Origin: Peteryoungia ipomoeae | GTDB lineage: Bacteria > Pseudomonadota > Alphaproteobacteria > Rhizobiales > Rhizobiaceae | Direction: 5' to 3' | Length of the DNA stretch: 64,000 bases | Assembly: GCF_004912165.1 (NCBI RefSeq) | Contig: NZ_STGV01000005.1 | Location: forward strand, 186,001-250,000 | Position numbers and translations under genes: made by a program | Shown: one piece after another, positions 1 to 64,000 of the stretch | Layout: the number at the start of each line of letters is the position of its first letter | How positions within the stretch are numbered: position 1 is the first letter of the stretch | Notes under the pieces: model-generated | Databases searched by the model: none | What the model was told of the DNA's origin: nothing | Seen by the model: only the letters and a program-made list of their open reading frames with translations

Positions 1-652
1 GCAGCTGCTCGAAGCGTTCGAGATCCGCCTGGCCGATGCCGAGTTCATCCGGCTGGCCGGGGCGCGCGACCGAGGCCGCAGCACTGGCACCGCCACCACC
101 GATCTTCGGGATCTGGAAGCTCGGACGCGACGGCTCGCCGGCCTGATTGTCGCGGGACATGCCGCCAAAACCACCGAAGCCGCCACCGGAACCGCCGGGC
201 GCGTTGCCGGATGCTGCCGGCTGCCGATTGGCGAACATGCGCATGGCAAAGCGGATGAGGAAGAAGATCAGCACGCCCTGCAAGAGCAGGCCGAGGAAGC
301 CGAAACCGCCGCCGAAACCGGTGCCCATCAGCATGCCGAACAGGCCGCCGAGAAGCAGGCCACCCATCAGGCCACCGGCAAGACCACCGAAGAGGCCGCC
401 CGGACGGCTGGCCTGGTTGGCGGCAGTCGAGGTGGCGCCCGGCTGATTGGTATTGGTGCGCGGGGTCATCGTACGCTCGATCGGTGCGGCCGGCGCAGGT
501 GCCGTGCGCGTCACCGGGGCCTGATTGAAGGTGCGGGTGCCCCTGCTGCCGAAACCGCCGCTTGCCCGGCGGGCCTCGGCATAGTCCACCGCCATCAGCG
601 TGACCATCATGCCTATTGCCAGGCTCGCAAAAATCTTTCCGTAGTGCCGCAT
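1..652 (-). CDS. Tim44-like domain membrane protein (C-terminus outside window)
   Basis: The reading frame starts at ATG 652 on the minus strand and runs off the window edge, so about 217 residues of the N-terminal part are seen. It opens with a signal-like or anchor segment (MRHYGKIFASLAIGMMVTLM), then a low-complexity Pro/Thr linker, then a long Gly-rich membrane stretch (repeated GGLFGGLAGG and GGFGFLGLLL units) followed by a hydrophobic helix ending in FLIRFAMRMF. This layout is typical of the alphaproteobacterial Tim44-like family (predicted lipid-binding/transport proteins), whose Tim44 fold lies in the C-terminal half missing here. The function in bacteria is not settled. The family assignment rests on the N-terminal architecture only. 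Confidence 0.75.
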   Translation of the reverse strand, partial: MRHYGKIFASLAIGMMVTLMAVDYAEARRASGGFGSRGTRTFNQAPVTRTAPAPAAPIERTMTPRTNTNQPGATSTAANQASRPGGLFGGLAGGLMGGLLLGGLFGMLMGTGFGGGFGFLGLLLQGVLIFFLIRFAMRMFANRQPAASGNAPGGSGGGFGGFGGMSRDNQAGEPSRPSFQIPKIGGGGASAAASVARPGQPDELGIGQADLERFEQL

Positions 653-713
653 CAGGGGGCCATTCCTCCGTGTGAATTCTTCTTGCCTTTCGGCTTCGCC
701 TTTATATGGCGAT

Positions 714-740
714 GGCTCACCCTCTTTTGAAGGATGAGCC
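714..740 (-). terminator. hairpin downstream of the cyd operon
   Basis: An inverted repeat (GGCTCA ... TGAGCC with extra CCT/AGG pairing) lies 45 bases after the cydX-like stop. There is no T-run on the minus strand, while the plus strand has GTTTTT close by, so termination of the cyd transcript here is only plausible. Confidence 0.3.
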
Positions 741-784
741 AGGGTTTTTCCATTGACTTTCCAGTGACCAGACCACGCTTGCGG

Positions 785-898
785 CTAGGCGCTGAGCCAG
801 ACCTTGATGATCAGGCCGACTACCGTGATCGTGCCGACGCCGGCGGCCCAGAGGCCGACGAACCACAACAGTCTGCTGGCGAGCGATTTTTCCGGCAT
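785..898 (-). CDS. CydX/DUF2474-like small subunit of bd-type oxidase
   Basis: A 37-residue protein, too short for usual gene calling. Its ATG shares one base with the cydB stop (TGATG), so it is translationally coupled to cydB. The product is one membrane helix (LLWFVGLWAAGVGTITVVGL) preceded by a short charged N-terminus with MPEKSLASR and followed by KVWLSA. Small single-helix subunits (CydX, and DUF2474 proteins next to cyanide-insensitive CioAB oxidases) are known to sit exactly here and to stabilise the oxidase. The position, length and topology support this role; the exact subfamily is inferred. Confidence 0.75.
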   Translation of the reverse strand: MPEKSLASRLLWFVGLWAAGVGTITVVGLIIKVWLSA

Positions 899-1902
899 CA
901 GTGGTAGCCCTCGTCCGGATCGAGCTTCCCGCGGAAGACCCAATAGGCATAGCCCGTATAGGCCAGGATCATCGGCACGAGCACCACCGCCCCCACGAGC
1001 AGGAAGGACAGGCTCTCATCCGGCGCTGCCGCTTCCCAGATGGTGAGCGATGTCGGCACGATATACGGATAGAAACTGATGCCGATCCCGGCATAACCCA
1101 GCACGAAGAGGCCAAGCGCTGCAACAAAGGGCTGGACGTCCCGGCCGGCTTTCAATCCCGAAACGATGAGCCAGAGGCAGGCAAGCACCAGGAGTGGCAC
1201 GACGAAGGAGAACACCATCGTCGGATAACCGAACCAGCGCTCGAGATAGAGCGGCTCGGTAAACGGCGTCCAGAGGCTGAAAATCCCCATCGCCGCCACC
1301 GTGCCGAAGGCAAGCCGATAGGCAAAGACTCTCGCGCGCTCCGCAAGATGGCCGCTCGTTTTCATTACCAGCCAGGTCGCGCCAAGCAGCCCGTAGCCGA
1401 CCAGCAGGGCAAAACCCGTTGCCAGCGAAAAGGGTGTGAGCCAATCCCACCAGCCGCCGGAATAGGCCCGGTCGGCGACCGGAATGCCCTGCACGAGCGC
1501 ACCGAGGGCTACCCCTTGAAAGAACGTCGCCGCCATCGATCCGCCGGCAAACGACCAGTTCCAAAGATATTCGGCCCGGTTGGTGCGCCACCGATACTCG
1601 AAGGCGACGCCGCGGAACACCAGCCCGAGCAGCATGATCATCAGCGGCGCATAGAGGGCCGGCAGGATCGTTGCATAGGCAAGCGGAAAGACGGCAAGCA
1701 AGCCACCGCCGCCGAGCACCAGCCAGGTCTCGTTGCCATCCCATACGGGTGCCACCGAGTTCATCATCAGATCCTTGTCATGCTTCTCCGGAAAGAAGGG
1801 AAAAAGAATACCGACGCCGAGATCGAAACCGTCCAGGATGACATAGGCAAGCACAGCAAAAGCAATGATGCCGGCCCAGATGAAGGGGAGATCAATGGCC
1901 AT
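898..1902 (-). CDS. cydB: cytochrome bd-type ubiquinol oxidase subunit II (CioB/CydB)
   Basis: This is the second large membrane subunit of the bd-type quinol oxidase, which reduces oxygen to water in the inner membrane without pumping protons. The 334-residue protein starts MAIDLPFIWAG and contains the family hallmark LDGFDLGVGILFPF near residue 20, WDGNETWLV near residue 55, and multiple hydrophobic helices. I chose ATG 1902 because GGAGG lies 6 bases upstream; a longer frame to 1968 has no support. The gene overlaps the 3' end of cydA by 11 bases, indicating translational coupling within cydA-cydB-cydX. Confidence 0.95.
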   Translation of the reverse strand: MAIDLPFIWAGIIAFAVLAYVILDGFDLGVGILFPFFPEKHDKDLMMNSVAPVWDGNETWLVLGGGGLLAVFPLAYATILPALYAPLMIMLLGLVFRGVAFEYRWRTNRAEYLWNWSFAGGSMAATFFQGVALGALVQGIPVADRAYSGGWWDWLTPFSLATGFALLVGYGLLGATWLVMKTSGHLAERARVFAYRLAFGTVAAMGIFSLWTPFTEPLYLERWFGYPTMVFSFVVPLLVLACLWLIVSGLKAGRDVQPFVAALGLFVLGYAGIGISFYPYIVPTSLTIWEAAAPDESLSFLLVGAVVLVPMILAYTGYAYWVFRGKLDPDEGYH

Positions 1903-3304
1903 GCTTGCCTCCATGATGACCGGTTTGCGCAGCAGGCGTGATGCCGGACGAGCGGATCGGTCCGTCATCCAGGTCCGGCATCGGGTCGCGCGGCAGACGT
2001 CCCATCAGGCGCAGGATGTAAAACGTGCCGGCGCCGAAGACGATGAAATAGACGATAACGAAGGCGATCAGCGACGCAGCGACAGCGGGGGCTGCAATCG
2101 GCGAAATCGAATCCGCCGTCAGAAGATGACCGTAGACCGTGTAGGGCTGCCGACCGACCTCGGTGGTGATCCAGCCGGCAAGCACCGCGACAAAACCGGA
2201 CGGGCCCATGACCAATGCCACGCGGTGAAGCCATTCATTGTCGTAGAGCGAGCCCTTCCACCGACACCAGAGACTGAACAGGCCGACGCCAAGCATGGCA
2301 AAGCCGATGGCGATCATGACGCGGAAGGACCAGAAGACGATGGCGACCGGGGGCTCCTTGTCGTCAGGCACCGTGTCGAGCCCATCAAGCGGCGCATTGA
2401 GATCATGTTTGAGGATCAGGCTCGACAGCTTGGGGATCTGCACCGCATAGTCGATCCGCTTCTCAGCTGTGTTCGGGATGCCGAAGAGGATCAGCGGCGC
2501 ACCCTCCGGATGGCTGTCGAAATGGCCCTCCATGGCCATGACTTTGACCGGCTGATGCTCCAGCGTATTGAGACCGTGCATGTCGCCGGCAACGATCTGG
2601 ATCGGCGCCACGATCGCGGCCATCCACATGGCCATCGAGAACATGACGCCAGCCCGGCGCGGCGCTGTACCGCGCAAGAGATGCCAGGCCCCTACCGCGC
2701 CGACGACAAAGGCCGTGGTAAGGTAGGCGGCGATCACCATATGGGTCAGGCGATAGGGGAAGGACGGGTTGAAGACGATCTTCCACCAGTCGACCGGCAC
2801 GAACTGGCCGACATCATTGATCGCAAAACCGTCCGGCGTCTGCATCCAGGAATTGACCGAGAGAATCCAGGTTGCCGAGATCAGGGTGCCAAGGGCAACG
2901 ATCAGCGTCGCGAGGAAATGCAGGCCAGGGCCGACCCTATTGCGACCGAACAGCATGACGCCGAGAAAGCCGGCCTCGAGGAAAAAGGCCGTCAGCACCT
3001 CATAACCCATCAGCGGCCCGATAACCGGTCCTGCCTTGTCGGAGAACACGGCCCAGTTGGTGCCGAACTGGTAGGACATGACGATGCCGGAAACGACCCC
3101 CATGCCGAAGGCAACGGCGAAGATCGTCTTCCAGAAATCGAAGAGCTCCAGATAGACCTTGTCCTTCTTCCAGAGATACAGCCCCTCCAGCACCGCGAGA
3201 TAGCTGGCAAGCCCGATGGAAAAGGCCGGAAATATGATGTGGAAGGAAACGGTAAAGGCGAACTGAATGCGCGCCAGGAGTTGTGCATCGAAGTGTTCGA
3301 ACAT
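1892..3304 (-). CDS. cydA: cytochrome bd-type ubiquinol oxidase subunit I (CioA/CydA)
   Basis: This is the quinol-oxidising, haem-bearing subunit of the bd-type oxidase. The 470-residue protein begins MFEHFDAQLLARIQFAFTVSFH, with the haem-ligand histidine in the SFHIIFPAFSIG segment, a second conserved histidine in YRLTHMVIAAY, and the family motif GWITTEVGRQPY in the quinol-side region. The segment between the two halves (Q-loop) is short and the total length is about 470, as in the cyanide-insensitive CioA branch rather than the longer enterobacterial CydA. ATG 3304 is preferred over a GTG 42 bases upstream because it matches the canonical N-terminus. No cydDC assembly genes are visible in the window. 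Confidence 0.95.
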   Translation of the reverse strand: MFEHFDAQLLARIQFAFTVSFHIIFPAFSIGLASYLAVLEGLYLWKKDKVYLELFDFWKTIFAVAFGMGVVSGIVMSYQFGTNWAVFSDKAGPVIGPLMGYEVLTAFFLEAGFLGVMLFGRNRVGPGLHFLATLIVALGTLISATWILSVNSWMQTPDGFAINDVGQFVPVDWWKIVFNPSFPYRLTHMVIAAYLTTAFVVGAVGAWHLLRGTAPRRAGVMFSMAMWMAAIVAPIQIVAGDMHGLNTLEHQPVKVMAMEGHFDSHPEGAPLILFGIPNTAEKRIDYAVQIPKLSSLILKHDLNAPLDGLDTVPDDKEPPVAIVFWSFRVMIAIGFAMLGVGLFSLWCRWKGSLYDNEWLHRVALVMGPSGFVAVLAGWITTEVGRQPYTVYGHLLTADSISPIAAPAVAASLIAFVIVYFIVFGAGTFYILRLMGRLPRDPMPDLDDGPIRSSGITPAAQTGHHGGKHGH

Positions 3305-3345
3305 GGTTCGAAGGCCCTTTCTTCCTCCCGAGATGACAACAATCA

Positions 3346-3351
3346 ATTATA
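3346..3351 (-). promoter_or_regulatory. candidate -10 box for cydAB-cydX
   Basis: A perfect TATAAT (minus strand) lies about 42 bases before the cydA start. The sequence 17 bases further upstream is GCATTG, a weak -35, so an activator may be needed. I found no complete FNR box (TTGAT-N4-ATCAA). Confidence 0.4.
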
Positions 3352-3767
3352 GCGTGAGCGCATCAAGGCAATGCGACAACCCGCCCTGCGGCAACTCAAC
3401 GCATATTGTTTTTCTAATATGACGATAGCCCGATGCCTGTCTTCGAGAGCCTAACGCGGATGGGGCGGGTTTGATCCGGCCCTGCCCGATGTTTAGGCCG
3501 TGCCTCAACGCTGCCGGAAACCGAGCGTTGCGCTGAGCGATATCATTTCGCTGCAATTCACGCAGAGACTGACAACCAATGCGAGCAAAAAACCACCCTT
3601 GGCAGTAGGTTTTTGCCAGGCGCTGTTGCGGTCGACGTGCAGTGCCAAACACGGCCTCTCGTCCGCGTGCGCGGAAATGATTGGCCAAACTTCATGGGCG
3701 GCGAGGAAACAGCGAGGGAACGGCGTCCTCCCGCTCCAGGCAATCTTTCAACAACAGGAGAAAAAGC
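3352..3767. other. intergenic region between divergent cydA and the orphan gene
   Basis: About 415 bases without a gene I can support. Short frames exist on both strands but lack a plausible ribosome-binding site or recognisable sequence. The region should hold the promoters of both divergent genes; apart from the cyd -10 box and the ribosome-binding site at its right end, I see no clear motif. Confidence 0.5.
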
Positions 3768-4610
3768 ATGGTCGGCTACACGAATTTCACTACCCCGCTC
3801 GGAAATGTTGTGCCCACCATTACCGGTGGTAAATTTGTCGGGACATTCTCAAACAGCGCAACGTTCAAGGATGGATGCGCCGATGGCGAGTATCGTCAAT
3901 ACGTGAAAGGCGAGTTCAAGGCGAACGGCTCGGTCGTTCAGCACAGGCTATGCGGTGACGTCTTTCTGAGCAAAAACAATTTGCAGGAAGACGGCTGCCC
4001 TCCCGGCAAGGCTCCGGGTGTCCGCGCTTACGGCTATCGCAGCCGCGCCGGCGATGCTTATGATCGCTACAGCCCCACCCAGGCGGCGGGCTGCAGCTAC
4101 AACATGTATGATGCGCCGGGCTTCAACAGCCTTAAAAAAGGCACGACCTATAAGATCGACCTCTCCTTCAGGGGCGCTCTTATTGACACGTCGGACAACA
4201 ACAAGCCTCTGGTCATGAAAGACTGGACGGTGATCGGCGAAGTGACGATTGCCTTGGCGGAGGAAGGAAAGATGATGGCAGAGAACCTGCAACCTGTGCC
4301 GATCGCCGAGGACGATCACATCCTTGCTGCCATTCAGACAGTCAACGAAGATACGAAGCAACAGGAGCTTCACATCGTGATCGGGCGAACACCGGGCAAA
4401 GCACCGCTCGATCCCGCTTCCATCCATGTCGAGGCAACCGGCATGGACGATGGCACCATCTCGACCGAGCCGCCCGTAGTTTACGAAGTCGGAGACTGGC
4501 GCTCGGCGACTGCAACCGCCGTATTTGCCCTGCCCTCAAGCGTAGAGGTCAAGACTGTCCGGGTTTCAAGCAAAGCGGACGCCGTGCTCCTCACCGTTGA
4601 GCGAGATTGA
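3768..4610 (+). CDS. uncharacterised 280-aa protein with four N-terminal-half cysteines
   Basis: I do not recognise this protein. The start at ATG 3768 has a strong AGGAG 8 bases upstream; a longer frame from 3681 has none. There is no signal peptide or membrane segment. Residues 1-150 are rich in Gly, Tyr and Asp and hold all four cysteines (C37, C62, C77, C109), with blocks such as CADGEYRQYVKGEF, QEDGCPPG and GYRSRAGDAYDRYSP. Residues 150-280 look like beta strands with regular alternation, ending LLTVERD. The gene stands alone between the cyd operon and serA and has less biased, slightly lower-GC codon use by eye than its neighbours. It could be an accessory gene; no function is claimed. 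Confidence 0.7.
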   Translation: MVGYTNFTTPLGNVVPTITGGKFVGTFSNSATFKDGCADGEYRQYVKGEFKANGSVVQHRLCGDVFLSKNNLQEDGCPPGKAPGVRAYGYRSRAGDAYDRYSPTQAAGCSYNMYDAPGFNSLKKGTTYKIDLSFRGALIDTSDNNKPLVMKDWTVIGEVTIALAEEGKMMAENLQPVPIAEDDHILAAIQTVNEDTKQQELHIVIGRTPGKAPLDPASIHVEATGMDDGTISTEPPVVYEVGDWRSATATAVFALPSSVEVKTVRVSSKADAVLLTVERD

Positions 4611-4634
4611 CCTCAAGGAATGAAATCAATGCCG

Positions 4635-4663
4635 GCCCCGCCGCGTGGACAATGCGGCGGGGC
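4635..4663. terminator. GC-rich hairpin between convergent genes
   Basis: A perfect 10-base inverted repeat (GCCCCGCCGC / GCGGCGGGGC, 9-base loop) lies between the ends of the orphan gene and serA. Neither side has a T-run, so it may act as a bidirectional 3' barrier rather than a classical terminator. Confidence 0.5.
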
Positions 4664-4679
4664 TGGTCTGATGCAGCGA

Positions 4680-6275
4680 TCAGTCGACGTTGAACACCAG
4701 TGGCTTGGCCTGCTTGACGGCCGGGTTGGCGGTCAGCTGATCGAGAACGGCCTGCTCGACAGGACCATCGACATAGAGAAGCGCGATCGCATCGCCGCCT
4801 TCCTTGTCGCGGCCGAGCTGAAAGTTCGCGATATTCACCTTGGCATTGCCGAGCGTCGTGCCCATGAAGCCGATCATGCCGGGCACGTCGGTGTTGGAAA
4901 TGTAGATCATGTTCTGACCGACATCGGCATCCATGTTGATGCCCTTGATCTGGATGAAGCGCGGCTTGCCGTCGGAGAAGACGGTACCGGCAACCGAGCG
5001 GGTCTGCTTCTCGGTGGTGACGGTGAGGCGGATATAACCGTCATAGACGCCGGTCTTGTCGCGTTTGACCTCCGAGACAATGATGCCCTTTTCCTTGATC
5101 ATGATCGGCGCGGACACCATGTTGACGTCGGCCACCTGGTTGCGGATCAGGCCGGCGAGAAGCGCCGATGTCAGCGCCTTCGTGTTCATGCCGGCGGTGA
5201 TGCCGTCATACAGGATCTCGATTTCCTTGATCGGGTTTTCGGTGACCTGGCCGGCAAACGAACCCAGGACATCGGCAAGACGGATGAACGGCTTCAGGAT
5301 CGGCGCTTCCTCGGCGGTAATCGAGGGCATGTTGATCGCGTTGGAAACGGCACCCTTCACGAGGTAATCCGACATCTGCTCGGCAACCTGCAGCGCGACG
5401 TTTTCCTGCGCTTCCGTGGTCGAGGCACCGAGATGCGGCGTGCAGACAACGTTCGGCAGGCCGAAGAGCGGGCTTTCGGTTGCAGGCTCCACTTCGAAGA
5501 CGTCGAAGCCGGCACCAGCGACATGGCCGGACTTGATGGCTTCGGCAAGCGCTGCCTCGTCCACGAGACCGCCACGGGCGCAGTTGATGATGCGAACGCC
5601 CTTCTTCGTCTTGGCGAGCGCGTCCTTCGACAGGATGCCGCGCGTCTTGTCGGTCATCGGAACGTGCAGCGTGATGAAATTAGCCTTGGCAAGCAGTTCG
5701 TCGAGCTCGACCTTGGTCACGCCCATTTCCTGCGCCCGTTCGGTCGACAGGAAGGGATCATAGGCCAGCACATGCATGCCAAGGCCAATGGCTTTCTTGC
5801 AGACGATCCCGCCGATATTGCCCGCACCGATGACGCCGAGCGTCTTGCCGGTGATTTCAACACCCATGAACTTCGACTTTTCCCACTTGCCGGCCTGGGT
5901 CGAGACGTCGGCCTGCGGGATCTGGCGGGCGACGGCAAACATCAGCGCGATGGCATGTTCGGCAGTCGTGATCGAATTGCCGAAGGGCGTGTTCATCACG
6001 ATGATACCGCGCTTGGAAGCAGCGGGAATGTCGACATTGTCGACGCCGATACCGGCGCGGCCGATGACCTTGAGATTGGTCGCAGCCGCGATCAGCTTCT
6101 CGGTCGCCTTGGTGGCGGAGCGGATGGCGAGACCATCGTAATTGCCGATGATTTCAGCGAGCTTTTCCTTGTCCTTGCCGAGCTTCGGCTGGAAATCGAC
6201 TTCAACGCCGCGATCGCGGAAGATCTGGACGGCGGTTTCCGAGAGTTCGTCGGATACGAGAACGCGAGGTGCCAT
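4680..6275 (-). CDS. serA: D-3-phosphoglycerate dehydrogenase
   Basis: SerA oxidises 3-phosphoglycerate to 3-phosphohydroxypyruvate with NAD, the first step of serine synthesis. The 531-residue length is that of the long (type I) enzyme: substrate and NAD domains (residues 1-310), an intervening ASB domain, and a C-terminal ACT domain (about 455-531). Visible motifs are the Rossmann turn GVIGAGNIGGIV near residue 153, the arginine in CARGGLVDE, and the catalytic His in TPHLGASTTEAQ. Start ATG 6275 gives the usual MAPRVLVSDELSE N-terminus. It lies 87 bases downstream of serC in the same direction, so the two probably share a transcript. Confidence 0.97.
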   Translation of the reverse strand: MAPRVLVSDELSETAVQIFRDRGVEVDFQPKLGKDKEKLAEIIGNYDGLAIRSATKATEKLIAAATNLKVIGRAGIGVDNVDIPAASKRGIIVMNTPFGNSITTAEHAIALMFAVARQIPQADVSTQAGKWEKSKFMGVEITGKTLGVIGAGNIGGIVCKKAIGLGMHVLAYDPFLSTERAQEMGVTKVELDELLAKANFITLHVPMTDKTRGILSKDALAKTKKGVRIINCARGGLVDEAALAEAIKSGHVAGAGFDVFEVEPATESPLFGLPNVVCTPHLGASTTEAQENVALQVAEQMSDYLVKGAVSNAINMPSITAEEAPILKPFIRLADVLGSFAGQVTENPIKEIEILYDGITAGMNTKALTSALLAGLIRNQVADVNMVSAPIMIKEKGIIVSEVKRDKTGVYDGYIRLTVTTEKQTRSVAGTVFSDGKPRFIQIKGINMDADVGQNMIYISNTDVPGMIGFMGTTLGNAKVNIANFQLGRDKEGGDAIALLYVDGPVEQAVLDQLTANPAVKQAKPLVFNVD

Positions 6276-6362
6276 GACGAGGCCTCCTTCAAAGAGTTCG
6301 TTTCAGAATTGATGAGGGAATTGCGGGCTCCGCCAACGGGGCGGAGCCGGTATCGGCATGGA

Positions 6363-7541
6363 TCAGGCGGCAGCCTTGGCCAGAGACGCCTTCTGCGTCT
6401 CATAGGCGAAGGAGAGCCACGGCATCAGGGCCGCCATGTCTGCAGTCTCGATGGTGGCACCGGCCCAGATACGAAGGCCGGCCGGCGCATCGCGGTAAGC
6501 GCCGATGTCGAAGGCGACACCCTGCTTCTCGAGAATGCTGGCAATGCCCTTGGCAAACGCGGCCTGCGCATCGGCATCGAGCGCGGTCACTTGGGGATCG
6601 ACGATCTTGACGCAAACAGACGTGTTGGAACGCGTCGCATCGTCGACGGCCAGGTTTGCGATCCACTCATTGGCGGCGATGAAATCGAAGATGACCTTGG
6701 CGTTGGCATCGGCACGCGCGATCAGGGCTTCGAGACCGCCGATCGACTTCGCCCACTTCAGCGCATCGATATAGTCCTCAACGCAGAGCATCGACGGCGT
6801 GTTGATGGTTTCACCGACGAAGATGCCTTCGATCAGCTTGCCGCCCGAGGTCATGCGGAAGATCTTCGGCAGCGGCCAGGCCGGGACGTAGGTCGTCAGG
6901 CGCTCGACGGCGCGCGGCGACAGGATGATCACGCCATGACCGCCCTCGCCGCCCAGAACCTTCTGCCAGGAGAAGGTGGTGACATCGAGCTTTGCAAAAT
7001 CGAGATCCTGCGCGAAGGCCGCAGACGTAGCGTCGCAGATCGTCAGGCCCTTGCGGTCGGCGGGGATGAAATCGGCATTCGGCACGCGAACGCCAGAGGT
7101 CGTGCCGTTCCAGGTGAAGACGACGTCGCGGTCGAAATCGACGGCAGCGAGATCAGGCAGAAGGCCGTAATCGGCATTGAACTTGCGGACATCGGCAAGC
7201 TTCAGCTGCTTCACCACATCGGTGACCCAGCCGGCGCCGAAGCTTTCCCAGGAGAGCATGTCGACGCCACGTTCGCCAAGCAGCGACCACAGGGCCATCT
7301 CGACGGCGCCCGTGTCGGAAGCCGGAACGATGCCGATGCGGTAGTCAGCGGGAACATCGAGAATTTCGCGGGTAAGGTCGATGGCCAGCTTCAGTTTTTC
7401 CTTGCCAACCTTGGCGCGGTGCGAACGACCGAGCGGGGCATCGGAAAGCGCTTCGAGCGACCAACCGGGGCGCTTCGAGCAAGGGCCAGACGAAAAATGC
7501 GAGTTTGCCGGACGCGCGGCGGGGGCGACGATATCAGCCAT
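6363..7541 (-). CDS. serC: phosphoserine aminotransferase
   Basis: SerC transfers an amino group from glutamate to 3-phosphohydroxypyruvate, the second step of serine synthesis. The 392-residue product, from ATG 7541 with GGAAGG upstream, is of the alphaproteobacterial class-V aminotransferase type. Visible features are the [12 protein letters not shown]-terminus, the ATSAAF cofactor-binding stretch near residue 171, and the PLP lysine K194 in [14 protein letters not shown]. An in-frame extension to 7922 runs through the structured leader and is not credible. It is followed directly by serA. Confidence 0.96.
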
Positions 7542-7565
7542 ATAGATACCCTTCCAGGTAATTAG

Positions 7566-7618
7566 CCTCTCGTTGGGGAGAGGTGTCCCGCCGTCGGAAC
7601 TACTCCTGTCGCCTCCCC
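7566..7618 (-). promoter_or_regulatory. structured serC leader (candidate serC RNA motif)
   Basis: The leader of serC can fold in two exclusive ways. One is a hairpin CCTCTC-cccaac-GAGAGG (minus strand, 7583-7566) ending 25 bases before the start codon. The other pairs GGGGAGG (7618-7612) with CCTCTCCCC (7583-7575), closing over an inner hairpin GTTCC/GGGAC (7600-7585). A conserved RNA element called the serC motif is known upstream of serC in Rhizobiales; this position and fold fit, but I cannot compare with the consensus here. Confidence 0.55.
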
Positions 7619-7693
7619 CAGTCAAGCAGCTCCATGTCGCCAGAAGAGAAATATTTTGCCGATCCACGCCATACGACCATGGAAGAAACGACA

Positions 7694-7717
7694 AAAGGCC
7701 GCCCGAGGGCGGCCTTT
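7694..7717 (-). terminator. terminator of the Omp25-like gene
   Basis: A perfect AAAGGCCGCCC/GGGCGGCCTTT stem with a minimal loop, followed on the minus strand by TTTTGTCGTTTC. It lies 24 bases after the stop codon of the porin-like gene and isolates it from serC. Confidence 0.9.
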
Positions 7718-7740
7718 GGCCAATGCGATGCAGCGGTGGA

Positions 7741-8580
7741 TTACTTGTAGACGAGCTGCTGCGGCGGCTCATAAGCCACCGGCTCCTCGCAGCCGCCGAA
7801 GACGTAGCGGGCGCCGGCATGCAGGCCGTGGCTGTAGAAGCCCTTGTCATAGCCCGGTCCGCCGCCATTCTGGAAGCCGAACATGTCACCGCCAAGCGTG
7901 TGGCGGAAGCGATAGCCGACATCGGCCTTGACGTTGCAGGTCACGTCGATCGATGCGCCGGCCATCAGCTGATAGGCAAAGCGCCAGCTGCCGCGACCGC
8001 CATGCTCTTCGCTCGGATCGCAACCGAGGCCGTCATCACGGCAGGACGTGTTGTTGAGATTATCCCACTTGACGTAGGAACCACCGACACCACCGCCGAC
8101 ATAAGGCGTGAAATAGGCATAGGAGCCGAGATCGACATAGGCGTTCGCCATCAGCGTATAGGCGCGCATGGCCGAGATATCGGTGGAGGTGCAGGGAATG
8201 CCCGGACCCGCACCGCACTCGCCCGTGGTCGAGCCGCGGAAATCGGCCTTCGCCATATAGTCGAAGGTCAGATCCGTGCGCAGATAGTTGTTGTGCTGAT
8301 AGCCGATACCGCCGCCGACCGAAAAGCTGTCCTTGATCGAGGCCGTGGTGAAGTCGACAAGGTTTCCATTCGAACCCTGGAAGTATTCAGCGCCGCGCAA
8401 CTTCTGGAAATTGTATCCCAGATCGCCGCGCAGGTACCAGCCGGAGGCCTCCTGAACTTCGACTTCGGGTGCGTCGTATTGTGGCAATGGCTGTGGCTCG
8501 GCCTGATAGGCATCGGCAGCATAGACCGCCGTGGTCGCCGAAAGGCCGGCCAGGGCGATGGCAAGAAATTTCATCTTCAT
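7741..8580 (-). CDS. Omp25-like outer-membrane beta-barrel protein
   Basis: The 279-residue protein has a clear signal peptide ([21 protein letters not shown], cleavage near residue 21), a short Pro/Gln/Glu-rich linker, and alternating aromatic strands such as [26 protein letters not shown] and [13 protein letters not shown]. It ends in [12 protein letters not shown] rather than a terminal Phe, as many Omp25/RopB-type rhizobial porin-like proteins do after the last strand. Two cysteine-containing loops ([22 protein letters not shown]) may form disulphides. These proteins are abundant in the outer membrane and contribute to envelope stability. A perfect CtrA box lies upstream. Confidence 0.88.
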
Positions 8581-8667
8581 GGCAGACTACTCCAAATATC
8601 CCAAAAAGGTCAGATCCGCCGGCCATCGAGAGACCGCCTGATTTCCTGGGATATTGAAGCAGAAAAG

Positions 8668-8682
8668 TTAAGTCCGGCTTAA
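8668..8682 (-). promoter_or_regulatory. CtrA box (TTAA-N7-TTAA) upstream of the Omp25-like gene
   Basis: TTAA-GTCCGGC-TTAA is a perfect full site for the cell-cycle regulator CtrA, about 88 bases before the start codon of the Omp25-like gene. CtrA is known to control Omp25 in Brucella, so regulation of this gene is a reasonable inference. Confidence 0.6.
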
Positions 8683-8764
8683 CTACACCTATTAACCGTG
8701 TGGCTTGACGTTTTTCTTACCATAAGCGGAACAATTGATGCTTGATCGATGCATCGCGAAGTGT

Positions 8765-9766
8765 TCACGCAGCAAGCCTGTAGTCTTCGCGCACCTCAGC
8801 CATCAGTTCCAGCGAACGGATCCGGCGACCGAGATCGTGGATCGGCATCGAGACAATCAACTCGTCAGGGCGGACACGAGTGACGAAATCCGACAGCTTC
8901 TCCGAAACCGTGGCCTTCGATCCGACCAGCGCATAGCGCAGCGTGTGCTCGACGCCATAGCGTTCGATCTCGCTCCAATACGCATCCATGCTCTCGACAG
9001 GGCGCGGGAAGGCCCCGCGAATGTTGCGACGCAGGTTGACGAACTGCTGCTGCGCGGACGTGAAGAGATGCTGCGCTTCCCCGTCGGTATCGGCAACCGC
9101 CGCCATGACCCCGACCATCACCATCGGCTTGTCGAGCGTCGCAGACGGCTGGAAGCGCTCCCGGTAGATCTCGACGGCGTCAAGCAGCTGATCGGGCGCG
9201 AAATGCGAGGCAAAGGCATAAGGCAAGCCGAGGGCTGCGGCGAGATGCGCGCTATAGAGGCTGGAGCCCAGAAGCCAGATCGGCACATGGCTGCGCATAC
9301 CAGGGGTCGCCAGCAGGACCTGGTTCTCGTCCGGATCGCCAAGCAGTTTCTGCAATTCGAGAATGTCGTGCGGGAAGCTTTCCGCGCCTGCCTCAAGATT
9401 GCGGCGTAGCGCCTGGGCCGTGCGCATGTCGGTTCCCGGCGCCCGGCCGAGGCCAAGATCGACGCGGCCGGGGAAAAGCGCCTCCAGCGTGCCGAACTGT
9501 TCGGCAATCACGAGCGGCGAATGGTTGGGCAGCATGATGCCGCCGGAACCGATGCGGATCGACTTGGTACCCGCTCCCACGTGGCCGATAACAACGGCCG
9601 TCGCGGCACTGGCAATGCCCGGCATGCCATGATGCTCGGCCAGCCAGAACCTGTTATAGCCATTCGCCTCGGCAGCCTGCGCCAGCTTGAGCGAGGCGGC
9701 CAGCGCCTCAGAAACCGTATGGCCTTCGGCGACGGGTGAAAGATCGAGAATGGAGAAAGGCATCAT
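8765..9766 (-). CDS. LLM-class (luciferase-like) flavin-dependent oxidoreductase
   Basis: A 333-residue enzyme of the bacterial luciferase-like monooxygenase superfamily. Family signatures are the start [34 protein letters not shown] around residue 40, the [16 protein letters not shown] stretch, and [14 protein letters not shown]. Such proteins use reduced flavin from a separate reductase; the substrate is unknown. It matches the MsnO8/YhbW-like branch often annotated only as LLM oxidoreductase. The gene is monocistronic, divergent from ruvC. A second ATG (MPFSIL) directly follows the first and could be the start. Confidence 0.9.
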
Positions 9767-9919
9767 GGCATCAGTTCCTGGAATCCGTATGCGTTAGATG
9801 TAGGGATAGCGCTACCGGTGACCAATAGGTGATGAATTTTATTTAATGTCACTTCATCCGTTTCGGTTTTGTGCACATTTCGCTGGCAGAGATCGGCCGG
9901 ACGGCATTAGGATAGCGCC

Positions 9920-10432
9920 ATGACCTCCACGATTCGCATCATCGGCATCGACCCGGGCCTGCGCCGCTGCGGCTGGGGCATCATTGAGACATCAGGCAAC
10001 TCGTTGCGCTTCGTAGCATCCGGCACGGTCACCTCTGACGGTGACATGGATCTCGCCTCTCGCCTCTGCCAACTACATGATGGACTTGCCGAGGTGGTGC
10101 ACGCCTACACCCCCGATGAGGCCGCCGTTGAACAGACCTTCGTCAACAAGGATGCGGTGGCGACACTGAAGCTCGGACAGGCGCGTGGCATCGCCATGCT
10201 GGTCCCTGCCCGCGCCGGCCTGCCGGTCGCGGAATACGCGCCAAACGCCGTGAAGAAATCGGTGATCGGGGTCGGTCACGGCGACAAGAAACAGATCCAC
10301 ATGATGCTGAAGATCCTGATGCCCAAGGTCGAATTCAAGGGCAATGACGCCGCCGACGCGCTCGCCATCGCGATCTGCCATGCGCACAATCGCGGCGGCG
10401 AGCGGATGCGCAAGATGCTGGCCAGCGCCTGA
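9920..10432 (+). CDS. ruvC: crossover junction endodeoxyribonuclease RuvC
   Basis: RuvC cuts Holliday junctions during recombinational repair. The 170-residue length is normal. The four catalytic acidic residues are visible: D11 in [13 protein letters not shown]71 in AAVEQTF, and D143/D146 in [11 protein letters not shown]. It is the first gene of the ruvC-ruvA-ruvB group. Here the group is broken by toxin-antitoxin genes; vapB1 begins 58 bases after the ruvC stop. Confidence 0.98.
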
Positions 10433-10439
10433 TTTGTTC

Positions 10440-10472
10440 TTGACTTGTTCCGTAAGTAGGAATTATTCTTAC
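10440..10472 (+). promoter_or_regulatory. promoter and operator of the first toxin-antitoxin pair
   Basis: TTGACT (10440-10445), 17 bases, then TTATTC (10463-10468) forms a plausible promoter. An inverted repeat GTAAG-N11-CTTAC (10452-10472) covers the spacer and -10 box, as expected for the self-repressing site of an AbrB-type antitoxin. Ribosome-binding sequence GGAGA lies 8 bases before vapB1. Confidence 0.55.
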
Positions 10473-10490
10473 CTGCGAAGGAGACAGGAC

Positions 10491-10742
10491 ATGCGCGTTT
10501 CGTCAAAGGGCCAGGTCACCATTCCCCGCGACCTGCGCGAACTCGTCGGCATCGAACCGAATTCGGAAGTGATCTTCACGGTAGAGGATGGTCGCCTCAT
10601 GCTCTCCTCCAAGAACAGCAGCGAAGCCATTCAGGAACGGGTCAGGCTCGCGGGTCTCCTCAGGACGCTGGAGGCGCTCGAGGGAACGGGCGACGCCGAA
10701 ATTGATGCCAACACCCTGATGCAGATGACCCGGGATCGCTGA
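10491..10742 (+). CDS. vapB: AbrB/MazE-type antitoxin (first pair)
   Basis: An 83-residue antitoxin with an N-terminal swapped-hairpin AbrB DNA-binding domain (MRVSSKGQVTIPRDLRELVGI, then EVIFTVEDGRLMLSSK) and an acidic helical C-terminus (residues 45-83) that would bind and block the toxin. The start at ATG 10491 has a good ribosome-binding site; the open frame extends upstream to 10344 inside ruvC without support. The stop is one base before the toxin start, so the pair is co-translated. The module separates ruvC from ruvA. Confidence 0.92.
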   Translation: MRVSSKGQVTIPRDLRELVGIEPNSEVIFTVEDGRLMLSSKNSSEAIQERVRLAGLLRTLEALEGTGDAEIDANTLMQMTRDR

Positions 10743-10743
10743 T

Positions 10744-11160
10744 ATGGCTGTTTTGGTCGACACGAATGTGTTGGTGGACATCGCGGTCCGGGACCCGGCA
10801 TGGCTCGCCTGGTCGAGGAACCAGTTGTTGAAGCTGGCGCAACAGGAAACGCTTCTGATCAATCCGATCATCTATTCCGAATTCTCCGTGCGCTATGCCA
10901 ATCGCGACGAAGTGGATGAACTGCTGCCCGAAGCCGAGTTTCGCCGGGAAAACCTTCCCTGGGCGGCGGCCTTCGCTGCCGGACGAGCATTTCACGTCTA
11001 CAAGCGGGCCGGCGGCGGGCGCGACCGGGTCCTGCCAGATTTCCTGATTGGCGCACATGCAGCCATTCGTGGCCACAAGGTCCTCACACGCGACCCAAAA
11101 GGCTATCGCACCTACTTCCCCGACCTGAACATCATTTCCCCCGAGACCCATCCCCTCTAA
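10744..11160 (+). CDS. vapC: PIN-domain ribonuclease toxin VapC (first pair)
   Basis: A 138-residue PIN-domain protein, a magnesium-dependent RNase. The acidic active-site residues are present: D6 in VDTNVLVD, E46 in YSEFSV, D99 in [10 protein letters not shown] and D117 in LTRDPKGY, so the toxin looks intact. VapC toxins cut specific tRNAs or rRNA when the antitoxin is degraded; the target here is unknown. The gene starts one base after the antitoxin stop and ends 23 bases before ruvA, so ruvA can be read from the toxin-antitoxin transcript. Confidence 0.94.
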
Positions 11161-11183
11161 AGCCTGGCGCAGCGGACCTCTTC

Positions 11184-11801
11184 ATGATCGGCAAACTCAA
11201 AGGCACCATCGACGAGATCGGCGATGACTATGTTCTCGTCGACGTGCACGGCGTCTGCTACGTCGCGCATTGCTCGGCGCGTACCCTTGGCCGCATCGGC
11301 TCTGCCGGTGAAGCCGTGGTGCTGTTCATCGAGACCTATGTGCGCGAGGACCAGCTGAAGCTCTTCGGTTTCATGAGTGCGCTGGAGCGCGAATGGTTCA
11401 ACCTTCTGCAGAGCGTGCAGGGCGTCGGCGCCAAGGTGGCACTCGCCGTGCTCTCCACCCTCACCCCGTCCGACCTTGCCAACGCTATTGCCCTGCAGGA
11501 CAAAGCCGCGATTTCCCGCGCCCCAGGCGTCGGTCCCAAGGTCGCGTTGCGTCTCGTCACCGAGCTGAAGAACAAGGCCCCCGCCTTTGCCGGTGAAGCC
11601 TCGGGCAATATCGGCCTCAAGCAGGAACTCGGCGAAGGTGTCGCCTCCGCTCCGGTCGCAGACGCCGTCTCGGCATTGACCAATCTCGGCTATTCCCGCG
11701 ATCAGGCGGCCAATGCAGTTGCGGCCGCGCTGAAGAACGGCGGAGAAGGCGCAGACAGTGCCAAGCTGATCCGCCTGGGGCTCAAGGAGCTTTCACGGTG
11801 A
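11184..11801 (+). CDS. ruvA: Holliday junction branch migration protein RuvA
   Basis: RuvA binds the four-way junction as a tetramer and loads the RuvB motor. The 205-residue protein shows the OB-fold N-terminus ([26 protein letters not shown]), the two helix-hairpin-helix elements ([14 protein letters not shown] and [17 protein letters not shown]), a linker, and the RuvB-binding domain III ([18 protein letters not shown]). It is complete and normal. It is flanked on both sides by toxin-antitoxin pairs instead of by ruvC and ruvB directly. Confidence 0.98.
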
Positions 11802-11815
11802 TGCGTTTGACAATT

Positions 11816-11844
11816 TTGATAGGCTCCGACAAATCTGCTAGGAT
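11816..11844 (+). promoter_or_regulatory. candidate promoter of the second toxin-antitoxin pair
   Basis: TTGATA (11816-11821), a 17-base spacer and TAGGAT (11839-11844) form a fair promoter 31 bases before vapB2. Imperfect direct repeats (TCCGACAAA, TCCGGCAAAA) overlap it and may bind the antitoxin. Because no terminator lies before ruvB, this promoter could also drive ruvB. Confidence 0.45.
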
Positions 11845-11874
11845 CCGGCAAAAGTCAAAACGTCGGAGAACACC

Positions 11875-12162
11875 ATGAAGATTTGGGAAGTGACGATGTC
11901 GGCCAAGGGCCAGATCACCATTCCGAAAGAGATGCGCGACCTGTTGAAGCTCAGCCCCGGGGATCAGTTCGTGTACAGTGTGGTGGACGAAGAGATTGTG
12001 TTCACACCCAAGAACATCGACCTCAAGGATCTGGCAGGGTTTCTGGGCGCGCCACCCAACGGCCCGGCTACTCTCGAAGAAATTGACGAAGCGGTTGCTC
12101 AGGCCGCCGGAGCAAATGTTCTGTCCGCCGGGGGTGATGACCCATCGGATCTCGCTGCATGA
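11875..12162 (+). CDS. vapB: AbrB/MazE-type antitoxin (second pair)
   Basis: A 95-residue antitoxin with an AbrB-type N-terminal domain (TMSAKGQITIPKEMRDLLKLSPGDQF, VDEEIVFTPK) and an Ala/Gly/Glu-rich C-terminal tail. Its domain resembles the first antitoxin in this operon only in the AbrB core; the tails differ, suggesting two separate acquisitions rather than duplication. GGAGAACACC precedes the ATG. The last codons overlap the toxin start (ATGA), so toxin translation depends on antitoxin translation. Confidence 0.92.
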   Translation: MKIWEVTMSAKGQITIPKEMRDLLKLSPGDQFVYSVVDEEIVFTPKNIDLKDLAGFLGAPPNGPATLEEIDEAVAQAAGANVLSAGGDDPSDLAA

Positions 12163-12563
12163 AGCTGATTGGGCTCGACACCAACATCGTCATCCGACTC
12201 CTGACCGACGATCAGCCGGGCCAGAGGCGTTCCGCCTTGCGTTTTGCCGAGGGCCTCGGAAAGGATTATCTCGGCTTTCTGCCACTGATCTGCGTGGTCG
12301 AGCTCGATTGGGCACTGCGATCGAAACTGGGCTACAAGCGTCATGATGCTTGCGCAGCCATCGGGAAGCTATTGCGGGTCCGGGGGCTGACGGTTGAGAA
12401 TCACGACCTCGTCGTCACGGCCTTACGGCGGGTCGAGCAGAAAAACGCCGACTTCGCCGATGCCCTGATTGCAGCGAGATCGCTTCAGCAAGGATGCACC
12501 TCCGTGATGACCTTCGACAAGCGCGCCGCCTCCCGCGTGCCCGGCATGGAACTTCTCGCATGA
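12159..12563 (+). CDS. vapC: PIN-domain ribonuclease toxin VapC (second pair)
   Basis: A 134-residue PIN-domain RNase with apparently intact acidic residues: D7 in [12 protein letters not shown]48 in [10 protein letters not shown]98/D101 in [10 protein letters not shown] and D120 in TFDKRA. It begins inside the antitoxin stop (ATGA) and its own stop overlaps the RuvB start in the same way (ATGA at 12560-12563). The toxin is thus translationally coupled both to its antitoxin and to ruvB, an unusual link between a toxin and a repair motor. Confidence 0.94.
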
Positions 12564-13600
12564 TTACCAACAACCCCATCCTCTCGCCGGAAAAGAAGGG
12601 CGAGGATCTCGATGCAGCGCTGCGCCCGCAGTCGCTCGATGACTTCACCGGCCAGGCCGAGGCCCGCGCCAATCTGAAGATCTTCATCGAGGCGGCGAAG
12701 AATCGCGGCGAGGCGCTGGATCACGTGCTCTTCGTCGGACCGCCCGGCCTCGGCAAGACGACGCTTGCGCAGATCATGGCGAAGGAACTCGGCGTCAACT
12801 TCCGCTCGACTTCGGGCCCGGTCATTGCCAAGGCCGGCGACCTCGCGGCGCTGCTCACCAATCTCGAAGAGCGCGACGTCCTCTTCATCGACGAAATCCA
12901 CCGCCTGAGCCCGGCCGTCGAGGAAATCCTCTATCCGGCCATGGAGGATTTCCAGCTCGACCTGATCATCGGCGAAGGCCCTGCGGCCCGTTCGGTCAAG
13001 ATCGACCTGTCGAAGTTTACCCTCGTTGCAGCCACCACCCGGCTTGGCCTGCTGACCACGCCGCTGCGCGACCGTTTCGGCATTCCGGTGCGGCTGAACT
13101 TCTATACCGTCGAGGAACTGGAATCGATCGTCCGCCGTGGCGCCCGCCTGCTCAACCTGCCGATGACGGATGACGGCGCCCGCGAAGTGGCGCGCCGCGC
13201 CCGCGGAACGCCGCGCATCGCCGGCCGCCTGTTGCGTCGTGTCCGCGATTTTGCCGAAGTCGCCCGTGCGCAGGCTGTCACCCGCGAGCTCGCCGATGAG
13301 GCGCTGACCCGCTTGCATGTCGACAATATGGGACTGGACCAGCTCGACAAGCGCTACCTCACCATGATCGCCGTCAATTTCGGCGGCGGCCCTGTCGGCA
13401 TTGAGACGATCGCGGCCGGCCTCTCCGAGCCGCGCGACGCGATCGAGGACATTATCGAGCCCTACATGATCCAGCAGGGTTTCATCCAGCGCACCCCGCG
13501 TGGCCGCGTGCTGACGGCTACCGCCTGGAAACATCTTGGCCTCACACCGCCTAAGGACCTCGAAGCCGCTCAATTCCGCCTGACGCTTGAGGACGACTGA
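12560..13600 (+). CDS. ruvB: Holliday junction DNA helicase RuvB
   Basis: RuvB is the AAA+ hexameric motor that drives branch migration with RuvA. The 346-residue product starts [10 protein letters not shown] and has Walker [12 protein letters not shown] near residue 60, Walker [10 protein letters not shown], sensor region [17 protein letters not shown], and a winged-helix C-terminus ([18 protein letters not shown]). The start overlaps the stop of the preceding toxin gene; upstream in-frame starts lie within that gene and would give a non-family extension. It is followed immediately by a phosphoesterase gene. Confidence 0.98.
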
Positions 13601-14509
13601 GTGCTGGGACGACGCATGTTTCTCAAGTTGACCATCGCCGGTCTATCCGCAGCGATGGCAACAGCGGCCTATCCCTTTGTCGAGGTCTTTGGCAAACCGA
13701 AGGTGACACCCTATCGTCTGACGCCCACCAATTGGCCTGCTGGGCTGCAGCTGAAAATAGCTGTTCTCGCCGATTTTCACGCCTGCGCTCCCTGGATGCC
13801 ACCGGAGAGAATAGAGAGGATTTGCAACCAGGCGAACGCGCTGGACGCGGACATCGTGCTGCTGCTCGGCGATTACATGCGCGGACTGCACCTGATGACG
13901 CAGGAGGTTGCGCCCGCAGATTGGGCCAAAGCCCTTTCGATCCTGAAAGCGCCGCTCGGCGTCCATGCCGTACTCGGCAATCATGACTATTGGGAGGATC
14001 CGCGATTTCAGCGGGAAGGCCACGGCGAAACCGTTGCGGAGCAAGCGCTGAAAGCGGTTGGCATCAGCGTCCTCGTCAACGGCGCTCTCGCTCTCCGGAA
14101 AGATGGACGTGACTTCTGGCTTGCAGGCCTTGGAGACCAGCAAGCCCTGCGTCCCACATCGCGTTACCAGCGGCCCGAGGCCGTCGGCATTCATGACCTT
14201 CCCGCAACACTTGCCGCCGTGACGGGCGATGGCCCTGTCATCCTGATGGCGCATGAACCGGACATCTTTCCAGAGGTCGATGATCGCGTATGCCTGACAG
14301 TTTCAGGCCACACCCACAACGGTCAGGTCAACCTTCTGGGCTGGAGACCTGTTTCCGCATCTAAGGGATCGGCACGCTACCCACGCGGCCACTTCCGCGA
14401 GGATGGCCGCGACCTGATCGTGTCCGGCGGCCTGGGATGCTCGGTCTTGCCGGTGCGTGTCGGCGCGTGGCCTGAGATTCTGCTTGTCGAGCTTGGAGAT
14501 GCCGCATGA
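13601..14509 (+). CDS. Tat-exported calcineurin-like metallophosphoesterase (YkuE-like)
   Basis: A 302-residue metallophosphoesterase with the ordered metal motifs LADFHA (residue ~57), LLGDYM (~87), GNHDYW (~126), MAHEPD (~217) and SGHTHNGQ (~237). I keep the GTG start directly after the ruvB TGA because it preserves a twin-arginine signal (RRMFLK followed by a hydrophobic stretch); the alternative ATG 13616 would lose it. The product is likely exported folded to the periplasm. Family members act on phosphodiester or UDP-diacylglucosamine-type substrates; which one is unknown here. Confidence 0.88.
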   Translation: MLGRRMFLKLTIAGLSAAMATAAYPFVEVFGKPKVTPYRLTPTNWPAGLQLKIAVLADFHACAPWMPPERIERICNQANALDADIVLLLGDYMRGLHLMTQEVAPADWAKALSILKAPLGVHAVLGNHDYWEDPRFQREGHGETVAEQALKAVGISVLVNGALALRKDGRDFWLAGLGDQQALRPTSRYQRPEAVGIHDLPATLAAVTGDGPVILMAHEPDIFPEVDDRVCLTVSGHTHNGQVNLLGWRPVSASKGSARYPRGHFREDGRDLIVSGGLGCSVLPVRVGAWPEILLVELGDAA

Positions 14510-15015
14510 CGTCGCGCACCCTGATCACCATCAAGGACGGCAAGCGTCGCTTCAACCACCGCATCGCCGGCCTCGCCTTCCGCGAAGGTCACGTGCTCGT
14601 GCATCGTGCGACACATGAGACCTTCTGGACATTTCCGGGCGGCCGGGCGGAGATTGGCGAGACGTCGGAAGAAACGCTCCGTCGGGAAATGATGGAGGAG
14701 CTTGGCGTCGCGGTCGAGATTGGCCAACTGCTTTGGATCGTCGAAAACTTCTTCGACTATGAGGGCAAGGCCTGGCACGAGCTCGGGCTTTACTACCGCA
14801 TGCAGGTCCCGGAGAGCTTTCCCTTCCACGCAACCGACATCGTGCACCGCAATCAGGATGGCAGAAACGCGCTCGAGTTCAAATGGGTGCCCGCCACGAC
14901 GGCGGCGCTGAGGGCACTCGACATTCCGCCCTACTTCATTGCCGATGCGATCGAAGATCTCCCAGCATCGCCGAAGCACATCGTCTGGCATGACGGCGAT
15001 CTGGACCACAAATAG
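14506..15015 (+). CDS. Nudix hydrolase
   Basis: A 169-residue Nudix protein that would cleave a nucleoside diphosphate linked to another group. The Nudix box runs from GGRAEIGETSEETLRREMMEELG (residues ~46-68): Gly, five residues, Glu, seven residues, REMMEELG, with all metal-binding glutamates present. A Leu/Trp-rich region and FKWVP follow. It starts within the stop codon of the phosphoesterase gene (ATGA), so the two are coupled. The substrate cannot be told from sequence. Confidence 0.92.
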   Translation: MTSRTLITIKDGKRRFNHRIAGLAFREGHVLVHRATHETFWTFPGGRAEIGETSEETLRREMMEELGVAVEIGQLLWIVENFFDYEGKAWHELGLYYRMQVPESFPFHATDIVHRNQDGRNALEFKWVPATTAALRALDIPPYFIADAIEDLPASPKHIVWHDGDLDHK

Positions 15016-15085
15016 CCGGCAAAGGCTGGCCGATACCGGCTGCCTCTGCTAGGTCGCGGCACGAAGAACGATTCGTGAGGATGCC

Positions 15086-15544
15086 ATGCGCAGAACCATT
15101 TCCCTGTCCGGCGAGATCATCGAGGGCGTGCACCATCTCGTACAGCGGGTCTATTATGAAGACACCGACTTTTCCGGTGCCGTTTACCACGCCCGCTACC
15201 TGCATTTCATGGAGCGCGCCCGCACGGATTACCTCCGCTGCTTAGGTGTCGAACAGTCAGCACTCTATGCCACGTCCGATGAAGGCCTCGCCTTCATGGT
15301 CCATCGCATGGAAATAGACTTCAAGGCCCCTGCCCGCATGGACGACGTCATAGACGTGCGCACCCGGACCGAAAAGGCCGGCGGCGCGAAGATGGTGCTG
15401 GCTCAGGAGATCCGTCGGGACGATCTGCTGCTGATCTCGGCCAAGGTCGTGATCGCCGTGGTCAACCGTCACGGAAGACCGCGACGCTTGCCGGAAGATC
15501 TGGCGTTACAATTCCGCAGCGGCATTGACTTGGCCATTTCGTAA
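15086..15544 (+). CDS. ybgC: YbgC-family acyl-CoA thioesterase of the Tol-Pal cluster
   Basis: A 152-residue hot-dog-fold thioesterase. The 4-hydroxybenzoyl-CoA-thioesterase-like signature YYEDTDFSGAVYHARYLHFMERAR (residues ~23-46) carries the catalytic Asp. YbgC is the standard first gene of the tol-pal cluster and interacts with lipid-synthesis enzymes in E. coli. Start ATG 15086 has GAGGATGCC upstream. A 216-base gap separates it from tolQ, so tolQ may have its own promoter. Confidence 0.93.
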   Translation: MRRTISLSGEIIEGVHHLVQRVYYEDTDFSGAVYHARYLHFMERARTDYLRCLGVEQSALYATSDEGLAFMVHRMEIDFKAPARMDDVIDVRTRTEKAGGAKMVLAQEIRRDDLLLISAKVVIAVVNRHGRPRRLPEDLALQFRSGIDLAIS

Positions 15545-15760
15545 TACACTTTTAACCATAATGCGGTCTTACTTCCGCACTGATGGTTTGTGCGGCGCAC
15601 GCCTTCCTTTGACCAAATTTTTCACTCAGGAATCAGCCTGGGGAGCCAAGGCGGTTTAAAGGGGTTCGGCAGTCGCTGCCGCGCAATCCTCCACCTATGT
15701 CAGCTCAGTCGTCGCCCGGTAGAATGTGCCGGGCGTTTGGATTTCGGGAAAGTGAAGTCG

Positions 15761-16477
15761 ATGGAACAAGTTGGAATGGCAGCAGCCCATGACGTGAGCC
15801 TTTGGGGCCTGTTCATGCAGGCCGGCCTCATCGTGAAGCTGGTCATGCTTGGATTGATCGCAGCCTCCGTCTGGACCTGGGCAATCGTCATCGACAAATA
15901 TCTGAGCTACGCGCGGGCGCGCCGCCAGTTCGACCAGTTTGAGCAGGTCTTCTGGTCCGGCCAGTCGCTTGAGGAACTCTACCGCACCCTCTCCGAGCGT
16001 ACCAATACGGGCCTTGCCGCCATGTTTGTCGCTGCCATGCGCGAATGGAAGAAGAGCTTCGAGCGCGGCGCCCGCTCGCCGATCGGTCTGCAGATGCGTA
16101 TCGATCGTGCCATGGACGTAACGCTTGCGCGGGAATCCGAGACGCTGGAAGCGCGCCTCTCCTCGCTTGCCACCATCGGTTCGGCTGCGCCCTTCGTCGG
16201 CCTCTTCGGTACGGTTGTCGGTATCATGACCTCCTTCCAGGCCATCGCCGGCTCGAACAGCGCAAGCCTTGCGGTTGTTGCCCCGGGTATCGCCGAAGCG
16301 CTTCTCGCCACCGCGATCGGCCTTGTTGCCGCTATCCCCGCCGTCATCGCCTACAACAAGTTCGCCGGTGAAGCAGGCAAGCTGACCGCGCGCATGGAGG
16401 GCTTTGCCGACGAATTCTCCGCCATCCTCTCGCGCCAGATCGACGAGAAGCTGCAGCCCCGCCAGGCCGCACAGTAA
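15761..16477 (+). CDS. tolQ: Tol-Pal system proton channel protein TolQ
   Basis: TolQ is the inner-membrane proton channel subunit energising the Tol-Pal envelope complex. The 238-residue product starts MEQVGMAAAHDVSLWGLF, with a first membrane helix at about 17-40 and two more in ATIGSAAPFVGLFGTVVGIM and LLATAIGLVAAIPAVIAYN, the MotA/ExbB-type channel pair. ATG 15761 is chosen because it gives normal TolQ length; an open frame reaching back to 15590 has no family match. Next is tolR after 25 bases. Confidence 0.97.
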   Translation: MEQVGMAAAHDVSLWGLFMQAGLIVKLVMLGLIAASVWTWAIVIDKYLSYARARRQFDQFEQVFWSGQSLEELYRTLSERTNTGLAAMFVAAMREWKKSFERGARSPIGLQMRIDRAMDVTLARESETLEARLSSLATIGSAAPFVGLFGTVVGIMTSFQAIAGSNSASLAVVAPGIAEALLATAIGLVAAIPAVIAYNKFAGEAGKLTARMEGFADEFSAILSRQIDEKLQPRQAAQ

Positions 16478-16502
16478 TCAAACGACTGCAGGAGACGCAG
16501 AT

Positions 16503-16955
16503 ATGGGCATGTCAGTCGGATCAGGGGGCAAGGGCGGCGGACGCCGCGGCCGTCGCGGCGGCCGCAAGAACCTTGTCAGCGAAATCAACATCACGCCTTT
16601 CGTTGACGTCATGCTGGTTCTTCTGATCATCTTCATGGTCGCAGCACCGATGATGACGGTTGGCGTGCCAATCGACCTGCCACAGACGCGCGCCGGCGCG
16701 CTCAACACCGACACGCAGCCGATCACCGTCTCTGTCAACCCGCAGGGCGAAATCTACCTGCAGGAATCGGCGATTGCGATCGATGAGGTCGTGCCGAAGC
16801 TGCAGGCCATCGCCACGACAGGCTATAGCGAGCGCATCTTCGTACGCGCCGACACAGCCGCCACCTACGGCATCGTCATGCAGGTCATGGCACGCATTTC
16901 CGCCGCCGGTTACACCAATATCGGCCTCGTCACGTCACAGGAACAGAAGAACTGA
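16503..16955 (+). CDS. tolR: Tol-Pal system protein TolR
   Basis: TolR is the single-helix inner-membrane partner of TolQ, homologous to ExbD. The 150-residue product has a Gly/Arg-rich cytoplasmic start (GGKGGGRRGRRGGRK), then SEINITPFVDVMLVLLIIFMV, where the Asp of FVDVML is the proton-carrying residue, then a periplasmic dimerisation domain. The preferred start is ATG 16503 with GGAGACG upstream. It ends 7 bases before tolA. Confidence 0.97.
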   Translation: MGMSVGSGGKGGGRRGRRGGRKNLVSEINITPFVDVMLVLLIIFMVAAPMMTVGVPIDLPQTRAGALNTDTQPITVSVNPQGEIYLQESAIAIDEVVPKLQAIATTGYSERIFVRADTAATYGIVMQVMARISAAGYTNIGLVTSQEQKN

Positions 16956-16962
16956 TCGGCAG

Positions 16963-18039
16963 ATGAAGGGCAGCCTGTTCACATCGACTTTTCTGCACGT
17001 CGTTGCCCTCGGGGCGACGCTGGTGACGCTTGGCGCGCCGGAAAAGCTTGAAGTGGCCAATATGGAATCACTTCCCGTCGACATCGTCCCCATCGAGGAA
17101 TTCACCCAGATCCAGAAGGGTGACAAGGACGCACCGATGGCGGAGAAATCCGCCCCCGTGCCGACTGAAAAGCCAAAGATTGCCGAGCCCGCAGAAAATA
17201 TTGGCGATAACGACGTCGACCTGAAGGCGCCGCCCACGCCAACGCAAAGACCGATCGAGCAGGAAGTCGCGGCAGCGCCGAAGTCCGTCGAGGCCCCCGT
17301 GCCGCCCAATGACGCCAAGCCGAACGAGGTGAAGGAGGTCGTGCCGGAGGAAACCGCACCGCCGCCGACGCCGGAAGCAAAGCCCGCCGAACCACCGCCA
17401 CCGGATGAAAAGCCGCCGGAGCCAGCGCCTGTCGAGGAAGCGGCTGCCGAGGAAATCCCGCTGCCGGAAAAGGCGCCGATCCCGGCCTCCCGGCCTGAAC
17501 CGGAGATTGCCAAGGCCGTAGAGAAGAAACCGGAGCCGAAGGCAACGCCGAAGCCGGATGCGAAGAAGGCCGAGAAAAAGCAGGAGACTGCTTCGGCCAA
17601 GAAGCAGATGGAAAGCGATTTCAACGCCGATGAAGTCGCCGCCCTATTGAACAAGACCGAGGCCTCTGGCGGGGGTGCAAAGCGCTCGACCGATCAGGCA
17701 GCCCTTGGCGGTCGCACGGATACCGGCGGCTCGACGCTCAGCCAGAGCGAACTCGATGCCCTGCGCGGCATCATCCAGAACAACTGGCTGATCACGCCGG
17801 GCATGGCCGATGCACAGGATGTCCGTATTCGCGTCACATTCCGGCTTGATGAAAATGGTGCGCTGATTGGCGAGCCCGAAGCAACAGCCTCTGGCGGTTC
17901 TCCAACCGCACAACAGGTTCTCATGAGCGGCGCCGTTCGTGCCGTTCGCAAGTCTGCCCCGTTCAGCAATCTGCCACGGGACAAATACGATGCCTGGTCC
18001 GAAGTTATCGTCAACTTCGACCCCAGTGAATTGATGTAA
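16963..18039 (+). CDS. tolA: Tol-Pal system spanning protein TolA
   Basis: TolA connects inner and outer membranes. The 358-residue product has an N-terminal helix with the SxxxH-like pattern (SLFTSTFLHVVALGATLVTL), then a long Pro/Glu/Lys/Ala-rich periplasmic stalk (residues ~60-230), and a TonB/TolA-like C-terminal domain (from LSQSELDALRGIIQNNWL to EVIVNFDPSELM). Upstream open frame overlaps tolR and is rejected. The stalk is proline-rich rather than the alanine/lysine helix of E. coli TolA. Confidence 0.95.
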   Translation: MKGSLFTSTFLHVVALGATLVTLGAPEKLEVANMESLPVDIVPIEEFTQIQKGDKDAPMAEKSAPVPTEKPKIAEPAENIGDNDVDLKAPPTPTQRPIEQEVAAAPKSVEAPVPPNDAKPNEVKEVVPEETAPPPTPEAKPAEPPPPDEKPPEPAPVEEAAAEEIPLPEKAPIPASRPEPEIAKAVEKKPEPKATPKPDAKKAEKKQETASAKKQMESDFNADEVAALLNKTEASGGGAKRSTDQAALGGRTDTGGSTLSQSELDALRGIIQNNWLITPGMADAQDVRIRVTFRLDENGALIGEPEATASGGSPTAQQVLMSGAVRAVRKSAPFSNLPRDKYDAWSEVIVNFDPSELM

Positions 18040-18063
18040 GAGCTGCAAAAAGGCTTTGAAAGC

Positions 18064-19368
18064 ATGAAGAAACTTCTCCTCCGCCTGCTGCTGGTTTGCG
18101 CAGGCTTCGCCGGTGCGTTTGTCGCGCCAGCAAATGCCGCCGTCGAAATCAACATCAACAAGGGCAATGTTCAGCCTCTGCCGATCGCCGTCTCAGACTT
18201 CGTCTCCGCCGATGGCGTCGGCGCGCAGATCTCGCAGGTCATCGAGGCGAACCTCAAGCGTTCCGGTCTCTTCTCCCCGGTCAACCGCCAGGCCTTCATC
18301 GAAAAGATCAGCAATCCCGATCAGCCGCCGCGCTTCGACGACTGGAAGGTGCTGAAGGCCGAGGCACTCGTGGTCGGCCGCATCACCAAGGAAGCCGATG
18401 GCCGCCTGCGCGCCGAAGTGCGCCTGTGGGACGTCTTCGGCGGCCAGCAGATGCTCGGCCAGCAGTTCTATACCGACCCGCGCAACTGGCGCCGCGTCGC
18501 CCACATCATCTCAGATGCGATCTACGAGCGCATCACCGGTGAAAAGGGCTACTTCGATACGCGGATCGTCTTTGTTTCCGAAAGCGGCCCGAAGACCGAC
18601 CGCAAGCGCCAGCTGGCGATCATGGACCAGGACGGCGAAAATGTGCGCATGCTGACCAACAGCAACGACATCGTTCTGACCCCGCGATTCTCGCCGAGCC
18701 GGCAGGAAATCACCTACATGTCCTTCGAAGGCCAGCAGCCGCGCGTCTATCTGCTGCAGCTGGAAACCGGTGCACGTGAGGTCGTCGGCAACTTCCCGGG
18801 CATGACCTTTGCACCGCGCTTCTCGCCGGATGGCCAGCGCGTCATCATGAGCCTGCAGCAGGATGGCAATGCCAATATCTACACGATGGACCTGCGCTCG
18901 CGCACCACGACGCGCCTGACCAACACCGCAGCCATCGATACTTCGCCCTCCTACTCGCCGGACGGCAGCCAGATCGTCTTCGAAAGCGACCGTGGCGGCC
19001 GCCAGCAGCTCTATGTCATGGGTGCCGACGGCTCCGGCCAGCGCCGCATCTCGTTTGGCGACGGCTCCTACTCCACCCCGGTCTGGTCTCCGCGCGGCGA
19101 TCTGATTGCCTTCACCAAGCAGTCCGGCGGCAAGTTCTCGATCGGCGTCATGAAGACGGATGGATCGGGCGAGCGCATCCTGACCTCCGGCTTCCACAAC
19201 GAAGGCCCGACCTGGGCGCCGAACGGACGCGTTCTGATGTTCTTCCGTCAGAACGCAGGCGCCGGGGGTCCCCAGCTCTATTCGATCGATCTCACGGGTT
19301 ACAACGAGCTGGCGATCAAGACCCCCTCCTTCGGATCCGACCCGGCCTGGTCGCCGCTGATGGAATAG
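18064..19368 (+). CDS. tolB: Tol-Pal system beta-propeller protein TolB
   Basis: TolB is the periplasmic protein that links TolA and Pal. The 434-residue product has a signal peptide cleaved after APANA (residue ~25), an N-terminal alpha/beta domain, and a six-bladed propeller made of WD40-like PD40 repeats: [44 protein letters not shown] and similar. A strong terminator follows, so the tolQRAB transcript largely ends here. Confidence 0.97.
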
Positions 19369-19376
19369 TAAACCCT

Positions 19377-19405
19377 AAAAAGAGGCGCATTTGCGCCTCT
19401 TTTTT
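19377..19405 (+). terminator. terminator after tolB
   Basis: AAGAGGCGCA-tt-TGCGCCTCTT stem followed by a T-run, 11 bases past the tolB stop. It separates tolB from pal, which therefore needs its own promoter. Confidence 0.95.
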
Positions 19406-19536
19406 GCCTTGAAGCCCTTCCAATTCGCGGTTTCTGGCACAGATTTCATGGTTCGTTAACCATACTTGTTCGCAGCTGTTTAACTGCGATTGGTTATCCT
19501 CCGGCAACCTTAACCGAGAATTCAAGGAGACTGGCG

Positions 19537-20076
19537 ATGAGCCGTATCGACACCCCGGCCAAGAACCGTCTGCAGAAGCTGGCCACCAATCCCGCAATGG
19601 TCGCTCTGATGATGACGCTTGCCCTGGCGGGTTGCGCCAACAAGAAGAACCTGCCCAACAGCGCCGGCGAGCTTGGCCTTGGTGCCGGCGGTGCAGGTGC
19701 TGCCACTCCGGGCTCGACGCAGGACTTCACGGTCAATGTCGGCGACCGTATCTTCTTCGACACGGACTCCACCTCGATCCGCGCCGACGCCGCTCAGACG
19801 CTTGACCGTCAGGCCCAGTGGCTGGCCCGCTACCCCAACTACGCGATCACGATCGAAGGCCATGCCGACGAACGCGGCACCCGCGAATACAACCTTGCCC
19901 TCGGTGCACGCCGTGCGGCCGCAACCCGCGACTACCTCGCCCAGCGTGGCGTCCCGGCCCAGCGCATGAAGACGATCTCCTACGGCAAGGAACGTCCGGT
20001 CGCAGTCTGCGACGACATCTCCTGCTGGTCGCAGAACCGTCGCGCTGTAACGGTTCTCGGCGGCGCTGGCATGTAA
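19537..20076 (+). CDS. pal: peptidoglycan-associated lipoprotein Pal
   Basis: Pal is an outer-membrane lipoprotein that binds peptidoglycan and TolB. The 179-residue product has a lipobox LALAGC (lipidated Cys at 33) after an extended hydrophilic start and hydrophobic segment, and a C-terminal OmpA-like domain with FFDTDSTSIRADA, IEGHADERGTREYN and the LGARRA peptidoglycan-binding pattern. It lies between two strong terminators, so it forms a separate transcription unit. Confidence 0.97.
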   Translation: MSRIDTPAKNRLQKLATNPAMVALMMTLALAGCANKKNLPNSAGELGLGAGGAGAATPGSTQDFTVNVGDRIFFDTDSTSIRADAAQTLDRQAQWLARYPNYAITIEGHADERGTREYNLALGARRAAATRDYLAQRGVPAQRMKTISYGKERPVAVCDDISCWSQNRRAVTVLGGAGM

Positions 20077-20100
20077 TCCTGTCGCCATCACAGTTCGGTG

Positions 20101-20130
20101 AAAGGCGTCGCGCGTGTGGCGCCTTTTTCT
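20101..20130 (+). terminator. terminator after pal
   Basis: AAAGGCGTCGC-gcgt-GTGGCGCCTTT stem with a G:U pair, followed by TTCTTTT, 25 bases after the pal stop. Confidence 0.93.
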
Positions 20131-20234
20131 TTTCACCTTACTTTGGTCGAACTCGATTGCTTTTTGACCGTAATTGGAAAAACTCCTGTCTTGCGCCGCT
20201 TGGGCGCCACCATTGCGAATACAGGAAAAGGAAC

Positions 20235-21215
20235 ATGAAAAAACTAGTGATGGCCGCACTGCTAGCGTCGGCCACCCTGGCAGGGACCGGGAGCGGTGCT
20301 GCTGCTTTTCAGCTGTTTCCGGGTCTGAACCGGAACCAGGAGGCCCCTGCCCCACGGGCTGAGCCCCGCGCCGAAGTGCAGATGGCCCAGGTTGCCGATC
20401 CGACAATGCGCGTTCAGCAACTGGAAGAAGAGATCCGCAATCTGAATGGCCGGATCGAAGAAATGAGCTTCCAGCTTCTCCAGATGCAGGAACAGATCCG
20501 CAAGCAGCAGGAAGATAATGAATTCCGCTTCCAGGATCTGGAAAAGAAGAGCGGCGCTGTGACAACGCCGAGGAGCGCTGGCCAGAACCAGGACTCTGTC
20601 GCCGAAGTCATTACCGATGCACCCAACGCCGGCGACACCGCCGGCGCTTCGGCTTCGTCGACCGCAGCGCCTGGCGAACAGACCCTCGGTTCGATTGGCC
20701 TGAATGCGGATGGCCTGCCGGAGACGGCAACGCTGAATGGCGACCCTGGCGCCAATTCCGCAGCTCTTCCGGGCGTTGATACCGGCACCGGCCTTCCCCC
20801 CGCCCCGCAGCAGAACCAGACCGCCTCGCTCGGCTCCGAGGAGGATGTCTACCAGATCGCCTATGCGCACGTTCTCTCCGGAGACTATGCGCTCGCCGAA
20901 AGCGAATTTCGCGATTTCATCCAGGCATACCCGAGCAGCACGAAGGTCGCAGACGCCAATTTCTGGCTGGGCGAATCGCTCTATGCCCAAGGCAATTTCA
21001 ATGATGCCGCCAAGACGTTCCTGAACGCGCATCAGACTTATGGCAGCTCTCCGAAAGCGCCTGAAATGCTGCTGAAGCTCGGCATGTCGCTCGCAGCGCT
21101 CGATAACAATGAGACGGCCTGCGCGACGCTGCGCGAAGTTCCGAAGCGCTACCCCAAGGCCTCGCGCGCGGTCGTTGCCAAGGTGGCCAGCGAACAGAAG
21201 CGGCTGGGCTGCTGA
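20235..21215 (+). CDS. cpoB: cell division coordinator CpoB (YbgF)
   Basis: CpoB couples the Tol-Pal machine to septal peptidoglycan synthesis. The 326-residue product has a signal peptide ending near residue 24 (GSGAAA), a coiled-coil trimerisation segment (residues ~55-105, LEEEIRNLNGRIEEMSFQLL), a Ser/Ala/Gly/Asp linker, and a C-terminal TPR domain starting at DVYQIAYAHVLSGDYALAE. ATG 20235 follows AGGAAAAGG. A long upstream frame overlapping pal is spurious. The stop overlaps the tilS start. Confidence 0.95.
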   Translation: MKKLVMAALLASATLAGTGSGAAAFQLFPGLNRNQEAPAPRAEPRAEVQMAQVADPTMRVQQLEEEIRNLNGRIEEMSFQLLQMQEQIRKQQEDNEFRFQDLEKKSGAVTTPRSAGQNQDSVAEVITDAPNAGDTAGASASSTAAPGEQTLGSIGLNADGLPETATLNGDPGANSAALPGVDTGTGLPPAPQQNQTASLGSEEDVYQIAYAHVLSGDYALAESEFRDFIQAYPSSTKVADANFWLGESLYAQGNFNDAAKTFLNAHQTYGSSPKAPEMLLKLGMSLAALDNNETACATLREVPKRYPKASRAVVAKVASEQKRLGC

Positions 21216-22561
21216 TGACACTCCCGGCCGCATTCCCGGCCACGCCTGCCGAAATGTCCCTCGACGCGGCAATTCCTGCATTTCTCGCATCTCTCAAGGC
21301 GCCGACAACGCTACTGGTTGCAGTCTCCGGCGGCAGCGATTCGATTGGGCTGCTCAGCAGCCTGCATGACCACCTCCAGGCGGATACCCGTGGCCATCGG
21401 CTTTTGGCGGCAACCGTCGATCACCAGCTCCGGCGTGAGTCCTGCGATGAGGCGAACTGGGTCCGTGCGTTCTGCGCGCAGCGCAACATTCCGCACCAGG
21501 TTTTGACCTGGACCTCTGAGAAACCAAAGACGGGCCTCCCGGCCGCCGCACGCGAAGCACGCTACCGACTGCTGGCACAAGCAGCCGACAGCCTGGGAGC
21601 AACCGCCATCGTCACCGGCCACACACTCGACGACCAGCTTGAAACCGTCGGCATGCGCATGGCGCGAACCGAAGGTGCAGGCGCCCCCGGACTTGCGGGC
21701 ATGGCTCCAGCGACACTCTACGAGCGGCGCCACTGGATCCTGCGACCGCTCTTATCCGTGCGGCGCCAAGCCATTCGCGATGCGCTCATCAGCAGAAACC
21801 TCGTCTGGATCGACGATCCGAGCAACGAGGACCGCCGCTATGAGCGGGTACGGGTACGGCAATCGCAGTCCTCTGTCGATCTTCAGAGCTTAACGGAGGC
21901 CGGCTGCTTACGCGCGGAGCGATCAGAGGCCGCCGCACGCTGGATCGACGCAAACGCGGAGCGGATCGCCGATATCGTCCTGCGCATCGACCTGGCCAAA
22001 GCGATCGAGTTCCCGGCCAGCACATCACCATGGGGACACGACAGCGCCGAAGCCGCGGCGCTATCGGCACTCGCTGCAATTGTTGGCGGCAAGTCCTTTC
22101 GCCCTGCCAATGAGGCTTTGACCAGGCTTCTCGACCAGTTGGCCGAAGGTCGTAATTTCCGCATGACCTTGTCCGGCACCCTGTTCGTCCGCCGCAGGTC
22201 AGAGCTGTTTCTGACGCGCGAAAGGCGCGGTCTTTTGCCGCTGTCTTTGCCTGCGCACAGCGAACGCATCTGGGATGGTCGGTATTTCTTTCACAATCTA
22301 ACCTCTGAGGATTTGCAGATCGCACCCGGAGGTGAGGCTAAGATCGCGCCTGAGATCCCAGGCACGATAGCAGCCGCCATGCGACAGAATAGACCGCAAA
22401 TTCAGACACTTGGGACAGAATCCGAAAGGCGGTCGTCCGCCGTGCACGGACGCTTCCACCTCGCATTGATCGATCACATCCTGCCCGGCTTCGACCTGCC
22501 GCTCGCACAAGCGCTCGACCGACTCTTTGACCGCGAGGCGACCCCCTTCTGCCCAATTTAG
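21215..22561 (+). CDS. tilS: tRNA(Ile)-lysidine synthetase
   Basis: TilS modifies C34 of tRNA-Ile(CAU) to lysidine, changing codon recognition to AUA, and is essential. The 448-residue protein has the PP-loop SGGSDS (residues 38-43), the second motif HTLDDQLETVGMRM (~132), and IDDPSNEDRRYERVRVR (~196). The C-terminal lysyl-tRNA-synthetase-like domain is short, as usual in alphaproteobacteria. The start ATG shares one base with the cpoB stop (TGATG). Confidence 0.95.
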   Translation: MTLPAAFPATPAEMSLDAAIPAFLASLKAPTTLLVAVSGGSDSIGLLSSLHDHLQADTRGHRLLAATVDHQLRRESCDEANWVRAFCAQRNIPHQVLTWTSEKPKTGLPAAAREARYRLLAQAADSLGATAIVTGHTLDDQLETVGMRMARTEGAGAPGLAGMAPATLYERRHWILRPLLSVRRQAIRDALISRNLVWIDDPSNEDRRYERVRVRQSQSSVDLQSLTEAGCLRAERSEAAARWIDANAERIADIVLRIDLAKAIEFPASTSPWGHDSAEAAALSALAAIVGGKSFRPANEALTRLLDQLAEGRNFRMTLSGTLFVRRRSELFLTRERRGLLPLSLPAHSERIWDGRYFFHNLTSEDLQIAPGGEAKIAPEIPGTIAAAMRQNRPQIQTLGTESERRSSAVHGRFHLALIDHILPGFDLPLAQALDRLFDREATPFCPI

Positions 22562-22681
22562 GAGTTATTGACGGAAAACGCGCTCGGAGGACCGGTTTGC
22601 CTTGGCAATCGGGTGCTGCGCTCCTATGTTACAGGGTAATTCTGCGGGCTTGGTCCCGCCTACAGGTGTTCGGGGAGTTCA

Positions 22682-24616
22682 ATGAACCCAAATTTTCGGA
22701 ATTTCGCGCTCTGGGCGATCATCGCCCTCTTGCTGATCGCTTTGTTCAGCATGTTCCAGACGTCGCCGTCTCAGACGAGCTCGCGCGAGATCCCCTATTC
22801 GCAGTTCCTCCGGGAAGTGGATTCGGGCCGCGTGCGTGATGTGACCGTCACGGGCAACCGCGTTCTTGGAACCTATGTCGAAAACGGCACTGCCTTCCAG
22901 ACCTATGCGCCCGTCATCGACGACAACCTCCTGAACAAGCTTCAGGAACGCAACGTCATGATCGTCGCGCGTCCGGAAACCGATGGTTCCTCCGGCTTCC
23001 TGAGCTATATCGGCACCCTGCTGCCGATGCTGATCATTCTCGGCGTCTGGCTGTTTTTCATGCGCCAGATGCAGGGCGGCGGACGGGGCGGTGCCATGGG
23101 CTTCGGCAAGTCCAAGGCCAAGCTCCTGACGGAAGCGCATGGCCGCGTGACCTTTGACGACGTCGCCGGCGTCGACGAAGCCAAGCAGGACCTCGAAGAA
23201 ATCGTCGAATTCCTGCGCGATCCGCAGAAGTTTCAGCGTCTCGGCGGCAAGATCCCGCGTGGCGTTCTGCTCGTCGGCCCTCCGGGCACGGGTAAGACGC
23301 TGCTCGCCCGCTCGGTTGCCGGCGAAGCCAACGTGCCCTTCTTCACCATTTCCGGTTCGGACTTCGTTGAAATGTTCGTCGGCGTGGGCGCAAGCCGCGT
23401 GCGCGACATGTTCGAGCAGGCGAAGAAGAATGCCCCTTGCATCATCTTCATCGACGAAATCGATGCTGTCGGTCGTCACCGTGGCGCCGGCCTCGGCGGC
23501 GGCAATGACGAGCGCGAACAGACGCTGAACCAGCTGCTCGTGGAGATGGATGGCTTCGAGGCGAACGAAGGCATCATCCTGATCGCCGCGACCAACCGTC
23601 CCGACGTTCTCGACCCCGCCCTGCTGCGTCCGGGCCGTTTCGACCGCCAGGTCGTGGTTCCGAACCCCGACATCGTCGGCCGCGAGCGCATCCTCAAGGT
23701 GCATGCCCGCAACGTTCCGCTGGCGCCGAATGTCGATCTCAAGGTTCTTGCTCGCGGCACGCCAGGTTTCTCCGGTGCCGACCTGATGAACCTTGTCAAT
23801 GAAGCTGCCCTGATGGCGGCCCGCCGCAACAAGCGCGTCGTCACCATGGCGGAATTCGAAGATGCCAAGGACAAGATCATGATGGGTGCGGAACGCCGCA
23901 CGACCGCCATGACCGAAGCCGAAAAGAAGCTGACGGCCTATCACGAGGCAGGCCACGCCATCACGGCCTTGCAGGTGCCTGTCGCCGACCCGCTGCACAA
24001 GGCCACCATCATTCCGCGTGGTCGCGCACTCGGCATGGTCATGCAGCTGCCCGAGGGCGACCGCTATTCCATGAGCTACAAATGGATGGTCTCGCGCCTC
24101 GTCATCATGATGGGCGGCCGCGTGGCGGAAGAGCTGACATTCGGCAAGGAAAACATCACCTCCGGCGCCTCCTCGGATATCGAGCAGGCCACCAAGCTGG
24201 CCCGCGCCATGGTCACCCAGTGGGGCTTCTCCGACGTGCTCGGACAGGTGGCTTACGGCGAGAACCAGCAGGAAGTATTCCTCGGTCACTCCGTTTCGCA
24301 GTCGAAGAACGTATCCGAATCGACCGCCCAGAAGATCGACACGGAAGTTCGCCGTCTGATCGACGAAGCCTATACAGAGGCCCGCCGTATCCTGACCGAG
24401 CATCACGATGCTTTCGTCGCCATCGCGGAAGGCCTGCTGGAGTATGAGACACTGACTGGCGAGGAGATCAAGGCCTTGATCCGTGGTGAGAAGCCATCGC
24501 GCGACAGTGGCGACGACAGCACGCCAAGCCGCGGTTCGGCAGTGCCGTCAGCCGGTCGCAAGGATGCACCGAAGGGCGGCGAGGCCGAAGGCGGCCTGGA
24601 GCCACAGCCTCACTGA
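22682..24616 (+). CDS. ftsH: ATP-dependent zinc metalloprotease FtsH
   Basis: FtsH is the membrane-anchored AAA+ protease that degrades misfolded membrane proteins and regulatory proteins. The 644-residue protein has two membrane helices (residues ~5-24 and ~105-124) flanking a periplasmic domain, Walker A GPPGTGKT near residue 199, Walker [12 protein letters not shown], the second region of homology [19 protein letters not shown], and the zinc site HEAGH near 421. GTTCGGGGAG precedes the ATG. A strong terminator follows. Confidence 0.98.
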
Positions 24617-24636
24617 TCGGAACATGCAGACGAGTA

Positions 24637-24667
24637 GCAAGGGCCACCCACCGGGTGGCCCTTTTGC
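24637..24667 (+). terminator. terminator after ftsH
   Basis: AAGGGCCACCC-acc-GGGTGGCCCTT stem followed by TTGC, starting 21 bases after the ftsH stop. Confidence 0.92.
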
Positions 24668-24862
24668 TTTCCGGCAAACTGCCAGCCTTTCATGTGCAAG
24701 CGCGCACATTCGGTAACGCCGTGTAATCGGTTTTAGTGCTATTTTACGTGTTCTTTCCTCTGTTCTGTGGCATGAGCAGCCCATCAAGGTCCTCACGCGC
24801 GATTGATCGTTTACGGCGACGGCTCGCAGCGGCGAGGCAGACAGGACCCAAAGGAACATCTG

Positions 24863-26218
24863 ATGACACGTCGTTATTTTGGCACGGACGGCATTCGCGG
24901 CCTTTCCAACCGTTTTCCGATGACCCCTGACCTCGCGATGCGCGTCGGCATCGCTGCCGGCACCCTCTTTCGCCGCGGCGGTCACCGCCACCGTGTCGTG
25001 ATTGGCAAGGACACGCGCCTTTCCGGCTACATGCTGGAAAACGCTATGGTCGCCGGCTTCACGGCTGCAGGCCTCGACGCTTTCGTCCTCGGCCCCATCC
25101 CGACTCCCGCCGTTGCCATGCTGACCCGTTCGCTGCGCTGCGATCTCGGCGTCATGATCTCCGCCTCGCACAATCCCTTTGCTGACAACGGCATCAAGCT
25201 GTTTGGCCCTGACGGGTACAAGCTTTCCGACGAGCTTGAGCTGCAGATCGAGGATCTCCTTGAAAAGGACATCTACGGCCAGCTCGCCTCCCCCAACGAC
25301 ATCGGCCGCGCCAAGCGCATTGACGGCGTGCATGACCGCTATGTCGAGTTCGCCAAGCGTACCCTGCCCCGTGACGTGACCCTGCACGGCCTTCGGGTCG
25401 CCATCGATTGTGCCAATGGTGCCGCGTACAAGGTGGCGCCCGCGGCCCTCTGGGAACTGGGTGCGGAGGTCATCACCATCGGCAACGAACCGAACGGCAC
25501 CAACATCAATCTGGAATGCGGCTCGCCCCATCCCGACGCGCTGCAGAAAAAGGTCCACGAGGTGCGTGCGGATATCGGCATCGCACTCGATGGCGATGCC
25601 GACCGTGTCATCATCGTCGACGAAAACGGCAAGGTGATCGATGGCGACCAGCTGATGGCCGTGATCGCCGAAACCTGGGCACAGGACCAGCTGCTGCGCG
25701 GCGGCGGCATTGTCGCGACCATCATGTCCAATCTCGGCCTGGAACGCTTCCTCGGTGAAAAGGGCCTGACGCTTGCCCGCACCAAGGTTGGCGACCGCTA
25801 TGTGGTTGAACACATGCGTGCCCATGACTTCAACATTGGTGGCGAACAGTCCGGCCATATCGTGATGTCCGATCATGGCACTACTGGTGACGGCCTCGTG
25901 GCCGCCCTGCAGATCCTGGCGGCCGTCAAGCGCACCGGCAAGACGGTCAGCGAGTTGTGCAACCGGTTTGAACCTGTGCCGCAGCTCCTGCGCAATGTTC
26001 GCTTCTCCGGCGGCAAGCCACTGGAAGATGCCACTGTCGTGCAGGCAATCGCATCCGCCGAAGCCGAGCTTGCCCGAAATGGTCGCCTCGTCATCCGCCC
26101 CTCCGGCACCGAGCCTTTGATTCGCGTCATGGCGGAAGGCGATGACCGCGAACAGGTTGAGCGCATCGTCAATGAACTGGTGGATGTCATCGGCAGCGTC
26201 CGCAGCGCTGCCGCCTGA
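24863..26218 (+). CDS. glmM: phosphoglucosamine mutase
   Basis: GlmM interconverts glucosamine-6-phosphate and glucosamine-1-phosphate for UDP-GlcNAc, feeding peptidoglycan and LPS. The 451-residue protein starts [16 protein letters not shown], and has the phosphorylated serine S102 in MISASHNP, the metal loop [13 protein letters not shown], the sugar loop GGEQSGH, and the phosphate loop [15 protein letters not shown] 24863 with AAAGGAACATCTG upstream is the standard start; a frame from 24803 is rejected. ftsH-glmM adjacency is common in proteobacteria. Confidence 0.98.
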
Positions 26219-26248
26219 CAACCGTCAACGGTCCGAAAAAGTTGCCTT

Positions 26249-26275
26249 GGGGTCGGTCACAACCGGCCCCTTTTT
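26249..26275 (+). terminator. terminator after glmM
   Basis: GGGGTCGGT-caca-ACCGGCCCC stem (one G:U pair) directly followed by TTTTT, 31 bases after the glmM stop. Confidence 0.95.
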
Positions 26276-26318
26276 CTGTGGCATGACATACCCTCTCACG
26301 ACGTCTACGGCGCACACA

Positions 26319-26347
26319 AAAATGCCCGGTCTCTTGCGAGACCGGGC
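26319..26347 (-). terminator. terminator of the FabMG-like gene
   Basis: Minus-strand stem GCCCGGTCTC-gcaa-GAGACCGGGC followed by ATTTTTG, about 60 bases after the stop codon of the convergent gene. Confidence 0.93.
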
Positions 26348-26407
26348 TTCGACTTTTGGAGGTCGAGTCGAAATCAGAATGTGTGCCGTCACCAGCGCCT
26401 ATCGCCG

Positions 26408-27751
26408 TCAGGCAACCTTGCGACCGGACGCCTCGTCCGCGTGCAAGGCATTGAGCTTGCGCGCAACGATGTCGTGGTTCAGCCACTGCACCGGACCGAT
26501 CGGATCGGAGGATTCGGCAAAAATCAGCTTGCCTGTCGCTTCCACCACAAGCGTGCTCAGATGGTCAGAAATCAATGCCTTGGCATCGCGGTGCATCTGC
26601 GAGATCTCGTTGGAGGTACCGATGGTCAGATCCGCCTGATCCTGGCTATTGGCCTTCGGCCACGCGGAGAAATCGTAGAACGGACCCATCACAGGGCTCT
26701 GCTGCATGGCGCGGATCTTGGCGAACACGTCGTCGAGCGTATTGCCGTCGGAAAGCAGCTTCTCACAAGCCTTCCACTGCGACTCTGCCCAGGCACCACC
26801 CTCTTCCTTGCGCAGTGCAAGCAGAAGCGGCAGCAGCGGCAGTTCGATGCCGGTGAAGACGTCGGAGGAATTGGTGCGGATTTCCGGGCAGTTGTAGACC
26901 GAAGCCTTGATGCCCTTGTCCCAGGCCTGACGCGCGATGTTCTCGAGCAGCATCTTGGCATAGCCCTGGGTGTAGTTTGTGTAGGTCTGCCAGCGATACT
27001 CGCCGTCGATCAGGACCGCCGTGCCGTGATAACCGTAAGCGGTGTAACGAACCTTGCCGCCCGATCCCTCGATCCGGTTGCGGATCCGGGCGGTGCCTTC
27101 GATCAGATGCTGGAACGTCCGGGCGGAAACCTCGTCGAAATTCTGCAGGATCAGCTTGCCGAGATCGCTGTCGAGCAGTGTCTGCGACGACATGTGGCGC
27201 TTGCCGCTCCCCTTGTAGACACGGTTGGCGATGACCAGGAAGACCTTCGCCTTCGGGATGCCGCCAGCCATGGTGTGGGCGAAGAACACGTTCTTGCCGT
27301 CGCTGATCATGCCATCGAGAATGCCCATGACTTCCGACAGCGCGCCGACGAAGCGCTCGGTACCGGCCTGGCGGCACTTTTCGATGTAATCCCAGTCGAG
27401 TTTCTCATCCTGCCAGTTTTCCAGCGTCAGCTTGGCGAGAAGGTCGGTCGGCGTCGGGCCACCATCGGGCGAATCGAGATCGAAGCCGGCCATCAGCGGC
27501 ACGTTGATGATCTTGCCGCCGAGACGCGATTCGGCTTCCGAAAGTTCTTCCGGCGTCAGAGGGCGAAGAGCGTTGTTCTCGTCGCGCCGTCCAACCGTGA
27601 TGCCGATGATTTCCATGCCGGTGCGGCGCGCCTCATCAATCAGGCCCGTGGCGTAGCCGCGGCCAAAAAGTTCGCCAAAGAGAACAAAAACGTCACCTTT
27701 GCGAAAGACGGTGTTTTCCGAAAGACGATCAACAGCGACCAGGTTTTCCAT
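26408..27751 (-). CDS. enoyl-ACP reductase FabMG-family protein (candidate)
   Basis: A 447-residue cytosolic protein with no signal peptide or membrane helix. The N-terminus (DVFVLFGELFGRGYATGLIDEARRTGMEIIGITVGRR) looks like a Rossmann beta-alpha-beta unit with an altered glycine motif; later come FFAHTMAGGIPKAKVFL, YTAYGYHGTAVLIDG and TNYTQGYAK, which provide tyrosine and lysine candidates for SDR-like chemistry. From memory this sequence type is annotated as the FabMG enoyl-ACP reductase family, which reduces the double bond in the last step of fatty-acid elongation; I cannot confirm by search. ATG 27751 is preferred over GTG 27760 because GAAGAG is then correctly spaced. It is monocistronic with its own terminator. 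Confidence 0.6.
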   Translation of the reverse strand: MENLVAVDRLSENTVFRKGDVFVLFGELFGRGYATGLIDEARRTGMEIIGITVGRRDENNALRPLTPEELSEAESRLGGKIINVPLMAGFDLDSPDGGPTPTDLLAKLTLENWQDEKLDWDYIEKCRQAGTERFVGALSEVMGILDGMISDGKNVFFAHTMAGGIPKAKVFLVIANRVYKGSGKRHMSSQTLLDSDLGKLILQNFDEVSARTFQHLIEGTARIRNRIEGSGGKVRYTAYGYHGTAVLIDGEYRWQTYTNYTQGYAKMLLENIARQAWDKGIKASVYNCPEIRTNSSDVFTGIELPLLPLLLALRKEEGGAWAESQWKACEKLLSDGNTLDDVFAKIRAMQQSPVMGPFYDFSAWPKANSQDQADLTIGTSNEISQMHRDAKALISDHLSTLVVEATGKLIFAESSDPIGPVQWLNHDIVARKLNALHADEASGRKVA

Positions 27752-27983
27752 CTCGTGCACTCTTCAATTCTGTCTGGTGGCGAGCGCGTGCTCGCATGCG
27801 TTTGATCTTCTCATGACCGGAAAGGCCGAAAAATGAAAATCATACTAAATAAACGCATATTTCATTATGTGATCGACGTGACGTGTTGATGTCATCGAAT
27901 CGTTAGGAAAGGCCCGGAAACGCTGAGAAATTCGGCGCACCAGCCTCGTTACGATCCGTTACACAGCCCGCAATTGCGACCAT

Positions 27984-28006
27984 GAAAAACGGCGCCGAAG
28001 CGCCGT
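27984..28006 (-). terminator. terminator after yebC
   Basis: Minus-strand stem ACGGCGC-ttcg-GCGCCGT with a stable UUCG loop, followed by TTTTC, 30 bases after the yebC stop. Confidence 0.93.
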
Positions 28007-28035
28007 AATCGTCATCCATGCCATCCAAGACAGAA

Positions 28036-28782
28036 TCAGGCCGAAAGCTTTGCCATGACTTCGTCGGAGACCTCGAAGTTCGAATAGACGTTCTGAACGT
28101 CGTCGTCGTCCTCAAGCGTGTCGATGAGTTTCATCAGCGACTGCGCCTTCTCCTCATCCACTTCGATGGTGTTCTGCGGCTTCCAGATCGCCTTGACGCT
28201 TTCCGCCATACCAAGAACCTCTTCGAGAGCCTTGGACACTTCATTCATGTCTTCGAAGGCGCAGTAGATGGTGTGTCCGTCTTCATCGGAAACAACATCT
28301 TCGGCACCGGCCTCGATCGCGGCTTCCATGACCTTATCGGCATCGCCGACGGCGGCCTTGTAGGTGATTTCGCCAACATGATCGAACGAGAAGGATACCG
28401 AGCCGGTTTCGCCAAGCGCGCCGCCAGCCTTGGAAAAGGTCGAACGGACGGTGGAGGCGGTGCGGTTGCGGTTGTCGGTCAGCGTCTCGACGATCACGGC
28501 AATACCGCCGGGGCCGTATCCCTCGTAGCGGATCGCATCGTAGCTCTCGGCATCGGCGCCGGAAGCCTTCTTGATCGCACGGTCGATATTGTCCTTCGGC
28601 ATCGACTGCGCTTTGGCGTTCTGCACAGCAAGGCGCAGCGCCGCGTTCATCGCAGGATCCGGCAGACCGGTCTTCGCAGCAACCGTGATTTCGCGCGCGA
28701 GCTTGGAGAACATCTTGGAACGGATGCCGTCCTGCTTGCCCTTGCGGTGCATGATGTTTTTGAACTGTGAATGGCCAGCCAT
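28036..28782 (-). CDS. yebC: YebC/PmpR family regulator (TACO1-like)
   Basis: A 248-residue protein of the YebC family, described as transcriptional regulators and, more recently, as factors that help ribosomes through difficult stretches (TACO1 homologues). It starts [18 protein letters not shown], and has [21 protein letters not shown] and [23 protein letters not shown]. The ATG at 28782 is canonical; a frame extending 66 bases upstream is not. In many bacteria yebC lies next to ruvC; here it is 18 kb away from ruvC. Confidence 0.96.
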
Positions 28783-28929
28783 GGCACCCCTGATCAGGTC
28801 TGTTTGTGGGAATGGCCGCCTTATAAGGGCGAAAGCCTGCTGTTTCAAGGCCGAGGCCAGCAGTCGGAAGGCCGGAACAAGTGCCGGTGAAACTCGTTGC
28901 TGTCAGCGAACACGACAAGGAGATAGATC

Positions 28930-29433
28930 ATGGCAAGTTTCAGCGAAGCCCGCGAAAAGCCCGTAGAGCAGCTTTGGGATGAGATCGACAATATCCACGC
29001 CGGCATGCTGGGCCTGATGGGCGGCGGCATGCACATGCAGCCCATGGCGCCAAATGCGGACCGCAAGCGCAATACCATCTGGTTTTTCACCAAGACGGAT
29101 AGCCATCTGGTGCAGGCCCTGCGGCCTGGCAGCCGGGCTCATTTCTGCGTTGTCGGCAAGGACCATGATTACCATGCCTGCCTCGCCGGCACGCTGACGG
29201 AAAACAAGGATCCAGCCAAGATCGACGAATACTGGAATTCCGTTGTCGCCGCCTGGTACGAGGGCGGCAAGTCCGATCCGAAGCTTACGCTCCTGGAACT
29301 CAAGCTGGACGACGGCGAAATCTGGGCCTCGACGGACAGTTCGTTGAAGTTCGGCTGGGAAATCGCCAAGGCCAATATGAGCGACGAGAAGATGCCGGAT
29401 GTCGGCGTCCACCGCGAAGTCCGCTTCGCCTGA
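28930..29433 (+). CDS. pyridoxamine 5'-phosphate oxidase-like (general stress protein 26) flavoprotein
   Basis: A 167-residue protein with the FMN-binding split-barrel fold of the general stress protein 26 group. Features are an N-terminal helix (EQLWDEIDNIHAGMLGL), a strand with METGGG-like character (GGGMHMQPMAP), the IWFFTKTDSHLVQAL stretch, and the C-terminal LEIWAS-type strands. These proteins bind FMN or similar cofactors; the physiological role is unclear, often stress related. AAGGAGATAGATC precedes the ATG. Confidence 0.88.
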   Translation: MASFSEAREKPVEQLWDEIDNIHAGMLGLMGGGMHMQPMAPNADRKRNTIWFFTKTDSHLVQALRPGSRAHFCVVGKDHDYHACLAGTLTENKDPAKIDEYWNSVVAAWYEGGKSDPKLTLLELKLDDGEIWASTDSSLKFGWEIAKANMSDEKMPDVGVHREVRFA

Positions 29434-29437
29434 GGGC

Positions 29438-30280
29438 TCACACCCCTTCAAGCACGAGGATCAACGGTTTTTTCGGCAGTGTGCGCATGGATACGGTCAC
29501 ACCTTTGTGGGGAGAGATCTCCTTGTCGAAACTATCGTCGAACATCGAAAGAAAGCTGTCGATGATCGGCCCGCGCCGGTGCATCGGCAGCACCAGGGCT
29601 GAGCGAAGGCGCTCGATCGTCTTACTCATGCTCTCCGCCCCCATCGTCAGCCCGCCATCGACCGGCACCATGACAATGTCGAGGCGACCGATCTCGCCGT
29701 AATGCGCATCGGTCAATTCATGATGCAAGTGGCCGAGATGGCCGATGCACAATCCAGCAACTTCAATGATAAAAATGGAATTGCCGTTCGGCTCGAAGCT
29801 GCCGCCCCAGCTTCTGATGTCGGTCGAAACATTGCGAATATAGGCATCGCCGACTGTCAGCTGGTGTTTGATCGGCTCGCCGGGGGCGGCATCGTTCCAG
29901 CCATGCAATACCGCACCGATCCCCGGATCGGGGCTTAACGTGTAATGGCTGGAATGCGCCTTGTTCATCGTGACGACATCGGGGATCCGGGAGGTTCTCA
30001 GCCAGCCGTTGAAGTCTGTCGCAATTGAAATGCCGCCTGGCGTATCGATCTGGAAGGTCGAGTGGCCGACGAAGGTGATCACCACATCTTCCTGCAGCTG
30101 GACAGGCGTAACCGGCAATGCAGAGCCGATAGAGGATGGCGTGAAACGGGCATACTGGACCGCCGGCAGTCCTTCGGCGATCAGTTGACATTGACTGACT
30201 TGCGGTCGTTCAGCCTGCGCGAAGACTGCGCCAGCGCTCCCCACCGATATCAACGCACTCAGAACCAGTCTCAGCATCAT
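29438..30280 (-). CDS. exported MBL-fold metallohydrolase
   Basis: A 280-residue protein starting with a signal peptide (MMLRLVLSALISVGSAGAVFAQA, cut after residue ~22). The fold is that of metallo-beta-lactamase superfamily members of the UlaG-like branch: VVITFVGHSTFQIDTPGGISIATD, then PDVVTMNKAHSSHY instead of the canonical HxHxDH, and CIGHLGHLHHEL. The HxHxD metal motif is changed to KAHSSHY, so metal binding may be altered. I chose ATG 30280 with GGGAG upstream. The stop is 4 bases from the stop of the convergent flavoprotein gene. Confidence 0.8.
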   Translation of the reverse strand: MMLRLVLSALISVGSAGAVFAQAERPQVSQCQLIAEGLPAVQYARFTPSSIGSALPVTPVQLQEDVVITFVGHSTFQIDTPGGISIATDFNGWLRTSRIPDVVTMNKAHSSHYTLSPDPGIGAVLHGWNDAAPGEPIKHQLTVGDAYIRNVSTDIRSWGGSFEPNGNSIFIIEVAGLCIGHLGHLHHELTDAHYGEIGRLDIVMVPVDGGLTMGAESMSKTIERLRSALVLPMHRRGPIIDSFLSMFDDSFDKEISPHKGVTVSMRTLPKKPLILVLEGV

Positions 30281-30508
30281 GCCGCTCCCGCACTGTCCGT
30301 GGCGAAGACTGAAGAATGATCCAGCAGCGGCGAGGCGTAAACGGGTTGATGAACAACGACCCGTCACATTGCCGTTATTGGCCGTGACTGGGCGTGCAGC
30401 CAGCTTGTTAAGCTTAACCAATCCTCAAAGTCTTGCTGTGATTTTTCGCAGTCAAGGAAAGGTGACCTTTCTGTTTTAACAAATGTCAAGTCCGGGAGGA
30501 CGATCCGC

Positions 30509-31873
30509 ATGCTGGCGACCAGTAAGATTTTCGAACAGACACCAGAGGAACCACAGGCCGCCGCTGCCTATGGGCTTCTCGATTGCATCAACGCAGCGCT
30601 GGCGGATGACTTCAGCAAATCACCGTCCGGTTCGGATCCGGTTGAGCAGGCTGTCGCAAACCTCATCCTGCGCCACCAGCAGCGATCTGCCGCGCAATTG
30701 AAAGACATCGTCCAGACATCGGTCAATCTCAACGAGACCGCCGTGATGTCTGCCAATCTGCTCTACGACCTGAAAAAGGTCGATAACCGCACGCAGGAAA
30801 TCGCGGCGGCAGCGGAAGAGATGGCTGTCACCGTTGAAGAGATATCGCGTCACGGCCAGGAGATTTCCGAAGGCACAGGCAAGGCCGGCAGGGCCTGCGA
30901 CGAAGCCCGACTGGCGGTTGCCGACAGCCGGGAGACCATGCAGACCATCAATCAGGCGCTTGGAGAGGCCAGCGGCCGCGTCGGCGCCATCCAGGCACTC
31001 GGCGCGCGGATTTCCGAGATCGCCGCAAACATCAAGAAGATTGCATCGCAGACCAACATGCTGGCGATCAACGCCGCGGTGGAGGCTGCGCGCGCTGGTG
31101 AGGCCGGCCGCGGCTTTGCCGTTGTGGCTTCCGAAGTGAAGGCGCTGTCCGATCGAACCGCCAACGCCACCACGGAAATTTCGAGGATTGTGCAGGAACT
31201 GGAGCATGGCCTCACCTCGATGAACGAGGCGATGTCGACGAGCAGAACCTCTGCAGGCGCTGGCACAGCGTCACTCGACAGGTTGAACGACAGGCTCGGA
31301 GACGCGTTGCAGCAGGTGCAAGATAGCGCTGACAGTGCCGTGCAAATCTCCAACGGTCTGATTGAACAGAAACAGGCTGCGTCCAGTGTGGCAAACGGAA
31401 TCGCCCACATCGCGAACTCCTCGACCGACGCAACCAGACAGCTCGGCCGGGTGATGGACGCGCTCGCCCTGGCGCAGACGAGCCTCGACAATCGCCTGAA
31501 GGTCCTTGCGGAGGAAGACATTCCCGGCAAGGTCATTCTGCTTGCCCAGTCGGACCATGTCATCTGGAAGCGGCGATTGGCCAATATGATCGTTGGCAGA
31601 GACACGCTCGATCCGAAAGAACTCGCCGACCATACAACGTGCCGCCTCGGCAAATGGTATACCGCTGCACGCAATTCTCCGATGGGGAGTGACGCCGATT
31701 TCCGCGATCTCGACGCACCCCATTGCGAAGTCCACAAGCATGGGCTCGACGCCGTGCGGAGCTACAACAAGGGCGATGTCGCGACGGCTTTGAGAGAGCT
31801 GCAATGCGTCGAGGTTGCATCAAGCCAGGTGCTGGACAAACTCCAGCGCCTGGAGCGCAAGCAAAGCCATTGA
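30509..31873 (+). CDS. cytosolic methyl-accepting chemoreceptor with C-terminal CZB domain
   Basis: A 454-residue chemoreceptor without membrane helices. Residues ~60-330 are a coiled-coil signalling domain whose hairpin tip reads [31 protein letters not shown], the CheA/CheW-binding site. Residues ~345-450 form a chemoreceptor zinc-binding (CZB) domain: the His of [10 protein letters not shown], the Cys of TTCRLGKWY, and [12 protein letters not shown] supply the His3Cys zinc site. Such soluble receptors sense cytosolic zinc or oxidants like HOCl. GGGAGGA precedes ATG 30509. No other chemotaxis genes are nearby. Confidence 0.92.
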
Positions 31874-31922
31874 TCGGACGCGAGCATGCCGGCACCGGAA
31901 TGTGCCGGCAGCACCGCTTCGG

Positions 31923-32747
31923 TCAGGCCCAGAAATCCGGGATGGTCTCGGCCAGACGCGGCCCGATGCGAAGCGGGGCAATCTTTTCGGCAAGGCCGGT
32001 GCTGTCGGAAATCTCGACGCCGACGCCGCAGATGGTTGCAGGACCGCTTGCCGCTTCAAACCGGCCCTTCGGCATTTTCGAAATGAAGCGGTTGAGCGGC
32101 TCTTCCTTTTCCATGCCGAGCGAGGAATCATAATCGCCGCACATGCCCGCATCCGACATGTAAGCGGTGCCGCCGTTCAGGATCTGGTGATCGGCGGTCG
32201 GGACATGGGTATGGGTGCCAACGACGAAGCTCGCGCGGCCATCGACAAAATGCCCGAAGCACTGCTTTTCGCTGGTGGCCTCGGCGTGGAAGTCGAAGAT
32301 GATCGCGTCGGCCTGCTCCTTCAGGGGACAGGCAGCCAGAATGGTTTCCGCCGATTTGAAGGGGTCGTCGAGCTCAGGATGCATGAACACCCGCCCCATG
32401 ACGTTCGCTACCAGCACGCGCGCGCCATTGCGCGCATAGTATAGACCCGACCCCTTGCCCGGCGTGCCATTCGGATAGTTGGCCGGACGCAGGAACTGGT
32501 CGTGGCGGGTGCAGAAGCTCACCGCTTCCTTCTGGTCCCAGACATGATTGCCGGTCGTGACCACGTCGGCACCGGCATTGATGGTTTCCAGATAGATCTC
32601 TTCGGTAATGCCGAAGCCACCGGCGGCATTCTCACCATTGACGATGACGAAATCCAGCTTGAGATCGGAAATCAACCCCGGCAGCCGCTCCCAGACAGCC
32701 GTCCGTCCGGTCTTGCCTACCATGTCTCCGAGAAAAAGCAGTCGCAT
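31923..32747 (-). CDS. YmdB-family metallophosphoesterase (2',3'-cyclic nucleotide phosphodiesterase)
   Basis: A 274-residue phosphoesterase of the TIGR00282/YmdB family: MRLLFLGDMVGKTGRTAVWE, VIVNGENAAGGFGIT, VVTTGNHVWDQKE, FHAEATSEKQ and VGTHTHVPTADHQIL supply the two-metal site. The B. subtilis member hydrolyses 2',3'-cyclic nucleotides and affects biofilm and motility choice. ATG 32747 is the canonical start; GTG 32762, which overlaps the fau stop, would add five residues. It is co-transcribed with fau. Confidence 0.93.
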   Translation of the reverse strand: MRLLFLGDMVGKTGRTAVWERLPGLISDLKLDFVIVNGENAAGGFGITEEIYLETINAGADVVTTGNHVWDQKEAVSFCTRHDQFLRPANYPNGTPGKGSGLYYARNGARVLVANVMGRVFMHPELDDPFKSAETILAACPLKEQADAIIFDFHAEATSEKQCFGHFVDGRASFVVGTHTHVPTADHQILNGGTAYMSDAGMCGDYDSSLGMEKEEPLNRFISKMPKGRFEAASGPATICGVGVEISDSTGLAEKIAPLRIGPRLAETIPDFWA

Positions 32748-32758
32748 CGTTCGTCCAA

Positions 32759-33367
32759 TCACAGCTTGAATGTTCTGAGGCCGCTTTCGGTCAGCACAGC
32801 TTCGAGCCGGACGTCATGGGCTTCCGCCGGCACTTCTGCCACCTCCTGACAGTCGAATGCAATGCCGATCAGCCGCGGATGCCGGCCTTTTTCCCGTAAA
32901 CGGGCGATTGCCCGGTCATAGTGACCGGCGCCATAGCCGATACGGTTGCCCGCGCCGTCAAACGCCGAGAGTGGCACAAGGAGAAGATCGGGGTCCAGAA
33001 CGGCAGCATCGGGCCCGGGCCCAAGGGTCCCGAACCCGGTATTGACGAGGACCGCGCTCTGGAGAAGTTCCCGAAAGACAATTGTCTCGCGGTTCAGAAC
33101 TACGGGGAGGCAAAGCCGCGCCCCTCTTGCGCGAAGTCGGGCCATCAGCGGACGGATATCCGCCTCCGAGCGGATCGGCATAAATCCGGACACCACCTCG
33201 CCCGGCTGAAGAACAATCAAGTCACCGGCAAGTTCTGCCATTCGCAGGCTGAACTCCAGTCGATCTTCAGAAGGCATCGCGTCTCGCAACGCCAGCCGCT
33301 CGGTGCGAATACGCGCCTTAAATTGACGATTATCAGTCAACAGCTCGCCCTTTTCGACAGCAAACAC
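32759..33367 (-). CDS. fau: 5-formyltetrahydrofolate cyclo-ligase
   Basis: This enzyme converts 5-formyl-THF to methenyl-THF with ATP. The 202-residue product has FMPIRSEADIRPL, the LLLVPLSAFDGAGNRIGYGAGHYDR signature (substrate and phosphate binding), and LIGIAFDCQEV near the end. The start drawn is a GTG; the exact start is uncertain. In alphaproteobacteria fau (ygfA) usually lies directly after zapA and 6S RNA; here those lie 2.3 kb upstream on the same strand, with a chemoreceptor gene inserted on the opposite strand. Confidence 0.93.
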   Translation of the reverse strand: MFAVEKGELLTDNRQFKARIRTERLALRDAMPSEDRLEFSLRMAELAGDLIVLQPGEVVSGFMPIRSEADIRPLMARLRARGARLCLPVVLNRETIVFRELLQSAVLVNTGFGTLGPGPDAAVLDPDLLLVPLSAFDGAGNRIGYGAGHYDRAIARLREKGRHPRLIGIAFDCQEVAEVPAEAHDVRLEAVLTESGLRTFKL

Positions 33368-33495
33368 CCCAGATCAGGGGAGGAAAACGCCTAAAAATGC
33401 CAGAGTTCCGGGCTTTCGATCCACGCAACTCGAACCAACGATTAATAGAAACTGTCTAAACTGCAGAGGATTTACAATCACGAGGACGACGACTC

Positions 33496-35529
33496 ATGAC
33501 GTTATTTTCCCGCTTCGGCATTACGAAGACCATAGCCGTCACCACGGTATTGATCCTGGTGCTGTCGCTTGCCGCAGTCTCCTGGGTTATCTCTGGTCAG
33601 ATTGAAGGCCGTATCCAGCAGGATGCCGTTGCCAACCAGGATACCAGCCTACGCGTTGCCGCAACCATCATCGAACGCGACCTCCCCGGCGCAAAAATCA
33701 CGTGGGGTACAGACGGCAATGTCGAACGCGTGGTTATGGACAGCATTCCAGCGGAATTCTCCGACCACACGATGATCGACACCATTGGCCGCATGACCGG
33801 CCAGACGGCGACGATCTTTGCCTGGGACGCCGAAAGCAAGGACTTCTGGCGCCGCACGACCAACATCATCAAGCCCGACGGCAATCGCGCTGTCGGCACG
33901 GCACTCGGCCAGACAGGCGCGGTCTACCCCTTTGTCACCAAGGGCGAAACCTATCGCGGCGAGGCCGTGATCCTCGAAACCCCCTATTACACAATCTACC
34001 AGCCGATCTTCTCGCCGGCCGGCGACGTCATCGGCATCCTCTATGCCGGTGTTCGCTCGGCTGAGATCAACAGCATCGCCCATGAAATGACCAATGCCAT
34101 TGCGATCACGGCTCTGATCATCCTGATCATCGCAGCTGCCCTTGTGACGCTTTTCGTTCGTCAGATCGTCGGCGCCCTGCCGCGCCTGACAGCCGTCGCC
34201 AACCGGCTTGCAAGCGGCCAGCTCGACACGCGGGTTCCCGATGCCGAACTGAAGAATGAGATCGGCGCGCTGGCGCGTTCGATCGACGTCTTCCGTGAAA
34301 GCGCTATCCAGAAAATCGAGCTGGAACGGCAGGCCGCAGAAACTGTTGCCCAGGGCGAACAGGAGCGCGTCGAACGCGAACGCGCCAAGGCAGAAGATGC
34401 CCGCCTTGCACAGGAAGCAGTCGATGCACTGGCCGGCGGTCTTCGCCAGCTCAGCGACGGCGACCTGACGGTTCGGATCACCAGGACGTTCACCGGCAAT
34501 CTCGACCAGCTGCGCGTCGACTTCAACAATTCGGTTGAAAAGCTTTCGTCGACCATGGGTGGAATCCGCCAGGAAACCATGGGCATTGAGGCAAGCTCCG
34601 CAGAGATGCGCTCGGCCAATGACGATCTGTCGAAGCGGACCGAACAGCAGGCTGCCTCGCTGGAACAGACCTCGGCAGCACTCGACGAAATCACGTCGAC
34701 CGTCCGCGGTTCGTCTGCCAAGGCTGATCAGGCAGCCCAGATCGCGGCATCCGCCCGTCAGAGCACCGAAAATTCAAGCCGCGTCGTCTCGGATGCCATC
34801 GAAGCCATGAGCCGCATCGAGCAGGCTTCCAGCGAAATCTCGAAGATCATCAACGTGATCGACGAGATCGCCTTCCAGACCAACCTTCTGGCCCTGAACG
34901 CCGGTGTTGAAGCTGCACGTGCAGGCGAAGCGGGCAAGGGCTTTGCCGTCGTTGCCCAGGAAGTTCGCGAACTTGCCCAGCGCTCGGCGAATGCAGCAAA
35001 GGACATCAAGTCGCTGATCACAAAGTCGGGTGAAGCCGTCGCCGGCGGTGTGTCGCTCGTCCAGCAGACGGGATCGGCACTCGGCGAGATCTCCGGTCAG
35101 GTGGCATCGATCAACGAACACATCTCGGCGATCGCATCGGCCGCCCGCGAACAGTCGACCGCGCTGAACGAAATCAGCAGCTCGGTCAATCACATGGACC
35201 AGTTCACCCAGAAGAACGCCGCCATGGTGGAAGAGGCAACCGCGGTAACCCATCGCCTTGCCGAAAACGCCCGCAACCTTGCAGGTCTCGTCAACCAGTT
35301 CAGCGTTCAGGATGGCAGCTACCGCGCTCCGGTCGCATCCTCCGCGCCGATGGCAGCCCCGGTCGCGCCACCACGCCAGCCGGTTCGCGCCAGTGCACCG
35401 CGCGCAGCCGAACAGGAAGCGCGCCCGGTTGCCTCGCCGGCACGTCGCATGGTCGGATCGCTTGCCAAGGCCTTTGGCGGCGGCAGCACGGCAGCGGCGG
35501 CCAGCCAAGACAATTGGGAAGAATTCTGA
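33496..35529 (+). CDS. transmembrane methyl-accepting chemoreceptor with Cache domain and NWEEF tail
   Basis: A 677-residue chemoreceptor: first membrane helix at ~10-32, periplasmic single Cache (Cache_3/Cache_2-like) sensor at ~40-195 with [21 protein letters not shown], second helix at ~203-222, HAMP domain ([20 protein letters not shown]), and a long signalling coiled coil with hairpin tip [36 protein letters not shown]. The C-terminal pentapeptide NWEEF resembles the NWETF tether that recruits CheR and CheB, so this is likely a high-abundance-type receptor. The ligand is unknown. It has its own terminator and interrupts the zapA-6S-fau arrangement. Confidence 0.95.
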
Positions 35530-35547
35530 GCCTGAGTTCTGCCAAAC

Positions 35548-35583
35548 AAAAAAGCCGTCGCGAGCGATCGCGGCGGCTTTTTT
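35548..35583 (+). terminator. terminator after the Cache chemoreceptor gene
   Basis: AAAAAAGCCGTCGCGA-gcga-TCGCGGCGGCTTTTTT stem, 19 bases after the stop. Flanked by A and T runs, it could also end a minus-strand transcript such as the 6S RNA unit. Confidence 0.95.
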
Positions 35584-35639
35584 CATGGCTCGGAAGCCGA
35601 AAGTGCGATCCACGGCAACCGATGGAGATTTACGATCCT

Positions 35640-35805
35640 GGGTGCCTACAAACGTAGGTGGGCGCCATATGTCCAAGCCCACGGGCCTGGTCAGGGACAG
35701 CTCCCTTTGGATCGAGTATGGCCCCAGGGATTGTGGTTCCTGTCGAGAGGCGCAGACCGCATCCAAGATATAGGTGCTTTGCCGCCGGAGCGCCAGCCCC
35801 GATAA
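35640..35805 (-). ncRNA. ssrS: 6S RNA (SsrS), approximate ends
   Basis: Directly downstream of zapA on the same strand lies a gene-free stretch of about 245 bases with many short complementary segments. In minus-strand orientation the central part has GGGGCC facing GGCCC, and CACAATCCCTGG and AGGGAGCTGTCCCTG blocks flanking a poorly paired zone, compatible with a long hairpin with a central bubble; flanks CC(T)ATAT and ATATGG can pair. The zapA-ssrS-fau order is the known location of 6S RNA in alphaproteobacteria. Identification is by position and shape; ends are estimates. 6S RNA binds the housekeeping RNA polymerase in stationary phase. Confidence 0.65.
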
Positions 35806-35828
35806 CCGCGATCCAGGAGAGAAACGCG

Positions 35829-36212
35829 TCAGGCGTCCTGAGTCGCCGCCGCTGGCCGTTGTGTCAGTTTGCGGGTGATCCCGTTCAGCTTTTCTGCAAG
35901 ATCGAGCATGGCATGAGCCACCTGCTGGTCGCGCTCGGCCATGCCCGTCATCGCGCTGTCGCGCCCGTCCCGCAGGCCGGACAATTCGCCTTCGATGGCG
36001 GCGAGCCGCCTGTTCACTTCCGACAACTCGTCCATGACCATGATGCCGGCCATCACGGTCAGGCGCAGATCGCCGATTTCGCCAAACTGTCCCTTGAGAT
36101 GGCTCACATAGCGGTCGAACTGTCCCGCGAGTTCGGTGAGGTGCCCCTCCTGCCCCTCCTCGCAAGCCATACGATAGGCCTTGCCGTCGATCGTCACTGT
36201 TACCTGGGCCAT
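35829..36212 (-). CDS. zapA: cell division protein ZapA
   Basis: ZapA bundles FtsZ filaments at the division site. The 127-residue product starts MAQVTVTIDGKAYRMACEEGQE, the typical N-terminal sheet, followed by HLTELAGQFDRYVSHLK and a long coiled coil (residues ~50-110) that forms the dimer stalk. It follows a DUF4164 coiled-coil gene and precedes the 6S RNA on the same strand. Confidence 0.95.
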   Translation of the reverse strand: MAQVTVTIDGKAYRMACEEGQEGHLTELAGQFDRYVSHLKGQFGEIGDLRLTVMAGIMVMDELSEVNRRLAAIEGELSGLRDGRDSAMTGMAERDQQVAHAMLDLAEKLNGITRKLTQRPAAATQDA

Positions 36213-36290
36213 CGACCTTCCAACTCTACATCAAACCAGCGCCGCACACATCGCGTGCCCGGGGCCTCCCGGCTTGCGGCGTCTTTCCGC

Positions 36291-36563
36291 TTAACGATCC
36301 AAAACGGCCCTGATTGTCTCCATAGCCGTCACCAGACGACGAGACACCTCACGGTTCACCTCTTCCAGTCGGTTGGCTCGGAACTGCGATTCATCGAGTT
36401 CCTGCGCAAGCCGTGCACGATCCGCATGCACACGCCTGACTTCGCCCTCGACTTCGCGGCCTTCACGCGCCATCTCGAAACGTACATCGACTGCGTTTTC
36501 CAGCCCGGTCACGGCCTGACGAAGTGCGATCAACGCAGCATCGACCGGATTATCAGTCGGCAT
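36291..36563 (-). CDS. DUF4164 coiled-coil protein
   Basis: A 90-residue, charged, almost wholly helical protein (ALIALRQAVTGLENAVDVRF ... LEEVNREVSRRLVTAMETIRAVL) of the DUF4164 type found upstream of zapA in Rhizobiales. Its position next to zapA suggests a cell-division accessory role, which is inference. Start ATG 36563. Confidence 0.85.
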   Translation of the reverse strand: MPTDNPVDAALIALRQAVTGLENAVDVRFEMAREGREVEGEVRRVHADRARLAQELDESQFRANRLEEVNREVSRRLVTAMETIRAVLDR

Positions 36564-36822
36564 CGTTCAGCCCAAGCCCCTTGTTCACAAGCCCCTTGCT
36601 CCCCTGCGGGCCTTGCGAATCACATGTGACCCCGGCGCCGTTTGTGGTGGAACAGTAAGCCCCGCCATTGCCGCGCGTCAATAAACACGCCCCCCTTCCA
36701 GGCGGCCAATCCTGTGGAAGGTCCAGCACTTTCACTCTCGATGCTCAAAACTGCTGCATTGCACAGATAAGAGGCAAGCCGCGCATTTTAACGCAAGTAT
36801 TAGAAGCACAAGGGGGCATTTA
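36564..36822. other. intergenic region between divergent DUF4164 and tkt
   Basis: With the tkt promoter at its right end this gap totals about 350 bases. It must contain the promoter of the zapA unit on the minus strand. I see no gene, repeat or strong hairpin in it. Confidence 0.5.
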
Positions 36823-36850
36823 TTGACTTGCGCGGTGCAACTGCTAAGGA
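36823..36850 (+). promoter_or_regulatory. candidate tkt promoter
   Basis: TTGACT (36823-36828), a 16-base spacer and TAAGGA (36845-36850) fit a housekeeping sigma-factor promoter. The transcript would have a leader of about 60 bases before tkt. Confidence 0.5.
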
Positions 36851-36917
36851 TCAGCCCCGTTCAGGCGGCCCGTCTTTGCGGGTCGTATCTCGAAGCCCCG
36901 GAACAAGCGGAAAAGCC

Positions 36918-38900
36918 ATGATTTCTCCCGAAAAACATCAGCGGATGGCGAATGCGATCCGTTTCCTCGCCATGGATGCAGTGGAAAAGGCCAATTCCGG
37001 CCATCCCGGCATGCCGATGGGCTGCGCCGATGTCGCGACCGTCCTTTTTACCCGCTACCTGAGCTTCGACCCGAAGAACCCGCTCTGGCCTGACCGCGAC
37101 CGTTTCGTGCTGTCGGCTGGCCACGGCTCCATGCTGATCTATTCGCTCCTCTATCTGACCGGATACGAGGACATGACGATCGAGGACATCAAGTCCTTCC
37201 GTCAGCTTGGCGCCAAGACCGCCGGCCACCCGGAATACGGCCATGCCTCCGGCATCGAGACGACCACCGGTCCGCTCGGCCAGGGCATCGCAACCGCTGT
37301 CGGCATGGCACTTGCCGAAAAGAAGCTCGCCAACGAATTCGGCTCCGAACTGCAGGACCACTACACCTACGTGCTCGCCGGTGACGGCTGCCTGATGGAA
37401 GGCATCAGCCAGGAAGCGATCACGTTTGCCGGCCACCTGAAGCTGAACAAGCTCATCGTCTTCTGGGATGACAACGGCATCTCGATCGATGGCGCCGTCT
37501 CGCTGGCTGACTCTACTGATCAGCACGCCCGCTTCCGTTCGGCTGGCTGGAACACCATCGCCATCGACGGCCACGATCCGGAAGCTATCGCTGCCGCCAT
37601 CGAGACCGCCAAGGCCTCGGACAAGCCGACCATGATCGCCGCAAAGACAGTCATCGGCTTCGGTGCACCCAACAAGGCTGGCACCCACAAGGTCCACGGC
37701 TCGCCGCTCGGCGCTGATGAAATTGCAGCCACCCGCAAGGCGCTCGGCTGGGAAGAGGAAGCCTTCTCGATCCCCGCAGACGTTCTGGACGCCTGGCGTC
37801 TGGCCGGCCTGCGCTCGACCAAGACCCGCAAGGACTGGGAAGCCCGCCTCGCTGCGGCCGATGCCGACAAGCGCACGGAATTCAACCGCCGCTTCGCCGG
37901 TGATCTGCCGGGCACGCTCTCGGGCGCGATCGACGCCTACAAGAAGAAGCTGGCCGAAACCAAGCCGACGGTTGCCACCCGCAAGGCCTCCGAGGATGCT
38001 CTCGAAGTCATCAACGGCGTGGTCACCGAAACGCTCGGCGGCTCTGCCGACCTGACCGGCTCGAACAACACCAAGACCAGCCAGACCAAGTCGATCACCC
38101 CGACCGACTTCTCCGGCCGTTACCTCCATTACGGCATCCGCGAGCACGGCATGGCCGCTGCCATGAACGGGATTGCGTTGCATGGCGGCCTGATCCCCTA
38201 TTCCGGCGGCTTCCTGATCTTCTCGGACTATTGCCGTCCGTCGATCCGTCTGGCAGCCCTCATGGGCATCCGCGTCATCCACGTCCTGACGCATGATTCC
38301 ATCGGTCTCGGCGAAGACGGTCCGACCCACCAGCCGGTCGAGCACATGGCCGCCCTGCGCGCCATTCCGAACCTCCTGATGTTCCGCCCGGCGGACGCCA
38401 CGGAAACGGCGGAATGCTGGCAGGTGGCGCTCGAAAGCAAGGACCGCCCGTCCGGTCTCGCGCTGACCCGCCAGAACCTGATCCCGGCACGTACGGAATA
38501 CGAAGAGCGCAACCTCTGCGCCCAGGGTGCCTATGAGCTGATCTCGGCCAGCGACGCCAAGGTTTCGATCTTCGCCTCAGGTTCGGAAGTGGAAATCGCG
38601 ATCAAGGCGCAGCAGCAGCTGTCGGCCAAGGGCATTCCGGCACGCGTCGTTTCCGTTCCGTGCTTCGAACTCTTCTTCGAGCAGGATGAAACCTATCAGG
38701 AAGCTATTATCGGTTCCGCACCGGTCAAGATTGCTGTCGAAGCTGGCATTCGTCAGGGCTGGGACGCGATCATCGGCTCCACCGGCACCTTTATCGGCAT
38801 GAAGTCCTTCGGCGCCTCCGGCCCGGCCAAGGAACTCTACAAGCATTTCGGCATCACCGCAGAGGCCGTCGTTGCCGCTGCCGAGGCCAAGCTCGCCTGA
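36918..38900 (+). CDS. tkt: transketolase
   Basis: Transketolase moves two-carbon units between sugar phosphates in the pentose phosphate and Calvin pathways using thiamine diphosphate. The 660-residue product has [15 protein letters not shown] (residue ~26), the cofactor motif [13 protein letters not shown], the glutamate of [19 protein letters not shown] and the substrate segment [22 protein letters not shown] 36918 is canonical; the frame upstream lacks family sequence. It heads tkt-gap, with pgk and fba further downstream in the same direction. Confidence 0.98.
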
Positions 38901-38911
38901 CACCGTTACGC

Positions 38912-38934
38912 CAGGGCACCGCATCCGGTGCCCT
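38912..38934 (+). other. hairpin in the tkt-gap intergenic space
   Basis: A perfect CAGGGCACC/GGTGCCCTG stem with a five-base loop and no T-run lies between tkt and gap. It could set relative mRNA stability of the two genes, protecting the tkt or gap part, rather than end transcription. Confidence 0.45.
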
Positions 38935-38974
38935 GACACGCCCAGCAAATCCTATTTAAATCGGGAGTGTTATC

Positions 38975-39985
38975 ATGACTGTAAAAGTTGCCATCAACGG
39001 CTTCGGCCGTATCGGACGTAACGTTCTGCGCGCGATCGTCGAATCCGGCCGCACCGACATCGAAGTGGTTGCGATCAACGATCTGGGCCCGGTGGAAACC
39101 AACGCCCACCTGCTGCGCTACGATTCCATCCACGGCAAGTTCCCGGCCGAGGTCAAGGTCGACGGCGACACCATCACCGTTGGTGGCGGCAAGCCGATCA
39201 AGGTCACCGCGATCAAGGATCCGGCAACCCTCCCGCATGGTGAGCTTGGCGTCGACATCGCCATGGAATGCACCGGCATCTTCACCGCCCGCGACAAGGC
39301 TGCCCTGCACCTCCAGGCCGGCGCAAAGCGCGTCATCGTCTCGGCACCGGCCGACGGCGCTGACCTGACTGTCGTCTTCGGCGTCAACCACGACCAGCTG
39401 ACCAAGGACCACCTGGTCATCTCCAACGCCTCCTGCACGACGAACTGCCTGGTTCCGGTCGTCAAGACGCTGGACGATGCCGTCGGCATCGATCACGGCT
39501 TCATGACCACGATCCACTCCTACACCGGTGACCAGCCGACGCTCGACACCATGCACAAGGATCTCTACCGCGCCCGCGCGGCAGCGCTCTCCATGATCCC
39601 GACTTCGACCGGCGCCGCAAAGGCCGTCGGCCTGGTTCTGCCGCACCTCAAGGGCCGCCTCGACGGCACCTCGATCCGCGTGCCGACCCCGAATGTCTCC
39701 GTCGTCGACTTCAAGTTCGTCGCCAAGAAGAACACGACCGCCCAGGAAATCAACGACGCCATCATCGCCGCCTCGAACGGCGCGCTGAAGGGCATCCTGG
39801 GCTACACCGACGAGCCGCTGGTTTCCCGCGACTTCAACCACGACAGCCACTCGTCGATCTTCGCGCTCGACCAGACTAAGGTTCTCGAGGGCAACTTCGT
39901 GCGCATCCTGACCTGGTACGACAACGAGTGGGGCTTCTCCAACCGCATGTCGGACACGGCTGTGGCGCTTGCCAAGCTGATCTAA
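38975..39985 (+). CDS. gap: glyceraldehyde-3-phosphate dehydrogenase, type I
   Basis: GAPDH makes 1,3-bisphosphoglycerate from glyceraldehyde-3-phosphate. The 336-residue enzyme has the Rossmann start [17 protein letters not shown]36 in AINDLG favouring NAD, and the catalytic C154 in [10 protein letters not shown]. It contains the usual SLoop region ([18 protein letters not shown]) and ends [23 protein letters not shown]. It lies 74 bases after tkt and is followed by a strong terminator. Confidence 0.98.
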
Positions 39986-40014
39986 CGATCAACACGCACT
40001 TAGACAGTTACGCG

Positions 40015-40041
40015 GGCGGGCTGGAAACAGCCCGCCTTTTT
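40015..40041 (+). terminator. terminator after gap
   Basis: A perfect nine-base stem GGCGGGCTG/CAGCCCGCC with a GAAA loop followed by TTTTT, 30 bases after the gap stop. Confidence 0.96.
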
Positions 40042-40213
40042 ACGTTGATATCGCGATTTTCTGAAACGCGGTGGAACAATTCGAGCGGCCCGCCGTTGGC
40101 CAATCGAATTATGGCGCAAAGATGGCATTGAGCCGGCGCCTTCAAGCGCGTGCCGTCAAGGCACGCAGGTGGCCATCGCAGGCCGCAACGGACGATGAAA
40201 GGAAACCGACGTT

Positions 40214-41872
40214 TTGACGTATACACCGACCGAGCAGGATCTCGTGCGCGCGGAAGACGCCATACCCGCACCCGAAGGCGATACCGAGATCATCGAAACC
40301 CCCTATGAAATCGGCCAGGACAACATCAGTTTCCGGCGCCGCTTCGTCTTCGAACTCGACATCCACAATGTCGTTTTCAGCGTGTCGGCGATTGCCATCA
40401 TTGCCTTCACCTTCCTGACGCTGGCATTCCAGACCACGCTGGAGCCGGCCTTTACCGGCCTGCGTGACTTCCTGACAGCCAATCTGGACTGGTTCTTCCT
40501 GCTGGCCGGCAATATCTTCGTGCTCGTCTGTGTCGGACTGATCGTCTCGCCGCTCGGCCGCATTCGCCTCGGTGGCCCTGAAGCGACGGCTGACTACAGC
40601 ACCATTTCCTGGTTTTCGATGCTTTTCGCCGCCGGCATGGGTATCGGCCTCATGTTTTACGGCGTCTCCGAACCCATGGGCCATTTCACGGCTGCCATGG
40701 GCGGTCCTGTTTTCGAAGATGGCCTGCGCACCGACTGGGCGCCGCTCGGCGGTGCTGCCGGCGATGCCGAGGCATCGCGCCGTCTTGCCATGGCCGCGAC
40801 GATCTTCCATTGGGGTCTGCATCCCTGGGCGATCTATGCCGTGGTCGCCCTCGCGCTGGCGCTCTTCTCCTTCAACAAGGGACTGCCGCTGACACTGCGC
40901 TCGATCTTCTATCCGATCTTCGGCGAAAAGGTCTGGGGCTGGCCGGGCCATATTATCGACATCCTCGCCGTTTTTGCCACCATCTTCGGCCTGTCGACAT
41001 CGCTTGGCATTGGCGCGCAGCAGGCAAGCGGCGGTCTGAACTTCCTGTTCGGCATTCCCTCCAATGACACCACCATGATCCTGCTGGTGCTCGGCATTAC
41101 AGCGATCGCCGTCACTTCGGTCGTTGCGGGGATGGACAAGGGGGTGAAGCTCCTCTCAGAGATCAACATGGGTCTTGCTGCCCTGCTTCTCCTCTTCATC
41201 ATCGCGGTCGGCCCGACCTCGCAGATCGCCCAGGGCTTCTTCCTCAACCTGCAGGCCTATGCCATCAATCTGCCGGCACTCTCGAACCCGTTCGGCCGCG
41301 ATGACACGAACTTCCTGCACGGCTGGACAGCCTTCTACTGGGCCTGGTGGATCAGCTGGTCGCCCTTTGTCGGCATGTTTATCGCCCGTGTCAGCCGCGG
41401 CCGTACCGTGCGCGAATTGCTCACGGCCGTCCTCGTCATCCCCTCGCTGGTCTCCGTCCTCTGGATGACGGCACTCGGCGGCACGGCCATCAGCCAGGTC
41501 GTCAATGAAGGCCTCACCAGCGTTCAGGATGCAGCACTGGAGCTGCAGCTGTTTGAAATGCTGGCGCATCTGCCGCTCACCGGCATCACCTCGCTGATCG
41601 GTATTGTTCTGGTGATCGTCTTCTTCGTCACCTCGTCGGACTCCGGATCGCTCGTGATCGACACGATCTCCGCCGGTGGCAAGGTAAATGCCCCCATTCC
41701 ACAGCGCGTGTTCTGGGCAACCTTCGAGGGTCTTGTCGCGATTGCGCTGCTGCTTGGCGGCGGCCTGGTCGCGCTTCAGGCGATGGCTGTCTCGACAGGC
41801 CTGCCCTTTGCCTTCGTTTTGTTGGGCGCATCTTACGCGCTGGTCAAAGGCCTGCTTGCCGAACCTCGCTAA
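40214..41872 (+). CDS. BCCT-family transporter (betaine/carnitine/choline type)
   Basis: A 552-residue secondary transporter for quaternary ammonium compounds such as glycine betaine or choline, with about 12 membrane helices. Family blocks include FAAGMGIGLMFYGVSEPM, FHWGLHPWAIYAVVALALAL and the BCCT signature around FYWAWWISWSPFVGMFIARVSRGRT, plus TSSDSGSLVIDTISAGG. The initiator is TTG 40214 with AAAGGA nine bases upstream; no in-frame ATG is nearby. The N-terminal tail is acidic; there is no long regulatory C-terminus. It sits within the glycolytic cluster. Confidence 0.93.
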   Translation: MTYTPTEQDLVRAEDAIPAPEGDTEIIETPYEIGQDNISFRRRFVFELDIHNVVFSVSAIAIIAFTFLTLAFQTTLEPAFTGLRDFLTANLDWFFLLAGNIFVLVCVGLIVSPLGRIRLGGPEATADYSTISWFSMLFAAGMGIGLMFYGVSEPMGHFTAAMGGPVFEDGLRTDWAPLGGAAGDAEASRRLAMAATIFHWGLHPWAIYAVVALALALFSFNKGLPLTLRSIFYPIFGEKVWGWPGHIIDILAVFATIFGLSTSLGIGAQQASGGLNFLFGIPSNDTTMILLVLGITAIAVTSVVAGMDKGVKLLSEINMGLAALLLLFIIAVGPTSQIAQGFFLNLQAYAINLPALSNPFGRDDTNFLHGWTAFYWAWWISWSPFVGMFIARVSRGRTVRELLTAVLVIPSLVSVLWMTALGGTAISQVVNEGLTSVQDAALELQLFEMLAHLPLTGITSLIGIVLVIVFFVTSSDSGSLVIDTISAGGKVNAPIPQRVFWATFEGLVAIALLLGGGLVALQAMAVSTGLPFAFVLLGASYALVKGLLAEPR

Positions 41873-41878
41873 AAAACC

Positions 41879-41914
41879 AATGGGGCGGATTAAAATATTT
41901 AAATCCGCCCCATT
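41879..41914 (+). terminator. long hairpin after the BCCT gene
   Basis: Perfect 13-base arms AATGGGGCGGATT and AATCCGCCCCATT with an A/T-rich loop. No T-run follows, so it may be a transcript-end stabiliser or a factor-assisted terminator. Confidence 0.6.
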
Positions 41915-42077
41915 ATGATCACGATCACACCCGAGATTGCCGAGGCCATTGGGCAAGGCACATGATCCCCGCCACATGTATCGTCTCATGATGAGACCTG
42001 CGGACTTCCGGTTTGACAGCCGGAAGGCACAGCAGGACAGTGGACGGGGCTGGGTAAGGTGGGAAAGGGGTCAACGA

Positions 42078-43904
42078 TTGGCAGAGTTCTACGCGGTAAC
42101 GCTGGTGGCCACCGCACTTGTGCTTCTGGCCGCCTTTTCAAGCCTCCTCGCCTTCCGGTTTGGCGCACCCTTGTTGCTGCTTTTTCTGGTCATTGGTCTG
42201 TTTGCCGGCGTTGATGGACTTGGCATAAAGTTTGACAACTTCGGCATGGCCTATGTCATCGGCTCTCTCGCGCTCGCCGTCATCCTGTTTGATTCAGGCT
42301 ATGGCACTTCCCTGCAATCCTTCCGCCTGTCAGCAGGGCCTGCACTGACGCTGGCCACGGTCGGCGTGCTGCTCACCACGGTTCTTTTCGGCTTAGCCGC
42401 CCATTTCCTGCTCGGCTTCACCTATCTCGAAGGCATGCTGCTCGGCGCTATCCTCGGCTCCACCGATGCGGCTGCGGTCTTCTTCCTGTTGCGCATCGGC
42501 GGCATCAATATCCGCGACCGGGTACGCTCGACGCTCGAGGTGGAATCCGGCACCAACGACCCGATGGCGATCTTCCTGACAATCGCTCTGGTCACGCTGA
42601 TATCGAACGACAACCCCGATGGCTTCAACCTCGATCTCGTCAAGCTGTTCATCGAACAGATGGGTATCGGCATTGCACTCGGCCTGCTCGGCGGCGTGAT
42701 CATCGTCTTCATCCTGCGAAGGCTGCAGATCGAACGCGGCCTTGCGCCAATCTTCATGCTGGCGCTCGCACTGATGATCTTCTCCTTCACTGGCGCCATC
42801 GGCGGCAGCGGATTTCTCGCCGTTTATGTTGCCGGCATTTATGCCGGCTCACGCAAACTCCCGGCCAACATCGCCATCAGCCGCTTTCAGGACGGCATGA
42901 CATGGCTCGCCCAGATCGTGATGTTCCTCGTGCTGGGACTTCTGGCGACCCCTTCCGAGTTTCCGAGCATTCTTATTCCGGCAATCTTGCTTGCCCTGTT
43001 CCTGATCTTCATCGCGAGACCGACTGCCGTATGGCTCTGTCTCCTGCCCTTTGACTTCACTCAGCGCGAAACGGGTTTCATCGCCTGGGTCGGCCTGCGC
43101 GGCGCCGTCTCGATCCTGCTCGGCATTTTGCCCGTGATCGGCAATCTCGAAAACGGGCAGATCTTCTTCAACACGGCTTTCATCGTCGTGATCCTCTCGC
43201 TGGTCATCCAGGGATGGACGATCAAGGCGCTCGCCAAGCGTCTGGCGCTGATCATCCCGCCGCGGATCGGCGCGATCGACAAGGTGGAACTCGACCTGCC
43301 GGGTGCTGCCAATCACGAATTGCTGGCATATCGCGTCGTCGCAGGCAGCCCTGTCCTGCAGGGTGAACGCATTCCCCGCTGGGCAATGCCATCCCTCGTC
43401 ATTCGCGATGGCAAATCGATGCGCTATCAATATGCGGGACGCCTGCGCGAAAACGATCAGGTCTACCTGTTCATCGCGCCAAGCTATTCCAAGCTGCTCG
43501 ACCGGCTGTTTGCCACGGAAGCCCCGGTGGACGAGGACGACAGTGAATTTTTCGGCACCTTCACCATCTCGCCCAACACCCAGGTTCAGGATCTGGACGA
43601 CGCCTATGGCCCCCTGTCAATTTCCGATAGCGAGCGCGGCAAGTCCGTGGCCGACATGATCACCCAACGACTTGGAGGGCGGGCCGATTATGCCGACCGC
43701 GTACGCCTGGGGTCTATCGTTCTGATCGTGCGGGACATCGACGAACACGGCCATATTTCGTCCGTCGGCGTCTCGCTTGAGCCGGTTGAGCCCGCCACCG
43801 AACTGCCGATCTTTCGCAACATCAGCGACATGGTCCATGCAATCCGGGATTATCTGCGTCAGAAGCGCGCCGAGGCGCGGGCCCGACGACAGCCGGAAAA
43901 ATGA
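42078..43904 (+). CDS. potassium/proton antiporter (CvrA/NhaP2 type)
   Basis: A cation/proton antiporter of the CPA1 family with RCK_C and CorC_HlyC-type C-terminal domains. The membrane part (residues ~1-395) has about 12 helices and the motifs GSTDAAAVFFLLR and ESGTNDPMAI, the proton/cation-binding Asp pair region. The cytosolic end includes GERIPRWAMPSLVIRDGKSMR (RCK_C). I prefer TTG 42078, giving MAEFYAVTLVATALVL, because GGGAAAGGGG lies eight bases upstream; ATG starts at 41976-41988 would add a charged tail of up to 34 residues. Length 608 fits the family. It likely exports K+ under osmotic or pH stress. Confidence 0.92.
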   Translation: MAEFYAVTLVATALVLLAAFSSLLAFRFGAPLLLLFLVIGLFAGVDGLGIKFDNFGMAYVIGSLALAVILFDSGYGTSLQSFRLSAGPALTLATVGVLLTTVLFGLAAHFLLGFTYLEGMLLGAILGSTDAAAVFFLLRIGGINIRDRVRSTLEVESGTNDPMAIFLTIALVTLISNDNPDGFNLDLVKLFIEQMGIGIALGLLGGVIIVFILRRLQIERGLAPIFMLALALMIFSFTGAIGGSGFLAVYVAGIYAGSRKLPANIAISRFQDGMTWLAQIVMFLVLGLLATPSEFPSILIPAILLALFLIFIARPTAVWLCLLPFDFTQRETGFIAWVGLRGAVSILLGILPVIGNLENGQIFFNTAFIVVILSLVIQGWTIKALAKRLALIIPPRIGAIDKVELDLPGAANHELLAYRVVAGSPVLQGERIPRWAMPSLVIRDGKSMRYQYAGRLRENDQVYLFIAPSYSKLLDRLFATEAPVDEDDSEFFGTFTISPNTQVQDLDDAYGPLSISDSERGKSVADMITQRLGGRADYADRVRLGSIVLIVRDIDEHGHISSVGVSLEPVEPATELPIFRNISDMVHAIRDYLRQKRAEARARRQPEK

Positions 43905-43912
43905 GGCGCGTG

Positions 43913-43941
43913 CCTTGCACCGCCATTTCAGCGGTGTAAGG
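43913..43941 (+). other. hairpin before pgk
   Basis: An 11-base stem CCTTGCACCGC/GCGGTGTAAGG (one G:U) with a seven-base loop starts just after the antiporter stop and ends 47 bases before pgk. No T-run follows. It could shape the pgk leader or the antiporter mRNA end. Confidence 0.45.
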
Positions 43942-43988
43942 TCCGGCCCGTCACCCCCAGTTCAACGCTTTTCACGACGGGTTACTCC

Positions 43989-45188
43989 ATGCCGGCTTTC
44001 AAGACACTCGACGATCTCACCGATATCGCAGGCAAGCGCGTGCTTGTCCGCGTCGACCTCAATGTGCCCATGGCGGACGGCAAGGTCTCCGATACGACCC
44101 GGATCGAACGCGTTGCTCCCACCATTCTCGAACTGTCGGACAAGGGGGCAAAGGTTATCCTGCTGGCGCATTTCGGCCGTCCCAAGGGCGAGCGCGTGGC
44201 CGACCAGTCCCTGTCGCTGATCGCGTCCGCTGTCGAAGAAGTGCTCGACCAGCATGTCCGCTTTGCCGATGATTGCATCGGCCAGCCGGCAGCAGATGCC
44301 ATTGCCAAGATGCAGAACGGCGACATTCTGCTTCTGGAAAACACCCGCTTCCACAAGGGCGAAGAAAAGAATACGCCGGACTTCACCGCAGAGCTCGCCA
44401 AGAACGGCGACATCTACGTCAACGACGCCTTCTCGGCCGCCCATCGCGCCCATGCTTCGACCGAAGGCCTCGCCCATCACCTGCCCGCCTATGCCGGTCG
44501 CACCATGCAGGCGGAACTCGAGGCGCTGGAACAGGGCCTCGGCCAGCCGAAGCGTCCGGTCGTTGCCATTGTCGGTGGCGCGAAGGTATCGACCAAGATC
44601 GATCTTCTCTCCAATCTCGTCACCAAGGTCGATGCGCTCGTCATCGGCGGCGGCATGGCCAATACCTTCATCGCGGCACAAGGCATCGATGTCGGCAAGT
44701 CGCTCTGCGAACACGACCTTGCAGACACGGCACGCTCGATCATGGAAACGGCAAAGACCGCCGGCTGCGCGATCGTCCTGCCCGTTGACGGCGTGGTTGC
44801 CCGCGAATTCAAGGCCAATGCCGCCGATGAAACCGTCGAGATCAACGCTATTCCCTCGGATGCCATGATGCTCGATGTCGGGCCGAAATCCGTCGCGCTC
44901 GTCAATGACTGGATTTCCAAGGCCTCCACGCTTGTGTGGAACGGCCCGCTCGGCGCGTTCGAGATCGCGCCCTTCGACACGGCAACCGTCTCGGCAGCCA
45001 AACATGCGGCAGAGCGCACACGCGACGGCAAGCTCGTTTCGGTGGCCGGCGGGGGCGACACGGTCTCGGCCCTCAACCACGCCGGCGTCGCGGACGACTT
45101 CTCCTACGTGTCGACGGCCGGCGGCGCCTTCCTCGAATGGATGGAAGGCAAGGAATTGCCGGGCGTTTCGGTGCTGACCAAAGGCTGA
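43989..45188 (+). CDS. pgk: phosphoglycerate kinase
   Basis: Pgk transfers phosphate between 1,3-bisphosphoglycerate and ADP. The 399-residue protein has [21 protein letters not shown] (substrate region), [19 protein letters not shown], the [12 protein letters not shown] hinge-adjacent nucleotide motif, and GPLGAFE. The last stretch [36 protein letters not shown] is diagnostic. It follows the antiporter gene by 84 bases and is followed by a terminator, so it is separated from fba. Confidence 0.98.
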
Positions 45189-45222
45189 TCCTAGCCTGCG
45201 GGCTCCAATCACCGCTGCAAGA

Positions 45223-45251
45223 CCGCGTGCTGAAAGGCGCGCGGTTTTTTG
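45223..45251 (+). terminator. terminator after pgk
   Basis: ACCGCGTGC ... GGCGCGCGGT stem with G:U pair and short loop followed by TTTTTTG, 35 bases after the pgk stop. Confidence 0.92.
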
Positions 45252-45345
45252 TTTGCAACAAAGCCGCCGCCTCGCTGGAACTTTGCGTGGCCTCTCGAGC
45301 TTGTCCGCTCGCAAAGCGAAGCGACAACCGAGTTCTGCGAAGAAA

Positions 45346-45407
45346 TTGAAACGCGATTCAAAAATCTTTGAATTTTCAAACGATTGAAATGATTTCAATC
45401 GTTTCAA
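45346..45407 (+). promoter_or_regulatory. palindromic operator array upstream of class I fba
   Basis: Three related A/T-rich palindromic elements lie here: TTGAA-ACGCGA-TTCAA (45346-45361), TTTCAA-ACGA-TTGAAA (45374-45389) and its mirror TTTCAATCGTTT (45393-45404). The last two build a perfect 12-base inverted repeat AAACGATTGAAA-tga-TTTCAATCGTTT (45378-45404). The TTGAAACG-type core resembles LacI-family operators. It ends about 180 bases before fba. The binding protein is not in the window. Confidence 0.6.
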
Positions 45408-45587
45408 TGGGTTAGCGTGCCATTTTCCGGTCGGAGAAGTTCTGTTATCGCCAGCACATCACGCTTTCAGGCGGCGGATTGCGCAGGGAGACTTTGGATA
45501 CATAAGCGCGCAAGCGTCGCCAGTTGGTTGCAATCGATAGATATGAAGGCGCAATGGATGTGCCATGGTGAGGGATAGGAGTTGACG

Positions 45588-46484
45588 ATGGTGGATGCAA
45601 AGATGTTGGACCAGATGCGCTCGGCGCCCGGTTTTATCGCGGCGCTGGACCAGAGCGGTGGTTCGACACCGAAGGCCTTGAGCCTCTATGGCATCGCCGA
45701 AAACGACTATCAAAGCGAAGAAGAGATGTTCAGCCTGATGCATGCCATGCGGGTACGCATCATGACGGCACCGGCTTTCACCGGAGAAAAGGTGATCGGC
45801 GCAATCCTCTTCGAGCGCACGATGGATGGTGAAGCAGAAGGCCAATCCGTGCCGTCCTATCTCTGGCAGAAGCGGGGCGTCGTGCCCTTCCTCAAGATCG
45901 ACAAGGGGCTGCTCGATCAGGAGAATGGCGTGCAGTTGATGAAGCCCATGCCGGATCTCGACGCACTGCTGATCCGCGCCCGTGAGAAAGGCATTTTCGG
46001 CACCAAGATGCGCTCGGTCATCGCCGATGCTGACAAGGCTGGCATTGCCTCCGTCGTCAAGCAGCAGTTTGAAGTCGCGCGTCAGATCATTGCCCAAGGT
46101 CTCGTGCCGATCATTGAGCCGGAGGTTTCGATCGGCAGCGCCACGAAGCAAGAGGCCGAAGCCATCTTGCGCGACGAAATCGCTGCCGAACTCGACAAAC
46201 TACCCTCCGGCGACAAAGTCATGCTGAAGCTGACCATTCCGACGGTTGCGGATTTTTATGCCCCTCTCGCCGCCCACTCCTCGGTGGTTCGTGTCGTTGC
46301 GCTGTCCGGTGGCTATAGCACCGCAGACGCCTGCGAGAAGTTGAGCCACAACCACGCCATGATCGCCAGCTTCTCCCGTGCGCTCACCGAGAAACTGCGC
46401 GTCACCATGAGCGATCAGGACTTCAACCAGAGCCTGGCGGAAACCATTAGCCAGATCTATGCGGCCAGCGTCAACAAGGTCTGA
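45588..46484 (+). CDS. fba: class I fructose-bisphosphate aldolase
   Basis: A class I (Schiff-base) aldolase of the bacterial short type, 298 residues, that splits fructose-1,6-bisphosphate. It has GFIAALDQSGGSTPKALSLYG, the lysine-containing VVPFLKIDKGL, MRSVIADADKAGI, PIIEPEVSIGSATK and the Schiff-base lysine in KVMLKLTIPT, followed by VVALSGGYS. ATG 45588 is chosen (AGGAG seven bases upstream) over TTG 45582. It is separated from pgk by a terminator and the palindromic operators, so it is probably regulated on its own. Confidence 0.95.
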   Translation: MVDAKMLDQMRSAPGFIAALDQSGGSTPKALSLYGIAENDYQSEEEMFSLMHAMRVRIMTAPAFTGEKVIGAILFERTMDGEAEGQSVPSYLWQKRGVVPFLKIDKGLLDQENGVQLMKPMPDLDALLIRAREKGIFGTKMRSVIADADKAGIASVVKQQFEVARQIIAQGLVPIIEPEVSIGSATKQEAEAILRDEIAAELDKLPSGDKVMLKLTIPTVADFYAPLAAHSSVVRVVALSGGYSTADACEKLSHNHAMIASFSRALTEKLRVTMSDQDFNQSLAETISQIYAASVNKV

Positions 46485-46499
46485 CCGCACGACGAGAGA

Positions 46500-46524
46500 A
46501 AGGCCCGGTCACGCATCGGGCCTT
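46500..46524 (+). terminator. weak terminator after fba
   Basis: AAGGCCCG ... CGGGCCTT hairpin followed by TGCTGCTTC, 15 bases past the fba stop. The T-content is low, so termination may be partial. Confidence 0.55.
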
Positions 46525-46683
46525 GCTGCTTCAATGGATCGCGACGAAATCGAAAAGGCGAACCGGTCCATTTGCTCTTGCCCATGCTGAAGGGCCGTCC
46601 TATATCGGCCCTCGTGAGGACGACCTCCCCCATCTTGGGCCATGTCTGCGGGACGACCCGCCTGTTTTCCCGGAGGGAACAAC

Positions 46684-47118
46684 ATGCGCAGCGTCGCAGA
46701 TCGTATTCGTCACGCGTTAAGCTTTGAAATCCTTGGACTTGCTCTGGTGACCCCTCTAGGTGCCCTGGCCTTTGACATGCCGATGAGCGATATCGGCGTG
46801 GTCGGCGTCGTCGGCGCAACCATCGCTACCGCCTGGAACTACCTCTACAACCTCGGCTTCGACCACGCGATGAACGCATGGACGGGTACCACGCAGAAAT
46901 CCGTGCTGCAGAGGATTGTGCATGCAGCCCTTTTTGAAGCTGGCCTGCTTGTGATCCTGATGCCCTTCATTGCCTGGTATCTCGGCATCGGCATCTGGGA
47001 AGCCTTCGTCATGGACGTAGCTTTCGCCCTTTTCTACATGGTCTATGCCTTCGTCTTCAACTGGGCCTATGACCGGCTGTTCCCGCTGAAGGAATGGCAG
47101 GCCGCGCAAGAGGCTTGA
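46684..47118 (+). CDS. PACE-family efflux transporter (BTP domain pair)
   Basis: A 144-residue membrane protein with four helices built from two tandem bacterial-transmembrane-pair units: MRSVADRIRHALSFEILGLALVTPLGALAF... and QKSVLQRIVHAALFEAGLLVILMPFIAWYL.... The repeated RxxHxxxFE pattern, with the glutamate needed for proton coupling, marks the PACE (AceI-like) family that exports biocides such as chlorhexidine or short diamines. GGAGGGAACAAC precedes ATG 46684. Monocistronic. Confidence 0.9.
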   Translation: MRSVADRIRHALSFEILGLALVTPLGALAFDMPMSDIGVVGVVGATIATAWNYLYNLGFDHAMNAWTGTTQKSVLQRIVHAALFEAGLLVILMPFIAWYLGIGIWEAFVMDVAFALFYMVYAFVFNWAYDRLFPLKEWQAAQEA

Positions 47119-47142
47119 GGCTTCCTTTCGCATTGACGGGGG

Positions 47143-47298
47143 TTACGGGCGCAGAAGAAGGGTCAGGGACCAGAGGGCAAAGGCGACAACCGCAAGCTTC
47201 CAGAAGTCGCCACGCCGCTTCAGACCTGGCAAGCCCAGCGGGCGGATGAGCTGGACGATCATGGCGAGGAACAGGAACAGCGAAATCGCCTTTGTCAT
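47143..47298 (-). CDS. 51-aa two-helix membrane microprotein
   Basis: A frame too short for usual gene calling: it encodes two hydrophobic segments, AISLFLFLAMIVQLI and LAVVAFALWSLTLLL, joined by a basic loop (RPLGLPGLKRRGDFWK). The composition is that of a genuine small inner-membrane protein. The stop lies 25 bases from the stop of the convergent PACE gene; the ribosome-binding site is weak (AAAGAAAG). The function is unknown. Confidence 0.55.
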   Translation of the reverse strand: MTKAISLFLFLAMIVQLIRPLGLPGLKRRGDFWKLAVVAFALWSLTLLLRP

Positions 47299-47437
47299 CG
47301 TCTGGACTGCTTTCTTTAAGGTGCCGGTCCAACCGAAACGGAACTCACCGCCCGGCTCAGGGTTTAGAGCTTGAACCCGCTAATGCATCTCAATGCAAGT
47401 CATGACGCTGTCACTTTTAAAGGTCAGAGAAATTCGA

Positions 47438-47468
47438 CCTACCGTTGTCTTGTTCAGATAACGGTAGG
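47438..47468 (+). promoter_or_regulatory. inverted repeat upstream of the MFS transporter gene
   Basis: Perfect nine-base arms CCTACCGTT and AACGGTAGG with 13 bases between, 70 bases before the MFS start. The spacing of about two turns between arm centres fits a dimeric repressor site (TetR- or GntR-like). No regulator gene lies adjacent. Confidence 0.5.
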
Positions 47469-47537
47469 AAGATCGGCCTAGTGTGACTGACAACCCGCGC
47501 CATTGGCCTGCCCCAACCCCGAAAATGACGACATACC

Positions 47538-48833
47538 ATGAGCCGTAACCTGCTTCCTGTGATGGCCCTGCTTCTGGGCACGCTTTTCCTGTTTCTCGGA
47601 AACGGTCTGCATGGCCTGCTTCTGCCTGTGCGCGGCGCAGCCGAGGGCTATTCCAACGAAGTTCTCGGCCTGCTCGGCACCACCTGGGCCAGCGGATTCG
47701 TGCTCGGCTGCTTCGTCGCACCGCAGCTCGTGATGCGCGTCGGCCATGTGAGGGCCTTTTCGGCCTTTGTCTCGCTGATTTCGGTGACCGCCCTCCTCAC
47801 CGGCATCCTCGTCGATTCCTACTGGTGGGTGGCCTTGAGGATCATCACAGGCTTCTGCACGGCGGGAACCTCGATGATCATCGAGAGCTGGCTGAACGAG
47901 CGCGCCACGAATGAAAGTCGCGGCATGATCTTCTCCTTCTATATCTCCATCACGTTGATCGGCGTGGTAGGCGGTCAGATGCTGGTCGGCGTGTTCGATC
48001 CGCTGACCTCGATCCTCTTCATGATCTGCGGCATCGTCTATGGCATCGCCGTCCTGCCAACCCTGATGTCGAAAGCTGCCACACCGCAGCCGCTGAATTC
48101 GATCACGCTCGATCTGCCGCTGCTCTATCGAAACTCGCCGGTATCCTTTGTCGGCATCCTGCTCGTCGGCATAGCCAACGGTGCCTATGGTACGCTTGGC
48201 GCCGTCTTCGGCGCCCGCGCAGGGCTCGATGCCGGCACGATCGCCATCCTCTTGTCGATCACCATTTTCCTCGGCGCCGTCATGCAGTTTCCGGCCGGCA
48301 AGCTCTCCGACCGCATTGATCGCCGCTATGTGCTCGCCGCCCTCGCCTTGATGGCCTCCCTTGCTGCTCTGGTGCTATTCGTCTTCGCGCCGACCGATCC
48401 CTTGCAGATCTTCATCTTTGTCGGCATCTACGGCGCGGCAGCCAATGCGCTCTATCCGATCGCCGTTGCGCATGCGAACGACTTTGCCAAGTCGGATGAG
48501 TTCGTGAAGGTTTCCGGCGGCCTGCTCCTGCTTTTCGGCATCGGCACGATCATCGGCCCGACGATCGGCGGCCCCGTCATGACGGCAGCCGGGCCCTACG
48601 CCCTCTTTGCAGTGACGGCCATCGCGCATCTCTCGATCACCGCCTATGCCCTTTACCGCAGCAGGCTGCGGGCCGCCATCCCGGCAGAGGATCGCGAAAA
48701 CATGCCGAACCTGCCGCTCAGCGCCTCGCCGATGTCGACCCCTGAAAGCTTGACTCTCGACCCTCGCGCCGCTCCTCTGGAGGAGACGGTCGAGGCAACC
48801 GAGGACGATGAACGTGCGGAGGAACGGGTATGA
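47538..48833 (+). CDS. major facilitator superfamily transporter
   Basis: A 431-residue MFS protein with 12 predicted helices from LLPVMALLLGTLFLFLGNGLHG to about residue 385, a central polar loop near residues 180-200, and MFS motif A-like GKLSDRIDRRYVLA after helix 8. A long acidic C-terminal tail (residues ~390-431, EETVEATEDDERAEERV) is unusual. The substrate is unknown. The stop overlaps the start of the DUF1192 gene (ATGA). Confidence 0.92.
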   Translation: MSRNLLPVMALLLGTLFLFLGNGLHGLLLPVRGAAEGYSNEVLGLLGTTWASGFVLGCFVAPQLVMRVGHVRAFSAFVSLISVTALLTGILVDSYWWVALRIITGFCTAGTSMIIESWLNERATNESRGMIFSFYISITLIGVVGGQMLVGVFDPLTSILFMICGIVYGIAVLPTLMSKAATPQPLNSITLDLPLLYRNSPVSFVGILLVGIANGAYGTLGAVFGARAGLDAGTIAILLSITIFLGAVMQFPAGKLSDRIDRRYVLAALALMASLAALVLFVFAPTDPLQIFIFVGIYGAAANALYPIAVAHANDFAKSDEFVKVSGGLLLLFGIGTIIGPTIGGPVMTAAGPYALFAVTAIAHLSITAYALYRSRLRAAIPAEDRENMPNLPLSASPMSTPESLTLDPRAAPLEETVEATEDDERAEERV

Positions 48834-49024
48834 ATGACGATCAGGAACGCAGCACAAAAACGACGCGTCACGAGATCGGGTCTGATCTCTCCGCTATTTC
48901 GCCGGACGAATTGCGCCTGCGAATCACTGAGCTTGAGGCGGAAATCGCCCGCATCAGCGCGGAACTTGCGCAGAAGGAAGCCAGTCGCCGGGCCGCTGAC
49001 AGCTTCTTCACCCCCAAAGTATAG
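48830..49024 (+). CDS. DUF1192 family protein
   Basis: A 64-residue protein with a disordered start and a C-terminal coiled coil (LSAISPDELRLRITELEAEIARISAELAQKEASR), ending in SFFTPKV as DUF1192 members do in Rhizobiales. Translationally coupled to the MFS gene. The function is unknown. Confidence 0.85.
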   Translation: MNDDQERSTKTTRHEIGSDLSAISPDELRLRITELEAEIARISAELAQKEASRRAADSFFTPKV

Positions 49025-49084
49025 GGATGATATCTCCTCATTTTCTCGTGATTGATCCACAAGAAATCACAGAAAGCTTATGCA

Positions 49085-49099
49085 TTAACGCTTCATTAA
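49085..49099 (+). promoter_or_regulatory. CtrA box (TTAA-N7-TTAA) upstream of the sRNA candidate
   Basis: TTAA-CGCTTCA-TTAA, a perfect full CtrA site, about 40-50 bases before the likely 5' end of the downstream small RNA. A further TTAA lies at 49111. Confidence 0.6.
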
Positions 49100-49132
49100 T
49101 CGTTTTCGTATTAACTACGTTCATCCAGTCTC

Positions 49133-49217
49133 CTGGATTCAGACGGTTTCTCCGTGAGGGTCAGGTCTGATTTTCTCCCTGTTTTACCTTCAGAGCCGCA
49201 ATTGCGGCTCTTTTTTT
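49133..49217 (+). ncRNA. candidate trans-acting sRNA (MmgR/suhB-motif-like)
   Basis: Between DUF1192 and rcdA a compact stretch has sRNA shape: a small hairpin ACGG-tttct-CCGT, an unpaired pyrimidine-rich region (TTTTCTCCCTGTTTTACC) that can act as an anti-Shine-Dalgarno seed, and a perfect intrinsic terminator AGAGCCGCAA/TTGCGGCTCT with seven T's (49192-49217). There is no gene ending just before that would need this terminator. Size near 80 bases, location beside a DUF1465 gene and the CU-rich loop match the rhizobial MmgR (alpha-r8, Rfam suhB) sRNA as I remember it; the 5' end is estimated. Confidence 0.6.
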
Positions 49218-49253
49218 GCGTATCGCAGCAGCGTTACCGCAAAATTGTGGGAA

Positions 49254-49268
49254 TTAACCCTTCCTTAA
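49254..49268 (+). promoter_or_regulatory. CtrA box (TTAA-N7-TTAA) upstream of rcdA
   Basis: TTAA-CCCTTCC-TTAA, a second perfect CtrA site, 119 bases before the rcdA start and just after the sRNA terminator, where the rcdA promoter should lie. Confidence 0.62.
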
Positions 49269-49386
49269 GATACGTCTTGCGGATTTTCGGTAATGGTAGC
49301 ATCTTGCCCCCTACCAAAAGAGGCAGGAACAAGTCCACGACGCTGTCGTTACATGCTTCAGTGATGTGTTTTACAGGAAAGCTCTC

Positions 49387-49902
49387 ATGTCGGAACTCGG
49401 AGTGAATACGGTCAGCTTTGCCGGAAAGGCAGCAGCGTCCAGCCAGTTCAAGTCGACTTATGCCGAAGGCATGGGCCTGGTCGAAGAAACCGCGAGCTAT
49501 CTCGATGGTCCTGGCCGAGCTGCAGCAAAGGTTCTTCCGCGTCAGGCCTCCGTGCTCTACGCGGCTGAATCCATGCGCCTCACCACGCGCCTGATGCAGA
49601 TGGCATCCTGGCTCCTGCTTCAGCGCGCCGTCAACAATGGCGAGATGAGCCGCGACCAGGTGATTTCGGAGAAGAGCAAGGTTCGTCTCGACGGCTTCAA
49701 TGTGGATCGTGCCGCTCCTGGCTGGAACGACCTGCCGGAATCCTTCCGTGACCTCGTGGAGCGCTCTCTGCGCCTGCAGAACCGCATTTCTCTCCTTGAC
49801 CGCGAGATCTACCGTCCCGAAGAAGAGATCATTCACCCGGACAATGAAAACAGCGTCCAGGCTCAGCTTAATCTTCTGCGCACCGCGTTTAACGCCGGCT
49901 GA
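49387..49902 (+). CDS. rcdA: DUF1465/RcdA family protein (regulator of CtrA degradation)
   Basis: A 171-residue helical protein of the DUF1465 family, which contains Caulobacter RcdA, an adaptor that helps ClpXP degrade the cell-cycle regulator CtrA. Core segments are TYAEGMGLVEETASYLDGPGRAAA, ESMRLTTRLMQMASWLLLQRAV and FRDLVERSLRLQNRISLLDREIY. The start MSELGVNTVSF (ATG 49387, AGGAAAG upstream) is preferred over ATG 49366. The disordered C-terminal tail seen in Caulobacter RcdA is short here, so adaptor details may differ. Preceded by a CtrA box. Confidence 0.85.
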   Translation: MSELGVNTVSFAGKAAASSQFKSTYAEGMGLVEETASYLDGPGRAAAKVLPRQASVLYAAESMRLTTRLMQMASWLLLQRAVNNGEMSRDQVISEKSKVRLDGFNVDRAAPGWNDLPESFRDLVERSLRLQNRISLLDREIYRPEEEIIHPDNENSVQAQLNLLRTAFNAG

Positions 49903-49929
49903 CTGGCCGGCGATCAGCACTGAACTTTA

Positions 49930-49965
49930 AAGCCCGGCCTGCCTACGCAGGACCGGGCCTTTTTC
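49930..49965 (+). terminator. terminator after rcdA
   Basis: GCCCGGCCTGC-ctac-GCAGGACCGGGC stem with one bulged A, followed by TTTTTC, about 30 bases after the rcdA stop. Confidence 0.9.
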
Positions 49966-50010
49966 TATCTTTCGACGAGCGGGCATGGCCCGACCAAACG
50001 GGCCAAACGC

Positions 50011-50036
50011 AAAAAACCCGGCACAAGGCCGGGCTT
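50011..50036 (-). terminator. terminator after rpmE
   Basis: Minus-strand GCCCGG-ccttgtg-CCGGGT hairpin followed by TTTTTG, about 27 bases past the rpmE stop. Confidence 0.9.
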
Positions 50037-50062
50037 TTCGATGCATTCGCAGTCGACAGCGA

Positions 50063-50284
50063 TTAGAGGCCGAGGCCGCCGAAACGCTTGTTGAACTTCG
50101 AAACGCGGCCGCCGCGGTCCAGCAGCTGCTGGTTGCCGCCGGTCCAGGCCGGGTGCGAAGTCGGGTCGATTTCGAGGTTCATCACGGCGCCTTCAGAACC
50201 CCAGGTCGAGCGGGTTTCATATTCGGTGCCATCGGTCATGACGACCTTGATGACGTGGTAGTCGGGATGGATGTCAGCCTTCAT
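50063..50284 (-). CDS. rpmE: 50S ribosomal protein L31
   Basis: The 73-residue alphaproteobacterial L31 starts [29 protein letters not shown] and ends [10 protein letters not shown]. It lacks the CxxC zinc motif of zinc-type L31, which is normal for this group. ATG 50284 is canonical; an upstream extension to 50347 is not. It is divergent from the ABC exporter gene. Confidence 0.97.
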
Positions 50285-50485
50285 GGTTCTATTCCTGCTG
50301 TGCCGTGCGGTCCATTTGCCGCAATTGCCTCGGCAAGACCTATTCAATAGATGAAGCCGCAGTCCTTATGGGCTACGGCTTCCCAATTCGATGCCGTGCC
50401 TATACATGAAGGGCGCAGGGATAACAAGTACCATGGCGCGAAAGCCTGTGGTCCTGAAACAGAGCATGAGTGGGAGCATCAAAGC

Positions 50486-52288
50486 GTGACGTCGCAAGCC
50501 GAAATCAACGATAAGAAGCGCCACTCGTTGAAGCCGCTGGCTTCGCTCCTGCCCTATCTGAAGCGCTATCGCGGGCTTGTCGCCGGCGCCATCCTTTTTC
50601 TCGGGCTCGCAGCCGCCACGACGCTTGCCCTGCCCCTTGCCATCCGCCGCATGCTCGATCACGGCTTTTCTGAAGCCGATAGCGGCTTCGTCGATAAGTA
50701 TTTCGCGATGATGATCGTCATGGCGCTTGTGCTCGCGATTGCGAGCGCGCTTCGCTATTACTTCGTCATCACCATTGGCGAGCGTGTCGTGGCAGATCTT
50801 CGCGGCGATGTCTTTGCCCAGGTCACCCGCCTCTCGCCGTCCTTCTTTGACGTCAACCAATCCGGCGAGATCGTCTCGCGCCTGACGGCGGACACGACTC
50901 AGCTCAAGTCAGCCGTGGGCGCCACCGCCTCGCTTGCATTGCGCAACTCGATTCTCTGTCTTGGCGCAATCGCCATGATGATCGCAACCAGCCCGAAGCT
51001 GTCGATCATGGTGCTTGCCGCCATCCCCGTCATTGTCTTTCCGCTGGTCGGTTTCGGGCGCTCGGTGCGAAAGCGCTCGCGTGCCGCTCAAGATACGCTC
51101 GCGGAAGCCTCGACCTTTGCCGGCGATATGATCGGTGCGGCCCGAACCCTCCAGGCCTTCAATGGCGAACAAACGGCACGGACCCGCTATGTTTCTGCCG
51201 TCGAGAGCGCCTATGACGCAGCCCGAGCCGCCATCAAATCACGTTCGCTTCTGACGGGCGTGGCGATCACACTCGTCTTCGGCAGTGTAGTCGGTGTGCT
51301 CTGGTATGGCGCCCACAGCGTGCTCGCCGGCACGATGACCGCCGGCACACTTGGCCAGTTCCTGCTGTACTCGCTGATCGCTGCGGGCTCGCTCGGCACG
51401 CTTTCGGAAGTCTGGGGCGAACTGTCCCAGGCTGCCGGCGCTGCCGAAAGGCTGACCGAACTGCTTGCCGAGAACCCGGCCATCGCGGCTCCCGCCAATC
51501 CGGTGGCGCTGCCCAAACCGGCCAAGGGCGCAGTCAAATTCGAAGACGTGCATTTCACCTATCCGTCGAGCCCGACCAAATCGGCGTTGAATGGCCTGAG
51601 CTTCTCTGTCGCTCCCGGTGAAACGGTTGCGATCGTTGGTCCGTCGGGGGCCGGCAAGAGCACGATCTTCTCCCTGATCCTGCGGTTCTACGATCCCGCG
51701 ACCGGCACCATCCGGCTTGATGGTGTGGACCTGCGCGATGCCGACCCGAAGGTCATTCGCGACCGGATCGCGATTGTGCCGCAGGATACGACGATCTTCG
51801 CGTCGACAATTCAAGACAACATCGCCTTTGGCAGCCCCAACGCCACGCGGGCCATGGTGGAGGCCGCTTCTAATGCCGCCCAGGCAGGCGAATTCATCGG
51901 GCGCCTCGAAAACGGCTTCGACACCATGGTCGGCGAGCGCGGCATCACCCTCTCGGGCGGCCAGCGGCAGCGCATCGCCATTGCCCGCGCCATCCTGCGC
52001 GATGCGCCGCTTCTCCTCCTCGATGAAGCGACGTCGGCGCTCGACGCCGAAAGCGAGACCCTGGTGCAAAAGGCACTGGAAATCCTGATGCGCGACCGCA
52101 CCACGATTGTCATCGCCCACCGCCTGGCAACCGTGCTGAAGGCCGATCGCATCCTTGTGCTGGATCAGGGTGTCATCGCGGAGGAAGGGACGCATCAAAG
52201 CCTGATCCGCGATGGCGGGCTCTACGCCAAGCTCGCCCGCCTGCAGTTCGAAACCGGCGGACGCGACTTTACGGCCGCCGCGCAGTAA
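50486..52288 (+). CDS. ABC exporter, fused permease and ATPase (MsbA/LmrA-like)
   Basis: A 600-residue half-transporter: six membrane helices in residues ~20-310, then an ATPase domain with Walker A GPSGAGKSTIFSL, Q-loop IAIVPQDTTIFAST, signature LSGGQRQRIAIARAIL, Walker B LLLLDEATSALD and H-loop IAHRLATVLKAD. It should work as a homodimer exporting lipids or drugs; the substrate is unknown. I favour GTG 50486 (GGGAG nine bases upstream); the open frame continues back to 50351 but that tail lacks family character. Confidence 0.93.
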   Translation: MTSQAEINDKKRHSLKPLASLLPYLKRYRGLVAGAILFLGLAAATTLALPLAIRRMLDHGFSEADSGFVDKYFAMMIVMALVLAIASALRYYFVITIGERVVADLRGDVFAQVTRLSPSFFDVNQSGEIVSRLTADTTQLKSAVGATASLALRNSILCLGAIAMMIATSPKLSIMVLAAIPVIVFPLVGFGRSVRKRSRAAQDTLAEASTFAGDMIGAARTLQAFNGEQTARTRYVSAVESAYDAARAAIKSRSLLTGVAITLVFGSVVGVLWYGAHSVLAGTMTAGTLGQFLLYSLIAAGSLGTLSEVWGELSQAAGAAERLTELLAENPAIAAPANPVALPKPAKGAVKFEDVHFTYPSSPTKSALNGLSFSVAPGETVAIVGPSGAGKSTIFSLILRFYDPATGTIRLDGVDLRDADPKVIRDRIAIVPQDTTIFASTIQDNIAFGSPNATRAMVEAASNAAQAGEFIGRLENGFDTMVGERGITLSGGQRQRIAIARAILRDAPLLLLDEATSALDAESETLVQKALEILMRDRTTIVIAHRLATVLKADRILVLDQGVIAEEGTHQSLIRDGGLYAKLARLQFETGGRDFTAAAQ

Positions 52289-52346
52289 CGCGAAGGCTGC
52301 AGGGGATGGTCGATCGGCAGATATGCCCTGCCCCCACTCCCAGACC

Positions 52347-53993
52347 TTATTGCCCTGCATGCCGGCCGGCAACGCGGCCGGAAAACAAGCAACCGCCCAG
52401 GAATGTCCCTTCAAGCGCATTGTAACCATGCATGCCACCGCCACCGAAGCCTGAGACTTCACCGGCAGCATAGAGCCCCGGCACCGGGCTGTTCCCGGCA
52501 TCGAGTACCCGCCCCTGAAGATCGGTGTGCAGACCGCCCAAGGTCTTGCGGGTCAGGATATGCAGGCGCACGCCGATTAGCGGCCCCGCAGAAGGATCGA
52601 GCAGTCGCTTTGGCTTGGCCGTTCTGAGCAAACGGTCACCAAGATAGCGCCGCGCTCCGTTGATGGCGGTGATCTGGATATCCTTGCTGAAAGGGTTGGC
52701 GATTTCGCGGTCTCTAGCCTCGATCTGCGTGCGAAGATGATGCACGCCAAGCCGATGCTCGCCCGACAACTCGTTCATGCCGACAATCAGATCTTCGAGG
52801 GTATCGCGGACGACAAAATCCTCGCCCTTGTCCATGAAGGCCTGCACCGGTCCCGGCGGATTTTTGCCGAGGCGCTTCAATAGCAATGGAATATCCTTGC
52901 CGGTGATATCAGGGTTCTGCTCGGAGCCCGAAAGGGCAAATTCCTTCTTGATGATCGCACGGTTGAGAATGAACCAGGAGTAATCGTCGCCCCGCGCGCG
53001 GATCGCTTTCAGCGTGGCAAGCGTATCGAAACCCGGCAGGGCGGGCGCTGAAAACCGGTTGCCATCGGCATCGCACCAGAAGGAGGATGGCCCCGGCAGA
53101 ATACGGATACCGTGATTGGGCCAGATAGGATCCCAGTTCTTCAGGCCCTCTGTATAGTGCCACATCCTGTCGCCGTTGATCACGGCACCGCCAGCCTCGC
53201 GCGAAATGCCGAGCATGCGACCGTCAACATGCGCAGGCACCCCGGCCACCATCTTGCGTGGCGGCTCGCCGAGGCGCTCGATTGGCCAATGCTTGCGCAC
53301 GAGATCATGATTGCCGCCGATTCCGCCCGACGCGACGATGGTTGCGGCAGCCCGCACCTCAAAATCGCCAACGACATTCCGCGAACTCAAGGCACCACGC
53401 ACAACAGGATCTGCAGCAAGGATGCTGCCCGCAGCGCCGGTAACCGCACCATTGGTGACCAGCAGCCGATCGACGCGGTGGCGAAACAGGAAGGTCAGTC
53501 GGCCAGCATCCGCTGCGGCCCTCGCCGCGCGAATAAATGGCTCGATCACCGCAGGTCCGGTGCCCCATGTCAGATGAAAACGCGGCACGGAATTGCCGTG
53601 GCCATGTGCCAGAAGGCCGCCACGCTCCGCCCAGCCGACAACCGGAAACCAGCGCATGCCCTTCTGCCGCAGCCATTGGCGCTTCTCGCCTGCGGCAAAT
53701 TGCAGATAGGCCTCGGCCCATCGACGCGGCCAGAGATCTTCCGGCCGGTCGAAACCGGCAGACCCCAGCCAATCCTGCCGCGCAAGATCGATGCTGTCGC
53801 GGATGCCCATTCGCCGTTGCTCTGGACTATCGACAAAGAACAGCCCTCCCAGCGACCAGAAGGCTTGCCCGCCAAGGCTCTGCTCACCCTCCTGATCAAT
53901 GAGGCCAACCGTCAGGCCGCGCTCGACGGCCTCCGTTGCTGCCACAAGCCCCGCAAGCCCGCCACCGATCACCAGTATATCGAATTCCCGCAT
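52347..53993 (-). CDS. FAD-binding dehydrogenase (flavocytochrome/KsdD-like)
   Basis: A 548-residue flavoprotein of the FAD-dependent fumarate reductase/3-ketosteroid dehydrogenase superfamily. The dinucleotide motif is DILVIGGGLAGLVAATEAVERG at the N-terminus; other blocks are LGGQAFWSLGGLFFVDSPEQRRMGI, ATIVASGGIGGN and the C-terminal FAD contact VPGLYAAGEVSGFGGGGMHGYNALEGTFLGGC. The substrate is unknown, though steroid- or acyl-type enone reduction is typical. ATG 53993 is favoured (GGGGGAG upstream). It ends 59 bases from the convergent exporter. Confidence 0.9.
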   Translation of the reverse strand: MREFDILVIGGGLAGLVAATEAVERGLTVGLIDQEGEQSLGGQAFWSLGGLFFVDSPEQRRMGIRDSIDLARQDWLGSAGFDRPEDLWPRRWAEAYLQFAAGEKRQWLRQKGMRWFPVVGWAERGGLLAHGHGNSVPRFHLTWGTGPAVIEPFIRAARAAADAGRLTFLFRHRVDRLLVTNGAVTGAAGSILAADPVVRGALSSRNVVGDFEVRAAATIVASGGIGGNHDLVRKHWPIERLGEPPRKMVAGVPAHVDGRMLGISREAGGAVINGDRMWHYTEGLKNWDPIWPNHGIRILPGPSSFWCDADGNRFSAPALPGFDTLATLKAIRARGDDYSWFILNRAIIKKEFALSGSEQNPDITGKDIPLLLKRLGKNPPGPVQAFMDKGEDFVVRDTLEDLIVGMNELSGEHRLGVHHLRTQIEARDREIANPFSKDIQITAINGARRYLGDRLLRTAKPKRLLDPSAGPLIGVRLHILTRKTLGGLHTDLQGRVLDAGNSPVPGLYAAGEVSGFGGGGMHGYNALEGTFLGGCLFSGRVAGRHAGQ

Positions 53994-54087
53994 CGGCACT
54001 CCCCCTCAGCGGACGATCTTACCTTTACGAATACGTAACTCAACCCACCGATAGCAGACCTGCAACCAAAAGACGCCCGGCAGATCC

Positions 54088-55119
54088 TTACCGTTCGGTG
54101 AGCTTCAGTTCGATGCGCCGGTTCTGGGACAGGATTTCAGGCGTGTCTCCTTCCGCGATCGGCTGATACTCGCCAAAACCCGCGGCCACCAGGCGATTGG
54201 CCGGCACACCGCGCTCGATCAGGAATTTGACGACAGAGGTCGCGCGGGCCGATGAAAGCTCCCAGTTGTCGCGGTAACGGCCCGTTCCCGAAAGCGGCGA
54301 AGCATCCGTATGACCGTCGACGCGCAGCACCCAGTTGATCTCCGAGGGGATCTCCCTCGCAAGCTCAAGCAGCGCCTGCGCCAGCTTGCCCATCTCGGTG
54401 CGCCCTGCATCATCGAGGTCCGCACCACCAACCGGAAAGAGAACTTCGGACTGGAAAACGAAGCGGTCGCCAACAATGCGAATGTTTTCGCGGTCCGACA
54501 GGATTTCCCGCAAACGCCCGAAGAAATCCGAACGGTAGCGATTTAGCTCCTGCACGCGCTGCGCAAGCGCCACGTTCAGACGACGGCCAAGATCGGCGAT
54601 CTTTGCCTGCGACGCATCATCCTTGGCCTCGGAGGCCTGCAGTGCGCCTTCGATCGCCGCGATCTGCGCCCGCAGCGCCGCGATCTGCTGGTTCAGCAGC
54701 TCGATCTGGCTCATGGCGCGTGCACTGACCTGGCGTTCGGCATCGAGTTCCGTCGACAGTTGACCGATTCGGACCGAAGCCTGATCCGCAGAGCCGACGC
54801 CATTCGCAAGCAATTGTTGCAACCTCGACCGCTCGGTTTCCGAAGACGACAACGAGGATTGAAGCTGGGCGAGCATGTCTTCGAGATCCTGCTTGCCACC
54901 CTTCTCAAGCGCAAGAAGCTGGGTCAGCTCGGCGATCTGGCTGTTCAGCCGGTTGAGCACCTCATCCTTGCCGGTAATCTCGCGGCTCAGGATGAACTGC
55001 GCCAGCACAAACACGGTCAGCAGAAACATGATGGCCAGCAGAAGCGTCGACAGCGCGTCGACGAAGCCTGGCCAGTAATCGACCCCGCGCTCCCTGCGGC
55101 GGTTGCGGCCGAGCGCCAT
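54088..55119 (-). CDS. MotB/OmpA-type peptidoglycan-binding partner of a MotA-like channel
   Basis: A 343-residue inner-membrane protein: one N-terminal helix (VDALSTLLLAIMFLLTVFVLAQFIL) preceded by a basic segment and containing D20 just before the helix, as in MotB; a long coiled coil (residues ~50-190, rich in Gln/Leu/Ala); and an OmpA-like peptidoglycan-binding domain (INWVLRVDGHTDASPL ... LSSARATSVVKFL ... QNRRIELKL). Its start overlaps the stop of the upstream MotA-like gene. The very long coiled coil makes it larger than flagellar MotB. Confidence 0.9.
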   Translation of the reverse strand: MALGRNRRRERGVDYWPGFVDALSTLLLAIMFLLTVFVLAQFILSREITGKDEVLNRLNSQIAELTQLLALEKGGKQDLEDMLAQLQSSLSSSETERSRLQQLLANGVGSADQASVRIGQLSTELDAERQVSARAMSQIELLNQQIAALRAQIAAIEGALQASEAKDDASQAKIADLGRRLNVALAQRVQELNRYRSDFFGRLREILSDRENIRIVGDRFVFQSEVLFPVGGADLDDAGRTEMGKLAQALLELAREIPSEINWVLRVDGHTDASPLSGTGRYRDNWELSSARATSVVKFLIERGVPANRLVAAGFGEYQPIAEGDTPEILSQNRRIELKLTER

Positions 55120-56159
55120 TACTTGCTCCCGCCATTCTTGTCCGAGGTGATGCGATCATTCAGCCGGTCGAGCGTCTTGCGCATGGCACGCGCATCTTCC
55201 TGCTGGGCTTCGATCCAGTCGCGCAGCATCTGTTGCTCGTTGCGCATGTTCTTCACCAGGCCCTGAATGCTTTCGGCAAGACCGGCGATGGCAGCAATCG
55301 AACGGTCATTGCCGCCGTCACGCCCTGCGATTTTCTGCACTTCGGCAAGCAACTGGCGAATATCGGCACCTGCCAGACCGGCAGCTGCATCCCCGCCCCG
55401 CTCCTGATCGAGATCCGTCATGCCCGACAGCCAGTTTTCCAGTTCGGTGTAGAACCGGTTCTGCGCCCGACCCGCCTGCAGGTCGAGAAAGCCGAGAATG
55501 AGGGAGCCGGACAGGCCGAGAAGCGAAGACGAAAACGCCGTTCCCATGCCCGACAGCGGCGCCGTCAGTCCGGTTTTCAGGGATTGCAGAATGTCGTTGC
55601 TATCGCCCGAAGACGGATTGAGCGACTGGATGACGTCGTTGATCGAGGCAATCGTGCCAAGCAGACCCCAGAAGGTGCCGAGCAGGCCAAGAAACACCAG
55701 AAGACCGATGAGGTAGCGGCTGATATCGCGCGATTCATCCAGACGCGTGCCGATGGAATCGAGAATGGACCGCAGCGCGGTGGTCGAAATCGCAATGGAG
55801 CGACGCCCCCCGAAAAGCGCCCGCATCGGCGCGAGAAGACGCGGATCACGTCCCACGCGGTCTGCCCCGCCCGCAGCCCGGAACGAGTTGAACCAGCGCA
55901 CCTCGGGACGCAGGGCCAGAACCTGGTTGAACACCAGAACGATGCCGACCACCAGAACACCGAGAATGAGGCCGTTGAGGCCAGGATTGGTGATGAAGGC
56001 CGCATGCGCCTGCCGATAGAGGATGGCGGCAATAAATCCGACAATGATCAGAAAGATGATCATCGTCGTGAAAAACGGCATCGGGCTGGAGAGCTTCTGG
56101 CCGTGGTCTCCTGTCCGGACCTCGACCGCTTCCACGTCCTCCAGTCTCACTCTTGCCAT
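55119..56159 (-). CDS. MotA/TolQ/ExbB-like proton channel protein
   Basis: A 346-residue protein with helices at ~28-48 and ~60-80, then a cytosolic loop, and two channel helices (YLIGLLVFLGLLGTFWGLLGTIASI; PLSGMGTAFSSSLLGLSGSLILGFL) of the MotA/TolQ/ExbB type. A coiled-coil cytosolic tail follows (residues ~260-346). With the coupled MotB-like gene it should form a membrane ion-driven stator-like complex attached to peptidoglycan. No flagellar genes are near, so this is probably a non-flagellar envelope motor of unknown role. Confidence 0.9.
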   Translation of the reverse strand: MARVRLEDVEAVEVRTGDHGQKLSSPMPFFTTMIIFLIIVGFIAAILYRQAHAAFITNPGLNGLILGVLVVGIVLVFNQVLALRPEVRWFNSFRAAGGADRVGRDPRLLAPMRALFGGRRSIAISTTALRSILDSIGTRLDESRDISRYLIGLLVFLGLLGTFWGLLGTIASINDVIQSLNPSSGDSNDILQSLKTGLTAPLSGMGTAFSSSLLGLSGSLILGFLDLQAGRAQNRFYTELENWLSGMTDLDQERGGDAAAGLAGADIRQLLAEVQKIAGRDGGNDRSIAAIAGLAESIQGLVKNMRNEQQMLRDWIEAQQEDARAMRKTLDRLNDRITSDKNGGSK

Positions 56160-56259
56160 GTCGTCTTCAACCTCCGGGGAATCTTGGGCCGGAGGCTAGT
56201 GGAAAATTAAGACGAATTGAAGCCGCGAAACCGAGGTAATTTACCTTATATTTCAGGCA

Positions 56260-57060
56260 TCACGCCTGCGGCACCGGACGGTTGACCACCTCTTCCAGTG
56301 CCTTGCGGATATATTCGTTGCCGGCAAGCACGGTGCCGTTTTCGAACATTTCCTGGCCACCCTTCATGTCGGAGGCAAAGCCGCCGGCTTCGCGGATCAA
56401 CAGCAGGCCAGCTGCGATGTCCCAGGCGTTGAGCTGGGCTTCCCAGAAACCGTCGAGGCGACCGGCCGCGACATAGGCGAGGTCAAGCGCGGCCGCACCC
56501 AGGCGACGAACGCCGGCGACTTCGCCCATGACGTGACGCAATTCGACAAGGAACTTGCCGTGCTGGCCGCGGCCAAGATGCGGCATGCCGCAGCCGATGA
56601 CGCAATCAGACAGCACCTTGCGCGCGCCGACCCGGATACGGCGATCGTTCAAGAAGGCGCCGCCGCCCTTTTCTGTGGTATAGAGTTCATCGGTTGCCGG
56701 ATTGAAGATCACGCCGGCAACGATCTCGCCATTGCGCTCGAGTGCAATCGAGACGGCAAACTGCGGAATGCCATGGAGGAAGTTGGTCGTGCCATCGAGC
56801 GGATCGACGATCCAGCGATGTGCGCCGTCCGTGCCCTTGATCTCCTCACCTTCCTCACCGAGGAAACCATAGGTGGGCCGCGACTTCAAAAGCTCCTCGC
56901 GGACGATCTTCTCGGCGCGGAAATCGGCCTGCGAGACGAAATCACCGGGGCCCTTGACCGATACCTGCAGGTTCTGGACTTCGCCAAAATCGCGCGACAG
57001 CGATTTACCGGCCTTCAGCGCGGCCTGAACCATAACGTTGAGAAGGGCTGAACGGGCCAT
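56260..57060 (-). CDS. suhB: inositol monophosphatase family protein SuhB
   Basis: A 266-residue magnesium-dependent phosphatase of the inositol monophosphatase family. The motifs are GFLGEEGEE (metal glutamates), WIVDPLDGTTNFLHG (residues ~84-98) and WDIAAGLLLIREAGG. SuhB family members hydrolyse myo-inositol phosphate and in E. coli act in rRNA antitermination. It starts at ATG 57060, 101 bases downstream of its neighbour on the same strand, so it may be transcribed alone. Confidence 0.95.
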   Translation of the reverse strand: MARSALLNVMVQAALKAGKSLSRDFGEVQNLQVSVKGPGDFVSQADFRAEKIVREELLKSRPTYGFLGEEGEEIKGTDGAHRWIVDPLDGTTNFLHGIPQFAVSIALERNGEIVAGVIFNPATDELYTTEKGGGAFLNDRRIRVGARKVLSDCVIGCGMPHLGRGQHGKFLVELRHVMGEVAGVRRLGAAALDLAYVAAGRLDGFWEAQLNAWDIAAGLLLIREAGGFASDMKGGQEMFENGTVLAGNEYIRKALEEVVNRPVPQA

Positions 57061-57277
57061 GTAGATATTCCTTGAAATCGGGGGACGCTGATGCGGCGCT
57101 GGATGGAAGCGCGGGCGTGGCGACGGTTGGCCGGTTCAAGACCACAAATATTGCCGGATTTCAAGGAAAAACCCGCAAGCACGGCAAAGCCCGGGCGAAA
57201 CGCCTAACCCGCTACAGGCTTAAGGACAGCCGAGAGCCGCGAGCGCAACAGGCCGGACCGCCATGCCATCGACCGAC

Positions 57278-58474
57278 CTACCCCCGGCGGAAGCGGTTTG
57301 CCTGATCGATTGCCTGCTTTTGCTGCTCTTCCGTCAAGCCGAGATAGAAATCCTCAAGCCCCACATCCTTGAGGCCAGCCCGGCGTGACAGCACATACCA
57401 CTTGGCCGCCTCCACCGGGTTCGGAGAGGTTCCAAGGGCGTTGATATAGAGATGCGCCAGGCGGTTCTGCGCCACCACATTTCCCCGCTTCGCAGCAATG
57501 CTCAGCCAACGGAAGCCCAGCTCATAGTCCCGCGGACCGTTATAGCCGTTGACCAGCCACAACCCCATGTCGAGCTGGGCCGTATCGAAGCCGGCGCGGG
57601 CGGCGCGATGCATCCATTCGCGCGCGCGGTCCTTCTTTTCCTTGGGCACATCCTTGAGCGCCGAATAGACCTGCGCCAGCGCGTATTGTGCGTCGGCGAT
57701 GCCCTGCTCGGCAGCCTTCTCGTAGAAGGGCATGGCCATGGTCAGGCCGCGAACACCGGGGTTTTCCGACACCAGGATCTGCGCCCAGTTGAACTGTGCC
57801 GAAGCATTGCCGGCCTCTGCTGCGCGGCGCATGTAGTCGTCGGCCTTCTTCTTGTCGCGCTCAACGACCTGCCCCTCCATGAGGATGAGGGCATACTTGA
57901 ACATGCCGGCGGGATCGCCGCCCTGGGCAGCCTGCCCGTACCAGAAGGCGGCCCCCTTGGGATCGCGCTTCACGCCAAGGCCCCGCGACATGATTTCCGC
58001 AAGCAGCGTCTGAGCAGCCGGATCACCAAGCTGGGCGCGCGGCATCGCCTTGTCGACCGCCGTCAGGAACAAGCCGCGCTGGAAGGCGCCATAAGCGTCA
58101 TCCGGCTCGTCGGCAAATGGCCGCTCCGGCGGCAGCTCCGGCAAGGGCGTGCCCATGCGCAGGTAGATATTGATGCCCTGGTCCGCCTCGCCATCCGGCG
58201 AAATCTTGCCGCCCTTCATGACGGGCGGCTGCGAATCACGCACCCGTCGATCAAGCTCAAGCGCATCGCCATCCACCTCGGGTGTCGCGCCCGCCGGATT
58301 GGATGGACTTGGCTGCAGCGTCCCGGCATCGGCCGGATCCGCCGGGATGATGACCGGCGCTTCACCGATATCAAGCCCGTCCTCCTCCTGCGCCAGCGCG
58401 ACAGAGGACAGCAGGGACACGCCCGCAAGAAGAGCGAGGGAAAGCAGGCGAAGGATGGGCAGGGTTTCACGCAT
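57278..58474 (-). CDS. exported Sel1/TPR repeat protein
   Basis: A 398-residue protein with an N-terminal signal peptide (LSLALLAGVSLLSSVALAQ, cut near residue 29), a proline-rich linker with an acidic composition, and about six Sel1-like repeats from residue ~130: AQTLLAEIMSRGLGVKRDPKGAAFWYGQAA, FKYALILMEGQVVERDKKKADDYMRRAA and so on. Such proteins are scaffolds in envelope or signalling processes; the partner is unknown. It follows the ThiE-like gene by eight bases and is probably in the same operon. Confidence 0.9.
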   Translation of the reverse strand: MRETLPILRLLSLALLAGVSLLSSVALAQEEDGLDIGEAPVIIPADPADAGTLQPSPSNPAGATPEVDGDALELDRRVRDSQPPVMKGGKISPDGEADQGINIYLRMGTPLPELPPERPFADEPDDAYGAFQRGLFLTAVDKAMPRAQLGDPAAQTLLAEIMSRGLGVKRDPKGAAFWYGQAAQGGDPAGMFKYALILMEGQVVERDKKKADDYMRRAAEAGNASAQFNWAQILVSENPGVRGLTMAMPFYEKAAEQGIADAQYALAQVYSALKDVPKEKKDRAREWMHRAARAGFDTAQLDMGLWLVNGYNGPRDYELGFRWLSIAAKRGNVVAQNRLAHLYINALGTSPNPVEAAKWYVLSRRAGLKDVGLEDFYLGLTEEQQKQAIDQANRFRRG

Positions 58475-58482
58475 GTCGCGGT

Positions 58483-59151
58483 CTAAGCTTCAAACCGTGG
58501 CGCTTTTTCGTCAAGTTCCGCATTGACCCGCGCAACGATTGCCGCCGCCTGCCCCGGCTCACCAAACACAGCCTTGCCAAGCGCCACGAACTCAACGCCA
58601 CCTTCTGCAACGGGAACCGCGGAGGATGGATCGGTGCCCCCCATGACAATGCAGGGAATCTCGATCATCGCGGACCACCATTCACCGAGCGCAATATTCT
58701 TGGAATGCGCCTCCGGCTTGATGTCACCGTCGAGCTTGCCGAAGAAAACGTAGTCGGGCTGCGCCTCGCCCATTTCCAGTGCGTGATGGCGATCCATGGC
58801 ATTGCCGCCGCCGACGATCAGTTTCGGCGTGTGCTTCTCGACGGCTTCAGCAAGCGCTTCGGCATTGCCGGTAATGTGCAGACCATCCGCCTTGACCCGA
58901 CCGGCCACCCGGCTGTTGTCGACGACGAGCGCTGCAGCGCCTGCTGCCTGGATGACCGGGACCAGCGCTTCGGCAATCTTCTGGAAGCTCTGATCGTCGC
59001 GTCCATACTGCGGAATGATGACGGAGGCGACATCGCCGCCGCGCAGGGCGTCACCCACAACCGTGGCACAGTCTGCGGCATCCGCAATGTCGGGAACGAT
59101 GAGAACGAGACGGCAGCGGTCTTCTGTCATTACAGCGGTCAATCCGGTCAT
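58483..59151 (-). CDS. thiamine phosphate synthase-like protein
   Basis: A 222-residue TIM-barrel protein of the ThiE/TenI group: RLVLIVPDIADAADC, VASVIIPQYGRDD, AAALVVDNSRVAGRVKADGLHI and IVMGGTDPSSAVPVAEGGVEFVALGKAVFG. The phosphate-binding Gly segment is present, but the lysine/arginine-rich diphosphate loop of true ThiE is poorly conserved, so it may be a ThiE-like protein without that activity. ATG 59151 with GGAG upstream is chosen. No other thiamine genes are close. Confidence 0.75.
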   Translation of the reverse strand: MTGLTAVMTEDRCRLVLIVPDIADAADCATVVGDALRGGDVASVIIPQYGRDDQSFQKIAEALVPVIQAAGAAALVVDNSRVAGRVKADGLHITGNAEALAEAVEKHTPKLIVGGGNAMDRHHALEMGEAQPDYVFFGKLDGDIKPEAHSKNIALGEWWSAMIEIPCIVMGGTDPSSAVPVAEGGVEFVALGKAVFGEPGQAAAIVARVNAELDEKAPRFEA

Positions 59152-59237
59152 GGGACAGCTCCGCACCCTGCGGAATTGGTCCTCGTATTGTCTACACAAA
59201 TCCGATAGACCGCTCCACCGAAAGGATCAACCGCACA

Positions 59238-60014
59238 ATGCTCACAGACCCGAACTTCTACGCGATCGCCATTCCTGCTGTGATGCTTGTCGGATTGTCC
59301 AAAGGAGGGCTGGGCGGCGCTTTCGCCCTGATTGGCGTGCCTCTGCTGGCACTCGCTGTTCCACCGATGCAGGCCGCCGCCATTTTCCTGCCGATCCTGC
59401 TGGTCATGGATGCCGTTGCGCTGTGGGCCTGGCGCAAGCACAACGACCGGGCAACGCTTCTGGCACTCCTCCCGGGCGCGCTCATCGGCATTGCGCTGGG
59501 CTGGGCGACATCGCGCTATGTCTCGGGCGATGCCATGCGACTGGTGCTCGGAGCCATTTCCCTCGTCTTTGCGCTGAAATACTTCCTTGAGCGACGGACG
59601 GTTGCGGGCGACACGCCGGCCAAAGCCACGCAGCACAGACCTGTCGCCGCGACGATTTGGGGTTCGTTTTCCGGCTATGCGAGCTTCGTCGCCCATGCCG
59701 GAGGACCGCCCTTCCAGATCTACACCCTGCCGCTCAAGCTTGATCCCTTTTCCTATACCGGCGCCTCGACGCGCTATTTCGCCATCCTCAACGCCATCAA
59801 GCTGATCCCCTATTTTGCCCTTGGCGAGCTCGACACAACAAATCTAACCTTGTCGGCAACCCTGCTCCCGGTCGCGCTTGTCTCGACCTTGATCGGGGCA
59901 AAACTGGTGCACACCCTGCGCCCCGCAATCTTCTATCCGCTGATGTACGGCATGGTGCTGATTGCCGGCTCGAAACTCTTCTACGACGGGGCTGTCGGCA
60001 TACTCGGCCTATGA
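59238..60014 (+). CDS. TauE/SafE family (DUF81) membrane permease
   Basis: A 258-residue membrane protein with about eight helices: MLVGLSKGGLGGAFALIGVPLLAL, MQAAAIFLPILLVMDAVALWAW, and the second repeat GSFSGYASFVAHAGGPPFQIYTLPL. The two-repeat arrangement with a conserved Gly/Ser/Pro pattern is typical of TauE/SafE sulfite/sulfoacetate exporters; the solute here is unknown. It is followed by a small ArsR-type regulator after 68 bases. Confidence 0.9.
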   Translation: MLTDPNFYAIAIPAVMLVGLSKGGLGGAFALIGVPLLALAVPPMQAAAIFLPILLVMDAVALWAWRKHNDRATLLALLPGALIGIALGWATSRYVSGDAMRLVLGAISLVFALKYFLERRTVAGDTPAKATQHRPVAATIWGSFSGYASFVAHAGGPPFQIYTLPLKLDPFSYTGASTRYFAILNAIKLIPYFALGELDTTNLTLSATLLPVALVSTLIGAKLVHTLRPAIFYPLMYGMVLIAGSKLFYDGAVGILGL

Positions 60015-60082
60015 CCTTTGGAGGGGTGTTGCGGCGCACATTCGCGCTTGCCGGGCATTGCCAACTGCCCTAGGCTTTCCCC

Positions 60083-60343
60083 ATGTCGAACACGGATCCC
60101 TTCATGGCGATTGCAGATCCCAACCGGCGCCTGATCCTTGAGGATCTGCGGCGCGGCTCAAAGACCGTGAACGAGATATCCCAAGCCCTGCCGATCAGCC
60201 GACCCGCGGTGTCACAACATCTGAAAGCCTTGCTCGACAGCGGCCTTGTCGATGTTCGCGCCGAAGGCACACGGCGGATCTATTTTCTTCGTCCGGGAGG
60301 CTTCGACCGGATGAGCTTGTGGCTCGATCAGTTCTGGTCCTGA
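60083..60343 (+). CDS. ArsR-family HTH regulator
   Basis: An 86-residue winged-helix regulator: MAIADPNRRLILEDLRRGSKTVNEISQAL then the recognition helix ISRPAVSQHLKALLDSGLVDVRAEGTRRIYFLRPGGF. No metal-binding cysteines are present, so it is probably not a metal sensor of the classical kind. It may control the upstream permease, but that is inference. Confidence 0.9.
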   Translation: MSNTDPFMAIADPNRRLILEDLRRGSKTVNEISQALPISRPAVSQHLKALLDSGLVDVRAEGTRRIYFLRPGGFDRMSLWLDQFWS

Positions 60344-60367
60344 GTAGCTCTTCAAGACAAAATAAAA

Positions 60368-60393
60368 CCCCGAAGTTCGAGCGAACTCCGGGG
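60368..60393 (-). terminator. terminator of the minus-strand YdcH gene
   Basis: Stem CCCCGGAGTTCG/CGAACTTCGGGG (minus strand) with a G:T pair in the middle, followed by TTTTATTTTG; 75 bases past the stop. Confidence 0.85.
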
Positions 60394-60468
60394 CGTGTGT
60401 TCAAGGGTTGCGGCACCAAGCGGACATCGGGATCATCAGATCCTGGCCGGGGCCAGCAATCCCGGCAG

Positions 60469-60645
60469 TCAATGGCGTGTCGAAGCTCTCAGGCGTTCCA
60501 TTTCATCCTTGAGACGCAATTTCAGGCGCTTCAGCTCTGCGATCTGTCGATCGTCGACGGAGGGAGATGCGAGCGCGTCATGGAGCTTTTCCTCGAGAGC
60601 GCCATGCTTCTTCTGCAGCGAGTCAAGATGAGCCTGTATGGTCAT
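60469..60645 (-). CDS. YdcH/DUF465 family protein (58 aa)
   Basis: A 58-residue helical protein, too short for usual gene calling: MTIQAHLDSLQKKHGALEEK, then LHDALASPSVDDRQIAELKRLKLRLKDEMERLR. This is the YdcH/DUF465 type of small coiled-coil protein; the role is unknown. Start ATG 60645 has AAGGA upstream, within the 234-base gap to the next, divergent, gene. A second member lies nearby on the other strand. Confidence 0.85.
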   Translation of the reverse strand: MTIQAHLDSLQKKHGALEEKLHDALASPSVDDRQIAELKRLKLRLKDEMERLRASTRH

Positions 60646-60879
60646 TTGATACGTCCTTCCTTTTCGCCTACCTCCAGCCCTCAGTCGCTAGAGTTTCAGG
60701 CTTTGCGAAAGTAATGTGACACGAGAAATGCGGTTTGTCGAAGGCGAAACGACATGGAAGGGACCAGAAAATCGCCGAGAAGGATAACTTCCCGTTACCG
60801 GTATTTGGTGATAGGAGCTTGCACGAATCTCCGGCACGTCCCTATAGGATTGGCTGAGGCTTTAAATTGGGGAAAAACG

Positions 60880-61083
60880 ATGGCGGATCAGGAACAGGCT
60901 GACATCAGGCTATCTTTGGCAAGGCTCCGCCAGGAGCACGAAGATTACGATGCAGCGATCAACGCCATGCTGGCCACCGGTTGCGATGCCTTGCGCATCC
61001 AGCGGATGAAGAAGAAGAAGCTTGTCATCAAGGACAAGATCACCGCCTTGGAAGACCAGGTCATTCCCGACATCATCGCATGA
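60880..61083 (+). CDS. second YdcH/DUF465 family protein
   Basis: A 67-residue helical protein: DIRLSLARLRQEHEDYDAAINAML, then CDALRIQRMKKKKLVIKDKITALEDQVIPDIIA. It is of the same DUF465 family as the nearby minus-strand gene but the sequences differ clearly. It precedes purE by 18 bases and would be co-transcribed with purEK. ATG 60880 is chosen; an extended frame to 60754 lacks a ribosome-binding site. Confidence 0.88.
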   Translation: MADQEQADIRLSLARLRQEHEDYDAAINAMLATGCDALRIQRMKKKKLVIKDKITALEDQVIPDIIA

Positions 61084-61101
61084 AGGCAGAAGGATAACCG
61101 G

Positions 61102-61602
61102 ATGACGGCTGAGTGCCCCCCCGTCGCGATCATCATGGGAAGCCAGTCCGACTGGGAAACCATGAAGAATGCCGCAGACACCCTGGACGCGCTCGGCGTC
61201 GACTATGAAGCGCGGATCGTCTCCGCCCACCGCACGCCCGACCGCATGTATGCCTTTGCCAAGGGCGCCCGCGACGAGGGCTTCAAGGTGATCATCGCCG
61301 GTGCGGGCGGCGCGGCGCATCTTCCGGGCATGGTCGCCTCGCTCACGTCCCTTCCGGTTTTCGGCGTTCCCGTTCAGTCCAAGTCCATGTCCGGCCTCGA
61401 CAGTCTCTACTCCATCGTTCAGATGCCGGCCGGCATTCCTGTCGGCACGCTGGCCATCGGGCGCGCCGGTGCCGTCAATGCAGCCCTGCTCGCGGCCCGC
61501 GTCCTTGCCGTCTACGACGACGAACTGGCGGATCGGCTCGATGACTGGATCACCCGCCAGACGGCTTCCGTTGGCGACTATCCGGTGGATGAGGCCCCAT
61601 GA
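61102..61602 (+). CDS. purE: 5-(carboxyamino)imidazole ribonucleotide mutase PurE
   Basis: PurE moves the carboxyl group from N5-CAIR to CAIR in purine synthesis. The 166-residue class I enzyme has [18 protein letters not shown] (phosphate site), [14 protein letters not shown] (active-site His) and [18 protein letters not shown]. The stop overlaps the purK start by four bases (ATGA). Confidence 0.97.
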
Positions 61603-62666
61603 GCATCCGCACGATCGGCATCATCGGTGGCGGCCAGCTCGGTCGCATGCTGGCCATGGCTGCTGCCCGGCTGAACTATCGTACGGTCATTCTGGAACCA
61701 CAGGCCGATAGCCCCGCATCCCAGGTGGCCAACCGGCAGATTGTTGCTGCCTATGACGATGAAGCAGCGCTGGCCGAGCTTGCCGCGCTCTGCGACGTCG
61801 TGACCTACGAATTCGAAAACGTGCCAGTGACGGCAGCCGAACTGCTGACACGCAGCGTCGCCGTCTACCCGCCGGCAAAGGCACTTGAGATTTCGCAGGA
61901 CCGCCTGACGGAAAAGCGCTTTCTGAATGCTGCCGGCATTGAGACGGCCCGGTTCCATGCCGTCGACAGCCAGGCCGATCTTAAAGCTGCCCTTTCGAAC
62001 TTCGGTGGCGAAGGCGTGCTGAAGACCTGCCGTCTCGGCTATGACGGCAAGGGCCAGAAAGTCTTCCGCAAGGGCGACACATCAGACGACGCATTTGCCG
62101 AACTCGGCAGTGTCCCGCTCATACTCGAAAGCTTCGTGCCTTTCGTCAGGGAAGTGTCGATCATCGCTGCCCGCAGCGCCTCGGGCGAGATCCGCTGCTA
62201 CGACCCGACCGAAAACGTCCATCGGGGCGGCATTCTGCATACCTCGACGCTGCCGGCGGCCATCTCTGCCGAGACAGCCAACCTCGCACGTCAGTCCGCA
62301 TCGAAGCTGCTGGACGGCCTCGGCTATGTCGGCGTCGTCGGCATGGAGTTCTTCGTTCTGCAAGACGGCAGCCTCGTCGCCAACGAATTTGCCCCGCGCG
62401 TGCACAATTCCGGCCACTGGACGGAAGCAGCCTGCATCGTCTCGCAGTTCGAGCAGCATATCCGCGCCGTTGCCGGACTGCCGCTAGGCAACCCTGTGCG
62501 TCACTCCGATTGCGTGATGACGAATCTCATTGGCGACGACATCGATTCTGTCCCTGCCTGGCTCGCAAAGAGCAATGTGCTGGTCCATCTCTACGGCAAG
62601 ACCGAAGCGCGCGCAGGCCGAAAGATGGGTCATGTCACGCAAATCACGCCCCTGAGCGACCGATAA
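61599..62666 (+). CDS. purK: N5-carboxyaminoimidazole ribonucleotide synthase PurK
   Basis: PurK makes N5-CAIR from AIR, bicarbonate and ATP. The 355-residue ATP-grasp protein has [18 protein letters not shown] at the N-terminus, [24 protein letters not shown] and the catalytic AND metal stretch [13 protein letters not shown]. Overlaps purE, so translationally coupled. Confidence 0.97.
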
Positions 62667-62837
62667 TCCCGTATTTTCAGTCGAACTCGTCGGCAAATTT
62701 CGCTCTGCAGGTTGACATTGAGACATGCCTGAGGCTAATTGCCGCCAACTCTTCAGGGGCGCGCCCACCGGCGCGCTTTTGATTGTTTGAGATTACGGTG
62801 GACGAACAGTTCCCCGGCATTGTTGTGGACCAGAAAA

Positions 62838-62963
62838 ATGAAGATCAAGAACTCGCTGAAAGCGCTCAAGGCCCGTCATCGCGACAACCGTCTGGTTCGC
62901 CGCAAGGGCCGCATCTACATCATCAACAAGCAGAACCCGCGCTTCAAGGCCCGCCAGGGCTGA
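62838..62963 (+). CDS. rpmJ: 50S ribosomal protein L36, type B (YkgO-like)
   Basis: A 41-residue ribosomal protein: [30 protein letters not shown] then [11 protein letters not shown]. It lacks the C4/C3H zinc motif of type A L36, as in the zinc-independent form. The open frame extends 99 bases upstream but only ATG 62838 gives the family start. Confidence 0.95.
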
Positions 62964-63047
62964 TACTCCTGGGGCCCAGGCCCCATGGATGAATCCGGTC
63001 TGCCCGCCGAATTCGGCGTGTCGATGTCTAAAAATTGAGTTTGAAAG

Positions 63048-63087
63048 ACGGCGCTAAGAGATTACGGTCTCTTCATGCGCCGTTTTT
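63048..63087 (+). terminator. rpmJ terminator overlapping the start of the TPR gene
   Basis: ACGGCGC and GCGCCGT arms (63048-63054, 63077-63083) with inner arms AAGAGA/TCTCTT, followed by TTTTTC. It has all the features of an intrinsic terminator for rpmJ, yet it contains the ATG at 63075 of the next gene. Confidence 0.7.
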
Positions 63088-63782
63088 CTTTGCGACTCCT
63101 CGCCACCTCATTGCTGATCACCCCAATGGCCCTCGCCGGCTGGAGCCATGCTGCGGCTGCCGAAGAGCCGATGCTCGATCAGCCCATGCCTTCGCCGCCA
63201 GCGGAAACCAGCCCACCGGTCATCGAAGGCCTGCCCAAGGCAACACCGGAAACCGCGATCGAGCGCATTCCGGCAAAGGATGCGATCAAGGCACCCGCAA
63301 AGCCGAAGAGCGTCGACGAACTCGTTGCAGAGCTGAAACGCACGCGAAGCCCGGAGGCTGCGCGCCAGGTCGCCAATACGCTGATGAACCGCTGGGGAAC
63401 CTCCACAAGCCCCACAGTCAATCTGCTGATGGAATGGTCGGCAAAGGCTGCGGGAGAAAAACGCAATGCCGCTGCACTTGATTTCCTCGATCAGGCAATC
63501 GTGCTGAAACCGGATTTTGCCGGCGCCTGGAATCAGCGGGCCACACTGCACTTCACCATGGGCAATTACCGCCGTTCGATCTCCGACATCGAGCGCGTGC
63601 TAGAACTGGAGCCAAGGCACTTTGGCGCGATAGCGGGCCTCGCCGGCATTTTGGGCGAACGCGGCAGCAAGGAAGCTGCACTTTCCGCCTGGCAACGCTA
63701 CCTCGACATCTTCCCGGCCGATCGGGAGGTGCAGAGCCGTGTCAGCACGCTGGCGGAAGAAATCGCCGGTCAGAGGACATAG
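63075..63782 (+). CDS. exported TPR-repeat protein
   Basis: A 235-residue protein with a signal peptide (MRRFSLRLLATSLLITPMALAGWSHAAAA), a proline-rich linker (residues ~35-75), and TPR repeats: NAAALDFLDQAIVLKPDFAGAWNQRATLHFTMGNYRRSISDIERVLELEP and GSKEAALSAWQRYLDIFPADR. It is likely periplasmic or membrane-associated scaffold. The start codon sits inside a terminator-like hairpin, and no good ribosome-binding site precedes it; a later start would lose the signal peptide. Confidence 0.85.
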   Translation: MRRFSLRLLATSLLITPMALAGWSHAAAAEEPMLDQPMPSPPAETSPPVIEGLPKATPETAIERIPAKDAIKAPAKPKSVDELVAELKRTRSPEAARQVANTLMNRWGTSTSPTVNLLMEWSAKAAGEKRNAAALDFLDQAIVLKPDFAGAWNQRATLHFTMGNYRRSISDIERVLELEPRHFGAIAGLAGILGERGSKEAALSAWQRYLDIFPADREVQSRVSTLAEEIAGQRT

Positions 63783-63858
63783 TTGCCCAGCAGGCTTGAC
63801 GATTGGCGGACAGCGCCCGATTTGATCGCAAGCCCTGCCTGTAACCTGCGAGTTCCAT

Positions 63859-64000
63859 GTGTCCCTCTCCCTTCGCCTGAGCCTCGTTTTTCTCGCTGTT
63901 ATAATTCTCGTCCCGCTTGCTCTGGCCATCGCAACACACTTACGCGCCCGCGCAATCGAGGCGCGCTTTCCCAATATCGGCAGCCTGACGGATATCGGTG
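63859..64000 (+). CDS. N-terminus of a likely alpha/beta hydrolase (truncated by window end)
   Basis: Forty-seven residues from GTG 63859 are seen: a membrane anchor (LSLVFLAVIILVPLALAIATHL) followed by RARAIEARFPNIGSLTDIG. The anchor plus the ARFP-x-G pattern is common before the catalytic domain of rhizobial alpha/beta hydrolases, but the active site lies outside the window, so the family call is tentative. Confidence 0.45.
   Translation, partial: MSLSLRLSLVFLAVIILVPLALAIATHLRARAIEARFPNIGSLTDIG

Follow-up and report, generated by a model that had tools for sequence, protein, structure and literature searches.

A candidate CtrA-controlled small RNA of the BjrC1505 type upstream of rcdA in Peteryoungia ipomoeae

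The intergenic gap upstream of the rcdA homologue of Peteryoungia ipomoeae probably carries two transcription units with one CtrA site apiece, in which a distal box drives a free-standing, trans-acting small RNA (sRNA) and a proximal box modulates rcdA; we put the probability of this reading at about three in four. The boxes are present and their conservation is specific to their spacing, and the sRNA has a conserved structure, is linked to rcdA and survives in genomes in which no DUF1465 gene was found. We infer that the sRNA is transcribed, that CtrA activates it and that it acts in trans. Judged by sequence comparison, it is a strong candidate for a place in the cell-cycle circuit. Throughout, the window is the whole stretch of DNA analysed, 64,000 nucleotides from contig NZ_STGV01000005.1, to which coordinates refer. 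A sequence-only reading of this DNA had proposed feedback through rcdA and a link of the sRNA to the cell cycle. The genomes compared call for the opposite weighting: it is the box of the sRNA that is widespread, and that of rcdA is largely confined to the window's family.

The rcdA locus

The gap at 49025-49386 measures 362 bases from the stop of a DUF1192 open reading frame (ORF) to the ATG of a DUF1465 ORF. The latter had been named rcdA from its sequence, and the name is upheld by its DUF1465 domain and by a match to the solved structure 3ctw, which is named RcdA (E 3.6e-31). Its product is 83% identical to the DUF1465 protein of Sinorhizobium meliloti, and the two genomes share a gene order of MFS transporter, DUF1192, DUF1465, rpmE (reversed) and ABC transporter. 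In the S. meliloti record used (CP090106.1; L085), the rcdA locus is borne by a 3.7-Mb replicon titled plasmid pSymB; the chromosome would be expected, and the label may be wrong. The features of the locus are as follows.

48830-49024, plus strand: DUF1192 gene, the upstream neighbour (ORF; PF06698, E 2.4e-18)
49085-49099, no strand assigned: distal CtrA box TTAACGCTTCATTAA, assigned to the putative sRNA promoter (exact TTAA-N7-TTAA)
49110-49115, plus strand: putative -10 element for the sRNA, TATTAA (TATnAnT in the promoter consensus of a chosen subset)
49119-49218, plus strand: candidate BjrC1505-type sRNA of about 100 nt, 5' end predicted (RF02356 match, model R1, folding z, covariation)
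49123-49138, plus strand: stem-loop 1, ATCCAG/CTGGAT (fold; covarying in alignment A2)
49139-49170, plus strand: stem-loop 2, TCAGA/TCTGA (consensus fold; covarying in A2)
49175-49182, plus strand: unpaired core CTCCCTGT, a candidate pairing seed (alignment A1)
49192-49218, plus strand: intrinsic terminator, 8-bp stem and T tail (covariation alignment; terminator scan)
49254-49268, no strand assigned: proximal CtrA box TTAACCCTTCCTTAA, assigned to the putative rcdA promoter (exact TTAA-N7-TTAA)
49276-49302, plus strand: putative rcdA promoter, CTTGCG (49276-49281) and TAGCAT (49297-49302), from conserved columns
49387-49902, plus strand: rcdA homologue, DUF1465, 171 aa (PF07323, E 1.3e-58)

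Identity and structure of the sRNA

An sRNA-like element had been noticed between the boxes, and the candidate is borne out in sequence comparison by its fold, covariation, terminator and near-cut-off match to an Rfam family. In a permissive Rfam scan, BjrC1505 (RF02356) is matched over its full length by 49077-49217 (45.7 bits, E 1.3e-7), collinearly across model positions 1-140 and with the conserved stems, core and terminator; the opening positions of the model are the CtrA box. The curated threshold of RF02356 is 50 bits, above the score of the window element, which is therefore filed by homology and place as a divergent BjrC1505 relative, outside curated-threshold membership. Two other RNAs of the window, both on the minus strand, score above their Rfam cut-offs: 6S RNA (35603-35761) and a serC leader (7541-7593).

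The 100-nt element has a folding z of -4.53 and folds better than 200 of 200 shuffles; the minimum-energy fold of the window sequence itself lacks the conserved stem-loop 2. Alignment A2 (97 chosen loci, including one evident false row, L080:2980-3075) has compensatory changes in all 19 pairs of the sRNA proper, with 95.8% of cells paired and a covariation score of 0.403, compared with 0.163 for shuffled and at most 0.079 for slid alignments; A2 was fitted to the model, so these counts lean towards it. Of the 30 rows of A1, 29 share the core CTCCCTGT and one has TTCCCTGT; order-wide the core is mostly CCTCCCTGT, with few exceptions. The unpaired pyrimidine-rich stretch of the consensus holds CUCCCUGU, again in 29/30 rows of A1. 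No sigma-70 site for the sRNA promoter was found by a simple scan. A GANTC methylation site near the RNA start appeared conserved by eye in a column-trimmed alignment and occurs in 40/79 Rhizobiaceae loci; it was dropped at 12/113 order-wide (control stretch: 1). A count on alignment rows gave 17/98.

Distribution of the sRNA and linkage to rcdA

Among 199 genomes of the order, RF02356 is matched at E 0.01 or better in 172 and above its cut-off in 143, and DUF1465 is present in 178. Among the matches listed, the sRNA lies upstream of DUF1465, on the same strand and within 3 kb, in 124 of 128 pairable rows, with a median distance of 223 nt from sRNA end to DUF1465 match. This count draws on 151 RF02356 rows from the 149 genomes listed, with the row of the window's own genome included, and 23 rows have no listed DUF1465 partner. 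The four exceptions are second copies in G022 and G088, and copies in G007 and G181 on contigs other than that of rcdA. These two RF02356-like second copies (L376 in G088, L377 in G022) lie apart from rcdA; neither has an exact box, and a GTTAACAC-type sequence precedes the copy in L377.

Because RF02356 contains the box, its use in assessing the promoter would be circular; a promoter-less sRNA model, R1, was therefore built from 30 Rhizobiaceae sequences and searched in loci chosen by DUF1465 alone. R1 matches at E 0.05 or better were obtained in 72/80 and 41/49, together 113/129, rcdA loci or genomes, the window's own excluded. All 113 are on the strand of rcdA, 149 to 549 bases before the DUF1465 match. 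The four weakest (L206, L214, L234 and L235, of one family) are probably false.

Such constant order, strand and distance would suit an element that is a 5' leader or attenuator of rcdA, with one CtrA promoter at the distal box and partial termination before the gene, as would the multiple start sites of rcdA orthologues in three agrobacterial lineages (PMC10469942). Against this stand the terminator, the separate conserved proximal promoter region of Rhizobiaceae and the retention of the RNA where rcdA was not found, so that we regard a leader or attenuator as improbable. The sRNA occurs INDEPENDENCE from rcdA in six genomes of the order that have RF02356 and in which no DUF1465 match was found. 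The box is at its expected place in all six, exact in G015 and G119 and with one mismatch in G109, G110, G136 and G180. A class sample yielded RF02356 in 40 of 241 genomes (three of them from the order itself), 13 above the cut-off. Among 17 out-of-order loci (of 19 class loci examined), RcdA was found by tblastn in nine and not in eight, within the stretch searched and with a single query that could miss a divergent RcdA; one of the eight negatives is near a contig end. The box is exact in five of these eight loci (L284, L285, L286, L288 and L296). The control genome Caulobacter carries DUF1465 and has no RF02356 match at E 0.01; at E 1 the model matches Caulobacter, Escherichia coli and five other controls, which marks that level as noise.

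CtrA boxes in the window and across the order

Both boxes had been called perfect TTAA-N7-TTAA sites, and both have zero mismatches. The accompanying claim that such sites are rare stands against dinucleotide shuffles of the window (3 perfect sites, 0.04 expected) and is much weaker genome-wide, where 4.39 Mb hold 35 perfect sites and 27 of the reversed pattern, which makes a lone perfect match weak evidence. The GC content of the gap is 0.448 compared with 0.607 for the window, which favours AT-rich motif matches inside the gap, and with the rarity argument weak the case must rest on comparison, where conservation is strong. The third perfect site of the window (8668-8682), with another TTAACC nearby, lies upstream of a minus-strand ORF (8580 to 7741) that by eye resembles an Omp25/Omp31-type outer membrane protein, possibly a CtrA-controlled porin.

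The AT-richness of the gap and the modest genomic enrichment are also what one would expect if the TTAA pairs were AT-rich promoter sequence with no CtrA role. That explanation is very unlikely, given how specific the pattern is to its seven-base spacing and how little the spacer itself is conserved. The 130 order-wide rcdA upstream regions used (from 150 listed DUF1465 rows, without G034 and the last 19) hold 70 TTAA-N7-TTAA sites, in 59 regions; in the same regions, other spacings from 3 to 13 give 0-9 sites and permuted four-base words 2-14. Within Rhizobiaceae, the best 80 of 543 loci by RcdA query were taken, and 79 were usable, the contig of the other stopping short. All 79 have the sRNA core; their distal box is exact in 48 cases and has one mismatch in 30 and two in 1. 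Its spacer is nearly free, with 46 distinct seven-base sequences in these loci. In S. meliloti both boxes are exact and flank the sRNA; their starts are 174 bases apart, compared with 169 in the window. None of the closest relatives by RcdA (L005-L023) has an exact distal box; among the matches listed, these have one mismatch.

For each of the 113 loci with an R1 match, the best box in the 130 bases upstream was taken: 53 are exact, 54 have one mismatch and 6 have two. Control spacers of 3-6 and 8-11 at these loci give 0-4 exact boxes and 20-44 with at most one mismatch. Of the 107 boxes with at most one mismatch, 80 start at -34 or -35 from the R1 model start. The suggestion that CtrA controls the sRNA gains weight from a box that recurs across the order at a nearly constant distance from the candidate RNA start, and in these comparative data both boxes behave as CtrA sites. 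The regulator itself is widespread: the window's own genome encodes CtrA (NF045991, E 2.4e-127, at G000:C19:153852), and 59 of 61 sampled genomes, this one included, have CtrA above the model cut-off. The two misses are G008 (best E 3.3e-53) and G010 (a shorter match, 308.7 bits). G008 keeps DUF1465 and has neither a CtrA-grade match nor RF02356, a single case of co-absence that fits a link and proves nothing.

The box region as DNA

Rfam counts the box as part of the RNA; were transcription to start upstream of the box, the promoter reading would fail. RNAalifold predicted no pair in the box region, either on the 113 promoters plus the window or on alignment A3, a chosen, register-consistent set of 61 (the window and 60 rows chosen from 107). 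The stems that Rfam draws there have 43.6% of cells paired, compared with 43.0% after shuffling, and their covariation score is reached by 45 of 500 shuffles. With this lack of structure, and the compensatory changes in the sRNA proper, the box is conserved as DNA and the remainder as RNA. The A3 consensus reads GTTAACC-N5-TTAA-n-CTTT followed by TATnAnT, and its sharpness is that of the chosen subset, since groups with the box at -38 to -41 were left out. Positions 1-45 of the RF02356 model seemingly take in the CtrA-box promoter as RNA; as the order-wide alignments have no structure there, the boundary of the Rfam family may need revision.

The proximal box and regulation of rcdA

The proximal box lies just upstream of the conserved CTTGCG/TAGCAT pair and is exact in all 79 Rhizobiaceae loci. 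Across the order, only 11 of 113 loci have it exact: 6/6 in the window's family (f1) and 5/107 elsewhere at scattered distances. CtrA motifs before rcdA had been predicted earlier by comparative genomics (PMC2877005), in S. meliloti (PMC3616915) and in agrobacteria (PMC10469942), all three studied lineages of which have several rcdA start sites. When the boxes are compared with published S. meliloti ChIP-seq, a check that the sequence-only reading had proposed, CtrA is found at the rcdA promoter (PMC4433202). Given the 174 bases between box starts, this peak could report either box.

The conserved Rhizobiaceae box and the ChIP-seq occupancy lend some credit to a loop in which CtrA activates rcdA from the proximal box and is in turn degraded with the help of RcdA. 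In Caulobacter, CtrA activates rcdA, as stated in PMC4433202, and in S. meliloti rcdA is essential and its overexpression lowers CtrA, which supports a role of RcdA in CtrA proteolysis (PMC4433202). The same study found no significant change of rcdA on CtrA depletion, by microarray or qPCR, and its authors consider CtrA regulation of rcdA not to be conserved from Caulobacter (PMC4433202). The negative feedback loop that had been proposed for the window finds no support, in the form proposed, in this S. meliloti result. The scarcity of the proximal box outside the window's family also speaks against the loop, as do its only 5 distinct spacers in the 79 loci, since conservation of the promoter as a whole may account for part of that of the box. 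We consider activation of rcdA through this box doubtful. Under the preferred reading of two transcription units, CtrA driving the sRNA could explain CtrA binding at the S. meliloti rcdA promoter with rcdA unchanged. The terms 'sRNA', 'small RNA' and 'non-coding' are absent from the main text of PMC4433202.

Proposed mechanism and target tests

CtrA usually activates from a position about 34 to 20 bases before the transcription start. The distal box would occupy such a position, about 34 to 20 bases before the predicted start of an independent, roughly 100-nt sRNA of the BjrC1505 type. Phosphorylated CtrA would switch this sRNA on late in the cell cycle, and transcription would stop at its own terminator. 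The RNA may then act in trans through its unpaired C(C)UCCCUGU core, which is anti-Shine-Dalgarno-like and would suit ribosome-binding sites, probably by covering them. With the proximal box, for the most part an acquisition of the window's family, CtrA would sit immediately upstream of the rcdA promoter and may modulate rcdA weakly or conditionally.

Four leaders (rcdA, ctrA, gcrA and a CarD-type gene) gave no order-wide pairing signal with the sRNA core. Core duplex energies were at chance, with z values of 0.53 for ctrA (21/30 leaders), -0.06 for gcrA (23/30) and 0.00 for rcdA (118/130) and a mean z of -0.02 for CarD-type genes (27/40); these are rough means against mononucleotide shuffles, and the remaining leaders had no core to pair. 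ACAGGG is present in 70/83 Rhizobiaceae rcdA leaders and in 10/130 order-wide stretches, and the window leader has ACAGGA. The core could pair with ACAGGG; this motif might just as well be a plain ribosome-binding site. In the window's genome, a CarD-type regulator (PF02559 match, G000:C18:317236) has in its leader AACAGGGAG, complementary to the core, 12 bases before its ATG (G000:C18:317170-317193). Among the matches listed, this sequence is repeated within the genus (L264, L266, L269, L271, L273 and L274). Order-wide, ACAGGGAG is present in one of 40 CarD-type leaders, that one belonging to the window's family, with some start codons guessed. As no tested leader pairs order-wide, the targets of the sRNA may turn over or lie elsewhere.

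Relation to known systems

BjrC1505 is like the window element in its full-length match, stem order, pyrimidine core, terminator, CtrA-like box at the 5' end of the model and place before rcdA. It differs in that the window element scores 45.7 bits, below 50, and in that Rfam counts the box as RNA, which the alignments here do not support. The accessible parts of the literature on BjrC1505 and RF02356 revealed no link to CtrA or rcdA; one paper found names BjrC1505, in a Herbaspirillum table. In Bradyrhizobium, BjrC1505 was reportedly detected by blot by Madhugiri and colleagues (RNA Biology 2012), with less in nodules, and a lower level there would fit the loss of CtrA. No S. meliloti name for an sRNA at the rcdA locus was found in the parts of the literature covered. 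Identity with GspR (SmelC775) was rejected; the window element is flanked by DUF1192 and DUF1465, both on the plus strand. Sm5/SmelC778, of plausible coordinates, was rejected as it sits between dapF and ffh, and MmgR (RF00519) was rejected at 25.7 bits against a cut-off of 41.

Among sRNAs tied to CtrA, CcnA of Caulobacter is the nearest functional analogue, likened on grounds of function. This non-coding RNA is reported as putatively under CtrA activation and linked to the CtrA circuit; it differs in that its gene is at the replication origin and it targets ctrA and gcrA, and its authors report no clear CcnA-like homologue in S. meliloti (PMC8959179). The ctrA and gcrA leader tests were negative for the window sRNA. 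GspR is likewise an sRNA of a rhizobial CtrA network, in Sinorhizobium, and differs in lying between SMc03844 and SMc03845 with an overlapping antisense transcript (PMC5928217) and in its likely restriction to Sinorhizobium. The proximal box, in turn, matches the CtrA site at rcdA of S. meliloti and Caulobacter, a known prediction and ChIP target; the S. meliloti case differs in that rcdA does not respond to CtrA depletion and in that the published account, as far as it bears on this site, does not mention the sRNA box.

Implications

CtrA-tied sRNAs have so far been described for a single species or genus (CcnA, GspR). A more tentative and broader possibility is that BjrC1505 is an ancestral CtrA-activated sRNA of the order, that CtrA occupancy at the S. 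meliloti locus mainly serves the sRNA and not rcdA and that the RNA feeds back on the CtrA network at the post-transcriptional level, as CcnA does, through changing targets, which in Rhizobiaceae may include the rcdA ribosome-binding site. If true, CtrA binding without regulation at S. meliloti rcdA would be explained, and sRNA pairing at the rcdA ribosome-binding site would stabilise CtrA. The puzzle of CtrA at the S. meliloti rcdA promoter that leaves rcdA unchanged is thereby made directly testable. An sRNA that has a near-fixed CtrA box in most sampled genomes of a large order, beside the gene for the degradation factor of CtrA, would, if this reading is true, give the alphaproteobacterial cell cycle a conserved arm of post-transcriptional control.
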